NCBI RefSeq assembly: GCF_029267515.1
Contig: NZ_JAJUIS010000003.1
Location: 62,001 to 126,000 of the forward strand
Source: Seleniivibrio woodruffii
Lineage (GTDB): Bacteria > Chrysiogenota > Deferribacteres > Deferribacterales > Geovibrionaceae
Direction: 5' to 3'
Length of the DNA: 64,000 bases
The notes below the pieces were generated by a model that saw nothing but the letters and a program-made list of their open reading frames with translations, was not told the origin of the DNA and ran no database searches. Made by a program: the position numbers and the translations under genes. Below are positions 1 to 64,000 of this stretch, in pieces; position 1 is the first letter of the stretch, and each line of letters begins with the position of its first letter.

Positions 1-1
1 T

Positions 2-1075
2 GTGGGGCACGATATAAATCTGAATTCTCCCAAACAGTTGCAATCGTTCCTTTTCGAAGAGCTTTCCCTTATGCCGCCGAAAAAGACGAAAACAGGGAAC
101 TCCACAGATGAAGAGGCGATAAAGGCGCTTATATCCCTCAACCCCATATACGCGTCAGAACTGGAAAACATACTTAAATATCGTGAGCTTACGAAACTGC
201 TGTCAACCTATGCACTGCCCCTTTGCGACTATGCGGGTGCCGACGGCAGGATACATACTTCATTTAAACAGACGGGAACCGCCACAGGCAGACTTTCGTC
301 CGTAAATCCGAACATGCAGAACATTCCCATGAAAGGGGATTACGGAGTCCTTCTGCGCAGTGCGTTTGTGCCTGCGGAGGGTTATAAATTCGTATCTTTC
401 GACTATTCTCAGATAGAATTGCGCATCCTTGCGCATCTGACTGGCGACGTTAACCTTCGTGAGGCATACAGAAATAACGAGGACATCCACACCAAAACCG
501 CAGCCGGCATATTCCACGTTGCGCCGGATCAGGTCACAAGCCATATGCGCAGGCTGGCGAAAGCCGTTAACTTCGGAATACTTTACGGACTGTCCGCTTT
601 CGGGCTGTCCAGAGACACCGGAATTGCTCAGAAAGAGGCGAAAACTTTCATCGAAAGGTACTTTGCCGCCTATCCTTCGGTTCGTACCTTCATAGACAAA
701 ACCGTGCAGGAGACGCGCACAAAGGGCTATGCCGAGACTATTCTGGGGCGCAGGCGATACATTAAAGAGATAAACAGCCGGAACAAGACCATAGCCATGC
801 GGGGTGAGCGGATAGCCGTAAACGTGCCAATGCAGGGTTCTGCCGCCGATATTATCAAGCTGGCGATGGTTGAGTGCGGGCGGGTTATGGACGATAATAA
901 GTACGATGCCCGCATGGTGCTTCAGGTGCACGACGAACTTGTATTCGAGGTGAAGGCTGATATTGCAGAGGAGTTTGCGCCAGTTATGCAGAAAATTATG
1001 GAGAGTGTCGTAACGCTGGACGTGCCTCTGGTTGTCAACGGCGCTGTGGGAAATAACCTTGGAGAGTTAAAATAA
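2..1075 (+). CDS. polA: DNA polymerase I, C-terminal part (5' end outside window)
   Basis: This is the polymerase domain of DNA polymerase I, which fills gaps in repair and Okazaki fragment processing. The reading frame is open from the first bases, so the gene begins upstream of the window and its N-terminal and exonuclease parts are not seen. Family A motifs are all present: TATGRLSSVNPNMQNIP, motif A DYSQIELRILAHLTGD, motif B (O-helix) RRLAKAVNFGILYGLS and motif C QVHDELVFEV. The stop codon overlaps the next start in the sequence TAATG, so translational coupling to the GGDEF gene is likely. Identity is secure; whether the missing part carries an active 3'-5' exonuclease cannot be judged. 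Confidence 0.97.
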   Translation: MGHDINLNSPKQLQSFLFEELSLMPPKKTKTGNSTDEEAIKALISLNPIYASELENILKYRELTKLLSTYALPLCDYAGADGRIHTSFKQTGTATGRLSSVNPNMQNIPMKGDYGVLLRSAFVPAEGYKFVSFDYSQIELRILAHLTGDVNLREAYRNNEDIHTKTAAGIFHVAPDQVTSHMRRLAKAVNFGILYGLSAFGLSRDTGIAQKEAKTFIERYFAAYPSVRTFIDKTVQETRTKGYAETILGRRRYIKEINSRNKTIAMRGERIAVNVPMQGSAADIIKLAMVECGRVMDDNKYDARMVLQVHDELVFEVKADIAEEFAPVMQKIMESVVTLDVPLVVNGAVGNNLGELK

Positions 1076-2124
1076 TGAATAAGCTGAATAATATTATCCG
1101 TGAGAATGCTGAGCTGAAAGAGGAGATGAACAGACTGGTTGAGCTGGTGAAGCGAAATCAGGTGAAACACGAAGGATTTCGTACTGTTGAGTTCTCTTTT
1201 TTGCTGGCGGAGAGCCTCAGAGAGATGATTGACAAGCCGCTTCATTATATCGAGGATATATTTGACGTTGACCGCGCCGTGATGTTCATTAATGCAGATG
1301 TTATGGATTTCGACCGCGAGAGCAACAACCTTGACCACAGGATATATTTCATGCCCTCAGGTGTGTTCAAGGCGTTCTTTCTGGAGCGCCGTCCGTATAC
1401 GGGTGATTCGAAACTTAATCTTATCAGTGAGTTCGATGTTTATGAGGATATGGATTCATATCTTATTGCGCCTTTGTTCCACGGGGACAATATTATCGGG
1501 AGCATCAACCTTTACAGTAGGGAAAAGGACAAATACGGCGGCGAAATATCCACGGATTTCATGAAAGACCTTTCCGCTGTTGCGTCCGTATCTCTGCAGA
1601 AGATGTATAACACTGAACTGATATTCCGTCAGACACGCACAGACTTTATGACGGGCACCTATAACAAGCTAGCCATGGCTGAGTTTCTGGAAAAGCTCAT
1701 GGCGGAATACAGACGGTACGGCACGGGCTTTTACTTCGTGCTGCTGGATATCGACAACTTTAAGCAGATAAACGACACTTGCGGGCACCTTACGGGTGAC
1801 AACGTCATAAGGGAGATTGCGGACGAGATAAAAGCGGGGCTGCGCACCAGCGACGTGCTCGGCAGGTTCGGGGGCGACGAGTTTTTCCTCATTTTGCCAA
1901 ACCATGCCAGCTCCGATATGTTCACTCTCGTTGAGCGGCTTCAGGATATAGGTAAAAAAGTTTTTAACGCATACGGGTTTGACTTTGCAAGCCTTTCAGG
2001 CGGAGTGGTTGCAGTGCCCGGAGATATAAACACGGACGACACGCCGGAGGATGTTGTGCGCATTGCCGACGGCAGGCTGTATTACAGCAAAAAGAACGGA
2101 AAAGGATTTTTCACAGGTGTATAG
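1075..2124 (+). CDS. GAF-GGDEF diguanylate cyclase
   Basis: A 349-residue cytoplasmic protein with a short N-terminal coiled coil (about residues 1-30), a GAF-like sensor region (about 35-185) and a C-terminal GGDEF domain (about 190-349). The active-site loop reads RFGGDEFF near residues 264-271, and an RTSD sequence five residues before GGDEF matches the inhibitory c-di-GMP I-site (RxxD). An active, product-inhibited diguanylate cyclase is therefore expected. There is no membrane segment or signal peptide. It overlaps polA by one base and abuts hisD directly, which looks like an operon of convenience and does not suggest a signal. Ligand of the GAF region is unknown. Confidence 0.92.
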   Translation: MNKLNNIIRENAELKEEMNRLVELVKRNQVKHEGFRTVEFSFLLAESLREMIDKPLHYIEDIFDVDRAVMFINADVMDFDRESNNLDHRIYFMPSGVFKAFFLERRPYTGDSKLNLISEFDVYEDMDSYLIAPLFHGDNIIGSINLYSREKDKYGGEISTDFMKDLSAVASVSLQKMYNTELIFRQTRTDFMTGTYNKLAMAEFLEKLMAEYRRYGTGFYFVLLDIDNFKQINDTCGHLTGDNVIREIADEIKAGLRTSDVLGRFGGDEFFLILPNHASSDMFTLVERLQDIGKKVFNAYGFDFASLSGGVVAVPGDINTDDTPEDVVRIADGRLYYSKKNGKGFFTGV

Positions 2125-3399
2125 ATGATTATCAGAAAAGACAGTAAAAAATTACAGGAGATTCTTGACAGGGGCGGCATAATGGAGGGTGAATACCTCC
2201 GCACCGTTCTTGATATAATCGATAATGTCCGCAAAAACGGCGATGAGGCGCTTGCGGAATATTCGCTGAAATTCGACAGATACGACATTAAAAAACATGG
2301 AATAGAGATTTCAAGGGACGAGATGAAGGCAGCGTGGGATGCGCTCCCCGAAAGGCTGAAAACCGCCCTTGAAAACGCGAAAAAGAACGTTGTGGAGTTC
2401 CACGAAAAACAGCTCGAATCCACATGGATGTACGAGAAATCCAAAGGAACCTTCCTCGGACAGAAGGTGACGGCACTTGAAAGCGTCGGCGTTTATGTGC
2501 CGGGCGGAAAGGCGGTTTACCCTTCCAGCGTGCTTATGAACGTACTGCCTGCGAAGGTGGCGGGTGTTGACGAGATAATCATGGTAACACCGGCAACAGG
2601 CGGACAGGTGAACCCGGTTGTTCTGGCTGCGGCATACCTTGCCGGAGTGGACAGAGGATTCAAAGTGGGCGGTGCGCAGGCTGTTGCGGCGCTCGCATAC
2701 GGAACAGAGAGCATACCGAGGGTCTGCAAGATAACAGGTCCCGGAAACATATACGTTGCCCTCGCCAAAAAGATGGTATTCGGCAGGGTGGATATTGACA
2801 TGATAGCAGGTCCAAGCGAAGTGCTTATCGTTGCGGACAGCTCAGCCGATCCGGATTATGTGGCGGCGGATATGCTTTCACAGGCGGAGCACGACGAGCT
2901 TGCCAGCGCAATAGTTGTAACTGACAGCATGGAGCTTGCCAAGGAGATAGAGAACAGCGTGTATGCCCAGCTTGCGGAACTGCCGAAAAAGGAGATAGCC
3001 GCTAAATCCCTTGAGCGCTTCGGCGCAATTATAGTTACTGATGATCTTGACGAGGCGGCGGATATCGTAAACGAGATAGCTGTTGAGCACCTTGAACTTT
3101 GCGTGGCGCACCCTATGGAGTTCATGCTGAAAATACGCAACGCGGGTGCAATTTTCCTCGGACAGAACACTCCCGAACCTGTCGGAGACTATTTCGCAGG
3201 TCCCAACCACGTTCTGCCCACAGGGGGCACTGCAAAATTTTTCAGCCCTCTGGGAACGTATGATTTTCAGAAGAAAACCAGCATAATATATTATTCCAAA
3301 GAACAGCTTATGGCGGATATGGACGACATAAGGGTGCTTGCGGAATCCGAAGAGCTTATCGCCCACAGAAATTCGGTGATAATCAGACAGGAAGACTGA
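2125..3399 (+). CDS. hisD: Histidinol dehydrogenase
   Basis: Catalyses the last two oxidations of histidine synthesis, L-histidinol to L-histidine, with NAD+ and a zinc ion. Length (424 residues) is normal for HisD. Recognisable family segments include [19 protein letters not shown], the nucleotide-binding region [12 protein letters not shown]-like sequence, and [10 protein letters not shown] followed by the zinc/catalytic region with SQAEHDE and the EHLEL block. The start codon follows the stop of the GGDEF gene with no gap, preceded by a weak GGTG ribosome site. A strong terminator lies right behind it. No other his gene is in the window. Confidence 0.97.
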
Positions 3400-3405
3400 A
3401 AAACG

Positions 3406-3433
3406 AAGCCGCCTGAGAGGGCGGCTTTTTTTT
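3406..3433 (+). terminator. Rho-independent terminator after hisD
   Basis: An 8-bp perfect stem (aagccgcc / ggcggctt) with a 6-base loop is followed by a run of T on the plus strand. It overlaps the last codons of the convergent nuclease gene by two bases. Confidence 0.93.
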
Positions 3434-3797
3434 ACGGCTGCAAAAGTTCGTTTCTGTTTATCTGCCAGTCGCCGACATAAATATCCGCATCTATTCTGAA
3501 ATACTTATCCCGCGAGATATCTTTCAGCGTGACAGTTCTGTTTGCGCCTATGAGCGCCTCCAATTTGCTTTTTGAGATAAGCCCCAACGCCCGCTGTTTA
3601 CCACGTATTTCCGGAGTGTTTATCCCGCGGAAACGCACGGATATTCCGCGCCCTATTATATCAGGATACCCGGCGATATCACATTTAATCGTATCTCCGT
3701 CAATAATTTCCAGTAGTGTGCACTGTGCGTCCCCGTAGGTTGTGCAGAACACCGGAAGCGGCAGTAAGATTATCAGAACGGCAACTATATACCTCAT
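3432..3797 (-). CDS. Exported thermonuclease-like (SNase family) protein
   Basis: A small (121 residues) exported protein: a hydrophobic signal peptide MRYIVAVLIILLPLPVFC is followed by a staphylococcal-nuclease (TNase) fold. DGDTIKC, VRFRGINTPEIRGK and RDKYFR carry the equivalents of the catalytic Arg, Glu and Arg of the family (Arg35, Glu43, Arg87 of the Staphylococcus enzyme); the usual metal-site Asp of the DTPE motif is Asn here, as in many relatives. The protein ends soon after the third catalytic motif, so it is shorter at the C-terminus than typical TNases. The cysteine at the end of the signal could suggest a lipoprotein but the lipobox is weak. No ribosome site precedes the ATG; see the candidate promoter next to it. 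Confidence 0.8.
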   Translation of the reverse strand: MRYIVAVLIILLPLPVFCTTYGDAQCTLLEIIDGDTIKCDIAGYPDIIGRGISVRFRGINTPEIRGKQRALGLISKSKLEALIGANRTVTLKDISRDKYFRIDADIYVGDWQINRNELLQP

Positions 3798-3802
3798 GCT
3801 GA

Positions 3803-3830
3803 ATTAAATCACGTTTAGAAAATATAGCAA
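3803..3830 (-). promoter_or_regulatory. Candidate leaderless promoter of the exported nuclease
   Basis: On the minus strand TTGCTA and TTTAAT are spaced by 16 bases, and only five bases separate the -10 box from the ATG at 3797. No Shine-Dalgarno sequence is present. Confidence 0.4.
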
Positions 3831-3868
3831 TATGTATATCAGTGAAAAATAACCTTTAAAAATATATA

Positions 3869-5842
3869 TCAGATTGTTTTGAACCTCTCCATAAGTGAGT
3901 TTAGCCCCACCGCACGCTGTTCAAGATCCGCAACAGTCGCGCTTATCTGTGCCACTGCCGCTGCGCTCTCCTGTATGCCTTTTGAAAAATGGGCGGTATT
4001 GTCTGTTGAATTTTCTATGGCATCTGACTGTTCACCGACGGATACACCGACAAAATCGTTGGATTCCTTAACGGTTGCCACCGCTCCTTGTATCTGTCCG
4101 AAAATTTCATCGGTATCTTTAATCGCCTTAACGCCGTTCTCAACGTTCTTCTGAGCATTTTCCATATCCGCATCAGCGGATTTTGCATCATCTGCTAGCT
4201 GTTTTATGATGGAAACGATCTCCTGTGTTGCCGTCTGGGTCTTTTCTGCGAGCTTCCTCACTTCGTCCGCAACCACAGCGAAACCTCTTCCGGCATCTCC
4301 TGCCCGTGCCGCTTCAATGGCTGCGTTGAGCGCCAGTAGGTTTGTCTGATCGGCGATATCCGATATTGCTGTTACGATGTCGCCTATCCTGCCGGATGAT
4401 TCGTTAAGTCTGCTTATAGTGCCGGACAGCTTGTCAGCGCTGCGCCGTATTCCGTCCACCATTTCAACTGCTGTCCTGAGCTGAACACTGCCCCTGTTCG
4501 TGGAAACATATGCCTCAGCGGTGAGTTTCTGTGCGTCTTCTATGTGGTTGTTGATGGAGCGCGAGGTCACGTTCATCTCCTCCATGGCGGAAGCGATATC
4601 GTTGACCTGACCCGACTGCTCGGAAAGGGTGCCGGAGAGCTGGTCGGCGGTTGCCGCAAGTTCGCAGCTGCTGGAAGCCAGCGCCTCCGCGGTCTGTTTC
4701 ACCTCGGAGACAATGACGCCGATACCGGCAATGAACGTGTTTACGTTTTCAGAAAGCTCCTGAAGCTCGTCTCCGGTCTTTATGTTAAGCCTTCGGGTAA
4801 GATCCGCGTCAGAGCTGTTCAGCTCCGCTGTTATAGCTGTCAGTCGCGTTATGTTCCCAACAATTCTGGTGTGAATTATGTAAAGCAGAATCAGTAGCGC
4901 TGCCAGTGAACCGACCGCCGCCGCGCCGTTGAACAGAAGCGCGTAAAACGACGAATCCAGCAGTGAGGCAGCCTGAGCATCGATTGTTTCAGACATCATG
5001 TCTTCCGCCGTTTTAAGGGCGTTTATACGGTCTGTAGCCGTTTTAAACCAGACCTCCGCACTAATGCCGAAATCACCCGCCGCAGAAAGATCCTCCGCCT
5101 TTTTCTCTATTGCAGCGGTTGCGGCAAATGAGGGGGTTGATGAAATATCGTCAAAGATGCCGATGAGCTCCGGCGGCGCAGTGCGAAGAAACATTGAAAT
5201 ATATGTGTTCTGTTCCGCTTTAATGGCACTGTAACGCCCGAAGTCTCCGTTTCTGAACTTTCCGTTGGCGAAAACGTTTGTCAGCAGCGCCCGCTCTATA
5301 CCCGCTTTCTCCTTCGCACTCAGAAAGTTGGCATATGCCGCCAGCGAGCGGGAAACGGAAGCGTCGTTGGTAAGTCCTGATGCACTGAACACCTCGGACA
5401 GAAGTTTTGAGTTCATACCGGAATAAAAAGCGGTGGTTTCCGCAGCGGAAACAGACCCGGAATCTATTTTGGATCTGATACCTGCGCGCTCTTCAAGTGT
5501 GTTGAGCGCCGCGTTGAGCCTGTTTTTGATTTCTGCGTCTATTTCGTTGTCAGACACGAATCTTTTGAGAGACGCGACCTCACTGTCCACGTTCTGTCTC
5601 TGGGAGGGGAGTTCGTTTGCGAATTTCGTTCCGCCGCTCCCGATAAATCCGGAGGTCATGCCTCGCTCTTTCTGAATCTCATGGACAAGTCGGCTTATAG
5701 CCGCGCTGGCATGAACCATGGTTTTGACCTGCTTCATGCCTGAATGGACGGTATAATACCGATAAGACGATGAAAATGAATAAAATAATAACGCAATCGC
5801 CGGAAAAATAAGCGCCAGCGTTACTTTCTTTCTGATGCTCAT
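3869..5842 (-). CDS. Methyl-accepting chemotaxis protein with NIT sensor domain
   Basis: A 657-residue chemoreceptor. Order: membrane helix near residues 8-26, periplasmic region of about 270 residues, second membrane helix near 300-328, HAMP (about 330-385), and a long cytoplasmic signalling rod. The periplasmic part begins with [20 protein letters not shown], the hallmark of the NIT (nitrate/nitrite-sensing) domain. The conserved hairpin tip [20 protein letters not shown] identifies the CheA/CheW contact region. A strong ribosome site (GGGGG) precedes the ATG. It stands alone, with no che genes nearby, so it feeds a pathway encoded elsewhere. Nitrate or nitrite as ligand is an inference from the domain family only. 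Confidence 0.95.
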
Positions 5843-5936
5843 GTTTAATCCCCCACAGGTTAATAATGAGATAATAACTGTCCTGTTGGGATAAGTATAT
5901 TGAAAACGGATGTTAAGATTGTAAGTTTTATGAATT

Positions 5937-7190
5937 TTATAAAGTCTTTAGATGTGTTTTGCTGGTTGAACCCGTACAAGCGGCAAGCGGGAGCACTATG
6001 CGCACCGTTACTCCGCCTTCACAGTTGAAGATGTCAATAGTGCCGCGCATGTATTTTTCTATGACGGTTTTGCTGATGAAAAGCCCCAAGCCTATTCCTT
6101 CGCCCTCGTCCTTGGTTGTGAAATAAGGTTCAAAAATTCGTGAGAGAGCCTTTTCCGGTATGTTTTCGCCATTGTTTGTCACGGTTATTACTACACATTC
6201 TGCGGAAAACCTGACATGAAATTCAATTTTCCCACGGGAGCGGTGTCCGCTCATAATAGCTTTTACTATGGCATATCTCGCATTTGAAATGATGTTCAGG
6301 AAAATATGCTTCATCTCTATTCCGCTGCATTTTATAAGGTTTTCCTGAGACTGGCAGGGGGGCAGTTTAACTTCGTTAGTGCAGATGAAATAGTCGTTGC
6401 TTGATTCGCAGATAAAAGTGAAATCTATCCCGCACTGCTGGAGTTGGCTGAAAACAAGTGAAATACACTCTGTCAGCACGGAGGTTACCGATATCAGATC
6501 CTCTTCATGCCTGTCGCTGAAAAAACTGCGGAAGCTGTCTATAGTGGAGGACATCTTCATTATCAGTTCCATTGCCATGGCTGTGTTGGACTTTATCTCA
6601 TCCGACTGCAGACCGGAAATTTCCGCAGCTTCCTGAGTGTCCTGCACGATGAGCGCAAGCGCGTTGAGCGGCTGTCTCCACTGGTGGGCAATGGCTCCCA
6701 GCATCTCGCCCATAAGTTCCAGACGGGTTTTGTTGAAGATACGTTCCTCAATGCCGAGATATACTCTGTTTTCATCCTTTATAATATCTGCTTCGCTGCG
6801 CCGGAAAGCGGAATGGCTGCGGAGGAATGTGCCGTCAGGTCTGCGCTCTATGGTGCCGTTGAAAACAAGCTCCATTGCGTGCCCTGCCTTATGCTTCATG
6901 ATGAAGGTGAAATCTTCAATGATTCCCTTTTCGCGAAGGTGCGCAAAGCCCTTTTTAAATTTTTCAAGATATGTCTCGTGTATGAAATCGCCGAACCATC
7001 TCCCTATGACCTCTTCGCGGGCATAGCCGAGAGTGTCCAGCCAGACCTGATTTATATCCAGCATAATACCGTTTGCATCAATGGATTGATAACCGAGTGA
7101 AGACCGCCTGATAAGCTCGCGAAGAGCCGCGTTCTCGTTTTTCAGGTTTCTCAGACTGTCTTTATCAATTCTCCTGTCTGAATCACACAT
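5937..7190 (-). CDS. Cytosolic PAS sensor histidine kinase with four-Cys insert (K1)
   Basis: A soluble kinase of 417 residues: short N-terminal coiled coil, PAS domain (about 28-140), phosphoacceptor helix with [16 protein letters not shown] (His169), and a GHKL ATPase domain with N-box [11 protein letters not shown] and [21 protein letters not shown]. Between the dimerisation helices and the N-box lie four cysteines at 261, 270, 279 and 288, a regular C-x8-C-x8-C-x8-C array that ordinary kinases lack; three other kinases in this window have a similar insert. ATG at 7190 is chosen over the TTG six bases upstream because AAGG lies six bases before it. No response regulator is adjacent. Signal and partner are unknown. 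Confidence 0.93.
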
Positions 7191-7266
7191 GAACAACCTT
7201 ATAGTATTTTATATTTAATGTTAAAGTATGCAGATGTGGAATGCAACAGAGAATGAGAATTATGGA

Positions 7267-9369
7267 CTAAAAAAGTCCGTCGAGTCCAAGAGTTTTCGTA
7301 AAGTCCCATATGTTCATAAAGAAGGCGTCAAAGCGGGATTTTGTAACCTGCTCCTCCTCGCGCTGCCAGAAATATAACCCGCTGACTGGGTAAAGATACC
7401 CGAAGTTGTAAGACGTGTGGGTTTCCGTACGTCTGGCTATCAGCGAGAGAGGGTAGCGGTATATCAGTTCCTGTCTGCGGACTATCTCCTCTGCCTTTTC
7501 GCGGACGTGTTTCGCCTGTTCAAGGAGAGATTCGATGTAGAACTCTGATGAGTCGCTCAGGTACACGTTTCTGTGTGCGGCGGCAGTCAGGGTCAGTTGT
7601 CTGTGTTTAGCCCGGAGCGCGGTTATGTACATGGCGTTTATTATCTCCGACCTCAGGGTGTCTTTCATGAAAACCGTGTCGCCGTGATGCTTTTCAAGCT
7701 GCTGTGTGACTGCGTAAAACCGTCTGTAGAACTCGTCCAGCATATCTGCCTGTGACTGCATCTTTTCGCGGTGGCGGCTGCCCAGAAAAGGTATTGCAGC
7801 TTTAAATACGGAAACGCTGTCCTCCGGCTGAAAACTGCGGTTGAACGGATAGGGCAGCTCTTCGAAAGGCGTTTTCGCAGCCATCAGGCTTATGAGGTTG
7901 TTATCTTTCAGGTATTTTTCCTGCAAAAGGAACGCCTTGTGCCAGAGTTTTGCCGAATCTTTGCCGAACAGTTCCGTAAGCAGTGAATCCTCAGATATCC
8001 TGCGCTCGACGGTACCGTCGTAAAGCCGCCACGAGAAACGTGTTATGCTGTAGTCTATCAACCAGTAGCCCCATTCCCAACCGCTGGTGAATGTGACGTG
8101 TCCGGCAATTCCGTCATCCTTTAACAGTTGAATGTCGTCGTATCTGCTTTGCAGATAGGGCAAAAGAAAGAGAGGCACCGATGTGTCGAACGTCACCCAG
8201 TATGACGATTCCGGCCAGTACCATGTTTCGCGGCTGCTTTTGTTCTCTTTCAGCATTTTGTACATGAAATGCAGGTTGTCGTTTCCGTAAACCGGAGCGT
8301 TCTTGTCGGCGAGGCTGTAGAACATAACTGAATGTATGAGTATGCCGGCATATGAGGGCGCGCCGGAATATTCACGCTTAATTACATGGGTGTTCTCATA
8401 TACTCTGCGCTTATATTTGCGGGATATCAGGTCGAGAATGTAACGCTTTTTATCCGGAAGAAGACGAGCCAGGTCGGGCAGAAATTCGCCCATGGTGAAG
8501 TCTATACAGACATAGTCGAACGGAACCTGCAAAAGCCATCCGACATTCCTGTCTATCTGCTGTTCATAGCTTTCAGGACGTAACAGTTCCATAGCCTGAA
8601 ACGCTTTCTGCTGAAGGGTGGAGAGGCTTATCACCGCACCGGTCTGAAGCCCCCGGCGTTTAGCGTAGTTTATGTAGTCCGTAGCGTATGGAACCCATAT
8701 TCGCCTGTCCGCAGTTCGCAATATCCAGAATTGAAATGTGTTCTGACCGTTGCGTACCAGCCAGTCGATATACTGTTTAACATCCTCTTTGCCGAAAGGG
8801 ATGTCTGGGTTGAACAGAGGCTCGGTAAGCTCAACCGGGTGCATGGTGTGCATGTGAAAACCCTGATAAGCGAAGAGGGGCTCGCCTTTGAAATCGAAAC
8901 GGGATGGGAGAATCCAGTCTTCGTATATGGGGATATAGGTTTCTTTGGGGTGGTAAAATCTGAAACCCAGTTTGTGCTGCAAAAGTCCGTATATTCCGTT
9001 TACAATGCCCTGGGGTGTTTCTGCTTCTATGGTTACCGTAACACCCGCCCCTTCGGCTATGGGGGCGGATGTTATACGATATCCATGTAGCTTGGTAAGA
9101 ACTTTAAAAGGAGGTTTATGAAGCAATTTATTTCTATCAGCCCGCTCTCTGAGCTGAATATTCACTCTGCCGGATGCTCCGTTAACTGAAACCGTTGTAT
9201 GAGGAAAGCACTGTTTCAAAAGCGTTCCGGCGTCTGCCAGTGTTATATAGACAGAGCTGTTCCGCAATAGTTCAGGCGAGACTGAGAAATTTATATTTTC
9301 AATAGCGGCATTGGCGGAGAAAATCGGGAAGGATAAGAGAAAAGCCAGCAGCAAGCGTAATTTAAGCAT
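7267..9369 (-). CDS. Exported glycoside-hydrolase-like protein, family uncertain
   Basis: A 700-residue protein with a signal peptide (MLKLRLLLAFLLSFPIFSANA). The N-terminal 150 residues contain GIVNGIYGLLQHKLGFRFYH, which resembles the small alpha/beta domain that precedes the barrel in GH20, GH67 and related carbohydrate-active enzymes. The following region has GFHMHTMHP, YIDWLVRNGQNTFQFW and a WGYWLIDYSI segment compatible with a TIM-barrel hydrolase, and the last 200 residues look helical. I cannot point to a catalytic pair with confidence, so enzymatic activity is inference. No sugar transporter or other carbohydrate enzyme is nearby. A weak AAGG ribosome site precedes the ATG. Confidence 0.6.
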   Translation of the reverse strand: MLKLRLLLAFLLSFPIFSANAAIENINFSVSPELLRNSSVYITLADAGTLLKQCFPHTTVSVNGASGRVNIQLRERADRNKLLHKPPFKVLTKLHGYRITSAPIAEGAGVTVTIEAETPQGIVNGIYGLLQHKLGFRFYHPKETYIPIYEDWILPSRFDFKGEPLFAYQGFHMHTMHPVELTEPLFNPDIPFGKEDVKQYIDWLVRNGQNTFQFWILRTADRRIWVPYATDYINYAKRRGLQTGAVISLSTLQQKAFQAMELLRPESYEQQIDRNVGWLLQVPFDYVCIDFTMGEFLPDLARLLPDKKRYILDLISRKYKRRVYENTHVIKREYSGAPSYAGILIHSVMFYSLADKNAPVYGNDNLHFMYKMLKENKSSRETWYWPESSYWVTFDTSVPLFLLPYLQSRYDDIQLLKDDGIAGHVTFTSGWEWGYWLIDYSITRFSWRLYDGTVERRISEDSLLTELFGKDSAKLWHKAFLLQEKYLKDNNLISLMAAKTPFEELPYPFNRSFQPEDSVSVFKAAIPFLGSRHREKMQSQADMLDEFYRRFYAVTQQLEKHHGDTVFMKDTLRSEIINAMYITALRAKHRQLTLTAAAHRNVYLSDSSEFYIESLLEQAKHVREKAEEIVRRQELIYRYPLSLIARRTETHTSYNFGYLYPVSGLYFWQREEEQVTKSRFDAFFMNIWDFTKTLGLDGLF

Positions 9370-9457
9370 TAATCACAGCCTTGAAATTATTATTATTAAG
9401 GCGATGATACATTAAAAAAAGGAATGGCGTATTCAGATAGTTGTAAGAAATGGGCTC

Positions 9458-11125
9458 TCAGTCGTCGTTGTTGTCGTTTTCATCCTCTTCAACGTCGAAA
9501 CTTGGGCGCTGTAAAACGTCGATATCCTGTAATTTGCCGTCAAACTCATTCAGCAGGAGCTTAACGATGCTGTCCTGTTCGGCTTCTTTCTTGATTTTTA
9601 TGTCATGGATGGTTTCGATATGCTCTTTTTTCTCAATTATGCTTTTTTTTTTGGAATCCTGTTCCAGAACAACGGAAACTTCAGCTATTGCTGCGTATGC
9701 CTGCGGCACAATCTGGTTCAGAATGTCTATGTTCTGCTTACGTACAATATAGTCATAGTGAAACTTCTTATCGGCACTGAAACCTATGGTGAGAACGCCG
9801 CCAGTCTGCTGGACAATGTATCCGTGGCTGAGGTTTGAAGCTATCAGAGGCTGTTTGTTATCATCCAGCGTCTTCATGATATTCTGGAGCTGAACGTCTG
9901 TGGAAGAGAGCACTGGCTGCGCGGAGGTTTCCGCCTGCGGTTTCTGTATCATCGGCTGGGGTGCGGCGGGGCGTGGTGCTCCTGCAGATGCCGGTGCCGT
10001 GCCGAGGGGCACCGCCGGAGCCATGCCGGAGGTGGGGATAAGGGCGGATATGCTTGCCGCTTTGTACATCCCGAACTCGAAAACGTACTGGCTGAAACTG
10101 AAAAACTTTATATCATTCAATAGCTTCTGGAAAACCTGAAACAGTGCGAAAAGGCGCTGTTCGCTGGTTGTCTGAGCCAGAATACCGTAAAATTCGTTCT
10201 CTTTTGATGTCAGCTCGCTGTTCTCTTTCTTTGTGATTATACGCATCATAAGGTTGCGGGTGTGCTCAATGAGCGTTTCTGCGGCGAAAGTATAGTTGAT
10301 GCCTTTTGCAGTGAGTTCCGTGCATATCTGCGGGATATCCTGCGTATTCTCTTTTATGACAGCCTCAAAAAGCCTGTTGAGGATACTTTTGTCGGAATAA
10401 CCGAGAAGAAACGACGTGTTCTGTTCGTCCAGAGAGCCTCCTGTAAAGGCTATTATCTGGTCGAGAAGAGAAAGCGAGTCGCGCATACAGCCGTCGGAGT
10501 TGCGCACGACGAGGCTGAGAGCGTCCGGTTCATATGTTACGCCCTCTGTGTCCAGAGCGTTTGCAAGGCTCTTATACATGATGTCATAGGGAATCTTGTT
10601 GAAGTCGTATTTCTGGCAGCGCGAGATTATCGTTGCAGGAATACGGTGGGGGTCTGTGGTCGCCAGAATGAAGATGACGTATTCAGGCGGTTCCTCAAGG
10701 GTTTTCAGAAGCGCATTGAACGCGTGCTCGGTGAGCATGTGCACTTCATCTATTATATATACTTTGTATCTGCACTTCATGGGGAGAAAGCGTACCGCTT
10801 CGCGCAGATCGCGTATCTCATCTATGCCGCGGTTTGACGCGCCGTCTATCTCTGCAACGTCCATTGATGTGCCGTTTGTTATCTCAAGACAGTTTTCGCA
10901 CTTGTTGCATGGGTTACAGCCATCCGGATCAAGACAGTTGACAGCTTTTGCAAGAATCCTCGCCGCACTGGTTTTGCCCACGCCGCGGGGACCTGTGAAA
11001 AGATACGCGTGCACTATCCGCCCCATCTCGATGGAGTTTTTCAGGGTGGTTACGACAAACCCCTGTCCCGAAAGCTGGTCAAAATTTTGTGGTCTTAGTT
11101 TGCGTGCAAGCGCGACGTATGACAT
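9458..11125 (-). CDS. dnaX: DNA polymerase III subunits gamma/tau
   Basis: The clamp-loader ATPase of the replicase (555 residues). Walker A GPRGVGKTSAAR, a four-cysteine zinc module (CLDPDGCNPCNKCENC), Walker B DEVHML and sensor motifs are present, followed by clamp-loader domain III and a poorly conserved tail. Codons 492-494 and the first base of codon 495 form a run of ten A; reading shifts to either other frame meet a stop within four codons, which would give a gamma-like product of about 495-497 residues beside the full tau-like product. No ribosome site is visible; the best promoter places transcription start on the ATG. Usual partners recR or ebfC are not adjacent. Confidence 0.96.
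   Translation of the reverse strand: MSYVALARKLRPQNFDQLSGQGFVVTTLKNSIEMGRIVHAYLFTGPRGVGKTSAARILAKAVNCLDPDGCNPCNKCENCLEITNGTSMDVAEIDGASNRGIDEIRDLREAVRFLPMKCRYKVYIIDEVHMLTEHAFNALLKTLEEPPEYVIFILATTDPHRIPATIISRCQKYDFNKIPYDIMYKSLANALDTEGVTYEPDALSLVVRNSDGCMRDSLSLLDQIIAFTGGSLDEQNTSFLLGYSDKSILNRLFEAVIKENTQDIPQICTELTAKGINYTFAAETLIEHTRNLMMRIITKKENSELTSKENEFYGILAQTTSEQRLFALFQVFQKLLNDIKFFSFSQYVFEFGMYKAASISALIPTSGMAPAVPLGTAPASAGAPRPAAPQPMIQKPQAETSAQPVLSSTDVQLQNIMKTLDDNKQPLIASNLSHGYIVQQTGGVLTIGFSADKKFHYDYIVRKQNIDILNQIVPQAYAAIAEVSVVLEQDSKKKSIIEKKEHIETIHDIKIKKEAEQDSIVKLLLNEFDGKLQDIDVLQRPSFDVEEDENDNNDD
9643..9652 (-). other. A10 slippery run in dnaX (candidate frameshift or transcript slippage site)
   Basis: Ten consecutive A on the coding strand, in frame as Ser491-Lys-Lys-Lys-Ser495. 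A -1 shift (or one added A) gives Lys-His-Asn-stop; a +1 shift (or one lost A) gives Ala-stop. DnaX from Escherichia coli (ribosomal -1 shift) and Thermus (transcript slippage on A9) make two products in this way. Confidence 0.65.
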
Positions 11126-11131
11126 ATGTAG

Positions 11132-11160
11132 AAGTTAAAGGATGTTGGGTTATACGTCAA
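11132..11160 (-). promoter_or_regulatory. Promoter of dnaX, probably leaderless
   Basis: On the minus strand TTGACG and TAACTT are separated by exactly 17 bases, and six bases lie between the -10 box and the dnaX ATG. There is no purine-rich ribosome site in that stretch, so the transcript likely begins at the start codon. Confidence 0.55.
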
Positions 11161-11215
11161 GGAAGTTTTGACGCTTAGTTTTTTCTGCCGCCTTTTGGCG
11201 TAAATAACCGCTGCT

Positions 11216-11911
11216 CTATTTTTCTCCGACGAACATATATCCTTCTCCCCATACTGTTTTTATAAAACGGGGATATTTCGGGTCGTCGCCCAGTTTTGTC
11301 CTCAGTCTGCTTACAGTAACGTCCACCGTACGGTTAAACGCATCGCAGTCAAGCCCTTTAAGCTCGTTGAAGATTTTATCTCTGTCAAGTACCCTGTAGG
11401 GATTGCGCATCAGCATAAACAGTATCAGAAATTCCGCTCTCGTAAGTTCCAGTTCAATCCCGTCCAGAAAAGCTCTTTGGGTGCGGGTGTCTGCTGCCAG
11501 TCTGCCGTGATTAATCTCTGATGGTGCTGTTTGTTCAGTTGGTTTTATTTCGACCCTTTTCAATATGGAAGATATTCTCGCCACAAGTTCACGCGGTTCG
11601 AAAGGTTTCGGGAGGTAGTCGTCCGCCCCGACCTCCAGTCCGGCAATTCTGTCCTCAACATCGCCTCTGGCGGAAAGAATTATCACCGGAGTGTCCCATG
11701 TCCTGCGTATCCGTTTGCACAGCTCAAAACCGTTCATTTTGGGCATCATTACGTCCAGGATGATTATAGAGGTCGAAGACGTTCTGAGATGGTCTTCAAC
11801 CTTTGTCGGGTCGTTGATGCTGTCGGCAGTATATGAAAACTCTGCCAAATACCTTGAAAGCATACGGCAGAGTTTGATGTCGTCGTCGACTATCAGTATC
11901 CTGTTCTGCAT
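11216..11911 (-). CDS. OmpR-family response regulator
   Basis: A 231-residue regulator with an N-terminal receiver domain (acidic pocket Asp9-Asp10-Asp11, phosphoacceptor Asp53 in IIILDVMMPK, Lys102 in YLPKPF) and a C-terminal winged helix that ends with VDVTVSRLRTKLGDDP and KTVWGEGYMF, diagnostic of the OmpR/PhoB class. It is the third gene of a minus-strand operon after a membrane kinase and a small PAS-like protein, so the kinase is its probable partner. GGTGA lies before the ATG. The controlled genes are not evident from the sequence. Confidence 0.95.
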   Translation of the reverse strand: MQNRILIVDDDIKLCRMLSRYLAEFSYTADSINDPTKVEDHLRTSSTSIIILDVMMPKMNGFELCKRIRRTWDTPVIILSARGDVEDRIAGLEVGADDYLPKPFEPRELVARISSILKRVEIKPTEQTAPSEINHGRLAADTRTQRAFLDGIELELTRAEFLILFMLMRNPYRVLDRDKIFNELKGLDCDAFNRTVDVTVSRLRTKLGDDPKYPRFIKTVWGEGYMFVGEK

Positions 11912-11998
11912 ATTTCACCAATAAGCGTAAAAACAACCATGGCAATAAATATAGCCGCTGTAAAGCAGAATACAACGATTTTCGTCCTTTTCACGCGT

Positions 11999-12367
11999 CT
12001 ATCCGAGCTGTCTGCATTTTTCTACATCGGCATATTCTGTTATGTCGTTTCCGAAATGCACCATATATTCACCTTCGATAGGAATCCAGTAGCCGTCGCT
12101 GACAATCTCTGTATCGGAGAGATAGCATACCTTTCTGACGGCTTTCCCTGTTTTTCTGGCTTCTGCGGCGCGGCAAAGTTTGTGGTTTCCTCCGTTCAAT
12201 GATGAGCATTTAATTCCGGTGCTAACGCCGAGAGACGCGCACATCTTGTTCACTGCAACTATTTCGTGTTTGTAAGTGATCAGCATGACAGGTGAGGGAA
12301 AGGTTCCCCACATAAGATTGAACGCATCCACAACATCTTCTTTTGTTCTTTGCTTTGAAATTTCCAT
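11999..12367 (-). CDS. Small PAS-like protein with clustered cysteines
   Basis: A 122-residue soluble protein made of little more than one PAS-like fold (FPSPVMLITYKHEIVAVNKM at the start, WIPIEGEYMVHFGNDITEY at the end). It carries five cysteines, four in the centre: Cys43, Cys54, Cys65 and Cys81, with His62 in a C-x7-H-x2-C arrangement. Such spacing could bind a metal or act as a redox switch; this is inference. It has its own ribosome site (AGGAG) and sits between the kinase gene (10 bases upstream) and the response regulator gene (87 bases downstream), so it may sense a signal for, or modulate, that two-component pair. I do not recognise a named family. Confidence 0.7.
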   Translation of the reverse strand: MEISKQRTKEDVVDAFNLMWGTFPSPVMLITYKHEIVAVNKMCASLGVSTGIKCSSLNGGNHKLCRAAEARKTGKAVRKVCYLSDTEIVSDGYWIPIEGEYMVHFGNDITEYADVEKCRQLG

Positions 12368-12377
12368 TTATTTCTCC

Positions 12378-13676
12378 TTAATTTTTTATAAGCAGGGGCG
12401 GCAGAGTGAAAACAACTTCAGTTCCGACACTCTCTTCACTTTTCACGGTTATCGTTCCTCCGTGCATTTCCACGATTTTTTTGCATAAACTTAAACCAAG
12501 CCCGTAGCCTGTGTTGCGTGTTCTCGCCGAGTCTGATCTATAGAACGGTTCAAAGATGAAAGGCAGATCTTTTGCCGGGATACCCTGCCCCTTGTCCCTG
12601 ACGGATACTGTGAGTCCGTCTGCATCTGCGGACAATTGCAGAAGTACCGGTTCGTGCGAATTGACAGAGTATTTGACTGCGTTCTCAAGCAGGTTATTCA
12701 GCAGGCTTTCCATCATAAGACTGTTTGCGCAGAGTTTTATGCCGTCACCAATATTCGCTTGTATCTTACCGCCCATAGATGCGAATCTGCGGACACATCT
12801 TTCTGCCAGAGCTGAAAAATCAACGGAATCCATTTCTAAGGCTTTGTCGCCGATACCAAGTCTTGCGGACTCCAGAACCTTGCCTGTCAGCGTTTCCATG
12901 CTCATGATGTCTTCAATCAGCGACTGTTTCAGTTCATTGTCTTCAACCATATCCGCAGCAACACGCATACTGGTGAGCGGTGTCCGCAGCTCGTGGCTGA
13001 CATCTGCCAGAAGTTGTTCGCGTGAACGTATTGCCCGCTCGATATCTGCCGTAAGTTCGTTGAACATGCAGCAGAGCTGCGCCAGTTCATCTTTTCCCTT
13101 ATGAAGTATCTTGTGACCGTAGTTACCTTTTTTTACCTCTTCAATGGCGGCAAACATTTTTCTGACGGGCGAAAGCATCTTTCCTATGAAAAACAGCAGA
13201 CCGAACAGCATAACCACCACCATGCCGCAGAGTATGAACAGGAGTATCCTCAATCCGCTTATTTCACCCTTTTCGGGTGACATGAGAAGTGTAAGCGATC
13301 CATTGTCTGTTGCGCTGATTATTCTGGTATATCCGTGAGCTGACGCGATGGATAAACCGTCTTTATCATAAAATTTAAAAAGTTTTCTGTCGTTGAAATC
13401 ATCCTTAAAAATTCCTGCCGTCCACGACCCTGCCGGAGATTCGTACTTCGCAAAGAGTTTCGCGCGCGTTGCAATCGCCTCAGCATTTGCCTTCTGCGGC
13501 GGATTGCCGACGTCTTTTACCAAATATTTTACGTAATCGGTGAAGTTTGAGCGTGTTCTGGTGTCCGTTGTTATGGAGTAATAATGAAACGCTCCGAAAA
13601 ACGCAAAATTAAGTATCAGTGCTGCAAAAGAGGTGAGCACAGCCATTTTTGTAAAAAGCGAGTTTATCCTGGGCAT
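12378..13676 (-). CDS. Membrane sensor histidine kinase (partner of the OmpR regulator)
   Basis: About 432 residues: membrane helix near residues 9-32, periplasmic domain of roughly 110 residues, second helix (LRILLFILCGMVVVMLFGLL), HAMP, phosphoacceptor site DVSHELRTPLTSMRV and an ATPase domain with NLLENAVKYS, VRDKGQGIP and RNTGYGLGLSLCKK. This is a classic EnvZ/BaeS-like layout and differs from the HQWRQPLN kinases elsewhere in the window. Two starts are possible: ATG at 13676 with AGGAG nine bases upstream, chosen here, or ATG at 13703, which has no ribosome site but lies six bases after a TATACT box. First gene of the kinase/PAS/regulator operon. Confidence 0.93.
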   Translation of the reverse strand: MPRINSLFTKMAVLTSFAALILNFAFFGAFHYYSITTDTRTRSNFTDYVKYLVKDVGNPPQKANAEAIATRAKLFAKYESPAGSWTAGIFKDDFNDRKLFKFYDKDGLSIASAHGYTRIISATDNGSLTLLMSPEKGEISGLRILLFILCGMVVVMLFGLLFFIGKMLSPVRKMFAAIEEVKKGNYGHKILHKGKDELAQLCCMFNELTADIERAIRSREQLLADVSHELRTPLTSMRVAADMVEDNELKQSLIEDIMSMETLTGKVLESARLGIGDKALEMDSVDFSALAERCVRRFASMGGKIQANIGDGIKLCANSLMMESLLNNLLENAVKYSVNSHEPVLLQLSADADGLTVSVRDKGQGIPAKDLPFIFEPFYRSDSARTRNTGYGLGLSLCKKIVEMHGGTITVKSEESVGTEVVFTLPPLLIKN

Positions 13677-13797
13677 CAGAGTTATCTCCTGCCGGTATTT
13701 CATGATGTCAGTATACGAAAAAAAGCACGGCAGGTGTGTTCAAAATTGTGTTGAATTGTAACAGGTTGTAGCAGCAGATGTTGGGATGGATAATAGA

Positions 13798-13821
13798 AAA
13801 GCCCTGCATGAGCAGGGCTTT
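13798..13821 (-). terminator. Terminator behind the IclR gene
   Basis: A perfect 10-bp stem (aaagccctgc / gcagggcttt) with a 4-base loop; on the minus strand the second arm runs into a short T tract. It lies downstream of the IclR gene and upstream of the kinase operon, separating the two. Confidence 0.85.
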
Positions 13822-13854
13822 GTAGTCATTGTCTCTTACAGTTCAGCTATAATC

Positions 13855-14643
13855 TTATAACTCGTGGTAGCCGAGGCGTTTAGAGATCTCCCGTGCATAT
13901 TTTCTTGCGATGGGGAGAATCTCTTTTTCCATGCGCTGATCGGTCATTCTGCAAGCGGGACCTGTAACGGACAGAGCCGCCACGGGTACGCCCAGATAGT
14001 CTTTAACCGGAACCGCTATGCAGCGGACACGGGGTTCGAACTCCTCGTTGTCGAAGGCATAGTTGTCCACAGCCACCTTTTTCAGTTCTTTTTTAAGAAC
14101 GGGAAGAGATGTGATTGTGTTATCTGTGTATCGTTTGAGCCTTGCGCCCATGTAAATCTTGTTTATCTCCTCTTCGGAAGAGAACGCGAGCTGAACTTTG
14201 CCGATAGCTGTGCAGTATGCCGGAACATCCTTTCCAACACGGGATACTACGCGCACGGGCAGATTTGTTTCCGCAATGTCAAGGTAAATGACGTTTCCTT
14301 CGCGCAGGATGCCGATATATACGGATTCATTAACATCTGAAACTATTTTTTCCATAAACGGACGCGCAAGTTTTAAAATTCCGAGTTTGTTAACAAACTT
14401 TTGTCCGAGATTGAATATGCCTATACCGAGACGGTAGTTTTCGGTATTGAGATTTTGTTCGATATATCCCCGCGAAGCGAGAGTCGCCAGCAGTCTGAAC
14501 ACATTGTTTTTGTGCAGCCCGAGCGATTTACTGAGCTCAGTGACACCGAATTCGTCTTTATTTTCAGCATTGCGGAAAACCTCGAACAGTTGTAATGCGT
14601 GGTAAACTGACTGGACAGGTTTTACATCCGGCTTATATCCCAT
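13855..14643 (-). CDS. IclR-family transcriptional regulator
   Basis: A 262-residue regulator with an N-terminal winged helix (ELSKSLGLHKNNVFRLLATL) and a C-terminal GAF-like effector domain with YCTAIGKVQLAFSS and VRCIAVPVKDYLGVPVAALSVTGP, typical of IclR. These proteins usually control catabolic genes for aromatic or small organic acids; no such operon is adjacent, so its targets are unknown. AAGGAG lies eight bases before the ATG. It is transcribed away from the glycosyltransferase gene, with about 200 bases of AT-rich DNA between that could carry shared control sites. Confidence 0.94.
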   Translation of the reverse strand: MGYKPDVKPVQSVYHALQLFEVFRNAENKDEFGVTELSKSLGLHKNNVFRLLATLASRGYIEQNLNTENYRLGIGIFNLGQKFVNKLGILKLARPFMEKIVSDVNESVYIGILREGNVIYLDIAETNLPVRVVSRVGKDVPAYCTAIGKVQLAFSSEEEINKIYMGARLKRYTDNTITSLPVLKKELKKVAVDNYAFDNEEFEPRVRCIAVPVKDYLGVPVAALSVTGPACRMTDQRMEKEILPIARKYAREISKRLGYHEL

Positions 14644-14793
14644 AGAAGCGCTCCTTTTTGCCTTGTTCGCGAATAAAGTAGAAAAACGTTATAATATTTG
14701 GCTGTATCTTTAGCAAGAGTAAACCACAGTTTTGTAAATTAAGAAAGTGAAATTTAAATTTTTTTGGTGAAATTTACTTTAATAAACAAATTC

Positions 14794-14823
14794 TTGTATA
14801 TTCGGCACCTCTGTTGATATAAT
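14794..14823 (+). promoter_or_regulatory. Promoter of the glycosyltransferase-lpxK operon
   Basis: TTGTAT and a perfect TATAAT are spaced by 18 bases; GAGG sits between them and the ATG at 14842. Confidence 0.6.
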
Positions 14824-14841
14824 CCCCCGATGTGAGGATAT

Positions 14842-15618
14842 ATGAACGATGAAAAACTGCCCGTTTCGGCGGCGCTCATCTCCTTTAACGAGGAGGCGAA
14901 CATAGAAAGAACTTTGAAAGCGGTGCTTCCGTTTGTTTCAGAGGTGATTATCGTTGACTCGCACTCTTCGGACCGAACGGCGGAGATTGCCCGCGGGCTT
15001 GGCGCAAAAGTTTATGATGAGGACTGGAAGGGGCACATTGCCCAGAAGAACTCGGCTCTGGAAAAATGCACTATGCCATGGGTGCTCTGTCTGGACTGCG
15101 ATGAGGTTGTTGACGGAAACCTCCGCAGCGATATCGAAAACGCGGTGCGGACAGGTGAACTGGAAGGTTACTCCGTTAACCGCATGACATTTTACATGGG
15201 GAGATTTCTGAAATATTCGTGGCAGCCTGACTGGAAACTGCGTCTGGTGAAGCGTTCTGCGGAACCCGTATGGGCAGGGTACGACCCCCATGACGTTCTG
15301 ACTATTAAAGGCAGCACAGGAAAACTGGGCGGCGGATATCTCCTGCACTATTCATATAAGGATACGTTCGACCACTATCAGCGGCTTGTTAAATATTCGA
15401 AGATAGCCGCGCAGTCCTATTATAATAACGGTAAGCGGTTCAGCTATTTTGATTTATTGACGAAGCCGGTTTTTGCATTCGTCAAAAAATATCTGCTGAA
15501 AGGCGGTTTCAGGGACGGTTTCGCCGGATTTGCAGTGGCGGTCAGTTCGTTTATATACGTTTATCTCAAATATTTGTTTTTAAAAGAAATTCAGGACGGC
15601 AAAAAGAAAAATGGCTAA
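14842..15618 (+). CDS. Family 2 glycosyltransferase, LPS core type (WaaE/KdtX-like)
   Basis: A 258-residue GT-A fold glycosyltransferase. The N-terminus has the nucleotide-sugar site ALISFNEEANIERTL and VIIVDSHSSDRTAEIA, and the metal-binding LCLDCDEVVD. The C-terminal YLLHYSYKDTFDHYQRLVKYS block and a hydrophobic C-terminal segment match the LPS core/WaaE-like subgroup, which works at the inner face of the cytoplasmic membrane. It overlaps lpxK by eight bases, which supports a role in lipid A-core assembly. The exact sugar and acceptor cannot be read from sequence. Confidence 0.9.
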   Translation: MNDEKLPVSAALISFNEEANIERTLKAVLPFVSEVIIVDSHSSDRTAEIARGLGAKVYDEDWKGHIAQKNSALEKCTMPWVLCLDCDEVVDGNLRSDIENAVRTGELEGYSVNRMTFYMGRFLKYSWQPDWKLRLVKRSAEPVWAGYDPHDVLTIKGSTGKLGGGYLLHYSYKDTFDHYQRLVKYSKIAAQSYYNNGKRFSYFDLLTKPVFAFVKKYLLKGGFRDGFAGFAVAVSSFIYVYLKYLFLKEIQDGKKKNG

Positions 15619-16507
15619 AATAATATCTGTGGGCAATATCTCTCTGGGCGGAACAGGCAAAACGCCCTTTACAATAATGATAGCGAATCATTTTCTGGCA
15701 CAGGGGAAAAAGGTCTGCATACTTTCCAGAGGTTACAGAGGCAAAATAGGCTACGACACCCATGTGATAAGCAACGGCGAAGAGGTGCTTGTCGGTGCGG
15801 AACTGGCGGCTGACGAACCGTATATGATAGCTGTGAACTGCCCCGGAGCAATCGTTATAACTGGGAAAGAACGCGTTAAATCCTTTGAATATGCCGAGCG
15901 CGAATTTGCGCCTGACATATATATATTGGACGATGGGTTTCAGCATAAAAGGATGAAGAGGGATATCGATATATGCCTGCTCGACCATAAACGCCCTGTT
16001 TCAACGGGGTGGATGTTCCCTTTCGGATATCTGCGGGAACCCGCATCGGCTATATCAAGGGCGGACATAGTGGTGTTCACCCGCGCGGAGAATGATTCCA
16101 TACCGGAAAAAACAGCAAAATACGTTGACGGAAAACCTGTTTTTTTCAGTGACATAGAGTTCACAGGGTTCTATAACGAAAACGGGAAAATTGAGGACGA
16201 CCTCAGAGGTAAGGACGTTCTGGCTTTTGCAGGTATCGCATCTCCCTATAAGTTTTTCGCGTTTCTCAAAAAGCTGGGCTTAAACATCGCAAGCAAAAAG
16301 ATATTCGGCGATCATCACAGATACCTTGACCGTGAAGGATACAGTATGATGAAAAAGGCGAAAGATCTTGAGCTTGACTATCTGGTGACGACTGAGAAGG
16401 ATTATATAAAACTCACGGACGATATGAAAAAGGATACCGTTTACACAAAGATAGATATCAACCTCCGCAACAGGGAGCGGTTCTTTCAGATACTTGATAT
16501 GAGATAG
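15611..16507 (+). CDS. lpxK: Tetraacyldisaccharide 4'-kinase, short form
   Basis: LpxK adds the 4'-phosphate to the lipid A precursor on the inner leaflet of the cytoplasmic membrane. The P-loop GNISLGGTGKTP, KVCILSRGYRG and the DDGFQHKRMKRD block are all present. It has 298 residues, about 30 fewer than the Escherichia coli enzyme, and the P-loop begins near residue 8 where the family normally has a membrane-anchoring N-terminal helix of about 40-50 residues first. An in-frame stop at 15581 rules out an upstream start, so the missing anchor is real. The reading frame overlaps the glycosyltransferase, and the ribosome site is weak, suggesting translational coupling. Confidence 0.93.
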   Translation: MAKIISVGNISLGGTGKTPFTIMIANHFLAQGKKVCILSRGYRGKIGYDTHVISNGEEVLVGAELAADEPYMIAVNCPGAIVITGKERVKSFEYAEREFAPDIYILDDGFQHKRMKRDIDICLLDHKRPVSTGWMFPFGYLREPASAISRADIVVFTRAENDSIPEKTAKYVDGKPVFFSDIEFTGFYNENGKIEDDLRGKDVLAFAGIASPYKFFAFLKKLGLNIASKKIFGDHHRYLDREGYSMMKKAKDLELDYLVTTEKDYIKLTDDMKKDTVYTKIDINLRNRERFFQILDMR

Positions 16508-16510
16508 AGG

Positions 16511-16688
16511 GACAGACTGTTTCACCCCTGCTGGGTAGAATCGCCTTTGAGGGCGGAGCAATCTGCATCACATAAAATTTTCTGTGTCATCTATAATGCT
16601 AAAGACATCAGATCGCGTCGTCGCGTGGCTTCTCGCGAAGACGGCTGTCGTCTCTGCGAATCCCATAGGGGTGAAGCAGTCTCAGCCT
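16511..16688. repeat. Intergenic element with terminal inverted repeats
   Basis: The ends (16513-16543 and 16656-16687) are imperfect inverted repeats around AGACTGYTTCACCCCT, enclosing about 110 bases. The right half contains gacgacgcgatctgat (reverse strand) and TCGCAGAGACG, both found again near 57549-57617, and GAGACTGCTTC, found again at 49256. It resembles a small non-coding dispersed repeat, possibly a MITE-like element. No protein is encoded. Confidence 0.6.
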
Positions 16689-16723
16689 TTCGTATGTGTA
16701 ATTATTTATGGTGTATGTTTTCT

Positions 16724-16775
16724 ATGGATGGAAGAAATTTCGGAATAAATGGACATGAAAAAGCCCCCGCACCGC
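16724..16775. repeat. 52-bp direct repeat, copy 1
   Basis: A 52-base sequence identical to 16893-16944. It ends with a GC-rich block that in copy 2 forms one arm of a terminator. A small hairpin (ggtttc/gaaacc) follows within 30 bases. Confidence 0.85.
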
Positions 16776-16892
16776 TATTTAACAGGTTTCAGGAAGAAAC
16801 CCGCGAGGGAGTGAAATCAGGTTTACCTGATTGAACGTACGGAGCGTGAGCGAAGGGAGGCATTGCCGACCAGAGCGTTGCGAAATTTCTCC

Positions 16893-16944
16893 ATGGATGG
16901 AAGAAATTTCGGAATAAATGGACATGAAAAAGCCCCCGCACCGC
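16893..16944. repeat. 52-bp direct repeat, copy 2
   Basis: Identical to 16724-16775, 169 bases further on. The copies flank a segment with a perfect aatcaggt/acctgatt inverted repeat (16815-16834 region). Confidence 0.85.
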
Positions 16945-16978
16945 CTTGAGAACCAAGACCGTTTTTAACGGGGGCTTT
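16929..16978. terminator. Long-loop GC-rich hairpin, terminator-like on both strands
   Basis: aaagcccccg pairs with cgggggcttt across a 30-base loop that itself can fold (CTTG/CAAG). On the minus strand the hairpin is followed by five T, on the plus strand by three. It may end transcripts from the Cas2-like gene (minus) or from lpxK (plus). Confidence 0.55.
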
Positions 16979-17158
16979 GTTGAACTGAGGTATTAATCTT
17001 CTTACCTCCTGATTTATTTTAACAACCGTGCTGAGCTTCCTTTTCACACGAGACTTTATAAGCGTCTCCCACTTTTTTGCCCGCGTTGGTTGATAACTCT
17101 AACATAATACCGGATTCATTTTATGCAAGAGGAAAAGTTACATTTTTCTGACAGTCGC

Positions 17159-17428
17159 TCAGAAAGCATTCATTCTTCGTAGCCACGAGGCAATCCCTGC
17201 CGGAAGGTGATACATCGGTTTGTCCGTGACCTCCGCTATCAGCAGGCAAGTTTCCGGTTTCAGGTGGTCGGCAACCGATTCGAAAATCTCTTCGGAAGAG
17301 CTTTCGGTGCGCAAAATCCATGCGTCTTTTTTAAAGCGCACGCCGTCGTGTCTGTTCAGCGCCCCTGTGACAGCGGATTCGGTGGAAAGGTCGTTGTTGA
17401 AGTCACAGCTCACTATGAAAATTTTCAT
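17159..17428 (-). CDS. Small Cas2-fold-like (SinR/VapD-type) protein
   Basis: An 89-residue protein beginning MKIFIVSCDFNN, then a WILRTESSSEEIF segment and LLIAEVTDKPMYHLP. The order strand-DxNN-helix-strand-helix-strand matches the ferredoxin-like fold of Cas2 and of the short SinR/VapD-type proteins that are not part of CRISPR loci. No cas1 or repeat array is present. GGGGG lies directly upstream of the ATG. The gene is divergent from a small HTH protein across an AT-rich 140-base gap, an arrangement seen in toxin-antitoxin and phage-derived control modules. Activity (nuclease or not) is unknown. Confidence 0.6.
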   Translation of the reverse strand: MKIFIVSCDFNNDLSTESAVTGALNRHDGVRFKKDAWILRTESSSEEIFESVADHLKPETCLLIAEVTDKPMYHLPAGIASWLRRMNAF

Positions 17429-17568
17429 AAAGACCCCCTGATAGTAAATACACTAATTGAAAATTATATTGCCAAAATAGACAATTTAGAGTATGAAATA
17501 CAATTATACGCTATGGTTATAAATTTCACAGATATACAAATAGTATTTATGTCTAATTAAGGTGTTAT
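17429..17568. promoter_or_regulatory. AT-rich divergent control region
   Basis: This 140-base gap between the Cas2-like and HTH genes is far richer in A and T than its surroundings. Near its ends lie gtaaatac and gtatttat, which are partly inverted copies and could be a binding site of the HTH protein. No confident -35/-10 pair could be fixed. Confidence 0.35.
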
Positions 17569-17994
17569 ATGGCGGACTTTAGGAAATACGCGTGTGAGAT
17601 AAGCGGTAAGTTATTTAAAGATATCAATAAAAAAGGTATCCGAAGGGAGAAGCTGGCAAAGGAGCTTAACATCTCCGAAAACCAGATAAAGAACTATGCT
17701 TATGACAGCACAAAGTCTGCGACTCTGGAAAACTTTCTTCACGTTCTCATAACATACAAGTGTGAACCCGTGCTTGATCACATGGCAAAGGACATGGGAT
17801 ACAGCATTTTCAAACTGCCGGAAGTCCAGCAGAACGGAACCGGAACCGCCGAACCCGCCGCAGATGCCCTTGCTGCCGTGGCGTCAGCCGTAAGTGCCGG
17901 ACTTAAAGACATCAGCAGTGAAGAAAAAGTACGCCTCATAAGAAGGGCGATAGAGAAACTTCTCATATTGGAAAAGTCAATACAGGGTTCATAA
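17569..17994 (+). CDS. Small HTH protein, phage CII-like
   Basis: A 141-residue protein. Residues 1-75 (ISGKLFKDINKKGIRREKLA, LNISENQIKNYAYDST, ATLENFLHVLITYKCEPVLD) resemble a helix-turn-helix domain of phage regulatory proteins of the CII/CP76 type. A linker rich in Ala, Gly and Pro follows, and the C-terminal 45 residues (SSEEKVRLIRRAIEKLLIL) form a likely amphipathic helix for oligomerisation. AAGGTG precedes the ATG. It faces away from the Cas2-like gene; together they may be a remnant of a mobile element or a control pair. The family call is tentative. Confidence 0.6.
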   Translation: MADFRKYACEISGKLFKDINKKGIRREKLAKELNISENQIKNYAYDSTKSATLENFLHVLITYKCEPVLDHMAKDMGYSIFKLPEVQQNGTGTAEPAADALAAVASAVSAGLKDISSEEKVRLIRRAIEKLLILEKSIQGS

Positions 17995-18107
17995 AATTTT
18001 ACATTCCCCTGCTGTCTGTTGATGATAATCTTTCATTTTTGAGATATACTATAAACATCCGACACAATCAGACTGCGTCTTATGACTGCTTTAAATGGAG
18101 GGAAATA

Positions 18108-19826
18108 GTGAAACGACTCTTTCCGCTGTACTACAACAAAGTCAGTCCGTGCTATGCCAGAGACCATCTCGGCAATCACGGCTGCTATGCAAGAAACGAT
18201 ATCCCAAGATTTCTTTTTCTCGCCTCTGAGGGGCGTTTTGAGGAAGCCTTTTATGTTTTAAAAGAGACAAATCCGTTCAGCTCCGGATGCGGGCGATTTT
18301 GCGACCACCCCTGCGAAACAGCCTGCAACCGTACAAAGTTCGATCAGCCCGTGGATATCAAGGCTCTGGAGCGCTTCGTATCCGACTATGGATATTCAAA
18401 AGGGCTTGTACCGAAAATGCTTTCCGGCGAAAAGGGTAAAAAAATAGCTGTGATAGGTTCCGGTCCCGCCGGACTTGCCGCCGCTTATTTTCTTTCCCGC
18501 CACGGCTACCGCACTGACGTATATGAAAAGCAGCCTGTGGCGGGCGGGCTTCTGACACAGGGCATCCCCGCTTTCCGATATCCCCGCGATGTTTTCGAAA
18601 AAGAATTGGCGTTCATCAAGGCTTCCGGCGTAACTGTGAAGTGCGGCGAAGCTATCGACAAGAACAGATTTCTTAACATTGCACGCGATTATGACGCTGT
18701 GATAGTTGCCACAGGTGCGCATAAGCCTGTGGAGATAGGTATAGAAGGAGAGAAGACCACAGGTGTGGAATCGGCTATCCCTTTCCTGCGGAAGATAAAC
18801 TTTGGAAGGACGGAAGAGCTTAAAATCAGAAAGGGTGAAAAAATAGGCGTTATAGGCGGCGGATATTCCGCCATTGACGTCGCCAGATGCAGCGTGCGTC
18901 TCGGCGCGGAGCCTACGGTTGTATACCGCCGCACCAGAGGCGAGATGACGGCGCACTCCGGCGAGGTTGACGATACTATGAAAGAGGGCGTGGCGTATAA
19001 ATTTCTCCGCCAGCCTCTGCGGATAGAGAAACACGGAGACAAGCTGAAACTTGTTGTTCAGGTGATGAAGCTGGGTCCCGTGGACGAGAGTGGAAGGGCG
19101 AAGCCGTTTGCGGTTTCCGGCGCTTTCGAGGAGCTGATGTTCGACCGCATAGTGCTTGCCGTAGGCGACAGACCCGATCTTTATTTTGTCGGCGAGCGTT
19201 TCACGGTGGATTTCCCAAGAATGGTCTGCCCCGACCTTCAGTACGACGAAAGCAGCAAGATTTTTATAACGGGCGATGCCGCCATGGGTTCCGTGGAGAA
19301 CACAGGAATGGTTGTCCGCGTTGTGGGGCTTGCTCAGGATACTGTGCGTGGGGTACGCGAGTTTCTCGGAGAGAATGTTGCGCAGGATTCCAAACGCGAG
19401 ACAGCTTTCTATAATACACTGAACACGAAATATTTCGATACTGCCGGAAGGCTTGTTGAGGAGGAACTTTCACACGCCGAGCGGGTCGGCAACTTCAAAG
19501 AGGTTGTTAAGACTGTGGACGAGGACATGGCGATGCTGATGGCTTCCCGCTGTTTCAACTGCGGTATCTGTATCAAATGCGACTGGTGTTATTTCTATTC
19601 GGACGGCTCACTTGTCAAGCTGGACAAAGAATGGGTGCCGACGAAAGACGAACACTATTATGAGTTTATAGAGGAGAATATCAGCAGCGCAACCTATAAA
19701 AGCGTTGAGGCGTGCCCCCGTTCGGCACTGACTGTTACGCCTGAGGGTTCGCGTCTGGACGACTTCCGCAAATGTCAGTATATCTCTGCCTGCGAGATAA
19801 CAAGAGGGGAGTGCAAAAATGATTGA
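18108..19826 (+). CDS. Glutamate synthase small-subunit-like NAD(P)H:FAD oxidoreductase
   Basis: About 572 residues of the GltD family: N-terminal iron-sulphur cysteines (SGCGRFCDHPCETACNR), FAD site GSGPAGLAAAYFLSRHGY near residue 117, NAD(P)H site GGGYSAIDVARCSVRLGA near residue 249, FITGDAAMG second FAD contact, then an unusual C-terminus with CFNCGICIKCDWC near residue 482 and EACPRSAL, a possible extra Fe-S site. Start at GTG 18108 is chosen because GGAGGG lies five bases upstream; an ATG at 18039 has no ribosome site. It overlaps the amidotransferase gene by eight bases. In the proposed complex it passes electrons from NAD(P)H toward the FMN subunit. Confidence 0.88.
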   Translation: MKRLFPLYYNKVSPCYARDHLGNHGCYARNDIPRFLFLASEGRFEEAFYVLKETNPFSSGCGRFCDHPCETACNRTKFDQPVDIKALERFVSDYGYSKGLVPKMLSGEKGKKIAVIGSGPAGLAAAYFLSRHGYRTDVYEKQPVAGGLLTQGIPAFRYPRDVFEKELAFIKASGVTVKCGEAIDKNRFLNIARDYDAVIVATGAHKPVEIGIEGEKTTGVESAIPFLRKINFGRTEELKIRKGEKIGVIGGGYSAIDVARCSVRLGAEPTVVYRRTRGEMTAHSGEVDDTMKEGVAYKFLRQPLRIEKHGDKLKLVVQVMKLGPVDESGRAKPFAVSGAFEELMFDRIVLAVGDRPDLYFVGERFTVDFPRMVCPDLQYDESSKIFITGDAAMGSVENTGMVVRVVGLAQDTVRGVREFLGENVAQDSKRETAFYNTLNTKYFDTAGRLVEEELSHAERVGNFKEVVKTVDEDMAMLMASRCFNCGICIKCDWCYFYSDGSLVKLDKEWVPTKDEHYYEFIEENISSATYKSVEACPRSALTVTPEGSRLDDFRKCQYISACEITRGECKND

Positions 19827-21015
19827 AGACAAAGAATATTCAGCCTCCCGCAATCTCAGCGTCAACGATTTTTCAGGCGGGGCGCTCGGACTGCCTAAGG
19901 GTGCCTGCGGTCTGCTTGCCGTTGCCGGGGATTTCAAACTGAGTGCACTGCTGAAAGCGGCAAGATGCCTCCAGTACAGAGGGCGCACAGGTGCGGGCGT
20001 TACGCTTAAAAGCCTTTACAGGGACACCAATTTTTTCAACTTCCATATAATGTTCCGCAGCGCGGACAAGATAGCTGAACTGGAGCAGGTACTCATCACC
20101 ATGGGGCTTCGCATCCTTGAGAAAAAGGATATGGTTCAGCGCAAGTATTATTATGAATACGATCTGCCCGTGATAATGCACTACAGCATCATTCCGCCCT
20201 CGCCGGAGGAGATGATGTTCCGTGAAAAGATAAGGGACGAGAGCATGTATATCAAACGGGTGGTCGCGCGTTTCAACCGCATGTATATCGACGATGCACG
20301 CATCTTTTCCAGTTCGAAATATAACGGCACCTTCCTGACGGCGTTTGAGCTTCAGGACACAATAGACATATACGACCTGCACCAGTATGAGGACAGGTTC
20401 TACGACGCCTGTCTCATCCACCTGCGCTGGCCCACAAGTCAGGGGCGCGGACTCTGGTGGGGACCCCAGCCAATATCTCTTGGTGAGGTCGCGGGAGTGC
20501 ACAACGGGCACCTTTCAAGCGATATGGCAAACGCACGCGCGCTGGAACAGCTTGAGATAATGCTTACCGTGGGCACGGACTCCGAAGCGATTTTCCTTTC
20601 GGTGGAGTATCTTCTTCGCAGCGGGTACAGTCTTGAGGAGATAGAGTGGATAATCTGCCGCAAGTTCCCTCAGGAAGTGAAGCTGATGGCACAGGAGAAA
20701 CAGGAGCAGTATGCTAAGCTCATGGACGATCCGCTTCTTTTCCGTATGAAGATGAGCGGTCCCGCAACGGCGATAACCCTTGTGGACGACGTGCTTGTGG
20801 GCTTTACGGACAGAGACCACCTCCGTTCATTCTCTGTGGGTGTGAACGACAAGATAGCCCTGCTCGGCTCGGAACAGAGGGCTGTAATCTCCGCGGCTTA
20901 TTTCATGCACGAGGAACTGAAAATGTTCGACCCCGAAGCGGGACGCATCGTCGGTTTCACGGTTAAGAACAAGGCTGTTTCCAAACTGGACTACGGGTGG
21001 AAGAAAAATGACTGA
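19819..21015 (+). CDS. Glutamate synthase glutaminase subunit (class II amidotransferase)
   Basis: A 398-residue stand-alone glutaminase like domain 1 of archaeal-type glutamate synthase. Class II (Ntn) features: nucleophile candidate Cys30 in GACGLLAVAG, RGRTGAGV, VAGVHNGHLSS and TVGTDSEAIF, the usual glutamine-binding blocks. If Cys30 is the catalytic residue, 29 residues must be removed to free its amino group, as in GltB and PurF. It would release ammonia for transfer to 2-oxoglutarate on the next gene product. Overlaps both neighbours by eight bases. Because the set is divergent, a different acceptor than 2-oxoglutarate cannot be excluded. Confidence 0.85.
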   Translation: MIEDKEYSASRNLSVNDFSGGALGLPKGACGLLAVAGDFKLSALLKAARCLQYRGRTGAGVTLKSLYRDTNFFNFHIMFRSADKIAELEQVLITMGLRILEKKDMVQRKYYYEYDLPVIMHYSIIPPSPEEMMFREKIRDESMYIKRVVARFNRMYIDDARIFSSSKYNGTFLTAFELQDTIDIYDLHQYEDRFYDACLIHLRWPTSQGRGLWWGPQPISLGEVAGVHNGHLSSDMANARALEQLEIMLTVGTDSEAIFLSVEYLLRSGYSLEEIEWIICRKFPQEVKLMAQEKQEQYAKLMDDPLLFRMKMSGPATAITLVDDVLVGFTDRDHLRSFSVGVNDKIALLGSEQRAVISAAYFMHEELKMFDPEAGRIVGFTVKNKAVSKLDYGWKKND

Positions 21016-23734
21016 TATGAAAAGAGACGTTGTCTTTAAAAGACAGATAAAATATACGGAACCTGCCTCCCGCGGCGTTTATGCGCAGGGGGCAAAATAC
21101 TGGGTGAAGGTCACGGACGAGATTGAAGAGCCGGGCAGGGGATGCGTGCACTGCGGAACCTGCGTTGAAGCCTGCACCCATAACCTGACAAACCCCGCTT
21201 CGCCCGACGGCGTTTTCAGCATGGAGGAGGTCTGCTACGATGCGGACGGAAACCGTGTGCGCGCGGAAGATGCAGACAAGGTGCGCCTCATAGAGAAGAT
21301 CCTCTGGATAAATCCTGATGAGTGCTGCAACTGCAAAAGATGCGTTAAAATGTGTCCCCAGCGGGCGATCAAAGTTTACGAAAACCCAGATTACCACGAC
21401 ATCGGTGTGACTCTCACGGGACATGAGGAGATAAACAATATCCTCAACCGTGCGGCGGGGAAATCCAGCATATCCTCCGCACACCTCGGTCGGGGCAAAT
21501 CAAAACTCTACACCGACTGGCTCATAGACGCGGCTGAGATACTGTCGCCCACCCGTGACCACATGAACGAATATGCGGGACAGATGCGCAGCATGACACT
21601 GGGAAAACGTATCGCAAGATTCAAGTGCGACGTGCCTATAATGGACGTTCACCAGTCATACGGCTCAAACAGCCATGAGGCTGTTCTGGCAAGAATGATG
21701 GCGTGCGTTAAGCTCGGCAGACCCTTTTTCACGGGCGAAGGCTACATCCATCCCGATATGATGCCCGCCGCAAGCCACTGCATACTCCAGTTCGGTTCCG
21801 GCGGATTCGGTCCCTGGGTGGAACTGGACAAGTTCGCTGGCATATCCATGAAATACGGTCAGGATGCGAAAAAGGGCAAGGGCGGTCGTTTACAGGATAA
21901 GAAGAACGACTATGAAATAGCGCTTCTGCGCTGTGTGGAGGCTCTGCGACACCTTAGCTCGCCAAATCCGCAGCACCTTCAATACTCCATAGAGGAACTG
22001 CCCATGCGCGTGGAATCGCTCCGCGCATTGCTGGGCGACAAAAAACTCATTGGTGCCGACGTTTACGGCACAGCATGGAACTTTCCCGAAATCTGCGTGG
22101 CAATAGCCAAGGCAGGTTTTGACTACATAACCATTAAGGCGGGGGACGGCTCAACAGGTGCCGCTCACCTTGTAGACCTGCAAAACCGCGGTCTGAACAT
22201 AATCTATCTCACCCACAAGGCCGACCTCGCGCTCCGCTCAGAAGGTCTGCGCGAACAGATATCCATCATAGCCGAGGGCGGCGTTATGGATTCATTCGGT
22301 GCTATGCTGACCATGCTCGCAGGTGCGGATTTCGTGGGACTTGGTATGCGGACGCTCCACGTTCTCGGCTGTACCCTCTGCCAGCGCTGCCACACAGGTC
22401 AGTGCGCATGGGGTATCACATCCAGAAAATACGGACACCGCATCGACCCCGCAACAGCCAGCGACGGCATAGTGCGTATGATAAAGAGCTTCCACGAGGA
22501 TATGGAGGGCATGGCGGCAGGACTGGGTATGTCAAACCATGCGGACGTTATCGGCGCGCGCCGTTTCAGATACCACGGAAACGATCCGCTGCTGTTCGAA
22601 ACATTCGGCAGGGGTGAAACTCCGAAACAGGTTGCCCATGTGGATGTTCGCGAACGCACCAAAAAGATATTCAAATCCCGCGAGGTGTCATACGCGGAAA
22701 ATACTGAAAAATTTGAGAAAATTCTTCAGAATATAGACGGCGAAAACCTGAAAATCGACGTAGGATTCGACCAGATAGAATCAATGCAGCTCAACCACCT
22801 TATGAAAGAGGCGGCGGATAGAGGCGTGAAAAAGTTCTATCTTGACAACGTGATGGGACAGAGAACCATCGGAACGGGCATCAAATGCGACGAGATAACC
22901 GTGCGCGGACTGGTGGGCAACCACTCTTTCGCTTTCGCGCGGGACGTTAAGATAAACGTTATTCCAAACCACAGCACAATAACCACCGTTCCCGCAAACG
23001 CGCAGGTGGGCGTTGCTAACACTTCAAACCCGTCGGAGATAAATATTGCGGGAGACGTGAGCGACCTTTTCGCCGCATACGCAATCAGCGGAACCTTCCG
23101 TGTGGCAAAGAGCGGCGGCGTGCGCAACCTGCTCCTTATGAAAGCGGGATTGCCCGACGAATGGAAAAAGACAGATGCCGACAAATACGTCGGTGCTGAT
23201 AAAAACGTGATACTGAACGAACTCGTCCGCAGATATCAGAAGCGTAAGGCGAGACGCGTCAAAACGACCTGGGGCGATTTCCTTAAAGCGTTCGAACAGA
23301 AACTGCACAACAGAAAACCCCCCGTTGCCGTTTACGGTCTCGGACACGAAAAGGGTATGGGTGACTATTTCATGGAATATGCACAGGGCGGCATCGGCGT
23401 GGTGCTCAACGTAGTAAACCGCGAAAACCCCATAGGTTATTATGTGTGCAGCGGTATGACCGCGGGCGCGGCGTACATCCGCGGGAACATTGCCGAGGAA
23501 CAGCTCGGCGTTGGCGTGCGCAAGATAGACTATCTGACCATGGCGGACACCGAGTTTCTGAAAGAACAGATAGACGCATTTCTCGATACTTTCAGCGGTG
23601 TGGACATTGATCCGGAATATAACGACAGCCTTAAAGCGTTTAAAGCAAGATATGAGGCGGAACCGAACAGTGTGTTCGGCGGGTTTTGCAAGGTTATACC
23701 GATATCGAGCCTAACAACTGAGTCCAACGAGTAG
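21008..23734 (+). CDS. Glutamate synthase synthase subunit: ferredoxin + FMN + GXGXG domains
   Basis: A 908-residue fusion. Two [4Fe-4S] ferredoxin motifs come first (Cys46/49/52/56 and Cys106/109/112/116), then the FMN TIM barrel (about 190-560) with IKAGDGSTGAAH and IIAEGGV, and the 3Fe-4S-type cluster CTLCQRCHTGQC near residue 455, then the GXGXG beta-helix (about 600-880) with GLGHEKGMGDYFMEYAQGG and LGVGVRKIDYL. Domain order differs from bacterial GltB, where the glutaminase is fused in front. With the two upstream genes it makes a three-subunit glutamate synthase-like enzyme; the added ferredoxins suggest electron entry from, or exit to, ferredoxin. Confidence 0.88.
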   Translation: MTDMKRDVVFKRQIKYTEPASRGVYAQGAKYWVKVTDEIEEPGRGCVHCGTCVEACTHNLTNPASPDGVFSMEEVCYDADGNRVRAEDADKVRLIEKILWINPDECCNCKRCVKMCPQRAIKVYENPDYHDIGVTLTGHEEINNILNRAAGKSSISSAHLGRGKSKLYTDWLIDAAEILSPTRDHMNEYAGQMRSMTLGKRIARFKCDVPIMDVHQSYGSNSHEAVLARMMACVKLGRPFFTGEGYIHPDMMPAASHCILQFGSGGFGPWVELDKFAGISMKYGQDAKKGKGGRLQDKKNDYEIALLRCVEALRHLSSPNPQHLQYSIEELPMRVESLRALLGDKKLIGADVYGTAWNFPEICVAIAKAGFDYITIKAGDGSTGAAHLVDLQNRGLNIIYLTHKADLALRSEGLREQISIIAEGGVMDSFGAMLTMLAGADFVGLGMRTLHVLGCTLCQRCHTGQCAWGITSRKYGHRIDPATASDGIVRMIKSFHEDMEGMAAGLGMSNHADVIGARRFRYHGNDPLLFETFGRGETPKQVAHVDVRERTKKIFKSREVSYAENTEKFEKILQNIDGENLKIDVGFDQIESMQLNHLMKEAADRGVKKFYLDNVMGQRTIGTGIKCDEITVRGLVGNHSFAFARDVKINVIPNHSTITTVPANAQVGVANTSNPSEINIAGDVSDLFAAYAISGTFRVAKSGGVRNLLLMKAGLPDEWKKTDADKYVGADKNVILNELVRRYQKRKARRVKTTWGDFLKAFEQKLHNRKPPVAVYGLGHEKGMGDYFMEYAQGGIGVVLNVVNRENPIGYYVCSGMTAGAAYIRGNIAEEQLGVGVRKIDYLTMADTEFLKEQIDAFLDTFSGVDIDPEYNDSLKAFKARYEAEPNSVFGGFCKVIPISSLTTESNE

Positions 23735-23770
23735 ATTCTTTTTATGACGCTTCGCATGTCTGCGTGTCGT

Positions 23771-23894
23771 GAAAAAATATTGCTCATGTACTTATATGTA
23801 CACTGCGCATATTTTTTTCCCTTCCGCCTTGACCTGCTTGGTTCTAAAAAGAAGCGGGGTTGCCTTGATATGCTTGCATTTGCCCAGCGGAAGG
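23771..23894. other. Structured non-coding stretch behind the glutamate synthase operon
   Basis: An imperfect inverted repeat of about 21 bases (arms 23771-23791 and 23798-23819) is followed by ccttccgc (23820-23827) and its complement gcggaagg (23887-23894). No gene is visible. It could be a transcript end, a small RNA or the remains of a mobile element. Confidence 0.4.
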
Positions 23895-23902
23895 TAAATA
23901 CA

Positions 23903-23926
23903 GTCTCTGCGAGCGGAAGCAGTTTC
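23903..23926. repeat. Short copy of the dispersed GAGACTGCTTC/TCGCAGAGAC repeat
   Basis: Read on the minus strand it gives AACTGCTTCC followed by CTCGCAGAGAC, both halves of the repeat seen in longer form at 16511-16688. Confidence 0.45.
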
Positions 23927-23938
23927 GACTACATAAAA

Positions 23939-23970
23939 AAAAGCCCTCTGATTAAGGTCAGAGGGCTTTT
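23939..23970. terminator. Bidirectional terminator
   Basis: A perfect 13-bp stem (aaaagccctctga / tcagagggctttt) with a 6-base loop. The minus strand continues with a longer T run, ending the exported-protein gene; the plus strand has four T inside the stem. Confidence 0.92.
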
Positions 23971-23992
23971 CTGTATCATTATCAAACAGAGA

Positions 23993-24727
23993 TTACTGTT
24001 CTTCGCCCATGGAGTCGTTGATGCCAACCTTTTTATATCCGGCAGGAATGGAAAACTTGCCGTTGTCTATCGGCTTGGTTGAAACCGACTGTAATACTGT
24101 TGTGTACGAGTCCATGGCGCCAGCGCTCATGGGTACTCCGGGGATGCTGTGGACGGTTCTTTCATAGATGATGTAGCCGACCTTTTCGGATATCTCGTCC
24201 AGTTTCGTGCGGACAGGGTCGATATTCCCTTCAAAATCCATTACTTTCAGCCAGTTTTTGAGTGCCGCGCCGTTTATCTCGTTCAGAATTAAATGACGCA
24301 CCTGCGGCGAAACGCATATCTGCGATGTGGCGGGCTGGTTTTGCAGTCCGACCTCATATCTGTCACAGGCGTAGCCGCCGTATTCACCTTTGCCTGTTTT
24401 CTTGATAACAACAGGCGCTTTCAGTCCGGCTTCCGCATTGAACTGATCCGCCATATCAGTGTCAATTCCCTCCATGGACGCTTTGTTCATATCGGCAAGC
24501 TCTTTAAAGGTTGCCTTGAAATACGTTTTGCTTTCAGGATTAAAACCGTAAACTGTCTGGGTTTTCAGGTCGGTGATGTTAAGAATCTGTCCGTTTTCCT
24601 GAACGGCAACCCTGTTCTTTGAAAAATAGCTGACGGAAACCACCCCGTCTGTTTTTTCAGTCAGGGTTACATCGGCAAAAGCATACATTGCAAAAAATGT
24701 TAATACAGTTACCAAAAACCTCTTCAT
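23993..24727 (-). CDS. Exported protein of unknown function
   Basis: About 244 residues with a clear signal peptide (MKRFLVTVLTFFAMYAFA). The mature part is rich in beta-strand-like segments and contains two cysteines (YACDRYEV and SQICVSPQ) that could form a disulphide. The pattern of ETYF-type repeats (VYGFNPESKTYFKATFKELADM) recalls DUF4412-like periplasmic proteins that report on bound small molecules, but the match is weak. ATG at 24727 is preferred over the upstream ATG at 24829 because it gives a signal peptide and has GGAG upstream. It stands alone between a terminator and a divergent sensor kinase. Confidence 0.75.
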   Translation of the reverse strand: MKRFLVTVLTFFAMYAFADVTLTEKTDGVVSVSYFSKNRVAVQENGQILNITDLKTQTVYGFNPESKTYFKATFKELADMNKASMEGIDTDMADQFNAEAGLKAPVVIKKTGKGEYGGYACDRYEVGLQNQPATSQICVSPQVRHLILNEINGAALKNWLKVMDFEGNIDPVRTKLDEISEKVGYIIYERTVHSIPGVPMSAGAMDSYTTVLQSVSTKPIDNGKFSIPAGYKKVGINDSMGEEQ

Positions 24728-24903
24728 ATGTGATGCTCCGTTACACACAAGCGTTATAAACCGATTATATGATACCTTATATGAATTGATAAATAAATAG
24801 TCAAACTTTACCTGAGAGGTAAAAATCACGTTTTATGTCCTTTTTTTATGCTATAATTTCAATTATCGGTTTTTTATTAATCTTTAATTAATTGGAGCTT
24901 ATC

Positions 24904-26793
24904 TTGCATGACAGTAAGCGGGCGGTTTTGCTCTTCATACTTCTTTCCTTTCTGACCATCGCAGCCGGAGCCGTTGTTACAGGATATTGGTATGTGAATA
25001 CTAAATCCATCTATGAGCAAAGACTTATTGAGATTGTGCGCGCCCGCAAAGATATATTTATCTCCGTTTATGCAAAACTTTATGAAAATAATCCGGAAAC
25101 CGCGGCGGCTGGCGCTGTTGATGTTCTCAGAAAAAGTTTCAGTCCGACCGTATATAAAAATTATTCCAGCGAGTTTTATATAGCGTCACTAACAGGCGGC
25201 AACTTTGCGATATTAAGCCATAGCAGGCGTGAAAACTTCGACGATGCCGCAGGCAGTTTTTCAAACGTGCCTTCCGATTCCATCCTTGCCCTTGCCCTGT
25301 CAGACCGGAGCGGACTTACATCCGCAACGGATTACACAGGGGAAAAAGTACTGGCGGCGTATGACCATGTGGACATAGGAAGCGTGCGCTACGGCATGGT
25401 AGCCAAGATAAGATACAGCGAGGTAATTTCTCCGAAAACAAAAGCGGTTGTGTCGTCCGTTCTGATGGCGCTGGTGATAATTGTCGGCGGCGGACTGGGG
25501 TTTTATATATTTTCCGCGAGGCGCGTGGACAGGCTTATAAAGGCGAAGAAGGAACTGGAGCTTTACGGAGATATCTTCGACAGTCTGGATGAGTATGTGG
25601 CGTTTCTGGATGCCGACCTGAAATATCTTTCCGCAAATAAAGCGTACCTCTCCATTCTTAACGCCGAACTGAAGGACATTATAGGAAAACCGTTCGGTGA
25701 AAAGATGAAAAAAAACCAGATGGACGAGATACTCTCTCCATATTTTAAACAGGCGCAGCAGGGACATTTCGTCTCCTTTTCCGGCTGGTTTACTTTGCCG
25801 GGCAGAGGCGAGACATACGTTGATGCAGCTTTCCTGCCTCACAAAGTTGACAATATTGTGCAGGGCGTTGTTATCCGCGCCAGCGACAGAACGCAGGAGG
25901 CGGTGGCGAAAGAGGCGCTTATTTCCCGCTCTAAAGAGCTGCAGAGGCTCACAGCGGAGCTGGAACAGAGGGTTCGCGAAGAAACCGCAAAACGGATGAT
26001 GCAGGAGCAGCTTTTTTTCGAGCAGAAGAAATTTGCCGACATGGGGCAAATGATAAATGCCATAGCCCACCAGTGGAGGCAGCCCATAAACTCGGTCGGA
26101 TTGTATATTCAGCTTGTTTACGAGAGCTTTAAAGACAATTCTCTGGACGAGGCTATGCTTGAAAACTTTAAAATGGACTCCATGAAGCTGATCCAGCACA
26201 TGTCGAAGACCATTGACGATTTCCGTAGTTTCTTCAATCCGCGCAGCGAGGAGACCTCTTTTGAGGTGATAAAGGCGGTTATAGACACTGTTTCTCTGGT
26301 TGAGGCACAGCTTAAAAACGTTTCAATAGAGTTCACAATAACATGCAGATGCAGGGAGAGGGATTTTGAAGCGTGTAACAATCTCCTTCGTCCCCCTTGC
26401 GAGCTGCCTGAAACCCTTGTCAGCGGCTTTTCGTCAGAGTTTCGTCAGGTTCTGATGAATATTGTTCAGAACGCCAAGGATGTTTTAGCGGACAAACAAG
26501 GCAGTAAGAAGGTAACGGTAGCCGTGTCAGCTCTGGACGAAAATGTCACCGTGTCGATATCGGACAACGGCGGAGGTGTACCGGATGGTATAAAACATAA
26601 AATTTTCGACCCGTATTTCACCACCAAACCTGAAGGAAAGGGCACGGGAATAGGGCTCTACATGTCACGCATGATAATTGAAGAGCATATGGGCGGAAAA
26701 ATATCCGTGAACAACGATGAAAGCGGAGCGGTTTTCATAATAGTCCTGCCGCGTATCAGCCCCAGAATGAAAAAATTTAATCCGGCAGCGTGA
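24904..26793 (+). CDS. Membrane PAS sensor histidine kinase with four-Cys insert (K2)
   Basis: About 629 residues: membrane helix ([20 protein letters not shown]), periplasmic sensor of some 145 residues that looks Cache-like, second helix ([18 protein letters not shown]), PAS, coiled coil, phosphoacceptor [16 protein letters not shown] (His389) and GHKL ATPase with [21 protein letters not shown] and [19 protein letters not shown]. Cysteines 481, 483, 491 and 499 (C-x-C-x7-C-x7-C) sit just before the N-box. TTG at 24904 is favoured as start because GGAG lies six bases upstream. Its stop overlaps the convergent phzF-like gene by 17 bases. No regulator gene is adjacent. Confidence 0.92.
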
Positions 26794-27565
26794 CTGTGCC
26801 TTTAAGGTAGTCCGCGCACCTTCCAGCTATCAGAACCCTGTCGTAATCCAGTGTGCAGAAGAGCAGTCCGCCGCGTTTTGAAACCTGTCTTGCCGTGAGC
26901 AGTTTTTTGTTCAGTTTCTCTGTCCAGTAAGGCGTGAGAAGGCAATGGGCGGAACCTGTAACGGGGTCTTCATCTATTCCGATATTCGGCGCAAAGAATC
27001 TGCTTACGAAATCGCATGACGAACCTTTCGCTGTCACTATAACGCCTCTGAGTGAAAGTTTTTTCAGGGCTGCGAAATCCGGTTTCATCTCAACAATATC
27101 CTGTTCGTTTTCAAACACAGCCATGTAGTCTGCTGACGCATATACCTCTGCCGGTTTAAAGCCGAGCGCTTCCGCAAGTTCTTCCGGCTCCCCGCATGGT
27201 TCGTAGAGGGAAACGGGGAAGTCCAGTTCCAGTATGTCCCCTTTGTTCTTAACCCGCAATGCGCCGCTTTTGGACTGAAATTCCAGAATCTGCCCCGTAA
27301 AGCCTTCGTGGTGAAACATGACGTGTGCGGAGGCGAGTGTCGCATGTCCGCAGAGATCGACCTCCGTTTCCGGTGTGAACCAGCGGATGTGCAGTCTGCC
27401 TTCGCGGGTGAAGATGAATGCAGTTTCGGAGAGGTTGTTTTCTGCGGCTATCTTCTGCATCGTTTCGTCCGGCAGTTCTGCCGCAAGGGGACAGACCCCA
27501 GCCGGGTTTCCGCCGAATACGTTTCCAGTGAATGAATCTACCTGATAAAACCTGATTTCCGCCAT
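26777..27565 (-). CDS. PhzF-family isomerase/epimerase
   Basis: A 262-residue protein of the PhzF family, which share the two-lobed diaminopimelate-epimerase fold. Typical pieces are FYQVDSFTGNVFGGNPAGVC, NLSETAFIF, RWFTPETEVDLCGHATLA and EDPVTGSAHC with the catalytic Glu of the family in the NLSET-containing segment (E of SETAF). Housekeeping members act on small amino- or keto-acids, and their substrates are mostly unknown; phenazine synthesis is not implied. ATG at 27565 (with AGAGG upstream) is preferred over one 33 bases earlier. It is convergent with, and overlaps, the K2 kinase. Confidence 0.92.
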   Translation of the reverse strand: MAEIRFYQVDSFTGNVFGGNPAGVCPLAAELPDETMQKIAAENNLSETAFIFTREGRLHIRWFTPETEVDLCGHATLASAHVMFHHEGFTGQILEFQSKSGALRVKNKGDILELDFPVSLYEPCGEPEELAEALGFKPAEVYASADYMAVFENEQDIVEMKPDFAALKKLSLRGVIVTAKGSSCDFVSRFFAPNIGIDEDPVTGSAHCLLTPYWTEKLNKKLLTARQVSKRGGLLFCTLDYDRVLIAGRCADYLKGTVTLPD

Positions 27566-27599
27566 TTTTTTAACCTCTGGTATGCCAAAATCCTCCAAA

Positions 27600-27620
27600 C
27601 CTCCCTTTAAGAAAGGGAGG
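27600..27620 (-). terminator. Hairpin behind the quinone oxidoreductase gene
   Basis: A perfect 9-bp stem (cctcccttt / aaagggagg) with a 3-base loop. On the minus strand it is followed by only a few T, so termination may be partial. Confidence 0.5.
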
Positions 27621-27641
27621 CTTAAAGAGGATCAACATTAA

Positions 27642-28634
27642 TTATATATTTTGTATTTTAAGAACTATTTTGCCGAAATGTGCGTCGGCTTCCATCATTT
27701 TGTGCGCCTCTACGACCTGTTCGATGGGGAACACGGCTGATACGATGGGCACGATGGTTCTGTCTGCAAATTTGGGCAGGGCTGTTTTTGTGAACTCTGC
27801 CACTATCTCACCTTTCATAGGCACGGGACGGCTTCTGAGAACAGAGCCGATTATCTGCTGACGTTTAACCATCATCAGCGCAAGGTTAAGCTCCGCCTTG
27901 ATGCCGCTGATAACGCCTATGATGACCAGTCTGCCCGCATAGCCCAGCGAGTCCATGTTGGGTTTAAGATACTTCGCGCCCACATGGTCAAGTATCACGT
28001 CAACGCCTTTTTTCTTTGTAAATTCTTTGACGGCTTCGGAAAAATCAGGTGTGGCAGTATAGTCTATCACAAGAGCCGCGCCGAGTTTCTTCACATCTTC
28101 CATCTTGGAGGGAGCCGCTGTGATTATGTATTTTGAATCGGGTGCCAGAGCGTTCGTAAGCTGTATTGCGGCAGTGTTGACGCCGCCTCCGCCTCCGTGG
28201 AAAATAGCTGTTTCGCCGTTTTTCAGCCCGCCAATCATGAAGACGTTTGAAAACGCAGTGATGTATGATTCACAGACACATGCAGCCTCTTCGTATGACA
28301 TGGAATCGTGGATAGGCATGAGGTGACACGCGTATGCAACCGCATATTCGGCATATCCGCCGCCTCCCACAAGAGTCATGACCCTGTCGCCCTTTTTCCA
28401 GCCTTTAACATCCGCGCCGAGTTCTTCTATTATCCCGGCAACTTCAAGTCCGAGAATCTCGGAATCGCCTGCCGGGGGCGGATATTTGCCTTCGCGCTGA
28501 ACAAGGTCGGGTCTGTTGATGGATGATGCCGCAACCTTTATCAGAACCTGATCCGCGGCTGGTGCGGGTTTTTCCGCTTCGCCTACGTACATGTTCTCCG
28601 CCGGTCCGAACTCTTTAAGAAGGACTGCCTTCAT
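27642..28634 (-). CDS. NAD(P)H:quinone oxidoreductase, PIG3 type (MDR family)
   Basis: A 330-residue zinc-independent member of the medium-chain dehydrogenase family. MKAVLLKEFG and INRPDLVQREGKYPPP mark the quinone oxidoreductase (PIG3/TP53I3) subgroup; the nucleotide-binding loop is HGGGGGVNTAAIQL, followed by GVDVILDHVGAKYL. Structural and catalytic zinc cysteines of alcohol dehydrogenases are missing, as expected. GGAGG precedes ATG 28634 at proper spacing; the ATG twelve bases earlier has none. It probably reduces quinones or enals in the cytoplasm. Single gene, divergent from the ABC importer operon. Confidence 0.92.
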   Translation of the reverse strand: MKAVLLKEFGPAENMYVGEAEKPAPAADQVLIKVAASSINRPDLVQREGKYPPPAGDSEILGLEVAGIIEELGADVKGWKKGDRVMTLVGGGGYAEYAVAYACHLMPIHDSMSYEEAACVCESYITAFSNVFMIGGLKNGETAIFHGGGGGVNTAAIQLTNALAPDSKYIITAAPSKMEDVKKLGAALVIDYTATPDFSEAVKEFTKKKGVDVILDHVGAKYLKPNMDSLGYAGRLVIIGVISGIKAELNLALMMVKRQQIIGSVLRSRPVPMKGEIVAEFTKTALPKFADRTIVPIVSAVFPIEQVVEAHKMMEADAHFGKIVLKIQNI

Positions 28635-28749
28635 GTTTACCTCCAATATATTATTGAACTAATAGTAAAATAAGCTGTTTAATGCAGCTTTAGTTTGGCA
28701 CAAAAAACCTGTTTTGAAAATATGAAAAAAACCGCCCCGCTACTTAACA

Positions 28750-28795
28750 CTTGAAATTTGCGTTCAAGAGTTTAAAATCGCCTTTTCCGTATAAT
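28750..28795 (+). promoter_or_regulatory. Control region of the ABC importer operon
   Basis: A perfect TATAAT (28790-28795) stands 15 bases before the ATG. An inverted repeat CTTGAA-N7-TTCAAG (28750-28768) lies where the -35 box would be, which itself is poor, so an activator or repressor site is plausible. Further up, aagctg/cagctt (28672-28690) forms another small hairpin. Confidence 0.4.
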
Positions 28796-28809
28796 TAAAA
28801 GGTGAGTTT

Positions 28810-29775
28810 ATGAAAAAAATAATAGCGTTTCTGCTTTCGCTGGCGTGCTTTTCGGCATATGCGGCGGGCACCCCGAAACAGATAGGAATTTCCCAGATAG
28901 TTGCACATCCCGCTCTTGACCTTGTACAGAAAGGTATCATCGACGGCGTGGAGAAGTGCGGGCTTAAAAACGGCAAAGACGTCGTTTTCGACGTTCAGCT
29001 TGCGAACGGAAACATGGTGACTGCGGGTCAGATAGCCGACAAATTCATCGGTGCGAAAAAAGATCTTGTAATAGGCATAGCCACGCCCACAGCACTCGCC
29101 CTTGCAGGTGCGTATATGAAGGGTTCGCCCAAAACGCCTGTGATATTCTCTGCCGTGACAGATCCTGTTGGCGCAAAGCTGGTCAGGAATATCAAAAAAC
29201 CGGGCGGGAGCATCACAGGAGTGAGTGACCTTCTCCCCATTGATACTCAGTTTCAGCTTATCTTCGATATGGGGGTTAAACCCAAGGCTGTCGGTATAAT
29301 CTATAACGCCGGCGAGCAGAACAGCCGTTCACAGCTTGAACTGGCAAAAAAAGCAGCTGCAGTGCGCAAAGTTAAGCTGGTTGAACGCGCCATTGCAAGC
29401 TCTGCGGACGTTGCCGCCGCAGCGAACGGACTCATTGGGCAGGTGGGCGCTATATTCATCACAACAGACAACACTGTCGTATCCGCTCTTGAATCTGTAT
29501 TGAAGGTTGCCGACGCGAACAGGGTTCCGGTATTCATGTCCGATACTGATTCCGTTAAAAGGGGCGCTCTTGCCGCCAGAGGATTCGATTACTATAAACA
29601 CGGTGTCCAGACAGGCGCTATGGTATGCAGGGTTCTGAAAGGAGCGAAGCCTGCGGATACGCCTGTTGAGTTTCAAAAGGAACTGCAGCTTGTGATCAAC
29701 GCTAAAACCGCGGCGAAAATAGGATTCAAGGTTCCCGCCGCGATGCTTAAAAACGCTGACGAAGTTATAAAATAA
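28810..29775 (+). CDS. ABC transporter substrate-binding protein (ABC_sub_bind/TrpX type)
   Basis: A 321-residue periplasmic binding protein with a signal peptide (MKKIIAFLLSLACFSAYA). The type I binding-protein fold shows QIGISQIVAHPALDLVQKGI, GIATPTALALAG, TPVIFSAVTDPVGAKLV and ITGVSDLLPID, all typical of the ABC_sub_bind family whose characterised streptococcal member TrpX binds tryptophan. Ligand here is therefore likely an aromatic amino acid or a related small molecule, but this is inference. Its stop and the permease start share the sequence TAATG, and permease and ATPase also overlap, so the three genes form one operon. Confidence 0.92.
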   Translation: MKKIIAFLLSLACFSAYAAGTPKQIGISQIVAHPALDLVQKGIIDGVEKCGLKNGKDVVFDVQLANGNMVTAGQIADKFIGAKKDLVIGIATPTALALAGAYMKGSPKTPVIFSAVTDPVGAKLVRNIKKPGGSITGVSDLLPIDTQFQLIFDMGVKPKAVGIIYNAGEQNSRSQLELAKKAAAVRKVKLVERAIASSADVAAAANGLIGQVGAIFITTDNTVVSALESVLKVADANRVPVFMSDTDSVKRGALAARGFDYYKHGVQTGAMVCRVLKGAKPADTPVEFQKELQLVINAKTAAKIGFKVPAAMLKNADEVIK

Positions 29776-30665
29776 TGACAGCATACGCATTACTGGGGGC
29801 CGTTGAGCACGGACTTATGTTCAGCCTCATGGCTCTCGGTGTTTTTCTTACATTCCGCGCTCTTGATTTCCCCGATCTTTCCGTGGACGGTTCGTTCCCT
29901 CTGGGTGCGGCTGTCTGCGCGGTCTGCATAACAAAAGGCGTAAACCCTTACGCCGCAGTTGCTGCCGCGGGTATCGCGGGAGCCTGCGCCGGATCCGTTA
30001 CGGCATTTCTCAACACAAAACTTAAAATATTGAACCTGCTGGCAGGTATCCTGACCATGATAGCTTCCTATTCGGTTATTCTGCGCATCATGGGGATGCC
30101 GAACCTGCCCCTTCTGGGTTATGACACTATATTCACCCCCATTGAAAGTCTCGGATTTGCGCCCCAGACGGCGGCGATAATCTTTTCCGGCTGTGCGGCG
30201 GCGCTCACGGCGCTGTTTCTTATCTGGTTTTTTCATACTGACATGGGGCTTGCACTACGCGCGACGGGGGACAATATGAAGATGGTGCGGGCACAGGGCA
30301 TAAGCACTGACAGGATGATATTCATAGGCGTTTCTGCCAGCAACGGTCTTGTTGCAGTCTGCGGAGGCATTGCCGCGCAGTCTCTCGGTTTTGCTGACGT
30401 CAACATGGGTATCGGTACCGTCGTTGCGGGGCTTGCATCGGTGATCGTGGGCGAGGCTCTCCTTTCAAGCCGAAGTGTTCTGCGGGCTGTTGCAGGTGTC
30501 ATCCTCGGCTCCATGATATACAGGCTGGCGATAGCCTATGCGCTGTCGTTCCAGATAGGTGAATTCCGTTTTTCACCCGGCGACCTGAACATGATAACCG
30601 CGGTGATAGTCATAGCGGCGCTCTCCTTTCCGGGGCTGCGCAGAAAGGTTGGTGTGGGAAGATGA
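29775..30665 (+). CDS. ABC transporter permease (TrpY/LivH-like)
   Basis: A 296-residue integral membrane protein with eight or more hydrophobic segments and the branched-chain amino-acid permease signature: VFLTFRALDFPDLSVDGSFP near the start and NMKMVRAQGISTDRMIFIG, which is the coupling loop that contacts the ATPase. It follows the binding protein by overlap and overlaps the ATPase start by four bases (ATGA). The single permease gene implies a homodimer in the membrane. Confidence 0.92.
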   Translation: MTAYALLGAVEHGLMFSLMALGVFLTFRALDFPDLSVDGSFPLGAAVCAVCITKGVNPYAAVAAAGIAGACAGSVTAFLNTKLKILNLLAGILTMIASYSVILRIMGMPNLPLLGYDTIFTPIESLGFAPQTAAIIFSGCAAALTALFLIWFFHTDMGLALRATGDNMKMVRAQGISTDRMIFIGVSASNGLVAVCGGIAAQSLGFADVNMGIGTVVAGLASVIVGEALLSSRSVLRAVAGVILGSMIYRLAIAYALSFQIGEFRFSPGDLNMITAVIVIAALSFPGLRRKVGVGR

Positions 30666-31456
30666 TTGAGCTTGTGAACGTACGCAAGGTGTTCAACCCG
30701 AAAACGGTGAACGAGAACGTCGCCATAAAGGGGCTGAACCTGAAAATAGATAAGGGCGAGTTTGTCGCTGTTATAGGCAGCAACGGAGCGGGCAAGTCCA
30801 CCATGCTTAACCTTATAGCGGGGATTCTTCAGCCGGACGGCGGACATATCCTAGCCGGCGGGAGGGACATAACCGCGCTTGCAGACCATTCGCGGGCATC
30901 TTTCATCGGTTCCGTTTTTCAGGATCCGCTTAGCGGAACGGCAAAGTCTCTCACCATTGAGGAGAATATGGCAATAGCCCTTAAAAGGGGGCGCGGCAGG
31001 TGGTTCAGAAAGGGGGTCAACAGGAAGAACAGGCAGTTTTTCGCGGAAAAGCTGGCTGCGCTTGGGCTTGGGCTTGAAAACAGGCTGAAGACCAATGCGG
31101 GGCTTCTGTCCGGCGGTCAGCGTCAGTGTCTCACTCTTCTGATGGCTGTAATGGCAAACCCAGAGATACTCCTTTTGGATGAGCATACGGCTGCGCTCGA
31201 CCCGAAAACAGCTGAGCTTGTGATGCGGCTCACTGCGAAACTTGTTGAGGAGATGAATCTCACCTGTCTGATGGTGACCCACAACATGAAACAGGCCATT
31301 GAGTACGGTTCCCGCATAATAATGATGCACGGCGGGGAAGTTGTTGTGGACGTGCGCGGGGCGGACAGACAGGGGCTGAAAGTTGCGGATCTGATGCACA
31401 TGTTTGAAAAGGTGCGCGGAGAGGGTCTGGAAGACGACAAGCTGCTGCTCTCTTAA
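30662..31456 (+). CDS. ABC transporter ATP-binding protein
   Basis: A 264-residue ATPase: Walker A IGSNGAGKSTML, Q-loop FQDPLSGTAKSL, signature LLSGGQRQCLTLLMAV, Walker B ILLLDEHTAALDP and the switch His in MVTHNM. It energises import by the preceding permease and binding protein. No terminator is obvious behind it; the next gene, a kinase, starts about 115 bases on with its own ribosome site, so read-through is possible. Confidence 0.94.
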   Translation: MIELVNVRKVFNPKTVNENVAIKGLNLKIDKGEFVAVIGSNGAGKSTMLNLIAGILQPDGGHILAGGRDITALADHSRASFIGSVFQDPLSGTAKSLTIEENMAIALKRGRGRWFRKGVNRKNRQFFAEKLAALGLGLENRLKTNAGLLSGGQRQCLTLLMAVMANPEILLLDEHTAALDPKTAELVMRLTAKLVEEMNLTCLMVTHNMKQAIEYGSRIIMMHGGEVVVDVRGADRQGLKVADLMHMFEKVRGEGLEDDKLLLS

Positions 31457-31571
31457 TCTGCGAACGGCAGTCCGATCCATTTTCAATCTTAATATTACAT
31501 TTCTTTGATAATAAAAGGCTCAGTCTGGACTATATTTATTATGGCGGCAAAACTCCGTTGTGAGGCATGTC

Positions 31572-33308
31572 ATGTCAGTTCAGAAACGCACCTTTATTTT
31601 TATCACGGCTATAATTATTCTCATCTGCGCGCTTTACACAGGGCTTCTGGAGTATGAGGGAGCGAAGCAGGCGGCAAAAGCGGCAAGAGAGAAAAAAGAT
31701 GTTATTACAGGACTTTATATTGATTTCCCTATCCGGATAGACAAGCTGCTCAGCCAGAAAACGCGGGAGATTGCATCGGACGGAGAGGTTGTTGAGGCTT
31801 TGAAAGCGGCGGATCGAAAGGCGCTTGTGTCGGCGGCTTATAATCTTTATGAGCGGCTTGCCGACGAGTTCACCCGCGAAAAGGTCATAATGAATTTCAT
31901 CCTGCCCGACGGCACCGTCCTTTTGCGGATGTCTGCGCCAAAGGTTTACGGCGACGTTGTTAAAGGGAGGCGTGTTCTTTTTGATAAAGCCGTGGAAACG
32001 GGATTTTCCCAGTCGGGAACTGAGGAGGGCGCAAGCGGTATATTCATCCGCAACATCCTGCCTATCTATTCCGGCGGTGTCTGCATAGGCTATGCGGAGA
32101 CTGGAGTTACCCTTGATTTTCTTGTGAAGCGGATAAGCTCCACCATGCGTATGGACGGCGCTGTGCTTATATTCAGCCGCTTTGCCGATATGGTTTCCGA
32201 TATAACCGATTACACACGATTTTCAGACAGATACATGCTGTTCAGCACTGACGACGCACTTTTCCGTGTTATACTGCAAAATTTCTACGAAGACGGAGGC
32301 GGTGAGAAACATGAATCGTATATGAATAAACGGTATCATGTAATAAACGGCATAGACATCTCCGACGCCACTGGCACTGTAATAGGCGAGCTGGTCTTTC
32401 TTGCGGACGAAACGGGGCAGTATCACAAAATGATGCGGCACATCGTCATTTCCGCCCTCATCGGTGTTTTCATAATCCTCATTTCAGTTCTTGTCATGAA
32501 GCGTAACTTTATAGACCTGATAGGCGACCTTGAATACAGGCACAACAAGATAGAGCAGCAACTCAAAGATTACAGCAAAAATCTTGAATCACAGATGGAT
32601 ACGGCACTGGAAAAGCTGGCGGAAACAGAGCAGACCATACAGAACCGGAAAAAGATGTCCGATATTGAGCGTATCACCGACGCAATGTCTCACAAACTGG
32701 CGAAGCCGCTTGCGGAGATAAAGAACAGCGTACAGAAAACTGAAAACACAGCCGCAACGGAACAGCAGCTTGGGCTTATAGCCGAGATGGAGCAGTATCT
32801 TGACGAGGTTAACAGCTATTTCCGCAGATATGACGGTAAAGAGGTTTTCGACGTTTCCGAAGAGATACAGGCGCTTCTCTACATAATGCGCAGCCACCTG
32901 AAACAGAACGGCATCACGGTGGTTTTTACGGAAGAGGAGGGGATGGGAACGGAAGTGTTCGGTTACAGGGGCGAGTTTAAGCAGGCGCTGATGAATATCA
33001 TATCAAATTCGGCGGATGCTCTGAAATCTAAGCATCACAATACACATGGCTTTGAACCGTCAGTTCGCATAAATGCAGAGACGGACGGAGGCAGCGTGCG
33101 GGTGGTTGTAACGGATAACGGCGGCGGTATAGAGAATATCGGGCGCATATTCGATTCGGGATACACCACAAAGGGCAACGGGCACGCCGGACTCGGACTG
33201 TTCATCGCGAAAAATATAATTGAAAAACATATGAACGGGCGGATATACGCCCACAACACGGAAGACGGCGCGTCTTTCGTCATCCTTGTTCCCGTTTTCC
33301 AGTCCTGA
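31572..33308 (+). CDS. Membrane sensor histidine kinase without Cys insert (K5)
   Basis: About 578 residues: membrane helix (FIFITAIIILICALYTGLL), periplasmic sensor of about 260 residues with FILPDGTVLLRMSAPKVYGD and NILPIYSGGVCIGYAETGV, resembling the dCache_3-type ligand domains, second helix (HIVISALIGVFIILISVLVM), coiled coil, phosphoacceptor DAMSHKLAKPLAEIKN, then a GHKL ATPase with LMNIISNSADAL and GYTTKGNGHAGLGLFIAKN. The region before the N-box has no cysteine, unlike four other kinases here. ATG 31572 with GAGG six bases upstream is preferred over GTG 31560. It may respond to the ligand of the upstream importer, but no regulator is adjacent. Confidence 0.9.
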   Translation: MSVQKRTFIFITAIIILICALYTGLLEYEGAKQAAKAAREKKDVITGLYIDFPIRIDKLLSQKTREIASDGEVVEALKAADRKALVSAAYNLYERLADEFTREKVIMNFILPDGTVLLRMSAPKVYGDVVKGRRVLFDKAVETGFSQSGTEEGASGIFIRNILPIYSGGVCIGYAETGVTLDFLVKRISSTMRMDGAVLIFSRFADMVSDITDYTRFSDRYMLFSTDDALFRVILQNFYEDGGGEKHESYMNKRYHVINGIDISDATGTVIGELVFLADETGQYHKMMRHIVISALIGVFIILISVLVMKRNFIDLIGDLEYRHNKIEQQLKDYSKNLESQMDTALEKLAETEQTIQNRKKMSDIERITDAMSHKLAKPLAEIKNSVQKTENTAATEQQLGLIAEMEQYLDEVNSYFRRYDGKEVFDVSEEIQALLYIMRSHLKQNGITVVFTEEEGMGTEVFGYRGEFKQALMNIISNSADALKSKHHNTHGFEPSVRINAETDGGSVRVVVTDNGGGIENIGRIFDSGYTTKGNGHAGLGLFIAKNIIEKHMNGRIYAHNTEDGASFVILVPVFQS

Positions 33309-33370
33309 CCCTTGACATTGCGGCAGGATGTGCAATCATATGAAAAATTATATATTGCACGGAGGCTGGA

Positions 33371-33988
33371 ATGACCGAAAGGTTTGACAGGGGAGCGAAA
33401 AACTGGGATGAGAAACCGCGCAGGATAAAGCTGGCAAAAAGCGTCTGCGAGAGCATACGGACGCGGATAAACATAAAAGAGGGCAGCAGGATAACCGATT
33501 TCGGCACAGGAACGGGGCTTATTCTGCTGGGTCTTTCCGACGTTGCCGGAAAACTCACTGGACTTGATTTTTCCCGTGGGATGCTGGACGTTCTGGAGGA
33601 GAAGGCAAAGACAGCGGGAATAGAGATACACACCCGCGTGTTTGATATTGAGACAGACGAGTTTGAGCCTGATGGCGCGGACATTATCACTTCAAGCATG
33701 GTCACACATCACCTGAAACATCCTGAGAAACTTTTTGAAAAGGCTTACAGAGGTCTTGCTGCGGGAGGATATCTCTGCGTAAGCGACCTTTACGAAGAGG
33801 ACGGAGGATTTCACGACGACCCAGGCGGAGACGTGCACCACCACGGATTCAGCACTGAACTTGTACGCAGTCTTTTTGAAAAAGCTGGTTTTAAAGATAT
33901 AACCGTTGAGAAGGCGGCGGAGGTTGAAAAGGTGAGAGGCGGCGTTGTCACCGCCTATCCGGTATTTTTAGCAACAGGGATTAAATAA
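33371..33988 (+). CDS. SAM-dependent methyltransferase (class I)
   Basis: A 205-residue class I methyltransferase. The SAM site motif I reads ITDFGTGTGLILLGL, motif II region LTGLDFSRGMLDVLEEKA, and DIITSSMVTHHLKHPEKLF follows. The N-terminus FDRGAKNWDEKPRR resembles those of small UbiE/SmtA-like enzymes. The acceptor cannot be inferred. GGAGG precedes the ATG. Its last eight bases overlap the convergent yhhQ. Confidence 0.88.
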   Translation: MTERFDRGAKNWDEKPRRIKLAKSVCESIRTRINIKEGSRITDFGTGTGLILLGLSDVAGKLTGLDFSRGMLDVLEEKAKTAGIEIHTRVFDIETDEFEPDGADIITSSMVTHHLKHPEKLFEKAYRGLAAGGYLCVSDLYEEDGGFHDDPGGDVHHHGFSTELVRSLFEKAGFKDITVEKAAEVEKVRGGVVTAYPVFLATGIK

Positions 33989-34613
33989 CTTCCTCTGCGG
34001 TCTGTGTATGTTTTTTGTCTCTGAGCAGATGTACCAGAAGATAAACAACAGGCGTATCCAGAAGTGCTATCACAAGTTTTATTGCCCATTGACCGAGAAT
34101 CAGGGGTATCACAGGCATCTGTCCGTAAAACGCGATGGTTATGAATATCACCGAATCAAGAAGCTGTGACATTGCCGTGGAGACGTTGTTTCTTATCCAG
34201 AGATGCTTGTCTCCGGTTTTGGTTTTTATGAAATGGAACAGCCATACGTCGTGATACTGGCTGATTAGATATGCTGTCAGGGACGCAACGATGATTCTGG
34301 ACGAAGACGAAAGCACGGATGAATAAGCCTCCTGATTCTGCCAGAAGGGCGCGGAGGGAAGCGCAACCGATATCTGGATGAGCACGGCAACCACAGCAAG
34401 GCTGACGAATCCGCCGGCAACTATGTTGTTAGCCGTTTTTCTTCCCCATATCTCCGTTATGGTGTCGGAAATTATAAATGTTATTGAATATGCGAGTATA
34501 CCCGCCGGTACCACAACTCCCGCTATTGTGATTATCTTGCTGGCGAGAACCGAGGCTATCGTCAGCGATGAAATAAATACTGCCGCGAGAACGGCAAGAC
34601 TTCTGTCGTTCAT
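33981..34613 (-). CDS. yhhQ: Queuosine precursor transporter
   Basis: A 210-residue integral membrane protein of the YhhQ/QPTR (vitamin uptake-like) family, with about six hydrophobic helices and the conserved ITFIISDTITEIWGRKTA and QLLDSVIFITIAF segments. Family members import queuosine precursors such as preQ0 or preQ1. The use of such a precursor fits with tgt and queA 14-16 kb downstream in the same window. GAGG precedes the ATG. Overlaps the methyltransferase gene tail to tail. Confidence 0.9.
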   Translation of the reverse strand: MNDRSLAVLAAVFISSLTIASVLASKIITIAGVVVPAGILAYSITFIISDTITEIWGRKTANNIVAGGFVSLAVVAVLIQISVALPSAPFWQNQEAYSSVLSSSSRIIVASLTAYLISQYHDVWLFHFIKTKTGDKHLWIRNNVSTAMSQLLDSVIFITIAFYGQMPVIPLILGQWAIKLVIALLDTPVVYLLVHLLRDKKHTQTAEEVI

Positions 34614-34689
34614 TTTTTCCTCTTTTTGGTGTATAAATGCGGAATATAACCCTATGCGGGTTAAAAATCCAGATAAAAGTGAGGTCGAT

Positions 34690-35166
34690 ATGCGTTACTG
34701 GCTTATGAAATCTGAACCCGGATGCTTTTCCATAGACGACCTGAAGGCGCTGCCAGAAAGCACAAGCCCATGGGACGGCGTGAGAAACTATCAGGCGCGC
34801 AATTTCATGCGGGACGATATGAAGGTTGGCGACAGGGTGCTTTTTTATCACTCAAACTGCGACGAGCCCGGTGTTGCCGGTGTTGCTGAGATTGCGAGCG
34901 AACCCTATGCTGATTTTACTGCGTTCGACCCCGCGAACAGACACTACGACCCGAAATCCGTGCCGGAAAAGCCTGTCTGGATGATGGTTGACGTGAAATT
35001 CATCGATAAATTCGACAGGGTGGTCTCTCTGAAAGAGATAAAGGCGGACGACAGACTTTCCGGTATGGAGCTTGTGAAAAAAGGTTCAAGACTGTCTGTG
35101 CAGCCCGTGTCTGAAAAGGAATACGGTACAATTCTGAGAATGGCAGGATATAATGAGAAAAATTAA
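34690..35166 (+). CDS. EVE domain protein
   Basis: A 158-residue protein of the EVE (PUA-like) family: MRYWLMKSEPGCFSIDDL, SPWDGVRNYQARNFMRDDMKVGD, VLFYHSNCDEPGVAGVAEI. EVE domains bind modified bases in DNA or RNA, and in bacteria occur both in housekeeping and in defence settings; no restriction gene is nearby, so a general role is more likely. GAGG in front of ATG 34690 fixes the start. The stop overlaps the following gene by 14 bases, and that gene overlaps or abuts ybaK, giving a three-gene unit. Confidence 0.93.
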   Translation: MRYWLMKSEPGCFSIDDLKALPESTSPWDGVRNYQARNFMRDDMKVGDRVLFYHSNCDEPGVAGVAEIASEPYADFTAFDPANRHYDPKSVPEKPVWMMVDVKFIDKFDRVVSLKEIKADDRLSGMELVKKGSRLSVQPVSEKEYGTILRMAGYNEKN

Positions 35167-35623
35167 CAAAAAGGTCCCCGAGGGGGAAGCGATCGGGTTT
35201 CTTAAAAGAGGACAGGTGGTTTATCTTGCGCTGGCGGACGGGAACACTCCTTATTGCGTACCCATGAGCTACGGATATAAGGACGGTGCGCTCTATATGC
35301 ACTGCGCACACGAAGGGCGCAAGATTGACATGATAAATAAAAATCCGCTTACGGCGTTCACTGTGGTTGCCGACAGCGAACTGATAAAAAAAGAGACATC
35401 GTGCGGCTGGACGATTCATTTTGAAAGCGTTATGGGCGAGGGCAGGATAGAGATACTCAATGGCGATGCGGAGAAACGCGCCGGACTGGATGCCATAATG
35501 GAACATTACGGCAGATTTGAAAACAGCTATCCCGACGAGATTCTGGGGAGAACCTGCGTACTGAAACTCACAATAAACAGTTATACAGGCAAGAAATCTC
35601 CTGCGCCGTCAAAGGGTGTCTGA
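35153..35623 (+). CDS. Pyridoxamine 5'-phosphate oxidase-family flavoprotein
   Basis: A 156-residue split-barrel protein. Residues LALADGNTPYCVPMSYGYKDGALYMHCA and GRKIDMINKNPLTAFTVV match the nitroimidazole-resistance NimA-like branch of the family, which usually bind FMN, F420 or haem. GWTIHFESVMGEGRIEIL is the dimer-interface block. Substrate unknown. It overlaps the EVE gene, and its stop lies just ahead of the YbaK start, so the three are co-translated. Confidence 0.88.
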   Translation: MRKINKKVPEGEAIGFLKRGQVVYLALADGNTPYCVPMSYGYKDGALYMHCAHEGRKIDMINKNPLTAFTVVADSELIKKETSCGWTIHFESVMGEGRIEILNGDAEKRAGLDAIMEHYGRFENSYPDEILGRTCVLKLTINSYTGKKSPAPSKGV

Positions 35624-35624
35624 G

Positions 35625-36113
35625 ATGTCGAAAGAAAAATTTCCGGTGACTCAGGCGGTGCGTGTTCTGCGGGACAATAAGGCGGAGTTTGAACCCCATC
35701 TTTACGAATACGTTGAAAAAGGCGGCACGAAACATTCCAGCGCGGCGCTGGGTGCGGACATACATACCGTTATCAAGACCATAATACTTGAGGACGAAAC
35801 GAAAACACCCATAGTGGTGCTCATGCACGGGGACAGGGAGATATCCCTGAAAAAACTGGCGAGGGACATTAACGTTAAGGTCCTGAAACCATGCGAACCG
35901 GACACCGCCAACAAACATACGGGCTATCTGGTGGGAGGAACCTCCCCCTTCGGAACGAAACGAGCCATGAAGGTTTATATGGAAAAGACCATAGCAGACC
36001 TGCCGCGGATATACATTAACGGCGGCAAGAGGGGCTTTCTGGTGAATATCGCTACGTCGGATATGATGCGTATCCTGAAGCCTGAAGAGGTTGAGGTTGC
36101 CATCGATAAATAG
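35625..36113 (+). CDS. ybaK: Cys-tRNA(Pro)/(Cys) deacylase YbaK
   Basis: A 162-residue member of the YbaK/EbsC editing family, which hydrolyses Cys-tRNA(Pro) mischarged by prolyl-tRNA synthetase. Conserved pieces are YEYVEKGGT, GADIHTVIKTIILEDE with the invariant Lys, and GYLVGGTSPFGTK with the catalytic GTSPFG loop. ATG 35625 is taken as the start; a GTG nine bases upstream is in frame and cannot be ruled out. Third gene of the EVE/flavoprotein/YbaK unit. Confidence 0.94.
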   Translation: MSKEKFPVTQAVRVLRDNKAEFEPHLYEYVEKGGTKHSSAALGADIHTVIKTIILEDETKTPIVVLMHGDREISLKKLARDINVKVLKPCEPDTANKHTGYLVGGTSPFGTKRAMKVYMEKTIADLPRIYINGGKRGFLVNIATSDMMRILKPEEVEVAIDK

Positions 36114-36124
36114 CGGCTTTTGTT

Positions 36125-36153
36125 TTGACTATGGTTCGTAATCCGGCTAAACT
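36125..36153 (+). promoter_or_regulatory. Promoter of the membrane LuxR gene, probably leaderless
   Basis: TTGACT and TAAACT are spaced by 17 bases, and six bases separate the -10 box from the ATG at 36160. No proper ribosome site lies in between. Confidence 0.55.
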
Positions 36154-36159
36154 TGAAGC

Positions 36160-37548
36160 ATGATATACAGTAAAGAGTTGAGCAGACGTGTAGTTTCCGT
36201 GGGCGGTTTTTCGTTTCTTTTCGCATATATTCTGTCTTTTCTGTTTGAGGGAAGAGTTCTTTACAGCGTTCTGGAATACCACGGCGTGCCAGAGAACAAC
36301 ATGATACTCTCCGCCATAGTTGCCCATTTTGCCGGGCTTTTCACATGCGGATTTTTTGTACGCTCTCTGGAAGCGGCGAAGAAGAACGTTCTTGCCGGAA
36401 TGGCGGTAAGTGTTGTCTGCACGCTGCCTTTCTTTTTCAGACCGTCTTTTCTGTGGCTGCCTTCGCTTGTTGTCGCAGGCTATTCGTCCGCTCTTGCCGT
36501 CGCCTCATGGGGCTATTTCCTGAAAACCTTCACTCCGAGAAATCAGCGCATAAAAACCTGTGCAGACGTGCTCATATATTCCAACATAATCATGATATTC
36601 GTCAATATGTCCGCAGTACATATTTCCGGCACAGCGGGACTTGTTTCGGCTCTGCTTTGCGTTCTGACCGGTGGCTATTTCATACTGAGGCTCCCGCTTA
36701 ATGTCCAAGAGAAAAAATGCTGCGCGGAAAGCGGGGGCACGAAAAAGCCCATGCTTATACTGTTCCTGTTCGTTTTCATAATCACCATAAATTCAGGGCT
36801 TATGTATCAGGTGATGAATCCCGCCTTCGAGCATCTTACAACGTTAACAAGCTGGTACTGGGCAGTACCCTACATAGGTGCGCTCATTGTAATGCGTAAC
36901 CTGCCGGGCAGGATAAGCCGGTATGCCATACTCTATTTCGGAATGGCTACAATAATTGCTTCATTCATCTGTTTCATGCTGCTTGGGCGGGGCGCTTCAG
37001 ACTATCTCATTGTGAACACGCTTATGCTCGGCGCCTGCGGGATATTCGACCTTTTCTGGTGGAGCATCATCGGCGATATGCTGGACTATACCGACAATCC
37101 CGCCAGGATGTTTGGGATGAACCTTTCCGCAAATGTTCTCGGCGTGCTGTGCGGCGGCGCCATAGGTATGTTCATCACATCGGCGAACCTTGCCGATTCC
37201 GAAGTCGCCGTCATTGCCCTTACGGTGGTGTGCATCACCCTTGCCATGCTGCCGCTGCTCAACCGGATGCTGGTTATGAAGCTGAAAAGCCACGCTTATC
37301 TCATGGATGAGGAGTTTTTCGTCCCGCAGGAGGCTTTCCGCAGAGACAAAGTTGAAACTTTTGAACCGCTCACCGCAAGGGAACAGGAGGTTTTACACCT
37401 TATTCTTTCGGGTAAATCCAACAAGTCCATTGCCGATACGCTGAATATAAGCGAAAGCACCGTAAAAACCCATGCCCGCAATATCTTTTCAAAATACAGC
37501 GTCAGCAGCCGCGCAGAGCTTATAAGTCTTCTTCTTCAAAACAGATAG
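36160..37548 (+). CDS. Multi-spanning membrane protein with C-terminal LuxR HTH domain
   Basis: A 462-residue fusion. The first 370 residues contain about twelve hydrophobic segments in an MFS-like order (for example LFLFVFIITINSGLMYQVM and FGMATIIASFICFMLLG). Residues from about 400 on form a LuxR/FixJ HTH: LTAREQEVLHLILSGKSNKS, IADTLNISESTVKTHARNIF. The regulator is thus anchored in the membrane, and a transporter-like body may serve as sensor. Similar MFS-LuxR fusions are known from Coriobacteriia. No receiver domain is present. The gene is alone; its targets are unknown. Confidence 0.88.
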   Translation: MIYSKELSRRVVSVGGFSFLFAYILSFLFEGRVLYSVLEYHGVPENNMILSAIVAHFAGLFTCGFFVRSLEAAKKNVLAGMAVSVVCTLPFFFRPSFLWLPSLVVAGYSSALAVASWGYFLKTFTPRNQRIKTCADVLIYSNIIMIFVNMSAVHISGTAGLVSALLCVLTGGYFILRLPLNVQEKKCCAESGGTKKPMLILFLFVFIITINSGLMYQVMNPAFEHLTTLTSWYWAVPYIGALIVMRNLPGRISRYAILYFGMATIIASFICFMLLGRGASDYLIVNTLMLGACGIFDLFWWSIIGDMLDYTDNPARMFGMNLSANVLGVLCGGAIGMFITSANLADSEVAVIALTVVCITLAMLPLLNRMLVMKLKSHAYLMDEEFFVPQEAFRRDKVETFEPLTAREQEVLHLILSGKSNKSIADTLNISESTVKTHARNIFSKYSVSSRAELISLLLQNR

Positions 37549-37670
37549 TCGTTTACACCCTTTTCATACTTTAGTATTAGTCATTTTTTAATCAATTTCA
37601 GCCTTACGGTCGATGTGTTTCCGGTTTTTATTTTCTATACTTGTATATCAACAGCACAGGAGGAAATGGG

Positions 37671-39275
37671 ATGGCAAGGTCGGTGTCGTTTACATTCGTG
37701 CGGATTGTTTTGTGTTCGCTTGCGCTGCTGGTGGCGGGCTGCGGCGGGGGAGGCGGGAGCGCGGAACCTGTAGGCACCGAAGAGGTCTCTCTGTCAGATA
37801 CGGGCGAAGACAGAAAAGCGGCGGAAAAAGCAGGTGCAATCGCTGTCAGAAAATATATTGAGGCGCGTCTTCTTACTGAAAAATTCATAACATATGATTT
37901 TTCAAATCCAGATAGACCTGAGCTTGAAGCTATCATTGACGAGGCGCTTTCCGCATGGGCGGAGGCGGAAGAGATAGCGGAGAAGGCTGAAACTGTTGCA
38001 GCGGCTGTGGAGGCGAAAGAGGCGGCGAAGGGAAGAATATTCAGCCTGTCGGGCAGAAATGCTGCTCAGGACTGGGCAAATGAGCTTATAAACAGCTTTG
38101 ACGCATACCCCGCCGGAAAAAAGATAAGAGGTCTCGCGGCTCAGCTTGGTGTTGACGCGAAAAAAGCGAACGAGCAGCTTCATCTGGCAAAGCAGATAAT
38201 AAGCGCGGATGCGGAAGACGAAGCGGAGATGTGGGACGACCTGATGAAAACGGCTATGGCTACGAAGACAGTTTGTAAAACAGGACTCTTTGTGACGGGA
38301 ATGATAGCCACAGGAGGAAGCATAGGAGCCATTGCCGGCGGTTCGACGTCGCTTATGACGGCGGGCGGCATAATAGTGGGCGGTGCGGATACAATAGTTG
38401 ATATAGGCACGACAACCAGCACTATCATCCTTGGTGAAAAAAACAGGGTGACTGTCGGGTTTAACGATATAAAAGAGAAGCTGGGTCCTTTGTCTTCGGT
38501 CGTGGGACTTATAACTTTCAATCCCGCTGAAACGGGGGAGCAGCTTTCTTATCTGGGCGAGAGTATTCTGGATTTTGTCTATGAAGGCAAAGTGCTGGGC
38601 GGGTTGATAAAATGGGAGAACGGCACTCCGGCGGGAGTTGACATATCCGAAATGCCGCTGGACGGCAGATCGCTCCAGACTGTTGTACGGGAACTTGAGT
38701 CTATGGGGTACACGGTTGACGAGGAAACGGTGGAACAAACTGCGGACAGCATCGCCGAACTGGTGCAGGAAGGGTCTGACATCAGTTTCGAAGAGGTGAG
38801 CGCTATAATGGATGACCTTCTGGCGGAGGTTACGCCAGTTGATGATAATGATGACGACAGCACGGGCGGAGAAGACGGAGGCGACACCGGAGACGATACG
38901 GGTGACGATACGGGTGACGATGACACCGGTGATGACGGCGGCGGCAACGACAACGACAGCGATGTACCGCTTACGATAGGAGATGTTGCGGGATATTATA
39001 ACGTAACCATGACCGTGGCAAACCCTGATGATAATCCTGATGCACCGGACAGGAGCGCCACTATAAGGGTGTGGCAGACCGATTCTTCGACTAACATATT
39101 GAATGTGAACGTGTCTTCGGGCTATTTCGTGTTCGACAGTATTACACTTACGGCAGCAGGAACCAGTGCCGGTGAGAATCTGTCGTTTTCCGGCAGCATT
39201 ACCGGAACGATATCAATCAGCGGATATCTCGTATACGGAATACCATATTATGTAAGCGGGGTGAAGATTCCCTGA
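37671..39275 (+). CDS. Large lipoprotein with Asp/Gly/Thr-rich linker
   Basis: About 534 residues. The lipobox LVAG-Cys followed by a Gly stretch marks a lipoprotein. A helical, Ala/Glu-rich domain (about 25-190) is followed by a hydrophobic glycine-rich segment (TGGSIGAIAGGSTSLMTAGG), a further soluble region, then a low-complexity linker made of GDDTGDD-type repeats (DNA 38880-38950) that resembles calcium-binding acidic linkers, and a C-terminal beta-rich domain of about 110 residues (GDVAGYYNVTMTV) that looks like a lipocalin/META-type module. AGGAGG precedes ATG 37671. No family name is known to me; surface display is likely. Confidence 0.75.
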   Translation: MARSVSFTFVRIVLCSLALLVAGCGGGGGSAEPVGTEEVSLSDTGEDRKAAEKAGAIAVRKYIEARLLTEKFITYDFSNPDRPELEAIIDEALSAWAEAEEIAEKAETVAAAVEAKEAAKGRIFSLSGRNAAQDWANELINSFDAYPAGKKIRGLAAQLGVDAKKANEQLHLAKQIISADAEDEAEMWDDLMKTAMATKTVCKTGLFVTGMIATGGSIGAIAGGSTSLMTAGGIIVGGADTIVDIGTTTSTIILGEKNRVTVGFNDIKEKLGPLSSVVGLITFNPAETGEQLSYLGESILDFVYEGKVLGGLIKWENGTPAGVDISEMPLDGRSLQTVVRELESMGYTVDEETVEQTADSIAELVQEGSDISFEEVSAIMDDLLAEVTPVDDNDDDSTGGEDGGDTGDDTGDDTGDDDTGDDGGGNDNDSDVPLTIGDVAGYYNVTMTVANPDDNPDAPDRSATIRVWQTDSSTNILNVNVSSGYFVFDSITLTAAGTSAGENLSFSGSITGTISISGYLVYGIPYYVSGVKIP

Positions 39276-39462
39276 TATAAAATGGCAACATGTTTCACGG
39301 CAGCATAACGGGGACCAAAGCGCTTAAAGGTTGTTCTCTTATCCTCCTATAAGATTGAAAGGCTCAAAGGGGGCAACCTGAAAGCAGAACCCAATATAAG
39401 GCATGCAACTATATACATTTGTGCTGTCGTGTTATTGCTGAACCTTGGTTAGGGTTCATATT

Positions 39463-39494
39463 AAAAAAAGCGGGTGTGAAAGCCCGCTTTTTTT
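39463..39494. terminator. Bidirectional terminator between lipoprotein and csoR-like genes
   Basis: gcggg pairs with cccgc, extended by a run of A on the left and T on the right that also pair; both strands end in a T tract. It lies between the two convergent genes. Confidence 0.88.
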
Positions 39495-39564
39495 CTTGAG
39501 GTATGATATGAGCAAGCGCACGCGGAGTTCGCAGCATCCGCGGCGCAAATAGAAATTATGATTT

Positions 39565-39801
39565 TTAAAGAAATTTGGACAGTTCGGCAAGCTCCTTCGC
39601 CGCCTTTTTGTCGAGGCGTGCATCAATACTGTTTCTGATATAGAGGTTTTTAGCGTTTATCACGGCTTTGGATACCGCCTGCATCTGCTGTGCGACATTC
39701 AGCTCTTCGTCGCCTCCGATTATCATTTCGATAACCTTAGACAAATGCCCGTTCGCCCTCTGTAATCGTTTAACAATCTCTTCGTTTGCCGTCTGTTCCA
39801 T
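39565..39801 (-). CDS. CsoR/FrmR-family repressor lacking cysteines
   Basis: A 78-residue four-helix protein of the CsoR/RcnR/FrmR (DUF156) family: EEIVKRLQRANGHLSKVIEM, followed by NVAQQMQAVSKAVINAKNLY. Family members sense Cu(I), Ni/Co, persulphide or formaldehyde through a conserved Cys ahead of the QQ motif and a second Cys/His. Here there is no cysteine at all and only one histidine (His19), so the normal sensing site is missing and the effector must differ. A 24-bp perfect palindrome ending six bases ahead of the ATG is its obvious operator. It is divergent from a TlpA-like thioredoxin gene. Confidence 0.85.
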   Translation of the reverse strand: MEQTANEEIVKRLQRANGHLSKVIEMIIGGDEELNVAQQMQAVSKAVINAKNLYIRNSIDARLDKKAAKELAELSKFL

Positions 39802-39806
39802 ATAAG

Positions 39807-39830
39807 TATCCTATCCTATAGGATAGGATA
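39807..39830. promoter_or_regulatory. Perfect 24-bp palindrome, operator of the CsoR-like repressor
   Basis: Half-site TATCCTATCCTA mirrored exactly, with no loop. On the minus strand it fills the space between a TTGACA (39831-39836) and a TAGGAT -10 box (39808-39813), so bound repressor would block its own promoter. Six bases separate that -10 box from the csoR-like ATG. Confidence 0.85.
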
Positions 39831-39865
39831 TGTCAATGAAAAAAACTTTAAGCGGGCAAAAAACC

Positions 39866-39894
39866 TTGACGCAATATAGCGGAAAGTGCATATT
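39866..39894 (+). promoter_or_regulatory. Promoter of the TlpA-like gene
   Basis: TTGACG and CATATT are spaced by 17 bases, about 36 bases downstream of the palindrome; the start codon follows at 39923 after CGGAGG. Confidence 0.5.
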
Positions 39895-39922
39895 TGACTG
39901 GTGAACATCTCGGAGGATGAAA

Positions 39923-40405
39923 ATGAAAAAGACGATTTTCCTGCTTATTGCTCTTATGTCCCTTTTTGTTCTGTCCGGCTGTTTCGGCAGCAAGGAAAAG
40001 GCAGAGGAAAAACAAGGTATCCAGACCGTTTCAAAAGGTTATCTTGAGGAACTGAAAAAGCAGTATGCCGGAAAGACCCTCGTTGTTAACTTTTTTGCTT
40101 CATGGTGCCCCCCCTGCCGGGGTGAAACTCCCGACTTTGTTAAAGCGTATGAAAAATATAAGGATCAGGACTTCGTTATTGTCGGTATCTCCGTTGACAA
40201 AACCGCCGAAGACGCGCAGAAGTTTGTTGATGAGTTTAAGATAACTTACCCCGTTGTACACGGCGACGACAGTCTCGGCATGGAGATGAGTGTTAACACC
40301 ATCCCTGTTTCCTTCATTTTCAAACCGGACGGCAAACTGTTCGACAGGGCTGAAGGTCCCCTTTCCGAGACCCAGCTTGAATATATCGCTACAAAATTGA
40401 AATAA
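39923..40405 (+). CDS. TlpA/ResA-like thioredoxin lipoprotein
   Basis: A 160-residue membrane-attached thioredoxin: lipobox FVLSGCF after a hydrophobic signal, then the thioredoxin fold with NFFASWCPPCRGETP (redox pair Cys-Pro-Pro-Cys) and the cis-Pro loop NTIPVSFIF. ResA/TlpA proteins reduce disulphides on the outer face of the membrane, often for cytochrome c maturation or copper proteins. ATG 39923 is chosen over the ATG at 39917 because CGGAGG lies six bases ahead of it. The divergent CsoR-like repressor may control it, given the palindrome upstream. Confidence 0.93.
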   Translation: MKKTIFLLIALMSLFVLSGCFGSKEKAEEKQGIQTVSKGYLEELKKQYAGKTLVVNFFASWCPPCRGETPDFVKAYEKYKDQDFVIVGISVDKTAEDAQKFVDEFKITYPVVHGDDSLGMEMSVNTIPVSFIFKPDGKLFDRAEGPLSETQLEYIATKLK

Positions 40406-40413
40406 TATCCGGA

Positions 40414-40440
40414 TTTGCCATTGATTTTATGTTTGGCAAA
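40414..40440 (+). terminator. Weak terminator-like hairpin behind tlpA-like gene
   Basis: tttgcca pairs with tggcaaa over a 13-base loop and is followed by a T-rich stretch. Confidence 0.35.
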
Positions 40441-40484
40441 ACTATTTTTATCATAGGTATTACGGTTGATCCGGAGGAATCTTA

Positions 40485-40964
40485 ATGATAGAGACAACGG
40501 TTAAATGTGTCATCAGAGAGCCGCTTACGTCCAGATATGTTCTTTTACTGGAAACACTTTGCGGGCACTATCTTATCCCTGTCAATGTCGGAGACCTTGA
40601 GGCTGAATCGATCTACTGTGTTTTAAACAGGATCAACACTCCCAGACCCATGACATACGAGTTCATTGCACGCATCATAGACAGCATAGACGATGCAAAC
40701 CTTGACCGCGTTGTTGTGGACAGGTACGAGCAGGGAAACTATAAAGCGAGCATCTATGTTATCTGCAACAAGTCGGAGAAAAAGATAGACTGCCGCCCCT
40801 CAGACGGGATAGCCCTTGCCATGCGGATGGGTATACCGGTTTACGTTGAAGACAATATCTTATGCCCCTCCTGTTGTGTGGACCGCACAAATATCAACGA
40901 AAAAGACAATAAGGTGCTTGCCAATCTGATAGACGATCAGGACGGTCCTCTCTGGCACATCTGA
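40485..40964 (+). CDS. Bifunctional nuclease (BFN/DUF151) domain protein
   Basis: A 159-residue protein of the BFN family: LLLETLCGHYLIPVNVGDLEA near the start and the signature IDCRPSDGIALAMRMGIPVYV. Plant relatives show DNase and RNase activity in vitro; bacterial members are common and little studied. The C-terminus adds CPSCC, an extra cysteine pair not typical of the domain as I know it. GGAGG precedes the ATG. Single gene downstream of the TlpA-like gene. Confidence 0.88.
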   Translation: MIETTVKCVIREPLTSRYVLLLETLCGHYLIPVNVGDLEAESIYCVLNRINTPRPMTYEFIARIIDSIDDANLDRVVVDRYEQGNYKASIYVICNKSEKKIDCRPSDGIALAMRMGIPVYVEDNILCPSCCVDRTNINEKDNKVLANLIDDQDGPLWHI

Positions 40965-41074
40965 TAAAATCAAATATGTTTTTCCGCAATGTTATACAAT
41001 GAAATTGCCGTTTAACGATTTATATGTGTATAATAACTGGAATGACCATTTGATTGTTATTTCGGAGTTTTCCG

Positions 41075-43075
41075 ATGGAGAAAGAGTTTTTCAGGTCCAT
41101 AATAAATAAAGCCGATTTCGGCTATGTGCTGCTCAGTTCCGAAGTTTTCAATAATTACCGCAACTCTGTGATTGAAGATGCAAACGAGGCTTTCGCTTCG
41201 ATGGTCGGGTGTGTTTCAGCAAAAATTATCGGTACGAAAACCGTATCTTCAAACTGCCCTTTTTTCGGCGGTGATTTCGAAAATATCGTAAAGAATTCCA
41301 TAATTATCCCCGTTTTTCATTTTGTTCCGGAACTCGGCAAGGGTTTTCACATCGAATCGGTGAAATCCGCTGAGGGACAGGTTGCACTTATCGTGCGTGA
41401 CGACAGTGAAATGTCCTCTGCCTATACCGCTCTGAAAGAGAAGCAGGAGCAGCTTAAAACACTCATCGACGCCACGCCGGACATTATCTGTTTTAAAGAC
41501 AGCAAAGGGCGCTGGCTGGAAGCCAACGCGAGCTGCCTTGCCGCTTTCGCTCTCAGAAAAGAGGATTACACCGGAAAGAGTGACAAAGAGCTTGCAGACT
41601 TTACCCTTCCGATATTCAGAGAGGCGCTGGAAGCCTGTGCCCGCTCCGATGAAAGCACATGGCAGAAGAAGGTGATAAGCCGCGAAGAAGAAATAATTTC
41701 TATGCCAGACGGCAGCGTTCGGGTTTTCGATGCCATCAAGATACCCTTGTTTTATGATGCGGAGAAGACAGTCCGCAAGGGACTTGTCGCCCTCGGCAGG
41801 GACATTACAGACCTGAAAAATGCCTATAACGAAATACGGAGACAGGCAGGGCTGATAAGATCCCTTTTCAATACCATTCCCGACCTGATTTTCTACAAAG
41901 ATCTGAACGGCGTATACCTCGGATGTAACAAGGCTTTTGCGGAATTTGTAGGGGAAAATACTGAAAGCATCGTCGGAAAGAGCGACTATGACCTTTTCGC
42001 GCGTGAAATTGCAGAAGAGTTTGTGGCAAATGACAAAATAATGCTGGCAATGCGTCAGCCGAGAATAAACGACGAATGGATAGAGTATAAGAACGGCTCA
42101 AGGCATCTTGTTGCCACGGTTAAAACGCCCTATTACAGCGCCGACGGAGAGCTTTCCGGTCTGCTGGGCATCAGCCGTGACATAACCGAGCTTAACAGAC
42201 AATCCCGCGAACTTCAGGAGATAAACGCAAACCTACACGACACCATCGTAAGAGAGACGGAGAAGAACAGAAAATACGAACAGATTCTTTTTAATCAGAA
42301 GAAGCTGGCGGATATCGGCAACATAATCAGCGCTATGGCTCACCACTGGCGACAGCCTCTTAATGCACTGGGGCTTTATATTCAGGATATCTGTCAGACT
42401 TACAGGGAAGACGGGCTTAATAAAAGCTATATAAAAGATTTCGAAACGACCTGTATGCAGCTCATCGGCAGTCTTTCGGATACTATAGATAATTTCAGCG
42501 ATTTTTTCAGACCGCAGGGCAATAACTCCGCATTCAAAATAATGACTGAAATAAGGGATATTCTTAAAATATACGAGGCGAAACTGGCGTATCACGGCAT
42601 AAACTTCAGTTCCTCCTGTATCTGCGGCTCCAACTTTATGGATTGTCAGGAATTTTATGAGGAAAGCAGCGCGTGCGGATATCAGAATATAGTTGTTGAC
42701 GGCTATAAGGATGAATTCAAACAAGCATTCATCAACGTGCTCCAGAACGCTGTTGATGCGCTTGACGAAGAGTCTTATCCGGATTTGAAAGAGAAGATAA
42801 TAAGTGTTGACGTTACCAGTGAAAACGACAGACTGCTTATAAGAATATTCAATAACGGCAGACAGATACCGGAATATGTAGCCGAAAGGATTTATAACCC
42901 TTATTTCACAACGAAAGGCGAGGGTAAGGGCACTGGCATCGGGCTTTACCTGACTAAAAATATCATTGAGAATTATATGCGCGGCAGGTTGTATTTTGAG
43001 AATGTGGAAAACGGTGTAGCATTTTATATCTCACTGCCTGTCAGAGATCTGAAACCTGTCCGCGAAACAACTTAA
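41075..43075 (+). CDS. Cytosolic triple-PAS sensor histidine kinase with four-Cys insert (K3)
   Basis: About 666 residues, no membrane helix. Three PAS-like regions (about 1-110, 125-250, 260-375), the second and third starting with the typical LIDATPDIICFKDSKGRWLE and LFNTIPDLIFYKDLNGVYLG, then a coiled coil, phosphoacceptor [15 protein letters not shown] (His423) and GHKL ATPase with FINVLQNAVDAL and [19 protein letters not shown]. Cysteines 515, 517, 524 and 534 (C-x-C-x6-C-x9-C) lie in the insert before the N-box. ATG 41075 is chosen for the GGAG upstream. Its last 35 bases overlap the convergent kinase K4. Confidence 0.93.
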   Translation: MEKEFFRSIINKADFGYVLLSSEVFNNYRNSVIEDANEAFASMVGCVSAKIIGTKTVSSNCPFFGGDFENIVKNSIIIPVFHFVPELGKGFHIESVKSAEGQVALIVRDDSEMSSAYTALKEKQEQLKTLIDATPDIICFKDSKGRWLEANASCLAAFALRKEDYTGKSDKELADFTLPIFREALEACARSDESTWQKKVISREEEIISMPDGSVRVFDAIKIPLFYDAEKTVRKGLVALGRDITDLKNAYNEIRRQAGLIRSLFNTIPDLIFYKDLNGVYLGCNKAFAEFVGENTESIVGKSDYDLFAREIAEEFVANDKIMLAMRQPRINDEWIEYKNGSRHLVATVKTPYYSADGELSGLLGISRDITELNRQSRELQEINANLHDTIVRETEKNRKYEQILFNQKKLADIGNIISAMAHHWRQPLNALGLYIQDICQTYREDGLNKSYIKDFETTCMQLIGSLSDTIDNFSDFFRPQGNNSAFKIMTEIRDILKIYEAKLAYHGINFSSSCICGSNFMDCQEFYEESSACGYQNIVVDGYKDEFKQAFINVLQNAVDALDEESYPDLKEKIISVDVTSENDRLLIRIFNNGRQIPEYVAERIYNPYFTTKGEGKGTGIGLYLTKNIIENYMRGRLYFENVENGVAFYISLPVRDLKPVRETT

Positions 43076-45254
43076 AGTCCATTACTATGGTCAGTCCGCC
43101 GAGATGGTTGTTAAATGCTGCAACCTTTCCGCCCAGGCTCTGTTCCGTGAGCACCCTGACCATATAAAGACCTATGCCTGAGAATTTTGCATCATTTTTA
43201 GTTGTAAAATAGGGTTCAAATATACGCCCCAGAAGTTCGGGCGGAACACCTGTTCCGTTGTCTTCTATACTGACAGTGACTCTTTCATCGGAGCAGACAA
43301 TGTTGATAGAGATGTTCCCTTCCATATCCGGCTGTTTCTCCATCCTTTCAAGTATCGCCTCATAACTGTTGTTCAGTATGTTGATTAGCATCTGGCGGAA
43401 CTCCCCCGGCTGCCCGTAAAGAGTTATTTCGCTGCATCTTTCGCATCCCTGACATGGTGAGAAATGTATGTCCGGTTCCCGTCTGCACATAAATCTTGTT
43501 TTGATACTTTTTGATGCAATGTGTACCGAGAGGATTGCGTTTGTGTTTTTAAGTTCCTCAACTACATTGAATTTTTCTTTATTGCCTCCGGTTTCAAAGA
43601 ACAGCCTGAAATTGTCTATGGTGTCGGACATCTTTTTCACAAGCGTCATGGCAGTCTGTTCAAACTCAGTGTATATAGGAGCGGTTTCGTCGATGTTCAG
43701 GCTGTCGGGTATTGACTGAATCATCAGACCCAATGCGTTCAGCGGCTGGCGCCACTGGTGGGCTATGGCGCTTACCATAAGCCCCATATCGGCCAGTTTC
43801 TTCTGCTCGGCTAGGACGTGGGACTGCCTGCGGTTCTTTTCAACCTCTTCTTCAACGCGTTTTTCAAGGTTCTTGTTAACAGATTCAAGCTCAAGGTTCA
43901 GTTCCCGCAGCTTTTGTTCCATTTCAACGGAACGACTTATGTCCAGACAGTTGAAAAGCAGAGACTTTTCACCCAGTTTAACTGCTTTGGTCATCATAGA
44001 AGTCTCTTTTCCTTCACGGTCGACGATATGCAGAATACCCTCGTTGTGCCCTTCATGAAAAGCTCTGGAATAGAATTTATTCAGCTCGTTGCGCCTGTCT
44101 GCGGTTATGAAATCATAAAGAGATCTTATCGCCATATCTTTTTTTGCCAGCCCGACTGTCTCAAGAAACCTCAGGTTGGCTTCCGTGAATATTTTTGAAT
44201 CGTTGGTGGTAAATATTGACATGGGTGAATTGTCTATGTATTCCCGATACTGGGATTCGCTTAAAACCAGCTTGTTAATGGTCTCCTCATGAAGTTTTTC
44301 CAGTGCTCCGACAGTTTTGTTGAAACCTGTTCGGATGAGTAAAAGGGACAGAAAGCAGAAGACCAGTGTTACGAATATAACCCTCAGTGTGTAGGAAAGC
44401 ATTGCTGTGACGTTCGGGGTTACATCTTTCGCGTATATGAATTTTCCAAGCTCCCTGCCGCCGGAGGAGTAAAATCGGATGTCGTCGGAAACCCTGTAGT
44501 GCATGTTGCCGACACTGACCATGTCACTCAGGGAATTATAATCTTTTACGGATTCGAGAAGTCTGCGGAACATTGTATTGTTGGTATTCTGCATTAGGGC
44601 GTATCTGCCGTAGACAGGCATCCCTTCGATTTTCTGTGCGGAGGTGTCCGCAAGAACAGCCATGCTGTAACCGGTAGACTGTTCCATAGCCTTGCCGTAA
44701 AATTCAAGAGAGGTGCCGAGTTCGACGGAACCTATCAGCATACCGTTGTAGTACATCGGCAACGCAGAGAACTGGAAAACGCGGTCTGCGCATACTTCGT
44801 ATGCAGTTCCCGCCGCTTTGCCGGAAAGGGCGTTCAACACAGCTTCTGATACCGGATCGGGGCAGTGGTCGGCTTTTCTGTCGCTTGAGAAAAGCAGAGT
44901 TCCGTCTGCCGCAATTATCCTGAACACAAATGTGTCATCGGGATACTCGAAATCCAGCGCGTTGGTGTGGATAGACATTCTGCCCATAAGCAGCGGAATG
45001 TTCCTGCTGTTCACAGATTCCAGAAGGGACGGGTCGGAAATCAGTCTGTTCAGATTCGATTTGAGCACTCTGGAAAGCTGGGATGTCACAAATCTCTGGT
45101 TGTTTTCCACCAGATAGCTTTCCTGTGTCAGTTCAGCTTTATATTCCATATAGCGCAGAGATATATTGGACAGTGCGAATAATGTACACGTTGTAATAAG
45201 AATCATGCTGGCATAAATAAAGATTTTGTGTTTGATACCTTGGTTATAGTTCAT
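43041..45254 (-). CDS. Membrane PAS sensor histidine kinase with four-Cys insert (K4)
   Basis: A 737-residue kinase: membrane helix (IFIYASMILITTCTLFALS), periplasmic sensor of about 250 residues of double-Cache appearance (FRIIAADGTLLFSSD, LPMYYNGMLIGSVELG), second helix (VIFVTLVFCFLSLLLI), PAS (about 330-440), coiled coil, phosphoacceptor [16 protein letters not shown] (His499) and GHKL ATPase with LINILNNSYEAI and [19 protein letters not shown]. Cysteines 590, 601, 604 and 607 form C-x10-C-x2-C-x2-C before the N-box. Convergent overlap of 35 bases with K3. No ribosome site is visible before the ATG. Confidence 0.93.
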   Translation of the reverse strand: MNYNQGIKHKIFIYASMILITTCTLFALSNISLRYMEYKAELTQESYLVENNQRFVTSQLSRVLKSNLNRLISDPSLLESVNSRNIPLLMGRMSIHTNALDFEYPDDTFVFRIIAADGTLLFSSDRKADHCPDPVSEAVLNALSGKAAGTAYEVCADRVFQFSALPMYYNGMLIGSVELGTSLEFYGKAMEQSTGYSMAVLADTSAQKIEGMPVYGRYALMQNTNNTMFRRLLESVKDYNSLSDMVSVGNMHYRVSDDIRFYSSGGRELGKFIYAKDVTPNVTAMLSYTLRVIFVTLVFCFLSLLLIRTGFNKTVGALEKLHEETINKLVLSESQYREYIDNSPMSIFTTNDSKIFTEANLRFLETVGLAKKDMAIRSLYDFITADRRNELNKFYSRAFHEGHNEGILHIVDREGKETSMMTKAVKLGEKSLLFNCLDISRSVEMEQKLRELNLELESVNKNLEKRVEEEVEKNRRQSHVLAEQKKLADMGLMVSAIAHQWRQPLNALGLMIQSIPDSLNIDETAPIYTEFEQTAMTLVKKMSDTIDNFRLFFETGGNKEKFNVVEELKNTNAILSVHIASKSIKTRFMCRREPDIHFSPCQGCERCSEITLYGQPGEFRQMLINILNNSYEAILERMEKQPDMEGNISINIVCSDERVTVSIEDNGTGVPPELLGRIFEPYFTTKNDAKFSGIGLYMVRVLTEQSLGGKVAAFNNHLGGLTIVMDFKLFRGQVSDL

Positions 45255-45259
45255 AACGA

Positions 45260-45288
45260 AGTATAACCTGTGAACCGTGATATTTAAA
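45260..45288 (-). promoter_or_regulatory. Candidate leaderless promoter of kinase K4
   Basis: On the minus strand TTTAAA and TATACT are spaced by 17 bases, with five bases between the -10 box and the ATG at 45254 and no ribosome site. Confidence 0.4.
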
Positions 45289-45305
45289 TAGAAGTTGAAA
45301 GGAAA

Positions 45306-45328
45306 GGGGTGTGCTTATCACACACCCC
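45306..45328 (-). terminator. Terminator behind secF
   Basis: An 8-bp perfect stem (ggggtgtg / cacacccc) with a 7-base loop; on the minus strand a pyrimidine-rich tail follows. Confidence 0.6.
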
Positions 45329-45336
45329 GAAAACGT

Positions 45337-46239
45337 TTAAATGTGGTTTCTTTTCTTGATAACGTATATTATGGCACTGGCGCACGCAATTGAGGAATAG
45401 GAACCGACTATGATACCTATCATCATTGCGAACGAGAAGCCGTTGATAACCTCTCCGCCGAAGAAATAAAGTGCAACAACAGAAAGCAGAGTCAGGAAAG
45501 ATGTTATTATCGTACGGCTCAGCGTTTCGTTAATGCTGAGGTTCATCAGGTCTTTAAGAGGTACTTTGCCCTCTTTGTCCTCGCGCATTGTCTCCCTGAT
45601 ACGGTCGAAAATGACGATTGTGTCGTTAAGGGAATAACCGACCAGAGTAAGAACAGCAGCAATGACCGTTATGGTTATCTCTTTGCCCAGAAGGCTGAAA
45701 AAACCGAGAGTGATGATAACGTCGTGCACAAGCGCAATTATTGCCGCCGCCGCAAATATAAACTGGAACCTGATGGCAACGTATATGAGAACCGCTATGA
45801 CCGAGTATATAACGGCGTTGAACGCCATCTTTTTAAGATCTTTTCCGACCTGCGGACCAACCTGTTCAACGCGGACTATGGAGAATTTATTATCTTTCAT
45901 CTCCGTTGTCAGACCGTCTTCTATGGATTCGTTTATCTTTTTAAGGTCTTTGTTGGTCATTTCAACACGGATGAGAACGTCTGTGTCGGAACCGAAGTTC
46001 TGAATTATCGCTTCACCCACGTCTATTTTGTTCATTACCTTGCGTATGGTATCCAGATCAGGTGTTTTTTCGAACTTAACCTGAAAAACCGTTCCTCCCG
46101 CAAAGTCGATTCCGTAGTTAAAGCCTTTTGTGAACATCAGTCCGAGGCTTATGACTATGAAGAATGCCGAGATGGAAAAGAAGATGTACGCCTTTCCCAT
46201 GAAGTCGAATTTTGTTCCCTGTTTTATCAGTTCAAGCAT
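45337..46239 (-). CDS. secF: Protein translocase subunit SecF
   Basis: A 300-residue RND-type membrane protein that, with SecD and YajC, uses the proton gradient to aid export through SecYEG. First helix FFSISAFFIVISLGLMF, periplasmic domain beginning FNYGIDFAGGTVFQVKF, then five helices with VGYSLNDTIVIFDRIRE, the family signature. GGAGG lies before the ATG. Last gene of the tgt-yajC-secD-secF cluster, 16 bases behind secD. Confidence 0.97.
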   Translation of the reverse strand: MLELIKQGTKFDFMGKAYIFFSISAFFIVISLGLMFTKGFNYGIDFAGGTVFQVKFEKTPDLDTIRKVMNKIDVGEAIIQNFGSDTDVLIRVEMTNKDLKKINESIEDGLTTEMKDNKFSIVRVEQVGPQVGKDLKKMAFNAVIYSVIAVLIYVAIRFQFIFAAAAIIALVHDVIITLGFFSLLGKEITITVIAAVLTLVGYSLNDTIVIFDRIRETMREDKEGKVPLKDLMNLSINETLSRTIITSFLTLLSVVALYFFGGEVINGFSFAMMIGIIVGSYSSIACASAIIYVIKKRNHI

Positions 46240-46255
46240 TTCTTCCTCCCTCCGG

Positions 46256-47800
46256 CTATATGCTCAAAGATTTGACTTCCCGTTTGCCCATGTATGTCCA
46301 GAAGATCACACGGGTTACGAAGATAGCCGTAAAAAGAGATGCCACGATACCGATTGCAAGGGTTACCGCAAAGCCTTTGATGGGACCCGTACCGAACTGG
46401 TAAAGGACGATTGCGGATACGATGTTTGTAACGTGCGCGTCTATGATTGACGAAAAGGCTTTATGATAGCCGTATTCCATCGCATTCATAGGCGTTCTGC
46501 CGAGCCTCAGTTCCTCACGCACACGTTCAAAGATAAGAACGTTGGCGTCGATTGCCATACCCACCGTAAGGATGATACCGGCTATACCCGGCATTGTCAG
46601 TGTTGCGCCGAACTGCGCCATAACGCCGAGGATTATTATGAAGTTGGTGAAAAGAGCAAGGTTTGCAACCCATCCTGACCATTTGTAGTAAACAGCCATG
46701 AATGCGACGATGAGGATGAAACCGATGATACAGGCGTTGATGCCCGCCTTGATAGAGTCAGCACCGAGAGAAGGTCCCACAGTTCTGTTCTCTTCTATTT
46801 TAACGGGAGCGGGGAGAGAGCCTGCGCGAAGAACTATCGCAAGATCCTTCGCCTCCTGCATGTTCGACATACCGTCGATATATGCGGAACCGCCGGGTAT
46901 CTTGGACTTGATAACAGGTGCGCTGTACACGTTGTCGTCAAGAACAATAGCCATGCGTTTTCCGATGTTTTCTCCTGTCAGTTCCTCAAACAGCTTGCTG
47001 CCAGCCGCGTCAAGTTTAAACTCGACAATGGGTTGCCCGTAATTGCTGTTGAGGCTGACCTGTGCGTCTGTCAGATAGTCTCCTGTAAGAACCACGTCGC
47101 GTTTCAGAACAAAAGGAATTTTGCTTACAGCGCCTGTTTCTTTGTCTGTGTGTTTCTGATAAAGGATGATATCGTCAAAGGGAATATTGCCGCTTGCCGC
47201 TTCGCTTTCGGAAACTGTGTCGTCAACAAGGTGAAAGGTGAGCTGTGCGGTTTTACCGATAAGGTTTATTGCACGTTCGGGGTCTGTTACACCCGGAAGC
47301 TGAACAACAACCTGATTTGTTCCCTGTCTCTGGATGATGGGTTCTGAAACGCCGAACTGGTCAACCCTGTTGCGTACAACTTCGAGCGACTGGTCAACAG
47401 CCGATTCCTTGATATCCTTGACCGCCTTGGGGTCGAGGATATATGAGAGTGTGTTCTCTTCGGATATGCTTACGTCCTGCAATGTTGTATAATTTTTGCT
47501 GACGATGTTCTTTGCCTTGTTGAAGTCTTCGGGGGTTTTAAGAGAGATGTTTATCTTTCCCCCGCTGGCTTTTTGAACGAAATTAAAGTTTATTTTTTCG
47601 GCAGCCAGCTCTTTTCTGAGCTGCACAACGGTGTTGTCGATTTTTCCGTCGACAGCTTTGTCTGTGTCCACACCGAGTACAACGTGCATACCGCCCTGAA
47701 GGTCAAGACCGAGGTTGATCTTGTCTTTGAGCGGAAGCATTGAAAAGAGAGACCAGCCGAGAACAATTAAAATTACTGCCCAGCGGACTTTCAGGTTCAT
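46256..47800 (-). CDS. secD: Protein translocase subunit SecD
   Basis: A 514-residue RND-type export subunit. N-terminal helix, then LGLDLQGGMHVVLGVD, the large periplasmic P1 domain with VRNRVDQFGVSEPIIQRQG, and six C-terminal helices including GIAGIILTVGMAIDANVLIFERVREEL, here named only by its AIDANVLIFERVREEL core. Overlap of regulatory signals with yajC: the ribosome site AGGAG lies in the last codons of yajC, two bases separating stop and start. Confidence 0.97.
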   Translation of the reverse strand: MNLKVRWAVILIVLGWSLFSMLPLKDKINLGLDLQGGMHVVLGVDTDKAVDGKIDNTVVQLRKELAAEKINFNFVQKASGGKINISLKTPEDFNKAKNIVSKNYTTLQDVSISEENTLSYILDPKAVKDIKESAVDQSLEVVRNRVDQFGVSEPIIQRQGTNQVVVQLPGVTDPERAINLIGKTAQLTFHLVDDTVSESEAASGNIPFDDIILYQKHTDKETGAVSKIPFVLKRDVVLTGDYLTDAQVSLNSNYGQPIVEFKLDAAGSKLFEELTGENIGKRMAIVLDDNVYSAPVIKSKIPGGSAYIDGMSNMQEAKDLAIVLRAGSLPAPVKIEENRTVGPSLGADSIKAGINACIIGFILIVAFMAVYYKWSGWVANLALFTNFIIILGVMAQFGATLTMPGIAGIILTVGMAIDANVLIFERVREELRLGRTPMNAMEYGYHKAFSSIIDAHVTNIVSAIVLYQFGTGPIKGFAVTLAIGIVASLFTAIFVTRVIFWTYMGKREVKSLSI

Positions 47801-47802
47801 GT

Positions 47803-48123
47803 TTATTTTTTCTCCTGTTCGGTGACTTTCTGCGCAATTCCGTTTTTGGTGAGCTTAACGGTCACTCCGTCTGCTATCTCAACCAGAAAAGTGTTGTTGT
47901 CGAGAACTTTGGTAACTTTGCAATAGATACCGCCTCCGGTGATGAGTTCGTCGCCGGCTTTGATGGCGTTCAGCATGTTCACATGCTCTTTCTGTTTTTT
48001 CTGCTGCGGTCTGATAAGCAGGAAGTAGAAGATACCGAATATCACAACCATCATCAGAAGAGGTGCGAAAGGGCTGCCCTGTGCTGCGGGTGCGTCCGCT
48101 GCGTATGCGATACTATTGAACAT
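47803..48123 (-). CDS. yajC: Sec translocon accessory protein YajC
   Basis: A 106-residue single-pass membrane protein with the family's helix (FAPLLMMVVIFGIFYFLLI) followed by RPQQKKQKEH and the small beta domain LNAIKAGDELITGGGIYCKV. The ribosome site GGAGG is the end of the tgt coding sequence, and the start codon directly follows the tgt stop. Placed as usual ahead of secD and secF. Confidence 0.97.
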   Translation of the reverse strand: MFNSIAYAADAPAAQGSPFAPLLMMVVIFGIFYFLLIRPQQKKQKEHVNMLNAIKAGDELITGGGIYCKVTKVLDNNTFLVEIADGVTVKLTKNGIAQKVTEQEKK

Positions 48124-49322
<1,199 letters not shown>

Positions 49323-49332
49323 CCCTGATACC

Positions 49333-50358
49333 TTACTCTATATACATGGCATCGCCGTAGCTGAAAAATTTATATTTTTCTTTGACGGCGTGTCCGTATG
49401 CCTTCATTGTCAGGTCGTATCCCGCAAACATGCTCACCAGCACCAGAAGCGTGGACTTAGGGAGGTGAAAGTTGGTTATCATACTGTCTATGACCTTGAA
49501 CTTATATCCGGGCTTAATGAAAAGATTGGTCTCTCCGTAGCCGGATTTTATGTTTCCGTCTTCGTAAGCTGATTCCAGTGCTCTGACAGCGGTGGTTCCG
49601 ACAGCTACAAGCTGTCTTCCGTCCGCCCGCAGATGGTTTATCTCTTTTGCCGTTTCCGGCGAAATATAGTATTTTTCCCAGTGCATATCGTGGTCTTCCA
49701 GCCAGTCCGTCTTAACGGGTCTGAAAGTGCCTATGCCTATATTCAGAGTCAGCTCAAGTATCTGAACCCCTTTGGCTTTCAGCTTTTCCAGTATCTCTGC
49801 TGTGAAATGCAGTCCCGCCGTGGGTGCCGCGACGGATGCCTCGTCCCCTGAATACACCGTCTGATATCTGTCCGCGTCGGATTCGGTATCCTCTCTTCGG
49901 ATATAGGGCGGAAGAGGGATATGACCGAATTTGTGCATCACTTCCGCAGGGTCGGTGCTGAAACGCACCAGACGCGTTCCGTCTTCCCGCATCTCTTCTA
50001 TGACAGCGGAGCCTTCAGGAAAATTCAGTTGAGTGCCTTCTTTAATGTTCCCTTTTGTAAGGCATAGGCACGCGTTGTCCCCCATACTTTCCAGAACGAG
50101 CAGCTCAATGATTCCGCCTGTGGGCTTTTTTGCATAGAGACGCGCCTTCATGACGCGGGTGGAGTTGACCACCAGAAAGCAGTTTTCATCTATCATGTCA
50201 ATGATATCTGTGAAGACACCGTCGGATATTACGCCGCCTTTCCGGTGGATGTGCATGAGACGCGATGTTCCGCGCGTTTTTGCCGGATTTTGGGCTATCA
50301 GCTCTTCCGGCAGGTTAAAGTCGTAATCGGCGACTGGAGTCTTAGATATTATCCGCAA
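49333..50358 (-). CDS. queA: S-adenosylmethionine:tRNA ribosyltransferase-isomerase
   Basis: QueA adds the epoxycyclopentanediol ring of queuosine to preQ1-modified tRNA. 341 residues, normal length; DYDFNLPEELIAQNPAKTRG at the start, VAAPTAGLHFTAEIL and the C-terminal ITNFHLPKSTLLVLVSMFAG are family blocks. The only suitable start is TTG at 50358, 17 bases inside the end of thrC, with a poor ribosome site, so translation is probably coupled to thrC. Confidence 0.95.
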   Translation of the reverse strand: MRIISKTPVADYDFNLPEELIAQNPAKTRGTSRLMHIHRKGGVISDGVFTDIIDMIDENCFLVVNSTRVMKARLYAKKPTGGIIELLVLESMGDNACLCLTKGNIKEGTQLNFPEGSAVIEEMREDGTRLVRFSTDPAEVMHKFGHIPLPPYIRREDTESDADRYQTVYSGDEASVAAPTAGLHFTAEILEKLKAKGVQILELTLNIGIGTFRPVKTDWLEDHDMHWEKYYISPETAKEINHLRADGRQLVAVGTTAVRALESAYEDGNIKSGYGETNLFIKPGYKFKVIDSMITNFHLPKSTLLVLVSMFAGYDLTMKAYGHAVKEKYKFFSYGDAMYIE

Positions 50359-51718
50359 GATATTTCTTAACCTTTTCTATGTTGTTGTCCATAAGGACGC
50401 ACTTTTTAGGCAGATCCTCAAGCGCCGATATGGCGGACGGAACGGAGGGTTTTACCTTCGCCGCCTTTTCCGCAACTTCCGGGAATTTAGCGGGATGCGC
50501 CGTTGAAAGGCAGATGTAGTCCGCATCGTGGAATTCCAGCGCCGCGCCTACGCCGCAAGCGGTGTGGGGGTCGAGGATATATCTGAAAGTGTTGTAGAAA
50601 TACTGAATGACAGTTTCCGTCAGTATATTGGATGCGCTGAAAGTGCCGAACAGTTTCTGCGTATCTTTTATCTCTTTGTCGGTGAAAGTGATTTTGCCTG
50701 TGGCTTTCAATTCCGCCATTTTTTCGATAACTTTAGCGCTGTTCTCATTATAAAGGTAATACAAAAAACGCTCGAAGTTTGAAGCTATCTGTATGTCCAT
50801 GCTTGGGCTGTGGGTTATCACAACCTCTTTTATGCTGTAGTCGCCGTCGTTTATAAAGCGGGACAGGATGTTGTTCGCGTTGGTGGCGAGGATCAGTTTG
50901 TCAATGTTCAGACCCATGCGCATTGCAAAGTATCCGGCGAAGATATTACCGAAATTGCCTGTGGGCACGACGAAGCGTATCTTTTTCGCGCCCTGTTCCT
51001 GTGCCCGGAAGTATCCGTAGAAATAGTAGACCACCTGAGCCAGAACCCTTGCCCAGTTGATCGAGTTCACCGCACCGAGTTTATTCTGTTTTTTGAAGTC
51101 AACGTCGGCAAAGATAGCCTTTACTATGTCCTGGCAGTCGTCAAAGGTTCCGTTGACAGCGACGTTGAAAACGTTTTCATCGGTTACCGATGTCATCTGC
51201 ATCTTCTGCACGCGGCTGACCCTGCCTTCGGGGTGGAGTATGAATATTTTTATGTTGTCTTTCCCGCGAACTCCGTATATGGCAGCCGAACCTGTGTCGC
51301 CGCTTGTTGCACCGATGATATTCAGCTTTTCTCCGCGCTCTTTAAGGATGTATTCGAAAAGGTTGCCGAGAAGTTGCAGGGCAACGTCTTTGAACGCGAA
51401 GGTGGGACCGTGGAAAAGCTCCTGAACGAACAGTTCGCCCTTCTTTATAACGGGTGCAACCTCAGGAGTGTCAAATGAGGCATAGCTTCTGTTTATCAGC
51501 TCTTTCAGGTCGTTTGCAGGGATGTCGTCCGCGAATTTGCTTATGACAGCATAAGCAAGTTCGGGATATGTCATTTTTGACATGGCAGCAAGTTCGTCTT
51601 TTGTCAGCGCAGGTATCTTTTCGGGGAGCAGAAGCCCTCCGTCCTCCGCCAGACCCATCATGACGGCATCTTTGAAACCGACCGGTGTAGTTTTTCCTCT
51701 TGTGCTGATATATTTCAT
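50342..51718 (-). CDS. thrC: Threonine synthase
   Basis: Converts O-phosphohomoserine to threonine with pyridoxal phosphate. 458 residues of the longer (E. coli/yeast) type: YISTRGKTTPVGFKDAV, the PLP lysine in GPTFAFKDVALQLLG, GATSGDTGSAAIYG and VPTGNFGNIFAGYFA. The ATG at 51718 has AGAGG upstream and gives the usual N-terminus MKYISTRGK; an ATG 33 bases earlier is less likely. Overlaps queA by 17 bases. Confidence 0.96.
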   Translation of the reverse strand: MKYISTRGKTTPVGFKDAVMMGLAEDGGLLLPEKIPALTKDELAAMSKMTYPELAYAVISKFADDIPANDLKELINRSYASFDTPEVAPVIKKGELFVQELFHGPTFAFKDVALQLLGNLFEYILKERGEKLNIIGATSGDTGSAAIYGVRGKDNIKIFILHPEGRVSRVQKMQMTSVTDENVFNVAVNGTFDDCQDIVKAIFADVDFKKQNKLGAVNSINWARVLAQVVYYFYGYFRAQEQGAKKIRFVVPTGNFGNIFAGYFAMRMGLNIDKLILATNANNILSRFINDGDYSIKEVVITHSPSMDIQIASNFERFLYYLYNENSAKVIEKMAELKATGKITFTDKEIKDTQKLFGTFSASNILTETVIQYFYNTFRYILDPHTACGVGAALEFHDADYICLSTAHPAKFPEVAEKAAKVKPSVPSAISALEDLPKKCVLMDNNIEKVKKYLADNI

Positions 51719-51740
51719 CTTTGCCTCTTCCGGTGAAAAA

Positions 51741-51764
51741 ACAGGGGGCATAAAGCCCCCTTGT
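51741..51764 (-). terminator. Terminator behind ndk
   Basis: A GC-rich stem (gggggc / gccccc, extended by aca/tgt with one bulge) followed on the minus strand by six T. It separates ndk from thrC. Confidence 0.85.
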
Positions 51765-51787
51765 CAGATTATTTTGATTTTGGAAAA

Positions 51788-52201
51788 TTAAACAAGTTCA
51801 AGCTGAGAGAAGAAGTATGCAATCTCAACTGCTGCCGTTTCGGGAGCGTCGGAACCGTGTGTAGCGTTGTTGTCGATGCTTTCGCCGAACTCTTTTCTCA
51901 GTGTGCCTTCTGCTGCGTCTTTGGGGTTTGTTGCGCCCATAAGGTCGCGCCAGCCTTTGATGGCGTTTTCTTTCTCAAGGACCATAACTATGCAGGGGGC
52001 GCTGCACATAAAGTTTGTAAGGTCGTTGAAGAAGGGACGTGCCGCATGAACTGCATAGAAGCCTTCCGCTTCAGCTTTTGTCATGTGCATTTTTTTAAGA
52101 CCGACTATTTTAAAGCCCTCTTTTTCGATTCTGCTGATGATAGCGCCTGCATTGCCTTTCGCTGTTGCGTCGGGTTTGATGATTGCGAATGTTCTTTCCA
52201 T
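51788..52201 (-). CDS. ndk: Nucleoside diphosphate kinase
   Basis: A 137-residue NDK, which balances nucleoside triphosphate pools. [17 protein letters not shown] at the start and the active-site His in [10 protein letters not shown] are diagnostic; the hexamer/tetramer Kpn loop and normal length are kept. GAGG precedes the ATG. Single transcription unit ending at the terminator. Confidence 0.98.
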
Positions 52202-52301
52202 CGTTAATCCTCTTGTTTGTTTGTTTTATTTGTGCATGTATGCTCTATCATAAGTTAAAAAGATATGCAATTTTTTTCAGACGGCTTACATAAATGCAAC
52301 A

Positions 52302-53189
52302 TCACCTGAGATAGCTGCGCACTGTCTCTTCCAGCCTGTGCCTCTCGATGCCCAGAACACTGAACGCACTGTCGTCACTGCAGACGTTTCCCTCGGTGAG
52401 CATTATGAACTGATCTTTGGTGATGGGAAACCAGTCGGTCTTCCCGAACATCCCTATTGCTGCCCTTATGAATATCTCCGGTACAGGCAAAAGAAGGTGA
52501 TTCCTGCCCAACACGGCGCTTATCATTTTAAGAAGCCCTTTATATGAAACAACGTCCGGTCCGCAAAGGCTGTAGGTTTTGCCAATGGTTTCAGGTGTAT
52601 CTATAGCTTTTACAAAGCAGTCCGCAACGTCCTGGACGTATACCGGCTGCATGGGGTATGAACCGTCGCCGAAGTAGCTGAAAACCGGAGTCTTTTTCAT
52701 ATAGTCAGCGAGCATGTTTATGAAAGTGTCCTGCGGTCCGTATATGAGCGACGGGCGGAAGATTGTGTAGTCAAGTCCCTTGGACGTGACTGCGTTCTCC
52801 CCGCGGCATTTGGTTATATGGTACATGCTGACCGCATCCTCACGGGTTCCGTTGGCGGACATGTGGATGAACCGCTTGACTCCGTTTTCCGCGGCTGCGG
52901 ACGCAACGTTTTCGGACGCTCTTGAGTGCATGTTCTCAAAGGTTATCCATTTTTCCGGAAATTCGCGGATTATACCCACAAGGTGGATGACAGCGTCCAT
53001 TCCGTGCATCGCTTTGGCAAGACTCATATTGTCAAGCACATCACCGTAAAGCTCCACAGCAGGGTGCCCCAGTTTTTTTTCGCTGCCCTTGCGCACAAGG
53101 GCATAGGGTGTGTATCCGTGTCTGTTCAGCGATTCAATTACCGCGTTCCCAACAAAGCCTGTAGCTCCTGTAACCAATACTTTTTTCAT
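52302..53189 (-). CDS. NAD(P)-binding epimerase-like protein (NDUFA9-like)
   Basis: A 295-residue atypical short-chain dehydrogenase with VLVTGATGFVGNAVIESL at the start, VIHLVGIIRE and the PSLIYGPQDTFIN segment. This matches the complex-I-associated NDUFA9-like or sugar-epimerase branch. The catalytic Tyr-x3-Lys is present as YHITK. A role as an assembly or quinone-linked factor is inference; substrate unknown. Its ATG overlaps the radC stop by four bases. Confidence 0.88.
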   Translation of the reverse strand: MKKVLVTGATGFVGNAVIESLNRHGYTPYALVRKGSEKKLGHPAVELYGDVLDNMSLAKAMHGMDAVIHLVGIIREFPEKWITFENMHSRASENVASAAAENGVKRFIHMSANGTREDAVSMYHITKCRGENAVTSKGLDYTIFRPSLIYGPQDTFINMLADYMKKTPVFSYFGDGSYPMQPVYVQDVADCFVKAIDTPETIGKTYSLCGPDVVSYKGLLKMISAVLGRNHLLLPVPEIFIRAAIGMFGKTDWFPITKDQFIMLTEGNVCSDDSAFSVLGIERHRLEETVRSYLR

Positions 53190-53851
53190 ATGACATGCTC
53201 CTTCCTGAAACTGAAAAAACCTGTCCTGCTGACTATTATATGGTCAGCCATGACTATATCCAGTGCGCCGAGCGCTTTTATCAGCTTATCTGTCAGGGCT
53301 ATGTCGTCCTCCGAAGGGCTCAGATTGCCTGACGGGTGGTTGTGTGCCACTATGACGAAGCTAGCTTTCTTTCTGAGTGCTTCCTCGGCTATCTCCCTTG
53401 GATAGACGGAAAGTCTGTCCACAGTCCCTTTAAAGAAAGTGCGGTAGCCCAGAAGTTTCTTATTAACGTCCATGAACAGGGCGAAAAACTGTTCTTTCTG
53501 CTCATAGCCTATGCGGAAACGGAGGAACGATGCCGCTTTTTCAGGTTTGTCAATGGTGACCGCCTCAAGTTCTATTTCCTCGTAGCTTATTCTGGAATAG
53601 AGCTCTTTCAGCACAGAGAAGAAAAATTTAGCCTCTTCTCCGAGCCCTTCCACATCCGCCATGGAATATCCGGCGACGCCGCTTATGCCGCCCGCTTTTT
53701 CTATGAGCGCCTTCGCCTGCGGCTTAACATCCCTGCCTCTGATTACATATCCGAGGAGCAGTTCAATGACTTCATAGTCGTAAAGTGATTCCGGCTCTTT
53801 GGAAAACCTCTGCTTGAGCCTCTGTCTGTGTCCGGTGTAGTGTTCTTTCAT
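53186..53851 (-). CDS. radC: RadC-family JAMM protein
   Basis: A 221-residue RadC homologue. The N-terminus (HRQRLKQRFSKEPESLYDYE) is helix-hairpin-helix like, and the C-terminus carries the JAMM metal motif HNHPSGNLSPSEDDIALT. Despite the name, a direct DNA repair role is doubtful in the literature. No ribosome site is visible; the best promoter places the transcript start at the ATG. It is the first gene of the long minus-strand run. Confidence 0.94.
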   Translation of the reverse strand: MKEHYTGHRQRLKQRFSKEPESLYDYEVIELLLGYVIRGRDVKPQAKALIEKAGGISGVAGYSMADVEGLGEEAKFFFSVLKELYSRISYEEIELEAVTIDKPEKAASFLRFRIGYEQKEQFFALFMDVNKKLLGYRTFFKGTVDRLSVYPREIAEEALRKKASFVIVAHNHPSGNLSPSEDDIALTDKLIKALGALDIVMADHIIVSRTGFFSFRKEHVI

Positions 53852-53857
53852 TACTTA

Positions 53858-53886
53858 AATATATCATAAGCGGGACAAAAGTGTAA
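53858..53886 (-). promoter_or_regulatory. Promoter of radC, probably leaderless
   Basis: TTACAC and TATATT on the minus strand, spaced by 17 bases, then six bases to the ATG at 53851. The stretch lacks a ribosome site. Confidence 0.5.
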
Positions 53887-54161
53887 ATGATTAGACAAAG
53901 TGATGTGCCCGCGGTCAATAAAATATGAGTTGCTTTGCTTGGCTAGCAAAACATCCCTGCTGTTTTATGCGAATTAAATACGAAAAACCTCTGCCATTAC
54001 TGAAAGGGCGGAGCATTAAATTAAGTTTTTCAACAGTCTTAATTTTTATCATTTTATGACAAAAATTATAGAAGTGTGAGCAAAGGACGGGTTTATCCTG
54101 TGTTTTGATTTGCGAAAAAATGACAGGAAGTCATTTTTGAGTGTCTAATCGAAAACGTTTC
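53887..54161. other. Gap between radC and tat operon, mostly unassigned
   Basis: AT-rich, no convincing reading frame. It contains the hairpin listed at 54116-54138 and a smaller one (tttgct/agcaaa near 53936). A short transcript ending at the hairpin is possible but no promoter stands out. Confidence 0.5.
54116..54138 (+). terminator. Terminator-like hairpin in the radC-tat gap
   Basis: A perfect 9-bp stem (aaaaatgac / gtcattttt) with a 5-base loop. It ends in five T but is weakly paired; no gene precedes it on the plus strand. Confidence 0.4.
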
Positions 54162-54189
54162 TTGCTTTTTGCGGTCAATTTAATATTAT
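54162..54189 (+). promoter_or_regulatory. Promoter of the tat-moaA operon
   Basis: TTGCTT and TATTAT spaced by 16 bases, followed by the ribosome site GGAGGTGAGG and the ATG at 54209. Confidence 0.5.
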
Positions 54190-54208
54190 CTCAATGGGAG
54201 GTGAGGAT

Positions 54209-54535
54209 ATGTTCGGACTCGGATTCGGAGAAATAATATTGATTCTTGCCATCGCACTGGTGGTTGTCGGTCCAAAGAAGCTGCCCGAAATAGCAAAAGG
54301 ACTCGGAAAGGCATACGGAGAATTCAGAAAGTATATGGATGAGTTCAAAGATGCCGTTAACGTCGGTGTTGAGGAAGCGGGCAAACCCAAACCAAGCCCC
54401 GCACAGAAGGTTTACGAAGAACATTACAAAGACACTGTTAAAGACGAACCGGAGATCGTTGACGCTGAACCGGTGAAGGCGGAACCTGCGAAAGAGGAGC
54501 CTGTTAAGGCGGAGGAGAAGAAACAGGATGCCTAA
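54209..54535 (+). CDS. tatB: Twin-arginine translocase subunit TatA/TatB
   Basis: A 108-residue protein with one N-terminal membrane helix (FGEIILILAIALVVVG), the hinge GPKKLPEIAKGLGKAYGEF, an amphipathic helix and a charged tail with KAEPAKEEPVKAEEK repeats. It forms the Tat pore or receptor complex with TatC for folded, often cofactor-bearing proteins. TatA and TatB are hard to tell apart here; the GP at the hinge favours TatB-like. ATG 54209 follows a strong GAGG; an ATG 15 bases earlier is not needed. Overlaps tatC by eight bases. Confidence 0.88.
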   Translation: MFGLGFGEIILILAIALVVVGPKKLPEIAKGLGKAYGEFRKYMDEFKDAVNVGVEEAGKPKPSPAQKVYEEHYKDTVKDEPEIVDAEPVKAEPAKEEPVKAEEKKQDA

Positions 54536-55295
54536 AGAAAAAGATTCGGGTGTTGAAGCAAAACAACCCCTTATGGAACATCTGGAAGAGCTGAGAAAAA
54601 GGCTTATCCGCATATTTATAATAGTTATTATTGTTTTTAGTGTTGTTTATAACCAGAGCAAGTTTTTTATGGATTTCATAACCGCTCCCCTTGTTGCGGT
54701 CTTGCCTGAACACTCAACCCTGTCCATGATAAAAATCACGGAAGGTTTTTTTGTGGAGCTGAAGCTCTGCGCTGTTGTTGCCGTTTTTTTCAGTATGCCT
54801 GCAATATTCTATGAACTGTGGAGGTTCATCGCCCCCGGTCTTTATGCGCAGGAGAAAAAGTATATCGTATCATTCGTGATATCAGCGACACTGCTGTTCC
54901 TCGGCGGAGCCGCATTTGCCTATTACGGGGCATTTCCGTTCGGTTTCAAGTTTTTCCTGACATATGCGCAGGGTTCCATAACGGCTAATCTGTCCCTTGA
55001 GGAATATCTCGGGTTCTTTACGAAGATGATAATGGCATTCGGATTCGTGTTCGAAATGCCTGTTTTCACCTTTTTCCTTGCGAAGATGGGCTTCATAACA
55101 TCAGGAATGATGCACAAATACAGGAAATATTCATATCTCGGTATCTTCATCATCGCGGCGATACTCACCCCCCCCGACGTATTTTCACAGATGATGATGG
55201 CATGTCCCATGATTATACTTTACGAAGTGAGCGTCTTTGTTGCAAAAATTTTCGGACGCAAACGCGAGATTAAAGAGGAAGATGTCTACGCCTAA
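54528..55295 (+). CDS. tatC: Twin-arginine translocase subunit TatC
   Basis: A 255-residue six-helix membrane protein that recognises the twin-arginine signal. MEHLEELRKRLIRIFIIV with the conserved Glu, PAIFYELWRFIAPGLYAQEK and ILTPPDVFSQMMMACPMIIL are family signatures. It overlaps the Tat A/B gene in front and moaA behind (14 bases), so Tat export and molybdenum cofactor synthesis are coupled, which fits Tat-dependent molybdoenzymes. Confidence 0.97.
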   Translation: MPKEKDSGVEAKQPLMEHLEELRKRLIRIFIIVIIVFSVVYNQSKFFMDFITAPLVAVLPEHSTLSMIKITEGFFVELKLCAVVAVFFSMPAIFYELWRFIAPGLYAQEKKYIVSFVISATLLFLGGAAFAYYGAFPFGFKFFLTYAQGSITANLSLEEYLGFFTKMIMAFGFVFEMPVFTFFLAKMGFITSGMMHKYRKYSYLGIFIIAAILTPPDVFSQMMMACPMIILYEVSVFVAKIFGRKREIKEEDVYA

Positions 55296-56271
55296 AATTA
55301 CTGACAAATTCGGCAGGGAGATAAGATATCTCAGGATATCCATCACCGACAGATGCAATTTCAGATGCAGATACTGTATGCCGATACACGATTTTAACTT
55401 CATACCACACCCGAACATCCTCTCATACGAGGAGATGATGCTCGCAGTGGAGGTGTTCGTCGAACTTGGCGTCCGCAAAGTGCGGGTGACAGGCGGCGAA
55501 CCCCTCGTGCGTCGCGGGGTCGATGTTTTTCTGGAAAAGATAGGGAAGCTCGAAGGTATTGAGGAAGTAACCATCACAACAAACGGTTCGCTGCTGAAAC
55601 GCCATGCCGACAGTATCAAAGCGGCGGGTATCAGAAGGATAAACGTCAGTCTCGACTCACTTAAAGAGGAGCGCTACGCCGCCATAACAGGCGGTTTCGG
55701 GATGGCTCAGATACTTGAAGGCATACAGTATGCCAAGAGCATCGGGCTTGGCGTTAAGACCAACACCGTTGCAATAAAGAACTTCAACCACGACGAGATT
55801 CTGGATTTCTGCGAGTTTGCAAAGGAGAACGATATCAATGTCCGCTTTATCGAGTTCATGCCCGTCGGCAACTTCGATGAATGGAAGGATACGGGAACCA
55901 TCACAGGCAAGGAAATTCTTGAAATTATCGGCACAAAATACAAATACGAAGAGATTCAGAAAGATAAGCTCGCAGGTCCCGCAGTCAACTACAGACTGTC
56001 CAACGGCGCGAAAATAGGCATAATCACGCCTATCTCAAACCACTTCTGCGCCGATTGCGACAAACTGCGCATCACAGCGGACGGAAAACTCCGCCCGTGT
56101 CTTCTCTCAGATGCGGAGATAGACCTTATGCCCGCCATCAGAAGCGGAGACAGAGAGGCTGTGCGCAGAGAGATTATCAACGGACTGCACCTGAAAGAGA
56201 AAGAGCATCATCTGATGTCGGAGCATAGGGATGAGGGATTCAAAAGAACAATGTCAAAGATCGGCGGATAG
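55282..56271 (+). CDS. moaA: GTP 3',8-cyclase (molybdenum cofactor synthesis)
   Basis: A radical SAM enzyme for the first step of molybdenum cofactor synthesis. The N-terminal cluster motif CNFRCRYCMP follows ISITDR; VTGGEPLVRRGV and, near the C-terminus, the second cluster cysteines in FCADCDKLRITADGKLRPCL are present; the last residues, however, are KIGG, where the catalytic enzyme ends with a double-glycine tail. ATG 55282 with AGAGG upstream is the start; it lies inside tatC. 329 residues, normal. Confidence 0.96.
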   Translation: MSTPKITDKFGREIRYLRISITDRCNFRCRYCMPIHDFNFIPHPNILSYEEMMLAVEVFVELGVRKVRVTGGEPLVRRGVDVFLEKIGKLEGIEEVTITTNGSLLKRHADSIKAAGIRRINVSLDSLKEERYAAITGGFGMAQILEGIQYAKSIGLGVKTNTVAIKNFNHDEILDFCEFAKENDINVRFIEFMPVGNFDEWKDTGTITGKEILEIIGTKYKYEEIQKDKLAGPAVNYRLSNGAKIGIITPISNHFCADCDKLRITADGKLRPCLLSDAEIDLMPAIRSGDREAVRREIINGLHLKEKEHHLMSEHRDEGFKRTMSKIGG

Positions 56272-57523
56272 ATTCAGTCTTGCCTGCGGGAACGATAACG
56301 TCGAAATAGCTCTGCCGAAAGCGGCGGAGGTAATAAAAACTCAGAAAAATATGACAGCCATGACACAGGAAGAGATAGATAATGTTCTGTCTGCGGAAGG
56401 TGTTATGAGTCCGTCGCTCTATGAAACCATTGACGACGCAGAGAAAATCCTCGTCATTCTGCCCGATGCCACAAGAAAATCCGGCGCGGAAAAGATATTG
56501 CCTCAACTCACGGCTTATGCTGAAAACAAAGGTAAACAGCTCGATTTCATAATAGCCGTCGGTACACACAGACAGCCCACAATTGCTGAACTTAACAAGA
56601 TAATGACCCCTGATATCTATGAAAAATATGCTGACAATATCATTCGCCACGACAGTGAAAACTATGCCGATATGGATTTTTACGGCATAACCAAGCGTAA
56701 AACCACCGTCCTTCTGAACAAGGCATACAGACTCCACGACACTGTAATCACCATCGGGTCAGTCAGCTATCACTATTTCGCAGGCTACGGCGGCGGAAGA
56801 AAACTTATTTTCCCCGGAATAGCCGGACACAAAGCTATCACTGCGAACCATAAGCTCGCAATCGACCCCATGCTTAGAAAACGCCACGACAAAGCGGTCA
56901 CAGGAAATCTGAAACACAACCCTGTTCACGATGATATCGTGGATGCGCTGATGATTGCCCGTTCCGGTCACACCTTTTACGCTGTGAACACCATCCTCAC
57001 CGAAGACGGCAACATAGCGGATATGGTGTGCGGCGACCTCTTTATGTCTCATATCGAGGCCTGCAGCAGACTGGATTCCTATTGCCTTTACGAGGCGGAG
57101 AACGAATTTGACCTCCTTTTTGTAAGTGCAGGCGGATATCCTAAAGATATCAATATGATACAGTCCCAGAAATATCTTGACAGAGTTCTGCCCCTTGCCA
57201 AAGAGGGGGGGCGTATAGTCTTTTTCGCGCAGTGCCCCGACGGCTACGGCAACAAATTCTTCGAAGATTTTTTCGATGTGCGGTACAGTGCGGAGATGCT
57301 TAAAGGGCTGATGGACGACTATAAGATAAACCGCCAGACCGCCTTTAACCTTAAAAGCAATCTGGAGCGGTTCGAAGTGTACCTCTATTCCGATTTCTCA
57401 GACCATGACTGTGAGCGAATGGGGTTTCTGAAACTTGCCGATATTTCAGCAGTTTCCGTACTTGCGGAAGGTGCCGACCGGATCGGTTTCGTGCCTTATC
57501 CAGCCGATTTGTTTGTAAAATAA
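56231..57523 (+). CDS. LarA-like nickel-dependent racemase family protein
   Basis: A 430-residue member of the lactate racemase LarA (DUF2088) superfamily, whose members use a nickel-pincer nucleotide to racemise or epimerise hydroxyacids. The family features are IAVGTHRQPT (His of the active site) and SYHYFAGYGGGRKLIFPGIAG with the second His and the Lys that tethers the cofactor. Genes larB, larC and larE for the cofactor are not in the window. Only the ATG at 56231 is available upstream of the conserved region; it overlaps moaA by 41 bases. Substrate unknown. Confidence 0.88.
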   Translation: MRDSKEQCQRSADRFSLACGNDNVEIALPKAAEVIKTQKNMTAMTQEEIDNVLSAEGVMSPSLYETIDDAEKILVILPDATRKSGAEKILPQLTAYAENKGKQLDFIIAVGTHRQPTIAELNKIMTPDIYEKYADNIIRHDSENYADMDFYGITKRKTTVLLNKAYRLHDTVITIGSVSYHYFAGYGGGRKLIFPGIAGHKAITANHKLAIDPMLRKRHDKAVTGNLKHNPVHDDIVDALMIARSGHTFYAVNTILTEDGNIADMVCGDLFMSHIEACSRLDSYCLYEAENEFDLLFVSAGGYPKDINMIQSQKYLDRVLPLAKEGGRIVFFAQCPDGYGNKFFEDFFDVRYSAEMLKGLMDDYKINRQTAFNLKSNLERFEVYLYSDFSDHDCERMGFLKLADISAVSVLAEGADRIGFVPYPADLFVK

Positions 57524-57548
57524 TTGGTGTTTTCTCAATAAATACAAT

Positions 57549-57617
57549 GACGACGCGATCTGATACGCAGGCTGTGTGGAACAGACTGCCGCGGGCTTTC
57601 AGCCCTCGCAGAGACGG
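57549..57617. repeat. Dispersed intergenic repeat, partial copy
   Basis: Begins gacgacgcgatctgat, identical over 16 bases to the reverse strand of 16614-16629, and contains TCGCAGAGACGG, also shared with the element at 16511-16688. A small hairpin gggct/agccc lies inside. Confidence 0.5.
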
Positions 57618-57645
57618 CTATTTGTTATTGCAGGCATGTTACAAC

Positions 57646-58530
57646 TCATATGCTGAACATCCTTCCTATACAGTCTCCAATGGCGAAAGGGAATTCCTCC
57701 GGTTTGAAGCCTTCCACATCCGTTAAAAGTATTGTTCCGCTGCCGCAGGCTATCTCTATGCCGTCGTCGGATATATTCAAAACACAGCCGGCTTTTCCGT
57801 AATCTCCCTGCCATTTTTCCGGTTTTGCCCGCCAGATAACGAATTTTTGTCCATTGCTCAGAAAATATGAGCCGAAATAGGGTTTGCTGTATGCGCGGAT
57901 GTGGTTGTAAAGGCTGAAAGAATCGCGGTTGAAATCTATAAGTGCATCCCGCGTGCGTTTTCTCTGGAGATAAACGGCGTATGCGTCGTCCTGCCGGACA
58001 GGTATGAAGCCTTCAATACCCTTTACATTCAGTGCCTTAATGAACTCCGCACAGGTTACAGCGTATTTTGCCAGGTAATCTTCGGGATAGTCCTCGAATC
58101 CGATGCGCAACGGCGTTTGAAAAACTATGTCGCCGCCGTCTATTTTTTCACTGCGAAGGTAAAAAGAAGCCCCGCCAACCGCGACACCCCGCTCGAACTG
58201 CTCTGTGACGGCACTGTAGCCTCTGTATAGCGGGAGCAGGGACGGATGGGCGTATATAACCGGAAACTCCGCGCCCTCGAAAAAATCCTTAGTGAAGTCG
58301 ATGCAGACAGGCAGTCCTATATCACCAAGAATATCCGAACATTCGGAAAAGTTGTTTGAGCTGAGGTAGGTGACTATAAAATCCTTTTCAAACCGCTCAA
58401 AATCACAGGCGAGACCTGTCCGCTGGAATCCTCTGGCATAGGTGACAACGCGTGGAAACAGCCCTTCCGCTTTCAGGTCTTCCAGAAGCATCATTCCCGT
58501 AACATTGGCTGTGAACAGGGTTATGTTCAT
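57646..58530 (-). CDS. Formyltransferase-family protein with altered active site
   Basis: A 294-residue protein with the formyltransferase fold of Fmt/PurN: the loop IYAHPSLLPLYRGYSA and SEKIDGGDIVFQ. In the family the catalytic triad is Asn, His, Asp (motif I-N-x-H-PSLLP and later Asp). The His and Asp are kept, but the Asn position reads Tyr, so normal formyl transfer from tetrahydrofolate is doubtful. Related proteins act in sugar modification or as non-catalytic paralogues. The C-terminal half looks like the OB-fold domain of Fmt. Its ATG shares TAATG with the stop of the exported protein gene. Confidence 0.8.
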   Translation of the reverse strand: MNITLFTANVTGMMLLEDLKAEGLFPRVVTYARGFQRTGLACDFERFEKDFIVTYLSSNNFSECSDILGDIGLPVCIDFTKDFFEGAEFPVIYAHPSLLPLYRGYSAVTEQFERGVAVGGASFYLRSEKIDGGDIVFQTPLRIGFEDYPEDYLAKYAVTCAEFIKALNVKGIEGFIPVRQDDAYAVYLQRKRTRDALIDFNRDSFSLYNHIRAYSKPYFGSYFLSNGQKFVIWRAKPEKWQGDYGKAGCVLNISDDGIEIACGSGTILLTDVEGFKPEEFPFAIGDCIGRMFSI

Positions 58531-59045
58531 TATTTTTTACGCCTCACAATGAGCGCCACTCCGATTATTATCACAATGACGGTTATTATATAGATGTACA
58601 TATACGACGGTTCCGCATCGCTGTAAAGTCTTATGCCTTCACCTGTATTCAGTACACCCATGCCCTGAAGCGTGTTGTCGTGGAAGATTGATTGAATTGC
58701 GCGCACCTGTTTTCCGCCGGAAGTCACCTCCGCGTGGAGGTTTTCCTGTGCCGGAATATCCGGACCCAGAAACTGAATATAATACGCCGCTCTGGCGGGC
58801 ATGGGCACGTCGCCTGTTCTGGGGACTATGCTGAAACCTTTCAGGGGTGCCTTCATTCCGTACGCGGTGAAAAAACATCCGTTTCCGTCCGGCATGAACC
58901 CTTTTTCGGGGTCTGGTTCCCATCCGCATACAGTCTCTTTTATCTCGAATGACGAACGTTCGTGAATAACGTTTATGTCCACCGTTGCCGATGCGAATGC
59001 CTGAACGGTGAAAAGAAAGATAAAAAATACAATTGTGTTTTTCAT
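58530..59045 (-). CDS. Exported protein with C-terminal membrane anchor
   Basis: A 171-residue protein: signal peptide (MKNTIVFFIFLFTVQAFASA), a periplasmic domain of about 110 residues with two cysteines (TVCGWEPDPE and GNGCFFTA) and a C-terminal helix YIIITV-type (IYIITVIVIIIGVALIV) ending in RRKK, which acts as the stop-transfer anchor. No family recognised. It is the first gene of a two-gene unit with the formyltransferase-like gene (TAATG overlap). CGGGG nine bases before the ATG serves as ribosome site. Confidence 0.7.
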   Translation of the reverse strand: MKNTIVFFIFLFTVQAFASATVDINVIHERSSFEIKETVCGWEPDPEKGFMPDGNGCFFTAYGMKAPLKGFSIVPRTGDVPMPARAAYYIQFLGPDIPAQENLHAEVTSGGKQVRAIQSIFHDNTLQGMGVLNTGEGIRLYSDAEPSYMYIYIITVIVIIIGVALIVRRKK

Positions 59046-59265
59046 GATATTAAACCCCGGAAATTATAGAACATTGCAACCGTTTTAATGATATCAAAAA
59101 AATCAGACAGTTTCCACCAGAGCATAAGTTCATCTTTACTGAATATCATATAGAGCTTAAATCAGCGTAGTTTAGGCGTGTTAAAGGAATTTGCCTACGC
59201 TGTTTTTACACTCGGCAAAATCTAACAAAATTATAGACATGGATTTATAATTGTGTTATACGAAA

Positions 59266-59294
59266 TTGTATACAGTATACCATTGCCGTATTAG
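59266..59294 (+). promoter_or_regulatory. Candidate promoter and palindrome ahead of sfrBA
   Basis: TTGTAT and TATTAG are spaced by 17 bases. The -35 region overlaps GTATAC-A-GTATAC (59268-59280), two copies of a self-complementary hexamer that could be an operator. A perfect TATAAT at 59246-59251 lacks a matching -35. Confidence 0.4.
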
Positions 59295-59335
59295 TGCATA
59301 TCGGTGCATAAAGATAAATTTCCGTGGAGTGTGTA

Positions 59336-61303
59336 ATGGCACAAGTTTGCTACGGGTACTATAAGGATACCAAAATAGACAACAGAGGAAAAGACAGGTC
59401 GGAGTGGACGGAATCGCCGTTCAAAACGCCTGACGAGTACAGAGGCAAACCGCTCAAAGTCTTTATTGATTGGGACGGCTTCCTTGTTTTTGATGAAAAC
59501 GCAGACATTCTGGCTGCTCTTGCCAATTATATGCTTGAGATAAGCGGGCACGGATGCTGCGGACGATGCTTCCCCGGCAGGGTCGGTACGCGTCTTCTGG
59601 CTGAACAGCTCATGAAGATGAGAGCAGGCGCCTGCGAAAGCTCCGACATCGAAAAAACGGTGGAGATGGCGGAGTCAATCTTCAATTCGGCGAAATGTAC
59701 CGTAGCCCCCACATCCACCATCCCCGTAAGACTTTTCCTGACACACTTTAAAGATCAGATAGCAAAACAGGCGAACAAGGACGGAATGGAGTTCTTCCGC
59801 AAGGTCACTGCGCCCTGCACAGCGGGCTGCCCTGCGAACGTTCAGATTCCTGAGTTCATCGAACAGATAAAAGACCACAGATACCTTGACGCACTGGCTA
59901 CAATCCGCGAGACAATGCCTCTTCCCGGCGTCTGCGGACGCGTCTGCCCCCACCCCTGCGAAGCGAACTGCCGCAGAGGTCTGGTTGACGACACACCCGT
60001 AAGCATCATGGTTCTGAAACGCGCACCGTGGGATTACGAATATTACAACAACAAAACTCCGAAACTGCCTGAAAAAGCGCCGGAAAAAGGTAAAAAGGTC
60101 GGTATCGTCGGTGCGGGTCCCGCAGGTCTCACAGCGGCTTACTACCTCGCTCTGATGGGCTATTCAGTGAAAATATATGAATGGATGCAGGAGCCCGGAG
60201 GTATGGTTGCTCTCGGTATTCCTGACTACAGACAGCCCCGTCACCTTCTGCGCCGCGAAGCGGACATAATCAAGTCCCTCGGCGTTGAGATTGAATACGG
60301 CAAAAAACTCGGCGGTGAGAAAGACGACATCACCATCGATTATCTTAAAAAGAATTATGACGCTGTTCTTATCACCATCGGCGCATGGAAATCAAGAGAC
60401 ATGGGCATCGAGGGTGAAAAAGACGGATACGAAGGCGTTTTCCCCAGCGGTATCGGTTTCCTCCGCGAACAGGCGGAAGGTAAGGATACGGGAGTTAAAG
60501 GTAAAAAGGTTGTCGTTGTGGGTGGCGGTAACACCGCTATCGACTGCGTGCGGGTTGCCCTGCGCGAAGGTTCCACAGACGTAAACCTCGTATACAGACG
60601 TTCACGCGCGGAAATGCCCGCAGAGGACTACGAGATTGAAGACGCCATCGAAGAGGGCATCAATTTCCACTTCCTCTGGAACCCTACAAAGGTTATAGCA
60701 GAGAACGGAAAGGTTGTGGGCGTTGAGGTTGTTGAGATGGTTCTGGGCGAACCGGACGAATCCGGCAGACGCAAGCCCGAACCCAAGGCCGGCTCTGAAA
60801 AGATAATTCCCTGCGATGTGATCATCCCTGCCATCGGTCAGTTCACAGATCTGACCTTCCTCACGGAAAAAGACGGCATTGCCGTTACGAAATGGAACAC
60901 GTTTAAGGTCAGAGACGACCTTTATGACACCACCGACCCGAAAATATTCTCAGCAGGCGACTGCGAATGGGGACCCATGACGGTTGTTAAGGCTATAGGC
61001 GCTGCGCGCTGGTCTGCCATCATGATAGACCGCTTCCTCGAATCCGGCGAACCCTACCTTACGGAGATGGAAACTCTTGAGGTTTCACTTTATAAGAACA
61101 AGGTGTTCGATAAGGCTGAAAAGGTCTGCAATATGGAGACACCCACGATCCACAGAGTGCACCAGCACAAGATGTCGGGCGAGGCAAGACGCAACAACTA
61201 TGAAGAGGTGGAGAAATCCTTCACACTTCAACAGGCTTATGACGAGGCTACCAGATGTCTTCGCTGCGTGCGCATGGCAATGGTCGGTCTTGGAACGAAA
61301 TAA
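59336..61303 (+). CDS. sfrB: SfrB-type NADPH oxidoreductase subunit (NuoF-like + GltD-like fusion)
   Basis: A 655-residue fusion. The first 150 residues resemble the C-terminal iron-sulphur domain of NuoF (SGHGCCGRCFPGRVGTRLLAEQL). The rest is GltD-like: cysteine clusters APCTAGCPANVQIPEF and GVCGRVCPHPCEANCRRG, FAD site GAGPAGLTAAYYLALMGY near residue 259, NADPH site GGGNTAIDCVRVALREG near 396 and FSAGDCEWGP. This matches the beta subunit of the soluble NADPH-dependent Fe(III)/viologen reductase SfrAB of Geobacter. ATG 59336 has GGAG six bases upstream. Sixteen bases separate it from sfrA. Confidence 0.82.
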   Translation: MAQVCYGYYKDTKIDNRGKDRSEWTESPFKTPDEYRGKPLKVFIDWDGFLVFDENADILAALANYMLEISGHGCCGRCFPGRVGTRLLAEQLMKMRAGACESSDIEKTVEMAESIFNSAKCTVAPTSTIPVRLFLTHFKDQIAKQANKDGMEFFRKVTAPCTAGCPANVQIPEFIEQIKDHRYLDALATIRETMPLPGVCGRVCPHPCEANCRRGLVDDTPVSIMVLKRAPWDYEYYNNKTPKLPEKAPEKGKKVGIVGAGPAGLTAAYYLALMGYSVKIYEWMQEPGGMVALGIPDYRQPRHLLRREADIIKSLGVEIEYGKKLGGEKDDITIDYLKKNYDAVLITIGAWKSRDMGIEGEKDGYEGVFPSGIGFLREQAEGKDTGVKGKKVVVVGGGNTAIDCVRVALREGSTDVNLVYRRSRAEMPAEDYEIEDAIEEGINFHFLWNPTKVIAENGKVVGVEVVEMVLGEPDESGRRKPEPKAGSEKIIPCDVIIPAIGQFTDLTFLTEKDGIAVTKWNTFKVRDDLYDTTDPKIFSAGDCEWGPMTVVKAIGAARWSAIMIDRFLESGEPYLTEMETLEVSLYKNKVFDKAEKVCNMETPTIHRVHQHKMSGEARRNNYEEVEKSFTLQQAYDEATRCLRCVRMAMVGLGTK

Positions 61304-61318
61304 GGCGGAGCGGACAAG

Positions 61319-63526
61319 ATGGCTGAAATTATCATAAATAATAAACCCTATTCTTTCAGCGAGGGCGAGTCCATTCTCGATGTCGCAAACAGAAACGGGA
61401 TAAAGATTCCAACACTGTGCTACCTGAAAGACATCACACCCACGGGTGCGTGCAGACTCTGTCTTGTTGAGGTGGACGGCGCGGACAGGCTTCAGGCTGC
61501 CTGCGTAACCTACGCAATGGACGGCATGAAGATTGACACCGAAAACGAAAGGGTGTGGGCGAACAGAAAGCAGATGCTCGACTTCATCCTCATAAAACAC
61601 CCGCTGGACTGTCCCGTGTGCGACAAAGCCGGCGAGTGCGAGCTCCAGAACACCGCATACGAGTTCGGCATGATGGATGAGATAGTCACATCTGATAAAC
61701 CGAAAGATCCTGTGGTGAAATGGAACAAGATAGTCTATAACCAGAACCTCTGCGTTCTGTGCGAAAAATGTATAAAATCCTGCCATGAAATGACAGGCTG
61801 CTCTGCCCTCAAAATGGAGGACAGGGGCTTCTTTAACCATGTTACACCTGCTAAGGGCGACACTCTGAAATGTGACTTCTGCGGCACATGTATAGACAGA
61901 TGCCCTGTGGGCGCGCTTCTTGATGCCCAGTTCCACCACTCTGCAAGGGTGTGGGATCTGGAAAACGTCGTTACCTCCTCCGTTTTCTCTCCCTGCGGCG
62001 AACAGGTGGAATACGGTATGAAGGACGGACAGATAATGCGCGCAACAGCGGTGGGCAGCGGTCAGATATCATCATCCGACAGATTCGCCTACAAATATCT
62101 GGACAGTGAATCAAGAGCCCTTCATCCCGCCATCAACGGCAAGGACACTAACTGGGACGAGGCTACGGCGCTTCTGAAAGGCAAAATTGCCGGACTGAAA
62201 GGCTCCGAAGTCGCTCTCATCGCATCAGCATCCCTTACAAACGAAGCATACGCGGCTTATAAGAAACTTATGACCTCTATCGGTTCTTCAAACTATACAT
62301 GCGAAACCGACCTGTATTACGGCGATTTCTACGCAAAGTATGCAGAAAAGTTCGGCACTATGGAGAATATCGGCACTCTGGACGACGTTGCAGACAGCGA
62401 CATGGTATTCGTTATAGGTGCTGATTTCCGCAGAGAGTGCGTCGGCGTTAAACATAAGGTCATGAGCGCGGTAATCAAAAACGGCGCTCTGCTCTATACC
62501 GCCGGAACAAGAAAATATGAATACGAAACATTTGTCGCCAAGTCATTCATGGCTGAATACGGTGATTTCGCAGGCGCTCTTGAAGAGATGAAACAGGACG
62601 CATCTGCTCCTAAGCCCTCGTCAAACAAGAACGTTATCGAAGTCGAAAACGATCCGAACAGATATATTCCCGCACACCTTGCGAAAGCGAAAAAGGTTTC
62701 AGTGATTATAGGCAACGAATACATGCTCTCAGGTACACCCGCCGAGGCTGTGCTTGCCTTCTGCGACTTCATCGGTCAGGAAAAACTGAAATCAGTTATT
62801 GTTCTGAACGATCAGGTGAACCATATGGGCGCCATCGTCGCCGGGTTCATGGGCGGATACTCAGCAAAACAGCTTGAAAGCGACCTGAACGCCGGAAAGA
62901 TAAAACTGCTTATCAGCGCAGGGTTTAACGGCGTTAAGAGCTGCCCCCATGCCAAAAACCTTGAGGCTGCTTTCAGCAAAGCCGGAACTTTCGTTGCGGT
63001 TGATCTGTTCAAAGACGGTTCTGCGAAAAACGCACACGTTCTGCTGGGCGTCAAGGACAGCCTTGAAACAGTTGGAACCTTCACCACTCTGGACGGCAGG
63101 CTTGTTCCCGTTAACCGCGTTGTAATGGCGAAGGGCACACAGAAGACACACGTTCAGACTGCGGCATATCTTGGCGAGATAATCGGCTCGGAAGTATGCG
63201 CATGTGCATATGACACATTCAAATGTGAAGTTGCACCCATCTTCGGTGCTCAGGACATGGATATGGGCGAGGTTGACGGACACATCGCAAAAGTTAAAAC
63301 AAACAAATGGGAAAAGACGGCGTACACATATGCGAAACCCTCTCAGAAAGAGTGCATTATGCCAATCAACCCCAGATATCATACCAATATAATGACGGCG
63401 AAATCCTATGTTCCCGCAACCGGCGAGCACAGAGAATATCATTTCCCCGTTGTCGTTGAAAAGGTTACCTCCGCAGAATGTGCCGATATCGCTAAGGGCG
63501 TTGTCTGCGTGACAAAAGAATTCTGA
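61319..63526 (+). CDS. sfrA: SfrA-type NuoG-like iron-sulphur subunit
   Basis: A 735-residue protein with an N-terminal [2Fe-2S] domain (TLCYLKDITPTGACRLCLVEV), a NuoG-type CysHis [4Fe-4S] region (DCPVCDKAGECELQN), two further ferredoxin motifs (CVLCEKCIKSC and CDFCGTCIDRCPVGAL) and a long molybdopterin-oxidoreductase-like body that has no obvious molybdenum ligand, as in NuoG. It is the partner of SfrB; together they likely move electrons from NADPH to ferredoxin, quinone or artificial acceptors in the cytoplasm. Physiological acceptor unknown. A strong terminator follows. Confidence 0.82.
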   Translation: MAEIIINNKPYSFSEGESILDVANRNGIKIPTLCYLKDITPTGACRLCLVEVDGADRLQAACVTYAMDGMKIDTENERVWANRKQMLDFILIKHPLDCPVCDKAGECELQNTAYEFGMMDEIVTSDKPKDPVVKWNKIVYNQNLCVLCEKCIKSCHEMTGCSALKMEDRGFFNHVTPAKGDTLKCDFCGTCIDRCPVGALLDAQFHHSARVWDLENVVTSSVFSPCGEQVEYGMKDGQIMRATAVGSGQISSSDRFAYKYLDSESRALHPAINGKDTNWDEATALLKGKIAGLKGSEVALIASASLTNEAYAAYKKLMTSIGSSNYTCETDLYYGDFYAKYAEKFGTMENIGTLDDVADSDMVFVIGADFRRECVGVKHKVMSAVIKNGALLYTAGTRKYEYETFVAKSFMAEYGDFAGALEEMKQDASAPKPSSNKNVIEVENDPNRYIPAHLAKAKKVSVIIGNEYMLSGTPAEAVLAFCDFIGQEKLKSVIVLNDQVNHMGAIVAGFMGGYSAKQLESDLNAGKIKLLISAGFNGVKSCPHAKNLEAAFSKAGTFVAVDLFKDGSAKNAHVLLGVKDSLETVGTFTTLDGRLVPVNRVVMAKGTQKTHVQTAAYLGEIIGSEVCACAYDTFKCEVAPIFGAQDMDMGEVDGHIAKVKTNKWEKTAYTYAKPSQKECIMPINPRYHTNIMTAKSYVPATGEHREYHFPVVVEKVTSAECADIAKGVVCVTKEF

Positions 63527-63544
63527 TAATCAAGAATAATTGAT

Positions 63545-63575
63545 AAAAAAAGCCGACCTTGTGTCGGCTTTTTTT
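63545..63575 (+). terminator. Terminator behind sfrA
   Basis: A perfect 13-bp stem (aaaaaaagccgac / gtcggcttttttt) with a 5-base loop and T tract; A on the left makes it usable from the minus strand too, so it can end the GGDEF gene. Confidence 0.94.
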
Positions 63576-63600
63576 GTTGAGTCGCAGCTTCAAATTTAAT

Positions 63601-63725
63601 GAGATTGCTTCGTCAGCTTACAGTTTTTCGCATTGACACTGATTTACATCTTCGCGAAGAGCACAGACCGAAGGCTGAATAAGTCTGCTCTTTACTAATT
63701 GTCGAATACAGCGCCGCGGCGATCT
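63601..63725. repeat. Dispersed intergenic repeat copy
   Basis: Begins GAGATTGCTTCGTC and ends with GCCGCGGCGATCTGGTA, the same kind of ends as the copies at 16511 and 57549. Non-coding; lies between the terminator of sfrA and the end of the GGDEF gene. Confidence 0.45.
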
Positions 63726-63732
63726 GGTATTT

Positions 63733-64000
63733 TCATAAGTCTGTTATCACGCGGGATTTTCCGCCGTCTTTTTTCGCTTCATACATGAGACGGTCTGCTC
63801 TTTCAATAACTGCTTCGGCAGGAACGTCCGCATTGCTGAAAAGAGTTACTCCTATGCTGGCACCCACACTGCACTCGATACCAGTGCTTGAGATTATCGG
63901 TTTCTCCATGTTTCTCAGCAGTTTTTCTGCCAGCGCTGCCGCATCCTGAGGCTCTTTTATATCCTGAAGAAGTATAACAAATTCGTCTCCGCCTATTCGT
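63733..64000 (-). CDS. GGDEF-domain protein, C-terminal part (cut by window edge)
   Basis: An open frame of 89 codons read from the right edge to a TGA at 63733-63735. It begins RIGGDEFVILLQD, the signature of a diguanylate cyclase, followed by LAEKLLRNME, SVGASIGVTLF and ADRLMYEAKKDGGKSRV, all standard for the domain. Its N-terminal part and any sensor domain lie beyond the window. Confidence 0.93.
   Translation of the reverse strand, partial: RIGGDEFVILLQDIKEPQDAAALAEKLLRNMEKPIISSTGIECSVGASIGVTLFSNADVPAEAVIERADRLMYEAKKDGGKSRVITDL

Follow-up and report, generated by a model that had tools for sequence, protein, structure and literature searches.

What does the locus hold? The window, by which we mean the whole 64,000-nucleotide stretch of Seleniivibrio woodruffii DNA analysed here, encodes five related histidine kinases, K1 to K4 with cysteines in an equivalent hairpin and a fifth without. 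The features needed below are these, with positions counted from the first letter of the window:

5937..7196, minus strand: K1, PAS histidine kinase, C-x8-C-x8-C and another Cys close to the end of the hairpin
24892..26793, plus strand: K2, PAS histidine kinase, C-x-C-x7-C-x7-C in the equivalent hairpin
31560..33308, plus strand: fifth related kinase, short hairpin with no Cys there; a natural control
41054..43075, plus strand: K3, PAS-PAS histidine kinase, C-x-C-x6-C-x9-C in the equivalent hairpin
43041..45254, minus strand: K4, sensor histidine kinase of 737 aa with dCache_3, PAS, the H-box HQWRQPLN and HATPase_c
43434..43487, minus strand: Cys590 to Cys607 of K4, C-x10-C-x2-C-x2-C, predicted in the beta1-beta2 hairpin of the CA domain (codons and model)
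43485..43487, minus strand: anchor Cys590, on predicted strand beta1 of K4, at the offset of the first Cys in 136 of 152 multi-Cys long hairpins
43434..43436, minus strand: anchor Cys607, just before predicted strand beta2 of K4, at the position of the last Cys in 137 of 152 multi-Cys long hairpins

The K3 and K4 genes lie tail to tail (convergent) and overlap by 35 bases at 43041-43075. No REC domain is encoded within 20 kb of either; among the 27 kinases of the same genome that we compared, for 7 the nearest REC domain lies no more than 3.5 kb away, and 4 sit on REC-free contigs. Elsewhere in the window, 36160-37548 (plus strand) encodes an apparent multi-pass membrane protein with a C-terminal LuxR-type DNA-binding domain (GerE), which amounts to a transporter-like body with a regulator attached. 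The product of 37641-39275 (plus strand), 544 aa long and lipoprotein-like, contains an acidic repeat rich in Gly and Asp and matches no Pfam family.

The dCache_3, PAS and HATPase_c matches of K4 all exceed their Pfam cut-offs, and HATPase_c (PF02518, 61 bits against a cut-off of 26.4) covers residues 617-728, starting just past the cysteine set. HisKA (PF00512) scores 19.6, below its cut-off of 26.9; the H-box is nevertheless present. Around the set the open reading frame translates as ...IKTRFMCRREPDIHFSPCQGCERCSEITLYGQPGEFRQMLINILNNSYEA..., flanked by the strand IKTRF and the N-box helix GEFRQMLINILNN, and the cysteines of the insert are C590, C601, C604 and C607. Their codons, read from Cys607 to Cys590, occupy 43434-43487 exactly, just as an earlier note on this DNA had it. 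Six other cysteines are present in K4, at positions 23, 131, 155, 300, 436 and 654. Cys131 and Cys155, in the dCache sensor region, are conserved and possibly form a periplasmic disulphide.

An AlphaFold2 model of the K4 core (mean pLDDT 85; input alignment A2, composed of the 5 window sequences and 45 of 80 many-phyla loci) has the ordinary DHp-CA layout. In this model the cysteine set is placed in the beta1-beta2 hairpin of the CA domain, before the N-box helix, which agrees with the earlier placement of the insert inside the ATPase domain. Cys590 is predicted on strand 109-117, a short helix spans 130-134, and a second strand (136-139) follows after Cys607; the tip of the hairpin is less confident, with 10-residue blocks at pLDDT 89, 67 and 90. 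The K3 model (pLDDT 83) has a similar layout. Foldseek returned histidine kinase cores as the top matches of the K4 model, and histidine kinase cores were also the solved relatives found in a fold search with the K3 model (VIA-align). None of the titles of the 50 VIA-align entries listed for K3 names a metal-bearing CA hairpin, titles being no test of its presence.

How common is such a hairpin among related kinases? We compared 294 distinct aligned kinase cores, drawn from the window's own genome, its order, named genomes of many phyla, eight further genomes and one Nitrospirota family. Removed prior to counting were duplicates, cores shorter than 150 aa or scoring below 80 bits, and frames interrupted by stops, except for uninterrupted segments of 150 aa or more. 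Besides the returned loci, 40 of 114 matches were fetched for the eight-genome set and 60 from among the Nitrospirota-family matches listed; since longer matches were preferred in both fetched sets, the sample is tilted toward long hairpins. A long hairpin was present in 187 cores of this trait-enriched sample and a short one in 107, and because Cys-bearing kinases were the seeds of the searches that supplied most of the 294 cores, class fractions given below are not population frequencies. Of the 84 cores that came from the many-phyla search, which covered the best 80 of 576 relatives, 7 carried a long hairpin.

The two hairpin types differ sharply in cysteine content. Kinases of the HWRQPLN type without the insert share the H-box, N-box and ATP-binding motifs of K4, whereas their beta1-beta2 loop is short and mostly Cys-free (no cysteine in 89 of 107, one in 17, two in 1). 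Long hairpins hold no cysteine in 22 cases, one in 13, two in 46, three in 43, four in 56, five in 6 and six in 1, so that at least four are found in 63 of 187, versus 0 of 107 short ones. This range of 0 to 6 rules out an all-or-none presence of four cysteines, and the long hairpins with no cysteine or a single one indicate that the loop can exist without the site. Tracing these traits on a FastTree phylogeny (127 rows, insert columns removed, 36 of 124 inner branches starred) gave 11 changes between long and short and 22 in the presence of at least three cysteines, 17 of them inside long rows; these are counts without a shuffled control, in which gain and loss look alike.

Two positions stand out as constant. 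Of the 152 long hairpins that hold two or more cysteines, 136 share a single offset for the first one, and 137 have the last one 7-9 residues ahead of where strand 2 ends; the corresponding anchor pair in K4 is Cys590 and Cys607, on the two sides of the hairpin base. Further putative ligands shift between classes, appearing as C-x-C on strand 1, as C-x-C at strand 2 or as C-x2-H on strand 1. We compared each class with 300 residue shuffles of the inserts, the rows being related and hence not independent events. About C-x-C-x6-C-x8-C (C-x-C-x5..7-C-x7..10-C) occurs in 35 of 187 long hairpins (shuffles: mean 0.5, maximum 4), about C-x2-H-x12-C (C-x2-H-x11..15-C) in 56-57 (mean 2.4, maximum 7), about C-x18-C-x-C (C-x15..20-C-x-C) in 20-21 (mean 4.3, maximum 12) and about C-x-C-x15-C (C-x-C-x13..18-C) in 10-17 (mean 2.6, maximum 8). 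The C-x2-H form is absent from all 107 short loops. It is present in 41 of the 81 long hairpins of loci L210-L299, which were found by a whole-core profile that includes this form, and many of the His forms in relatives show just three clear ligands.

Chance cysteines are ruled out by the low background (0.65% Cys in the remainder of 205 collected kinase cores), the fixed anchors and the class counts above shuffles. This verdict is carried by the family-wide pattern, because conservation among K4 orthologues alone proves little. As judged from the aligned sequences, then, a Cys/His hairpin of putative metal-binding type in the catalytic domain of histidine kinases is a real feature, and one larger than K4.

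Cys hairpins recur in the window's own family, with close matches including Deferribacteraceae bacterium UBA6793, UBA6799 and Denitrovibrio sp. A search of the order's other families with the A1 profile (E <= 1e-60) gave hits in 0 of 12 genomes, an empty result that is no evidence by itself. In genome G049 this profile went down to 1e-113, and at E <= 1e-78 it picked out 2 of 41 Nitrospirota genomes, including G046 itself. The C-x2-H form was first met in Nitrospirota loci and one Myxococcota record. A second profile, A4, was built from 11 rows picked for showing this form and includes the His column, and the invariant His of its rows is therefore not independent evidence. At E <= 1e-80 it matched 19 of 19 genomes of the Nitrospirota family that contains G046 and G048 (Candidatus Magnetobacteriaceae bacterium); all 19 have at least one long hairpin with at least two cysteines, and 15 have C-x2-H. 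At E <= 1e-70 and with 14 candidates scored per genome listed, A4 matched 2 of 188 Myxococcota genomes, G047 itself and G246. The hairpin is confirmed in just one of these, because the G246 locus (L210) has a short hairpin without cysteine. A Cys hairpin also occurs at one locus each in Nitrospinota (L063) and Myxococcota (L060).

Within the window's own genome (2.83 Mb), 17 of the best 27 of 50 matches have a long hairpin, 9 of these with at least four cysteines. Three paralogues (L003, L006 and L007) keep the length of the long hairpin and have no cysteine in it. A fourth (L026, 700-2259, plus strand), with a Tll0287-like sensor, has a longer hairpin insert with C-x20-C-x6-C-x3-C. Upstream of the Cys hairpins of this genome lie dCache_3, PAS, HK_sensor_dom_bact and Tll0287-like sensors. 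Since the hairpin is found behind many different sensor domains, it belongs to the output module and not to one signal.

Against this background, K4 is by its spacing an atypical member of the hairpin family. Its form, C-x10-C-x2-C-x2-C, occurs in 4 of 187 long hairpins (shuffles: mean 0.08, maximum 2), an excess that is not independent because the four rows are close relatives; they form one clade with support 100 in the tree (FastTree, insert columns removed). The four distinct cores come from the window's genome (G000), its congeners G021, G022 and G023, and G050, whose copy is identical to that of G021 across the insert, codons included. That every species of the genus has the K4 form is ruled out, the form being found in 4 of 5 genus genomes; the fifth (G020) gave a single match, L040, of the C-x-C form. 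The K3 and K4 pair is syntenic in three congeners. In the orthologues all four insert cysteines are kept, their codons swapping synonymously between TGC and TGT, and the intervening residues vary (QG/ER, LS/GR, QN/GL). We nevertheless dropped this conservation as proof for the K4 set, since the six cysteines outside the insert are conserved in the same four aligned orthologues (4 of 4). The earlier note had singled out K4 as the best of the four inserts, a ranking that its rare, single-clade spacing does not support; K2 and K3 hold the commoner four-Cys form. K1 is the weakest of the four, because L160, a close relative, has Ile in place of the second hairpin Cys.

What could such a hairpin do? 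We propose that in K4, a membrane sensor histidine kinase, it is closed by a putative metal-thiolate site, most likely of Zn(II), acting mainly as a structural staple, a reading whose chances we put at about even. Cys590 on strand 1 and Cys607 before strand 2 would provide the fixed pair across the hairpin base, and Cys601 and Cys604 would fill out a four-thiolate site. The Zn(II) staple would shape the hairpin beside the N-box helix, giving the catalytic domain a surface for docking or regulation; if the site were lost or oxidised, kinase activity could in addition fall. A metal staple, with zinc as the likeliest metal, is suggested because the anchor pair is fixed and the further ligands are movable, with His among them. 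Zinc sites commonly use His as a ligand and have ligands that shift, whereas both are uncommon in [4Fe-4S] sites. The general pattern of a Cys/His zinc site fits as well, with four Cys in K4 and both Cys and His in use among relatives. Against this, a zinc ribbon or zinc knuckle has two C-x2-C (or C-x2-H) knuckles, whereas K4 has one C-x2-C-x2-C run and a single Cys, unlike the usual zinc knuckles. For K4, we infer metal binding, the identity of the metal, the staple role and the effect on activity alike. Zinc itself is not foreign to histidine kinases: WalK holds zinc by four amino acids in a cytoplasmic PAS domain (PMC8534201; see also PMC6624279), whereas the candidate site of K4 lies in the CA domain. 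Among the open-licence papers listed, judged by their titles and the opening lines of their abstracts, none describes cysteines inserted into the CA domain of a kinase.

An iron-sulphur cluster ([4Fe-4S] or [2Fe-2S]) in the CA domain of K4, reporting redox state or oxygen straight to the catalytic step, is the alternative that survives best, and we consider it unlikely. Many [4Fe-4S] sites have a three-plus-one ligand layout, which the C-x2-C-x2-C run with its distant Cys recalls; this is the best argument for a cluster. The ferredoxin-type [4Fe-4S] motif, C-x2-C-x2-C-x3-C, is not the order found in K4, where no Cys lies 3 residues downstream and the fourth is 10 upstream. The resemblance to a ferredoxin or zinc ribbon that had been suggested for K4 thus holds for one C-x2-C-x2-C run, and fails for lack of a following C-x3-C and of a second C-x2-C knuckle. 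A Pfam search of the isolated inserts (K1 to K4 and L012, E up to 10) gave no family, most weak matches being filtered out, and no Fe-S family is among the 11 Pfam families listed for the whole K4 protein. All four insert cysteines are conserved in the orthologues, as a cluster would favour, but conservation fails to single them out from the six others, and the surrounding family uses C-x-C and C-x2-H spacings with ligands that slide. Iron-sulphur histidine kinases are known: NreB and AirS have N-terminal Fe-S clusters (PMC8774646) and the chloroplast sensor kinase is a [3Fe-4S] protein with its ligand Cys in a GAF domain (PMC6949291). These clusters sit in N-terminal sensor regions, whereas the K4 set lies in the CA domain; an NreB-type placement fails, as Cys590 to Cys607 follow the H-box region and directly precede HATPase_c. 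Of the cluster proposed for K4, the data support a genuine metal-type ligand set but not its being specifically iron-sulphur, given the spacings, the His and the moving ligands of the family.

Alternatively, Cys590 and Cys607 could form a reversible disulphide, a thiol switch by which the hairpin is clamped or released, with the other cysteines tuning it. The pair across the hairpin base is the most constant feature of the family, and 15 of 187 long hairpins have two cysteines and no C-x2-H, which counts against a metal site and is compatible with a disulphide. SrrB of Staphylococcus aureus likewise has cysteines inside the CA domain (PMC8534201, PMC8774646), a redox-sensitive disulphide to whose state kinase activity responds. 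SrrB differs in having one intramolecular disulphide, whereas the inserted hairpin of K4 offers four candidate ligands, of which its relatives show Cys/His variants. The structure 6PAJ, relevant to an SrrB-type disulphide, is a weak sequence match (E 0.003). A disulphide does not need third and fourth ligands, which lie far above shuffles, or the His found in 56 of 187, and such a His, in the C-x2-H form, is present in 31 of the 46 hairpins with two Cys; we regard this reading as improbable.

We give still less weight to the hairpin as a sensor of soft metals (copper, cadmium, arsenic), whose binding would switch the kinase. Open three-ligand sites occur in some metal-sensing proteins, and the Cys-His-Cys and Cys-Cys-Cys forms in relatives would leave such a site open; a site common to many paralogues, 9 of 27 compared kinases of this genome having at least four cysteines, is however odd for a dedicated sensor. 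Finally, a functionless Cys-rich loop without cofactor, which the Cys-free long hairpins and the varying ligands might suggest, is very unlikely given the fixed anchors and class counts that exceed shuffles.

A metal-thiolate site, most likely zinc, thus remains our preferred reading of the hairpin, and its varied ligand spellings provide natural mutants ready for use, for which long hairpins lacking Cys and paralogues with a short hairpin can serve as controls. Among the histidine kinases considered here for comparison, cofactors sit in N-terminal sensor domains and control through the catalytic domain is exceptional (SrrB, PMC8534201). It is conceivable, although we hold this only tentatively, that kinases of Deferribacterota and of Magnetobacteriaceae-type Nitrospirota carry a redox- or metal-labile cofactor (Fe-S or switchable zinc-thiolate) in the ATP-binding domain, and so share a second cytoplasmic redox or metal input across their different sensors. 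If a metal site in the catalytic domain is true, it would represent an added common control or structural device across many paralogues with different sensors.
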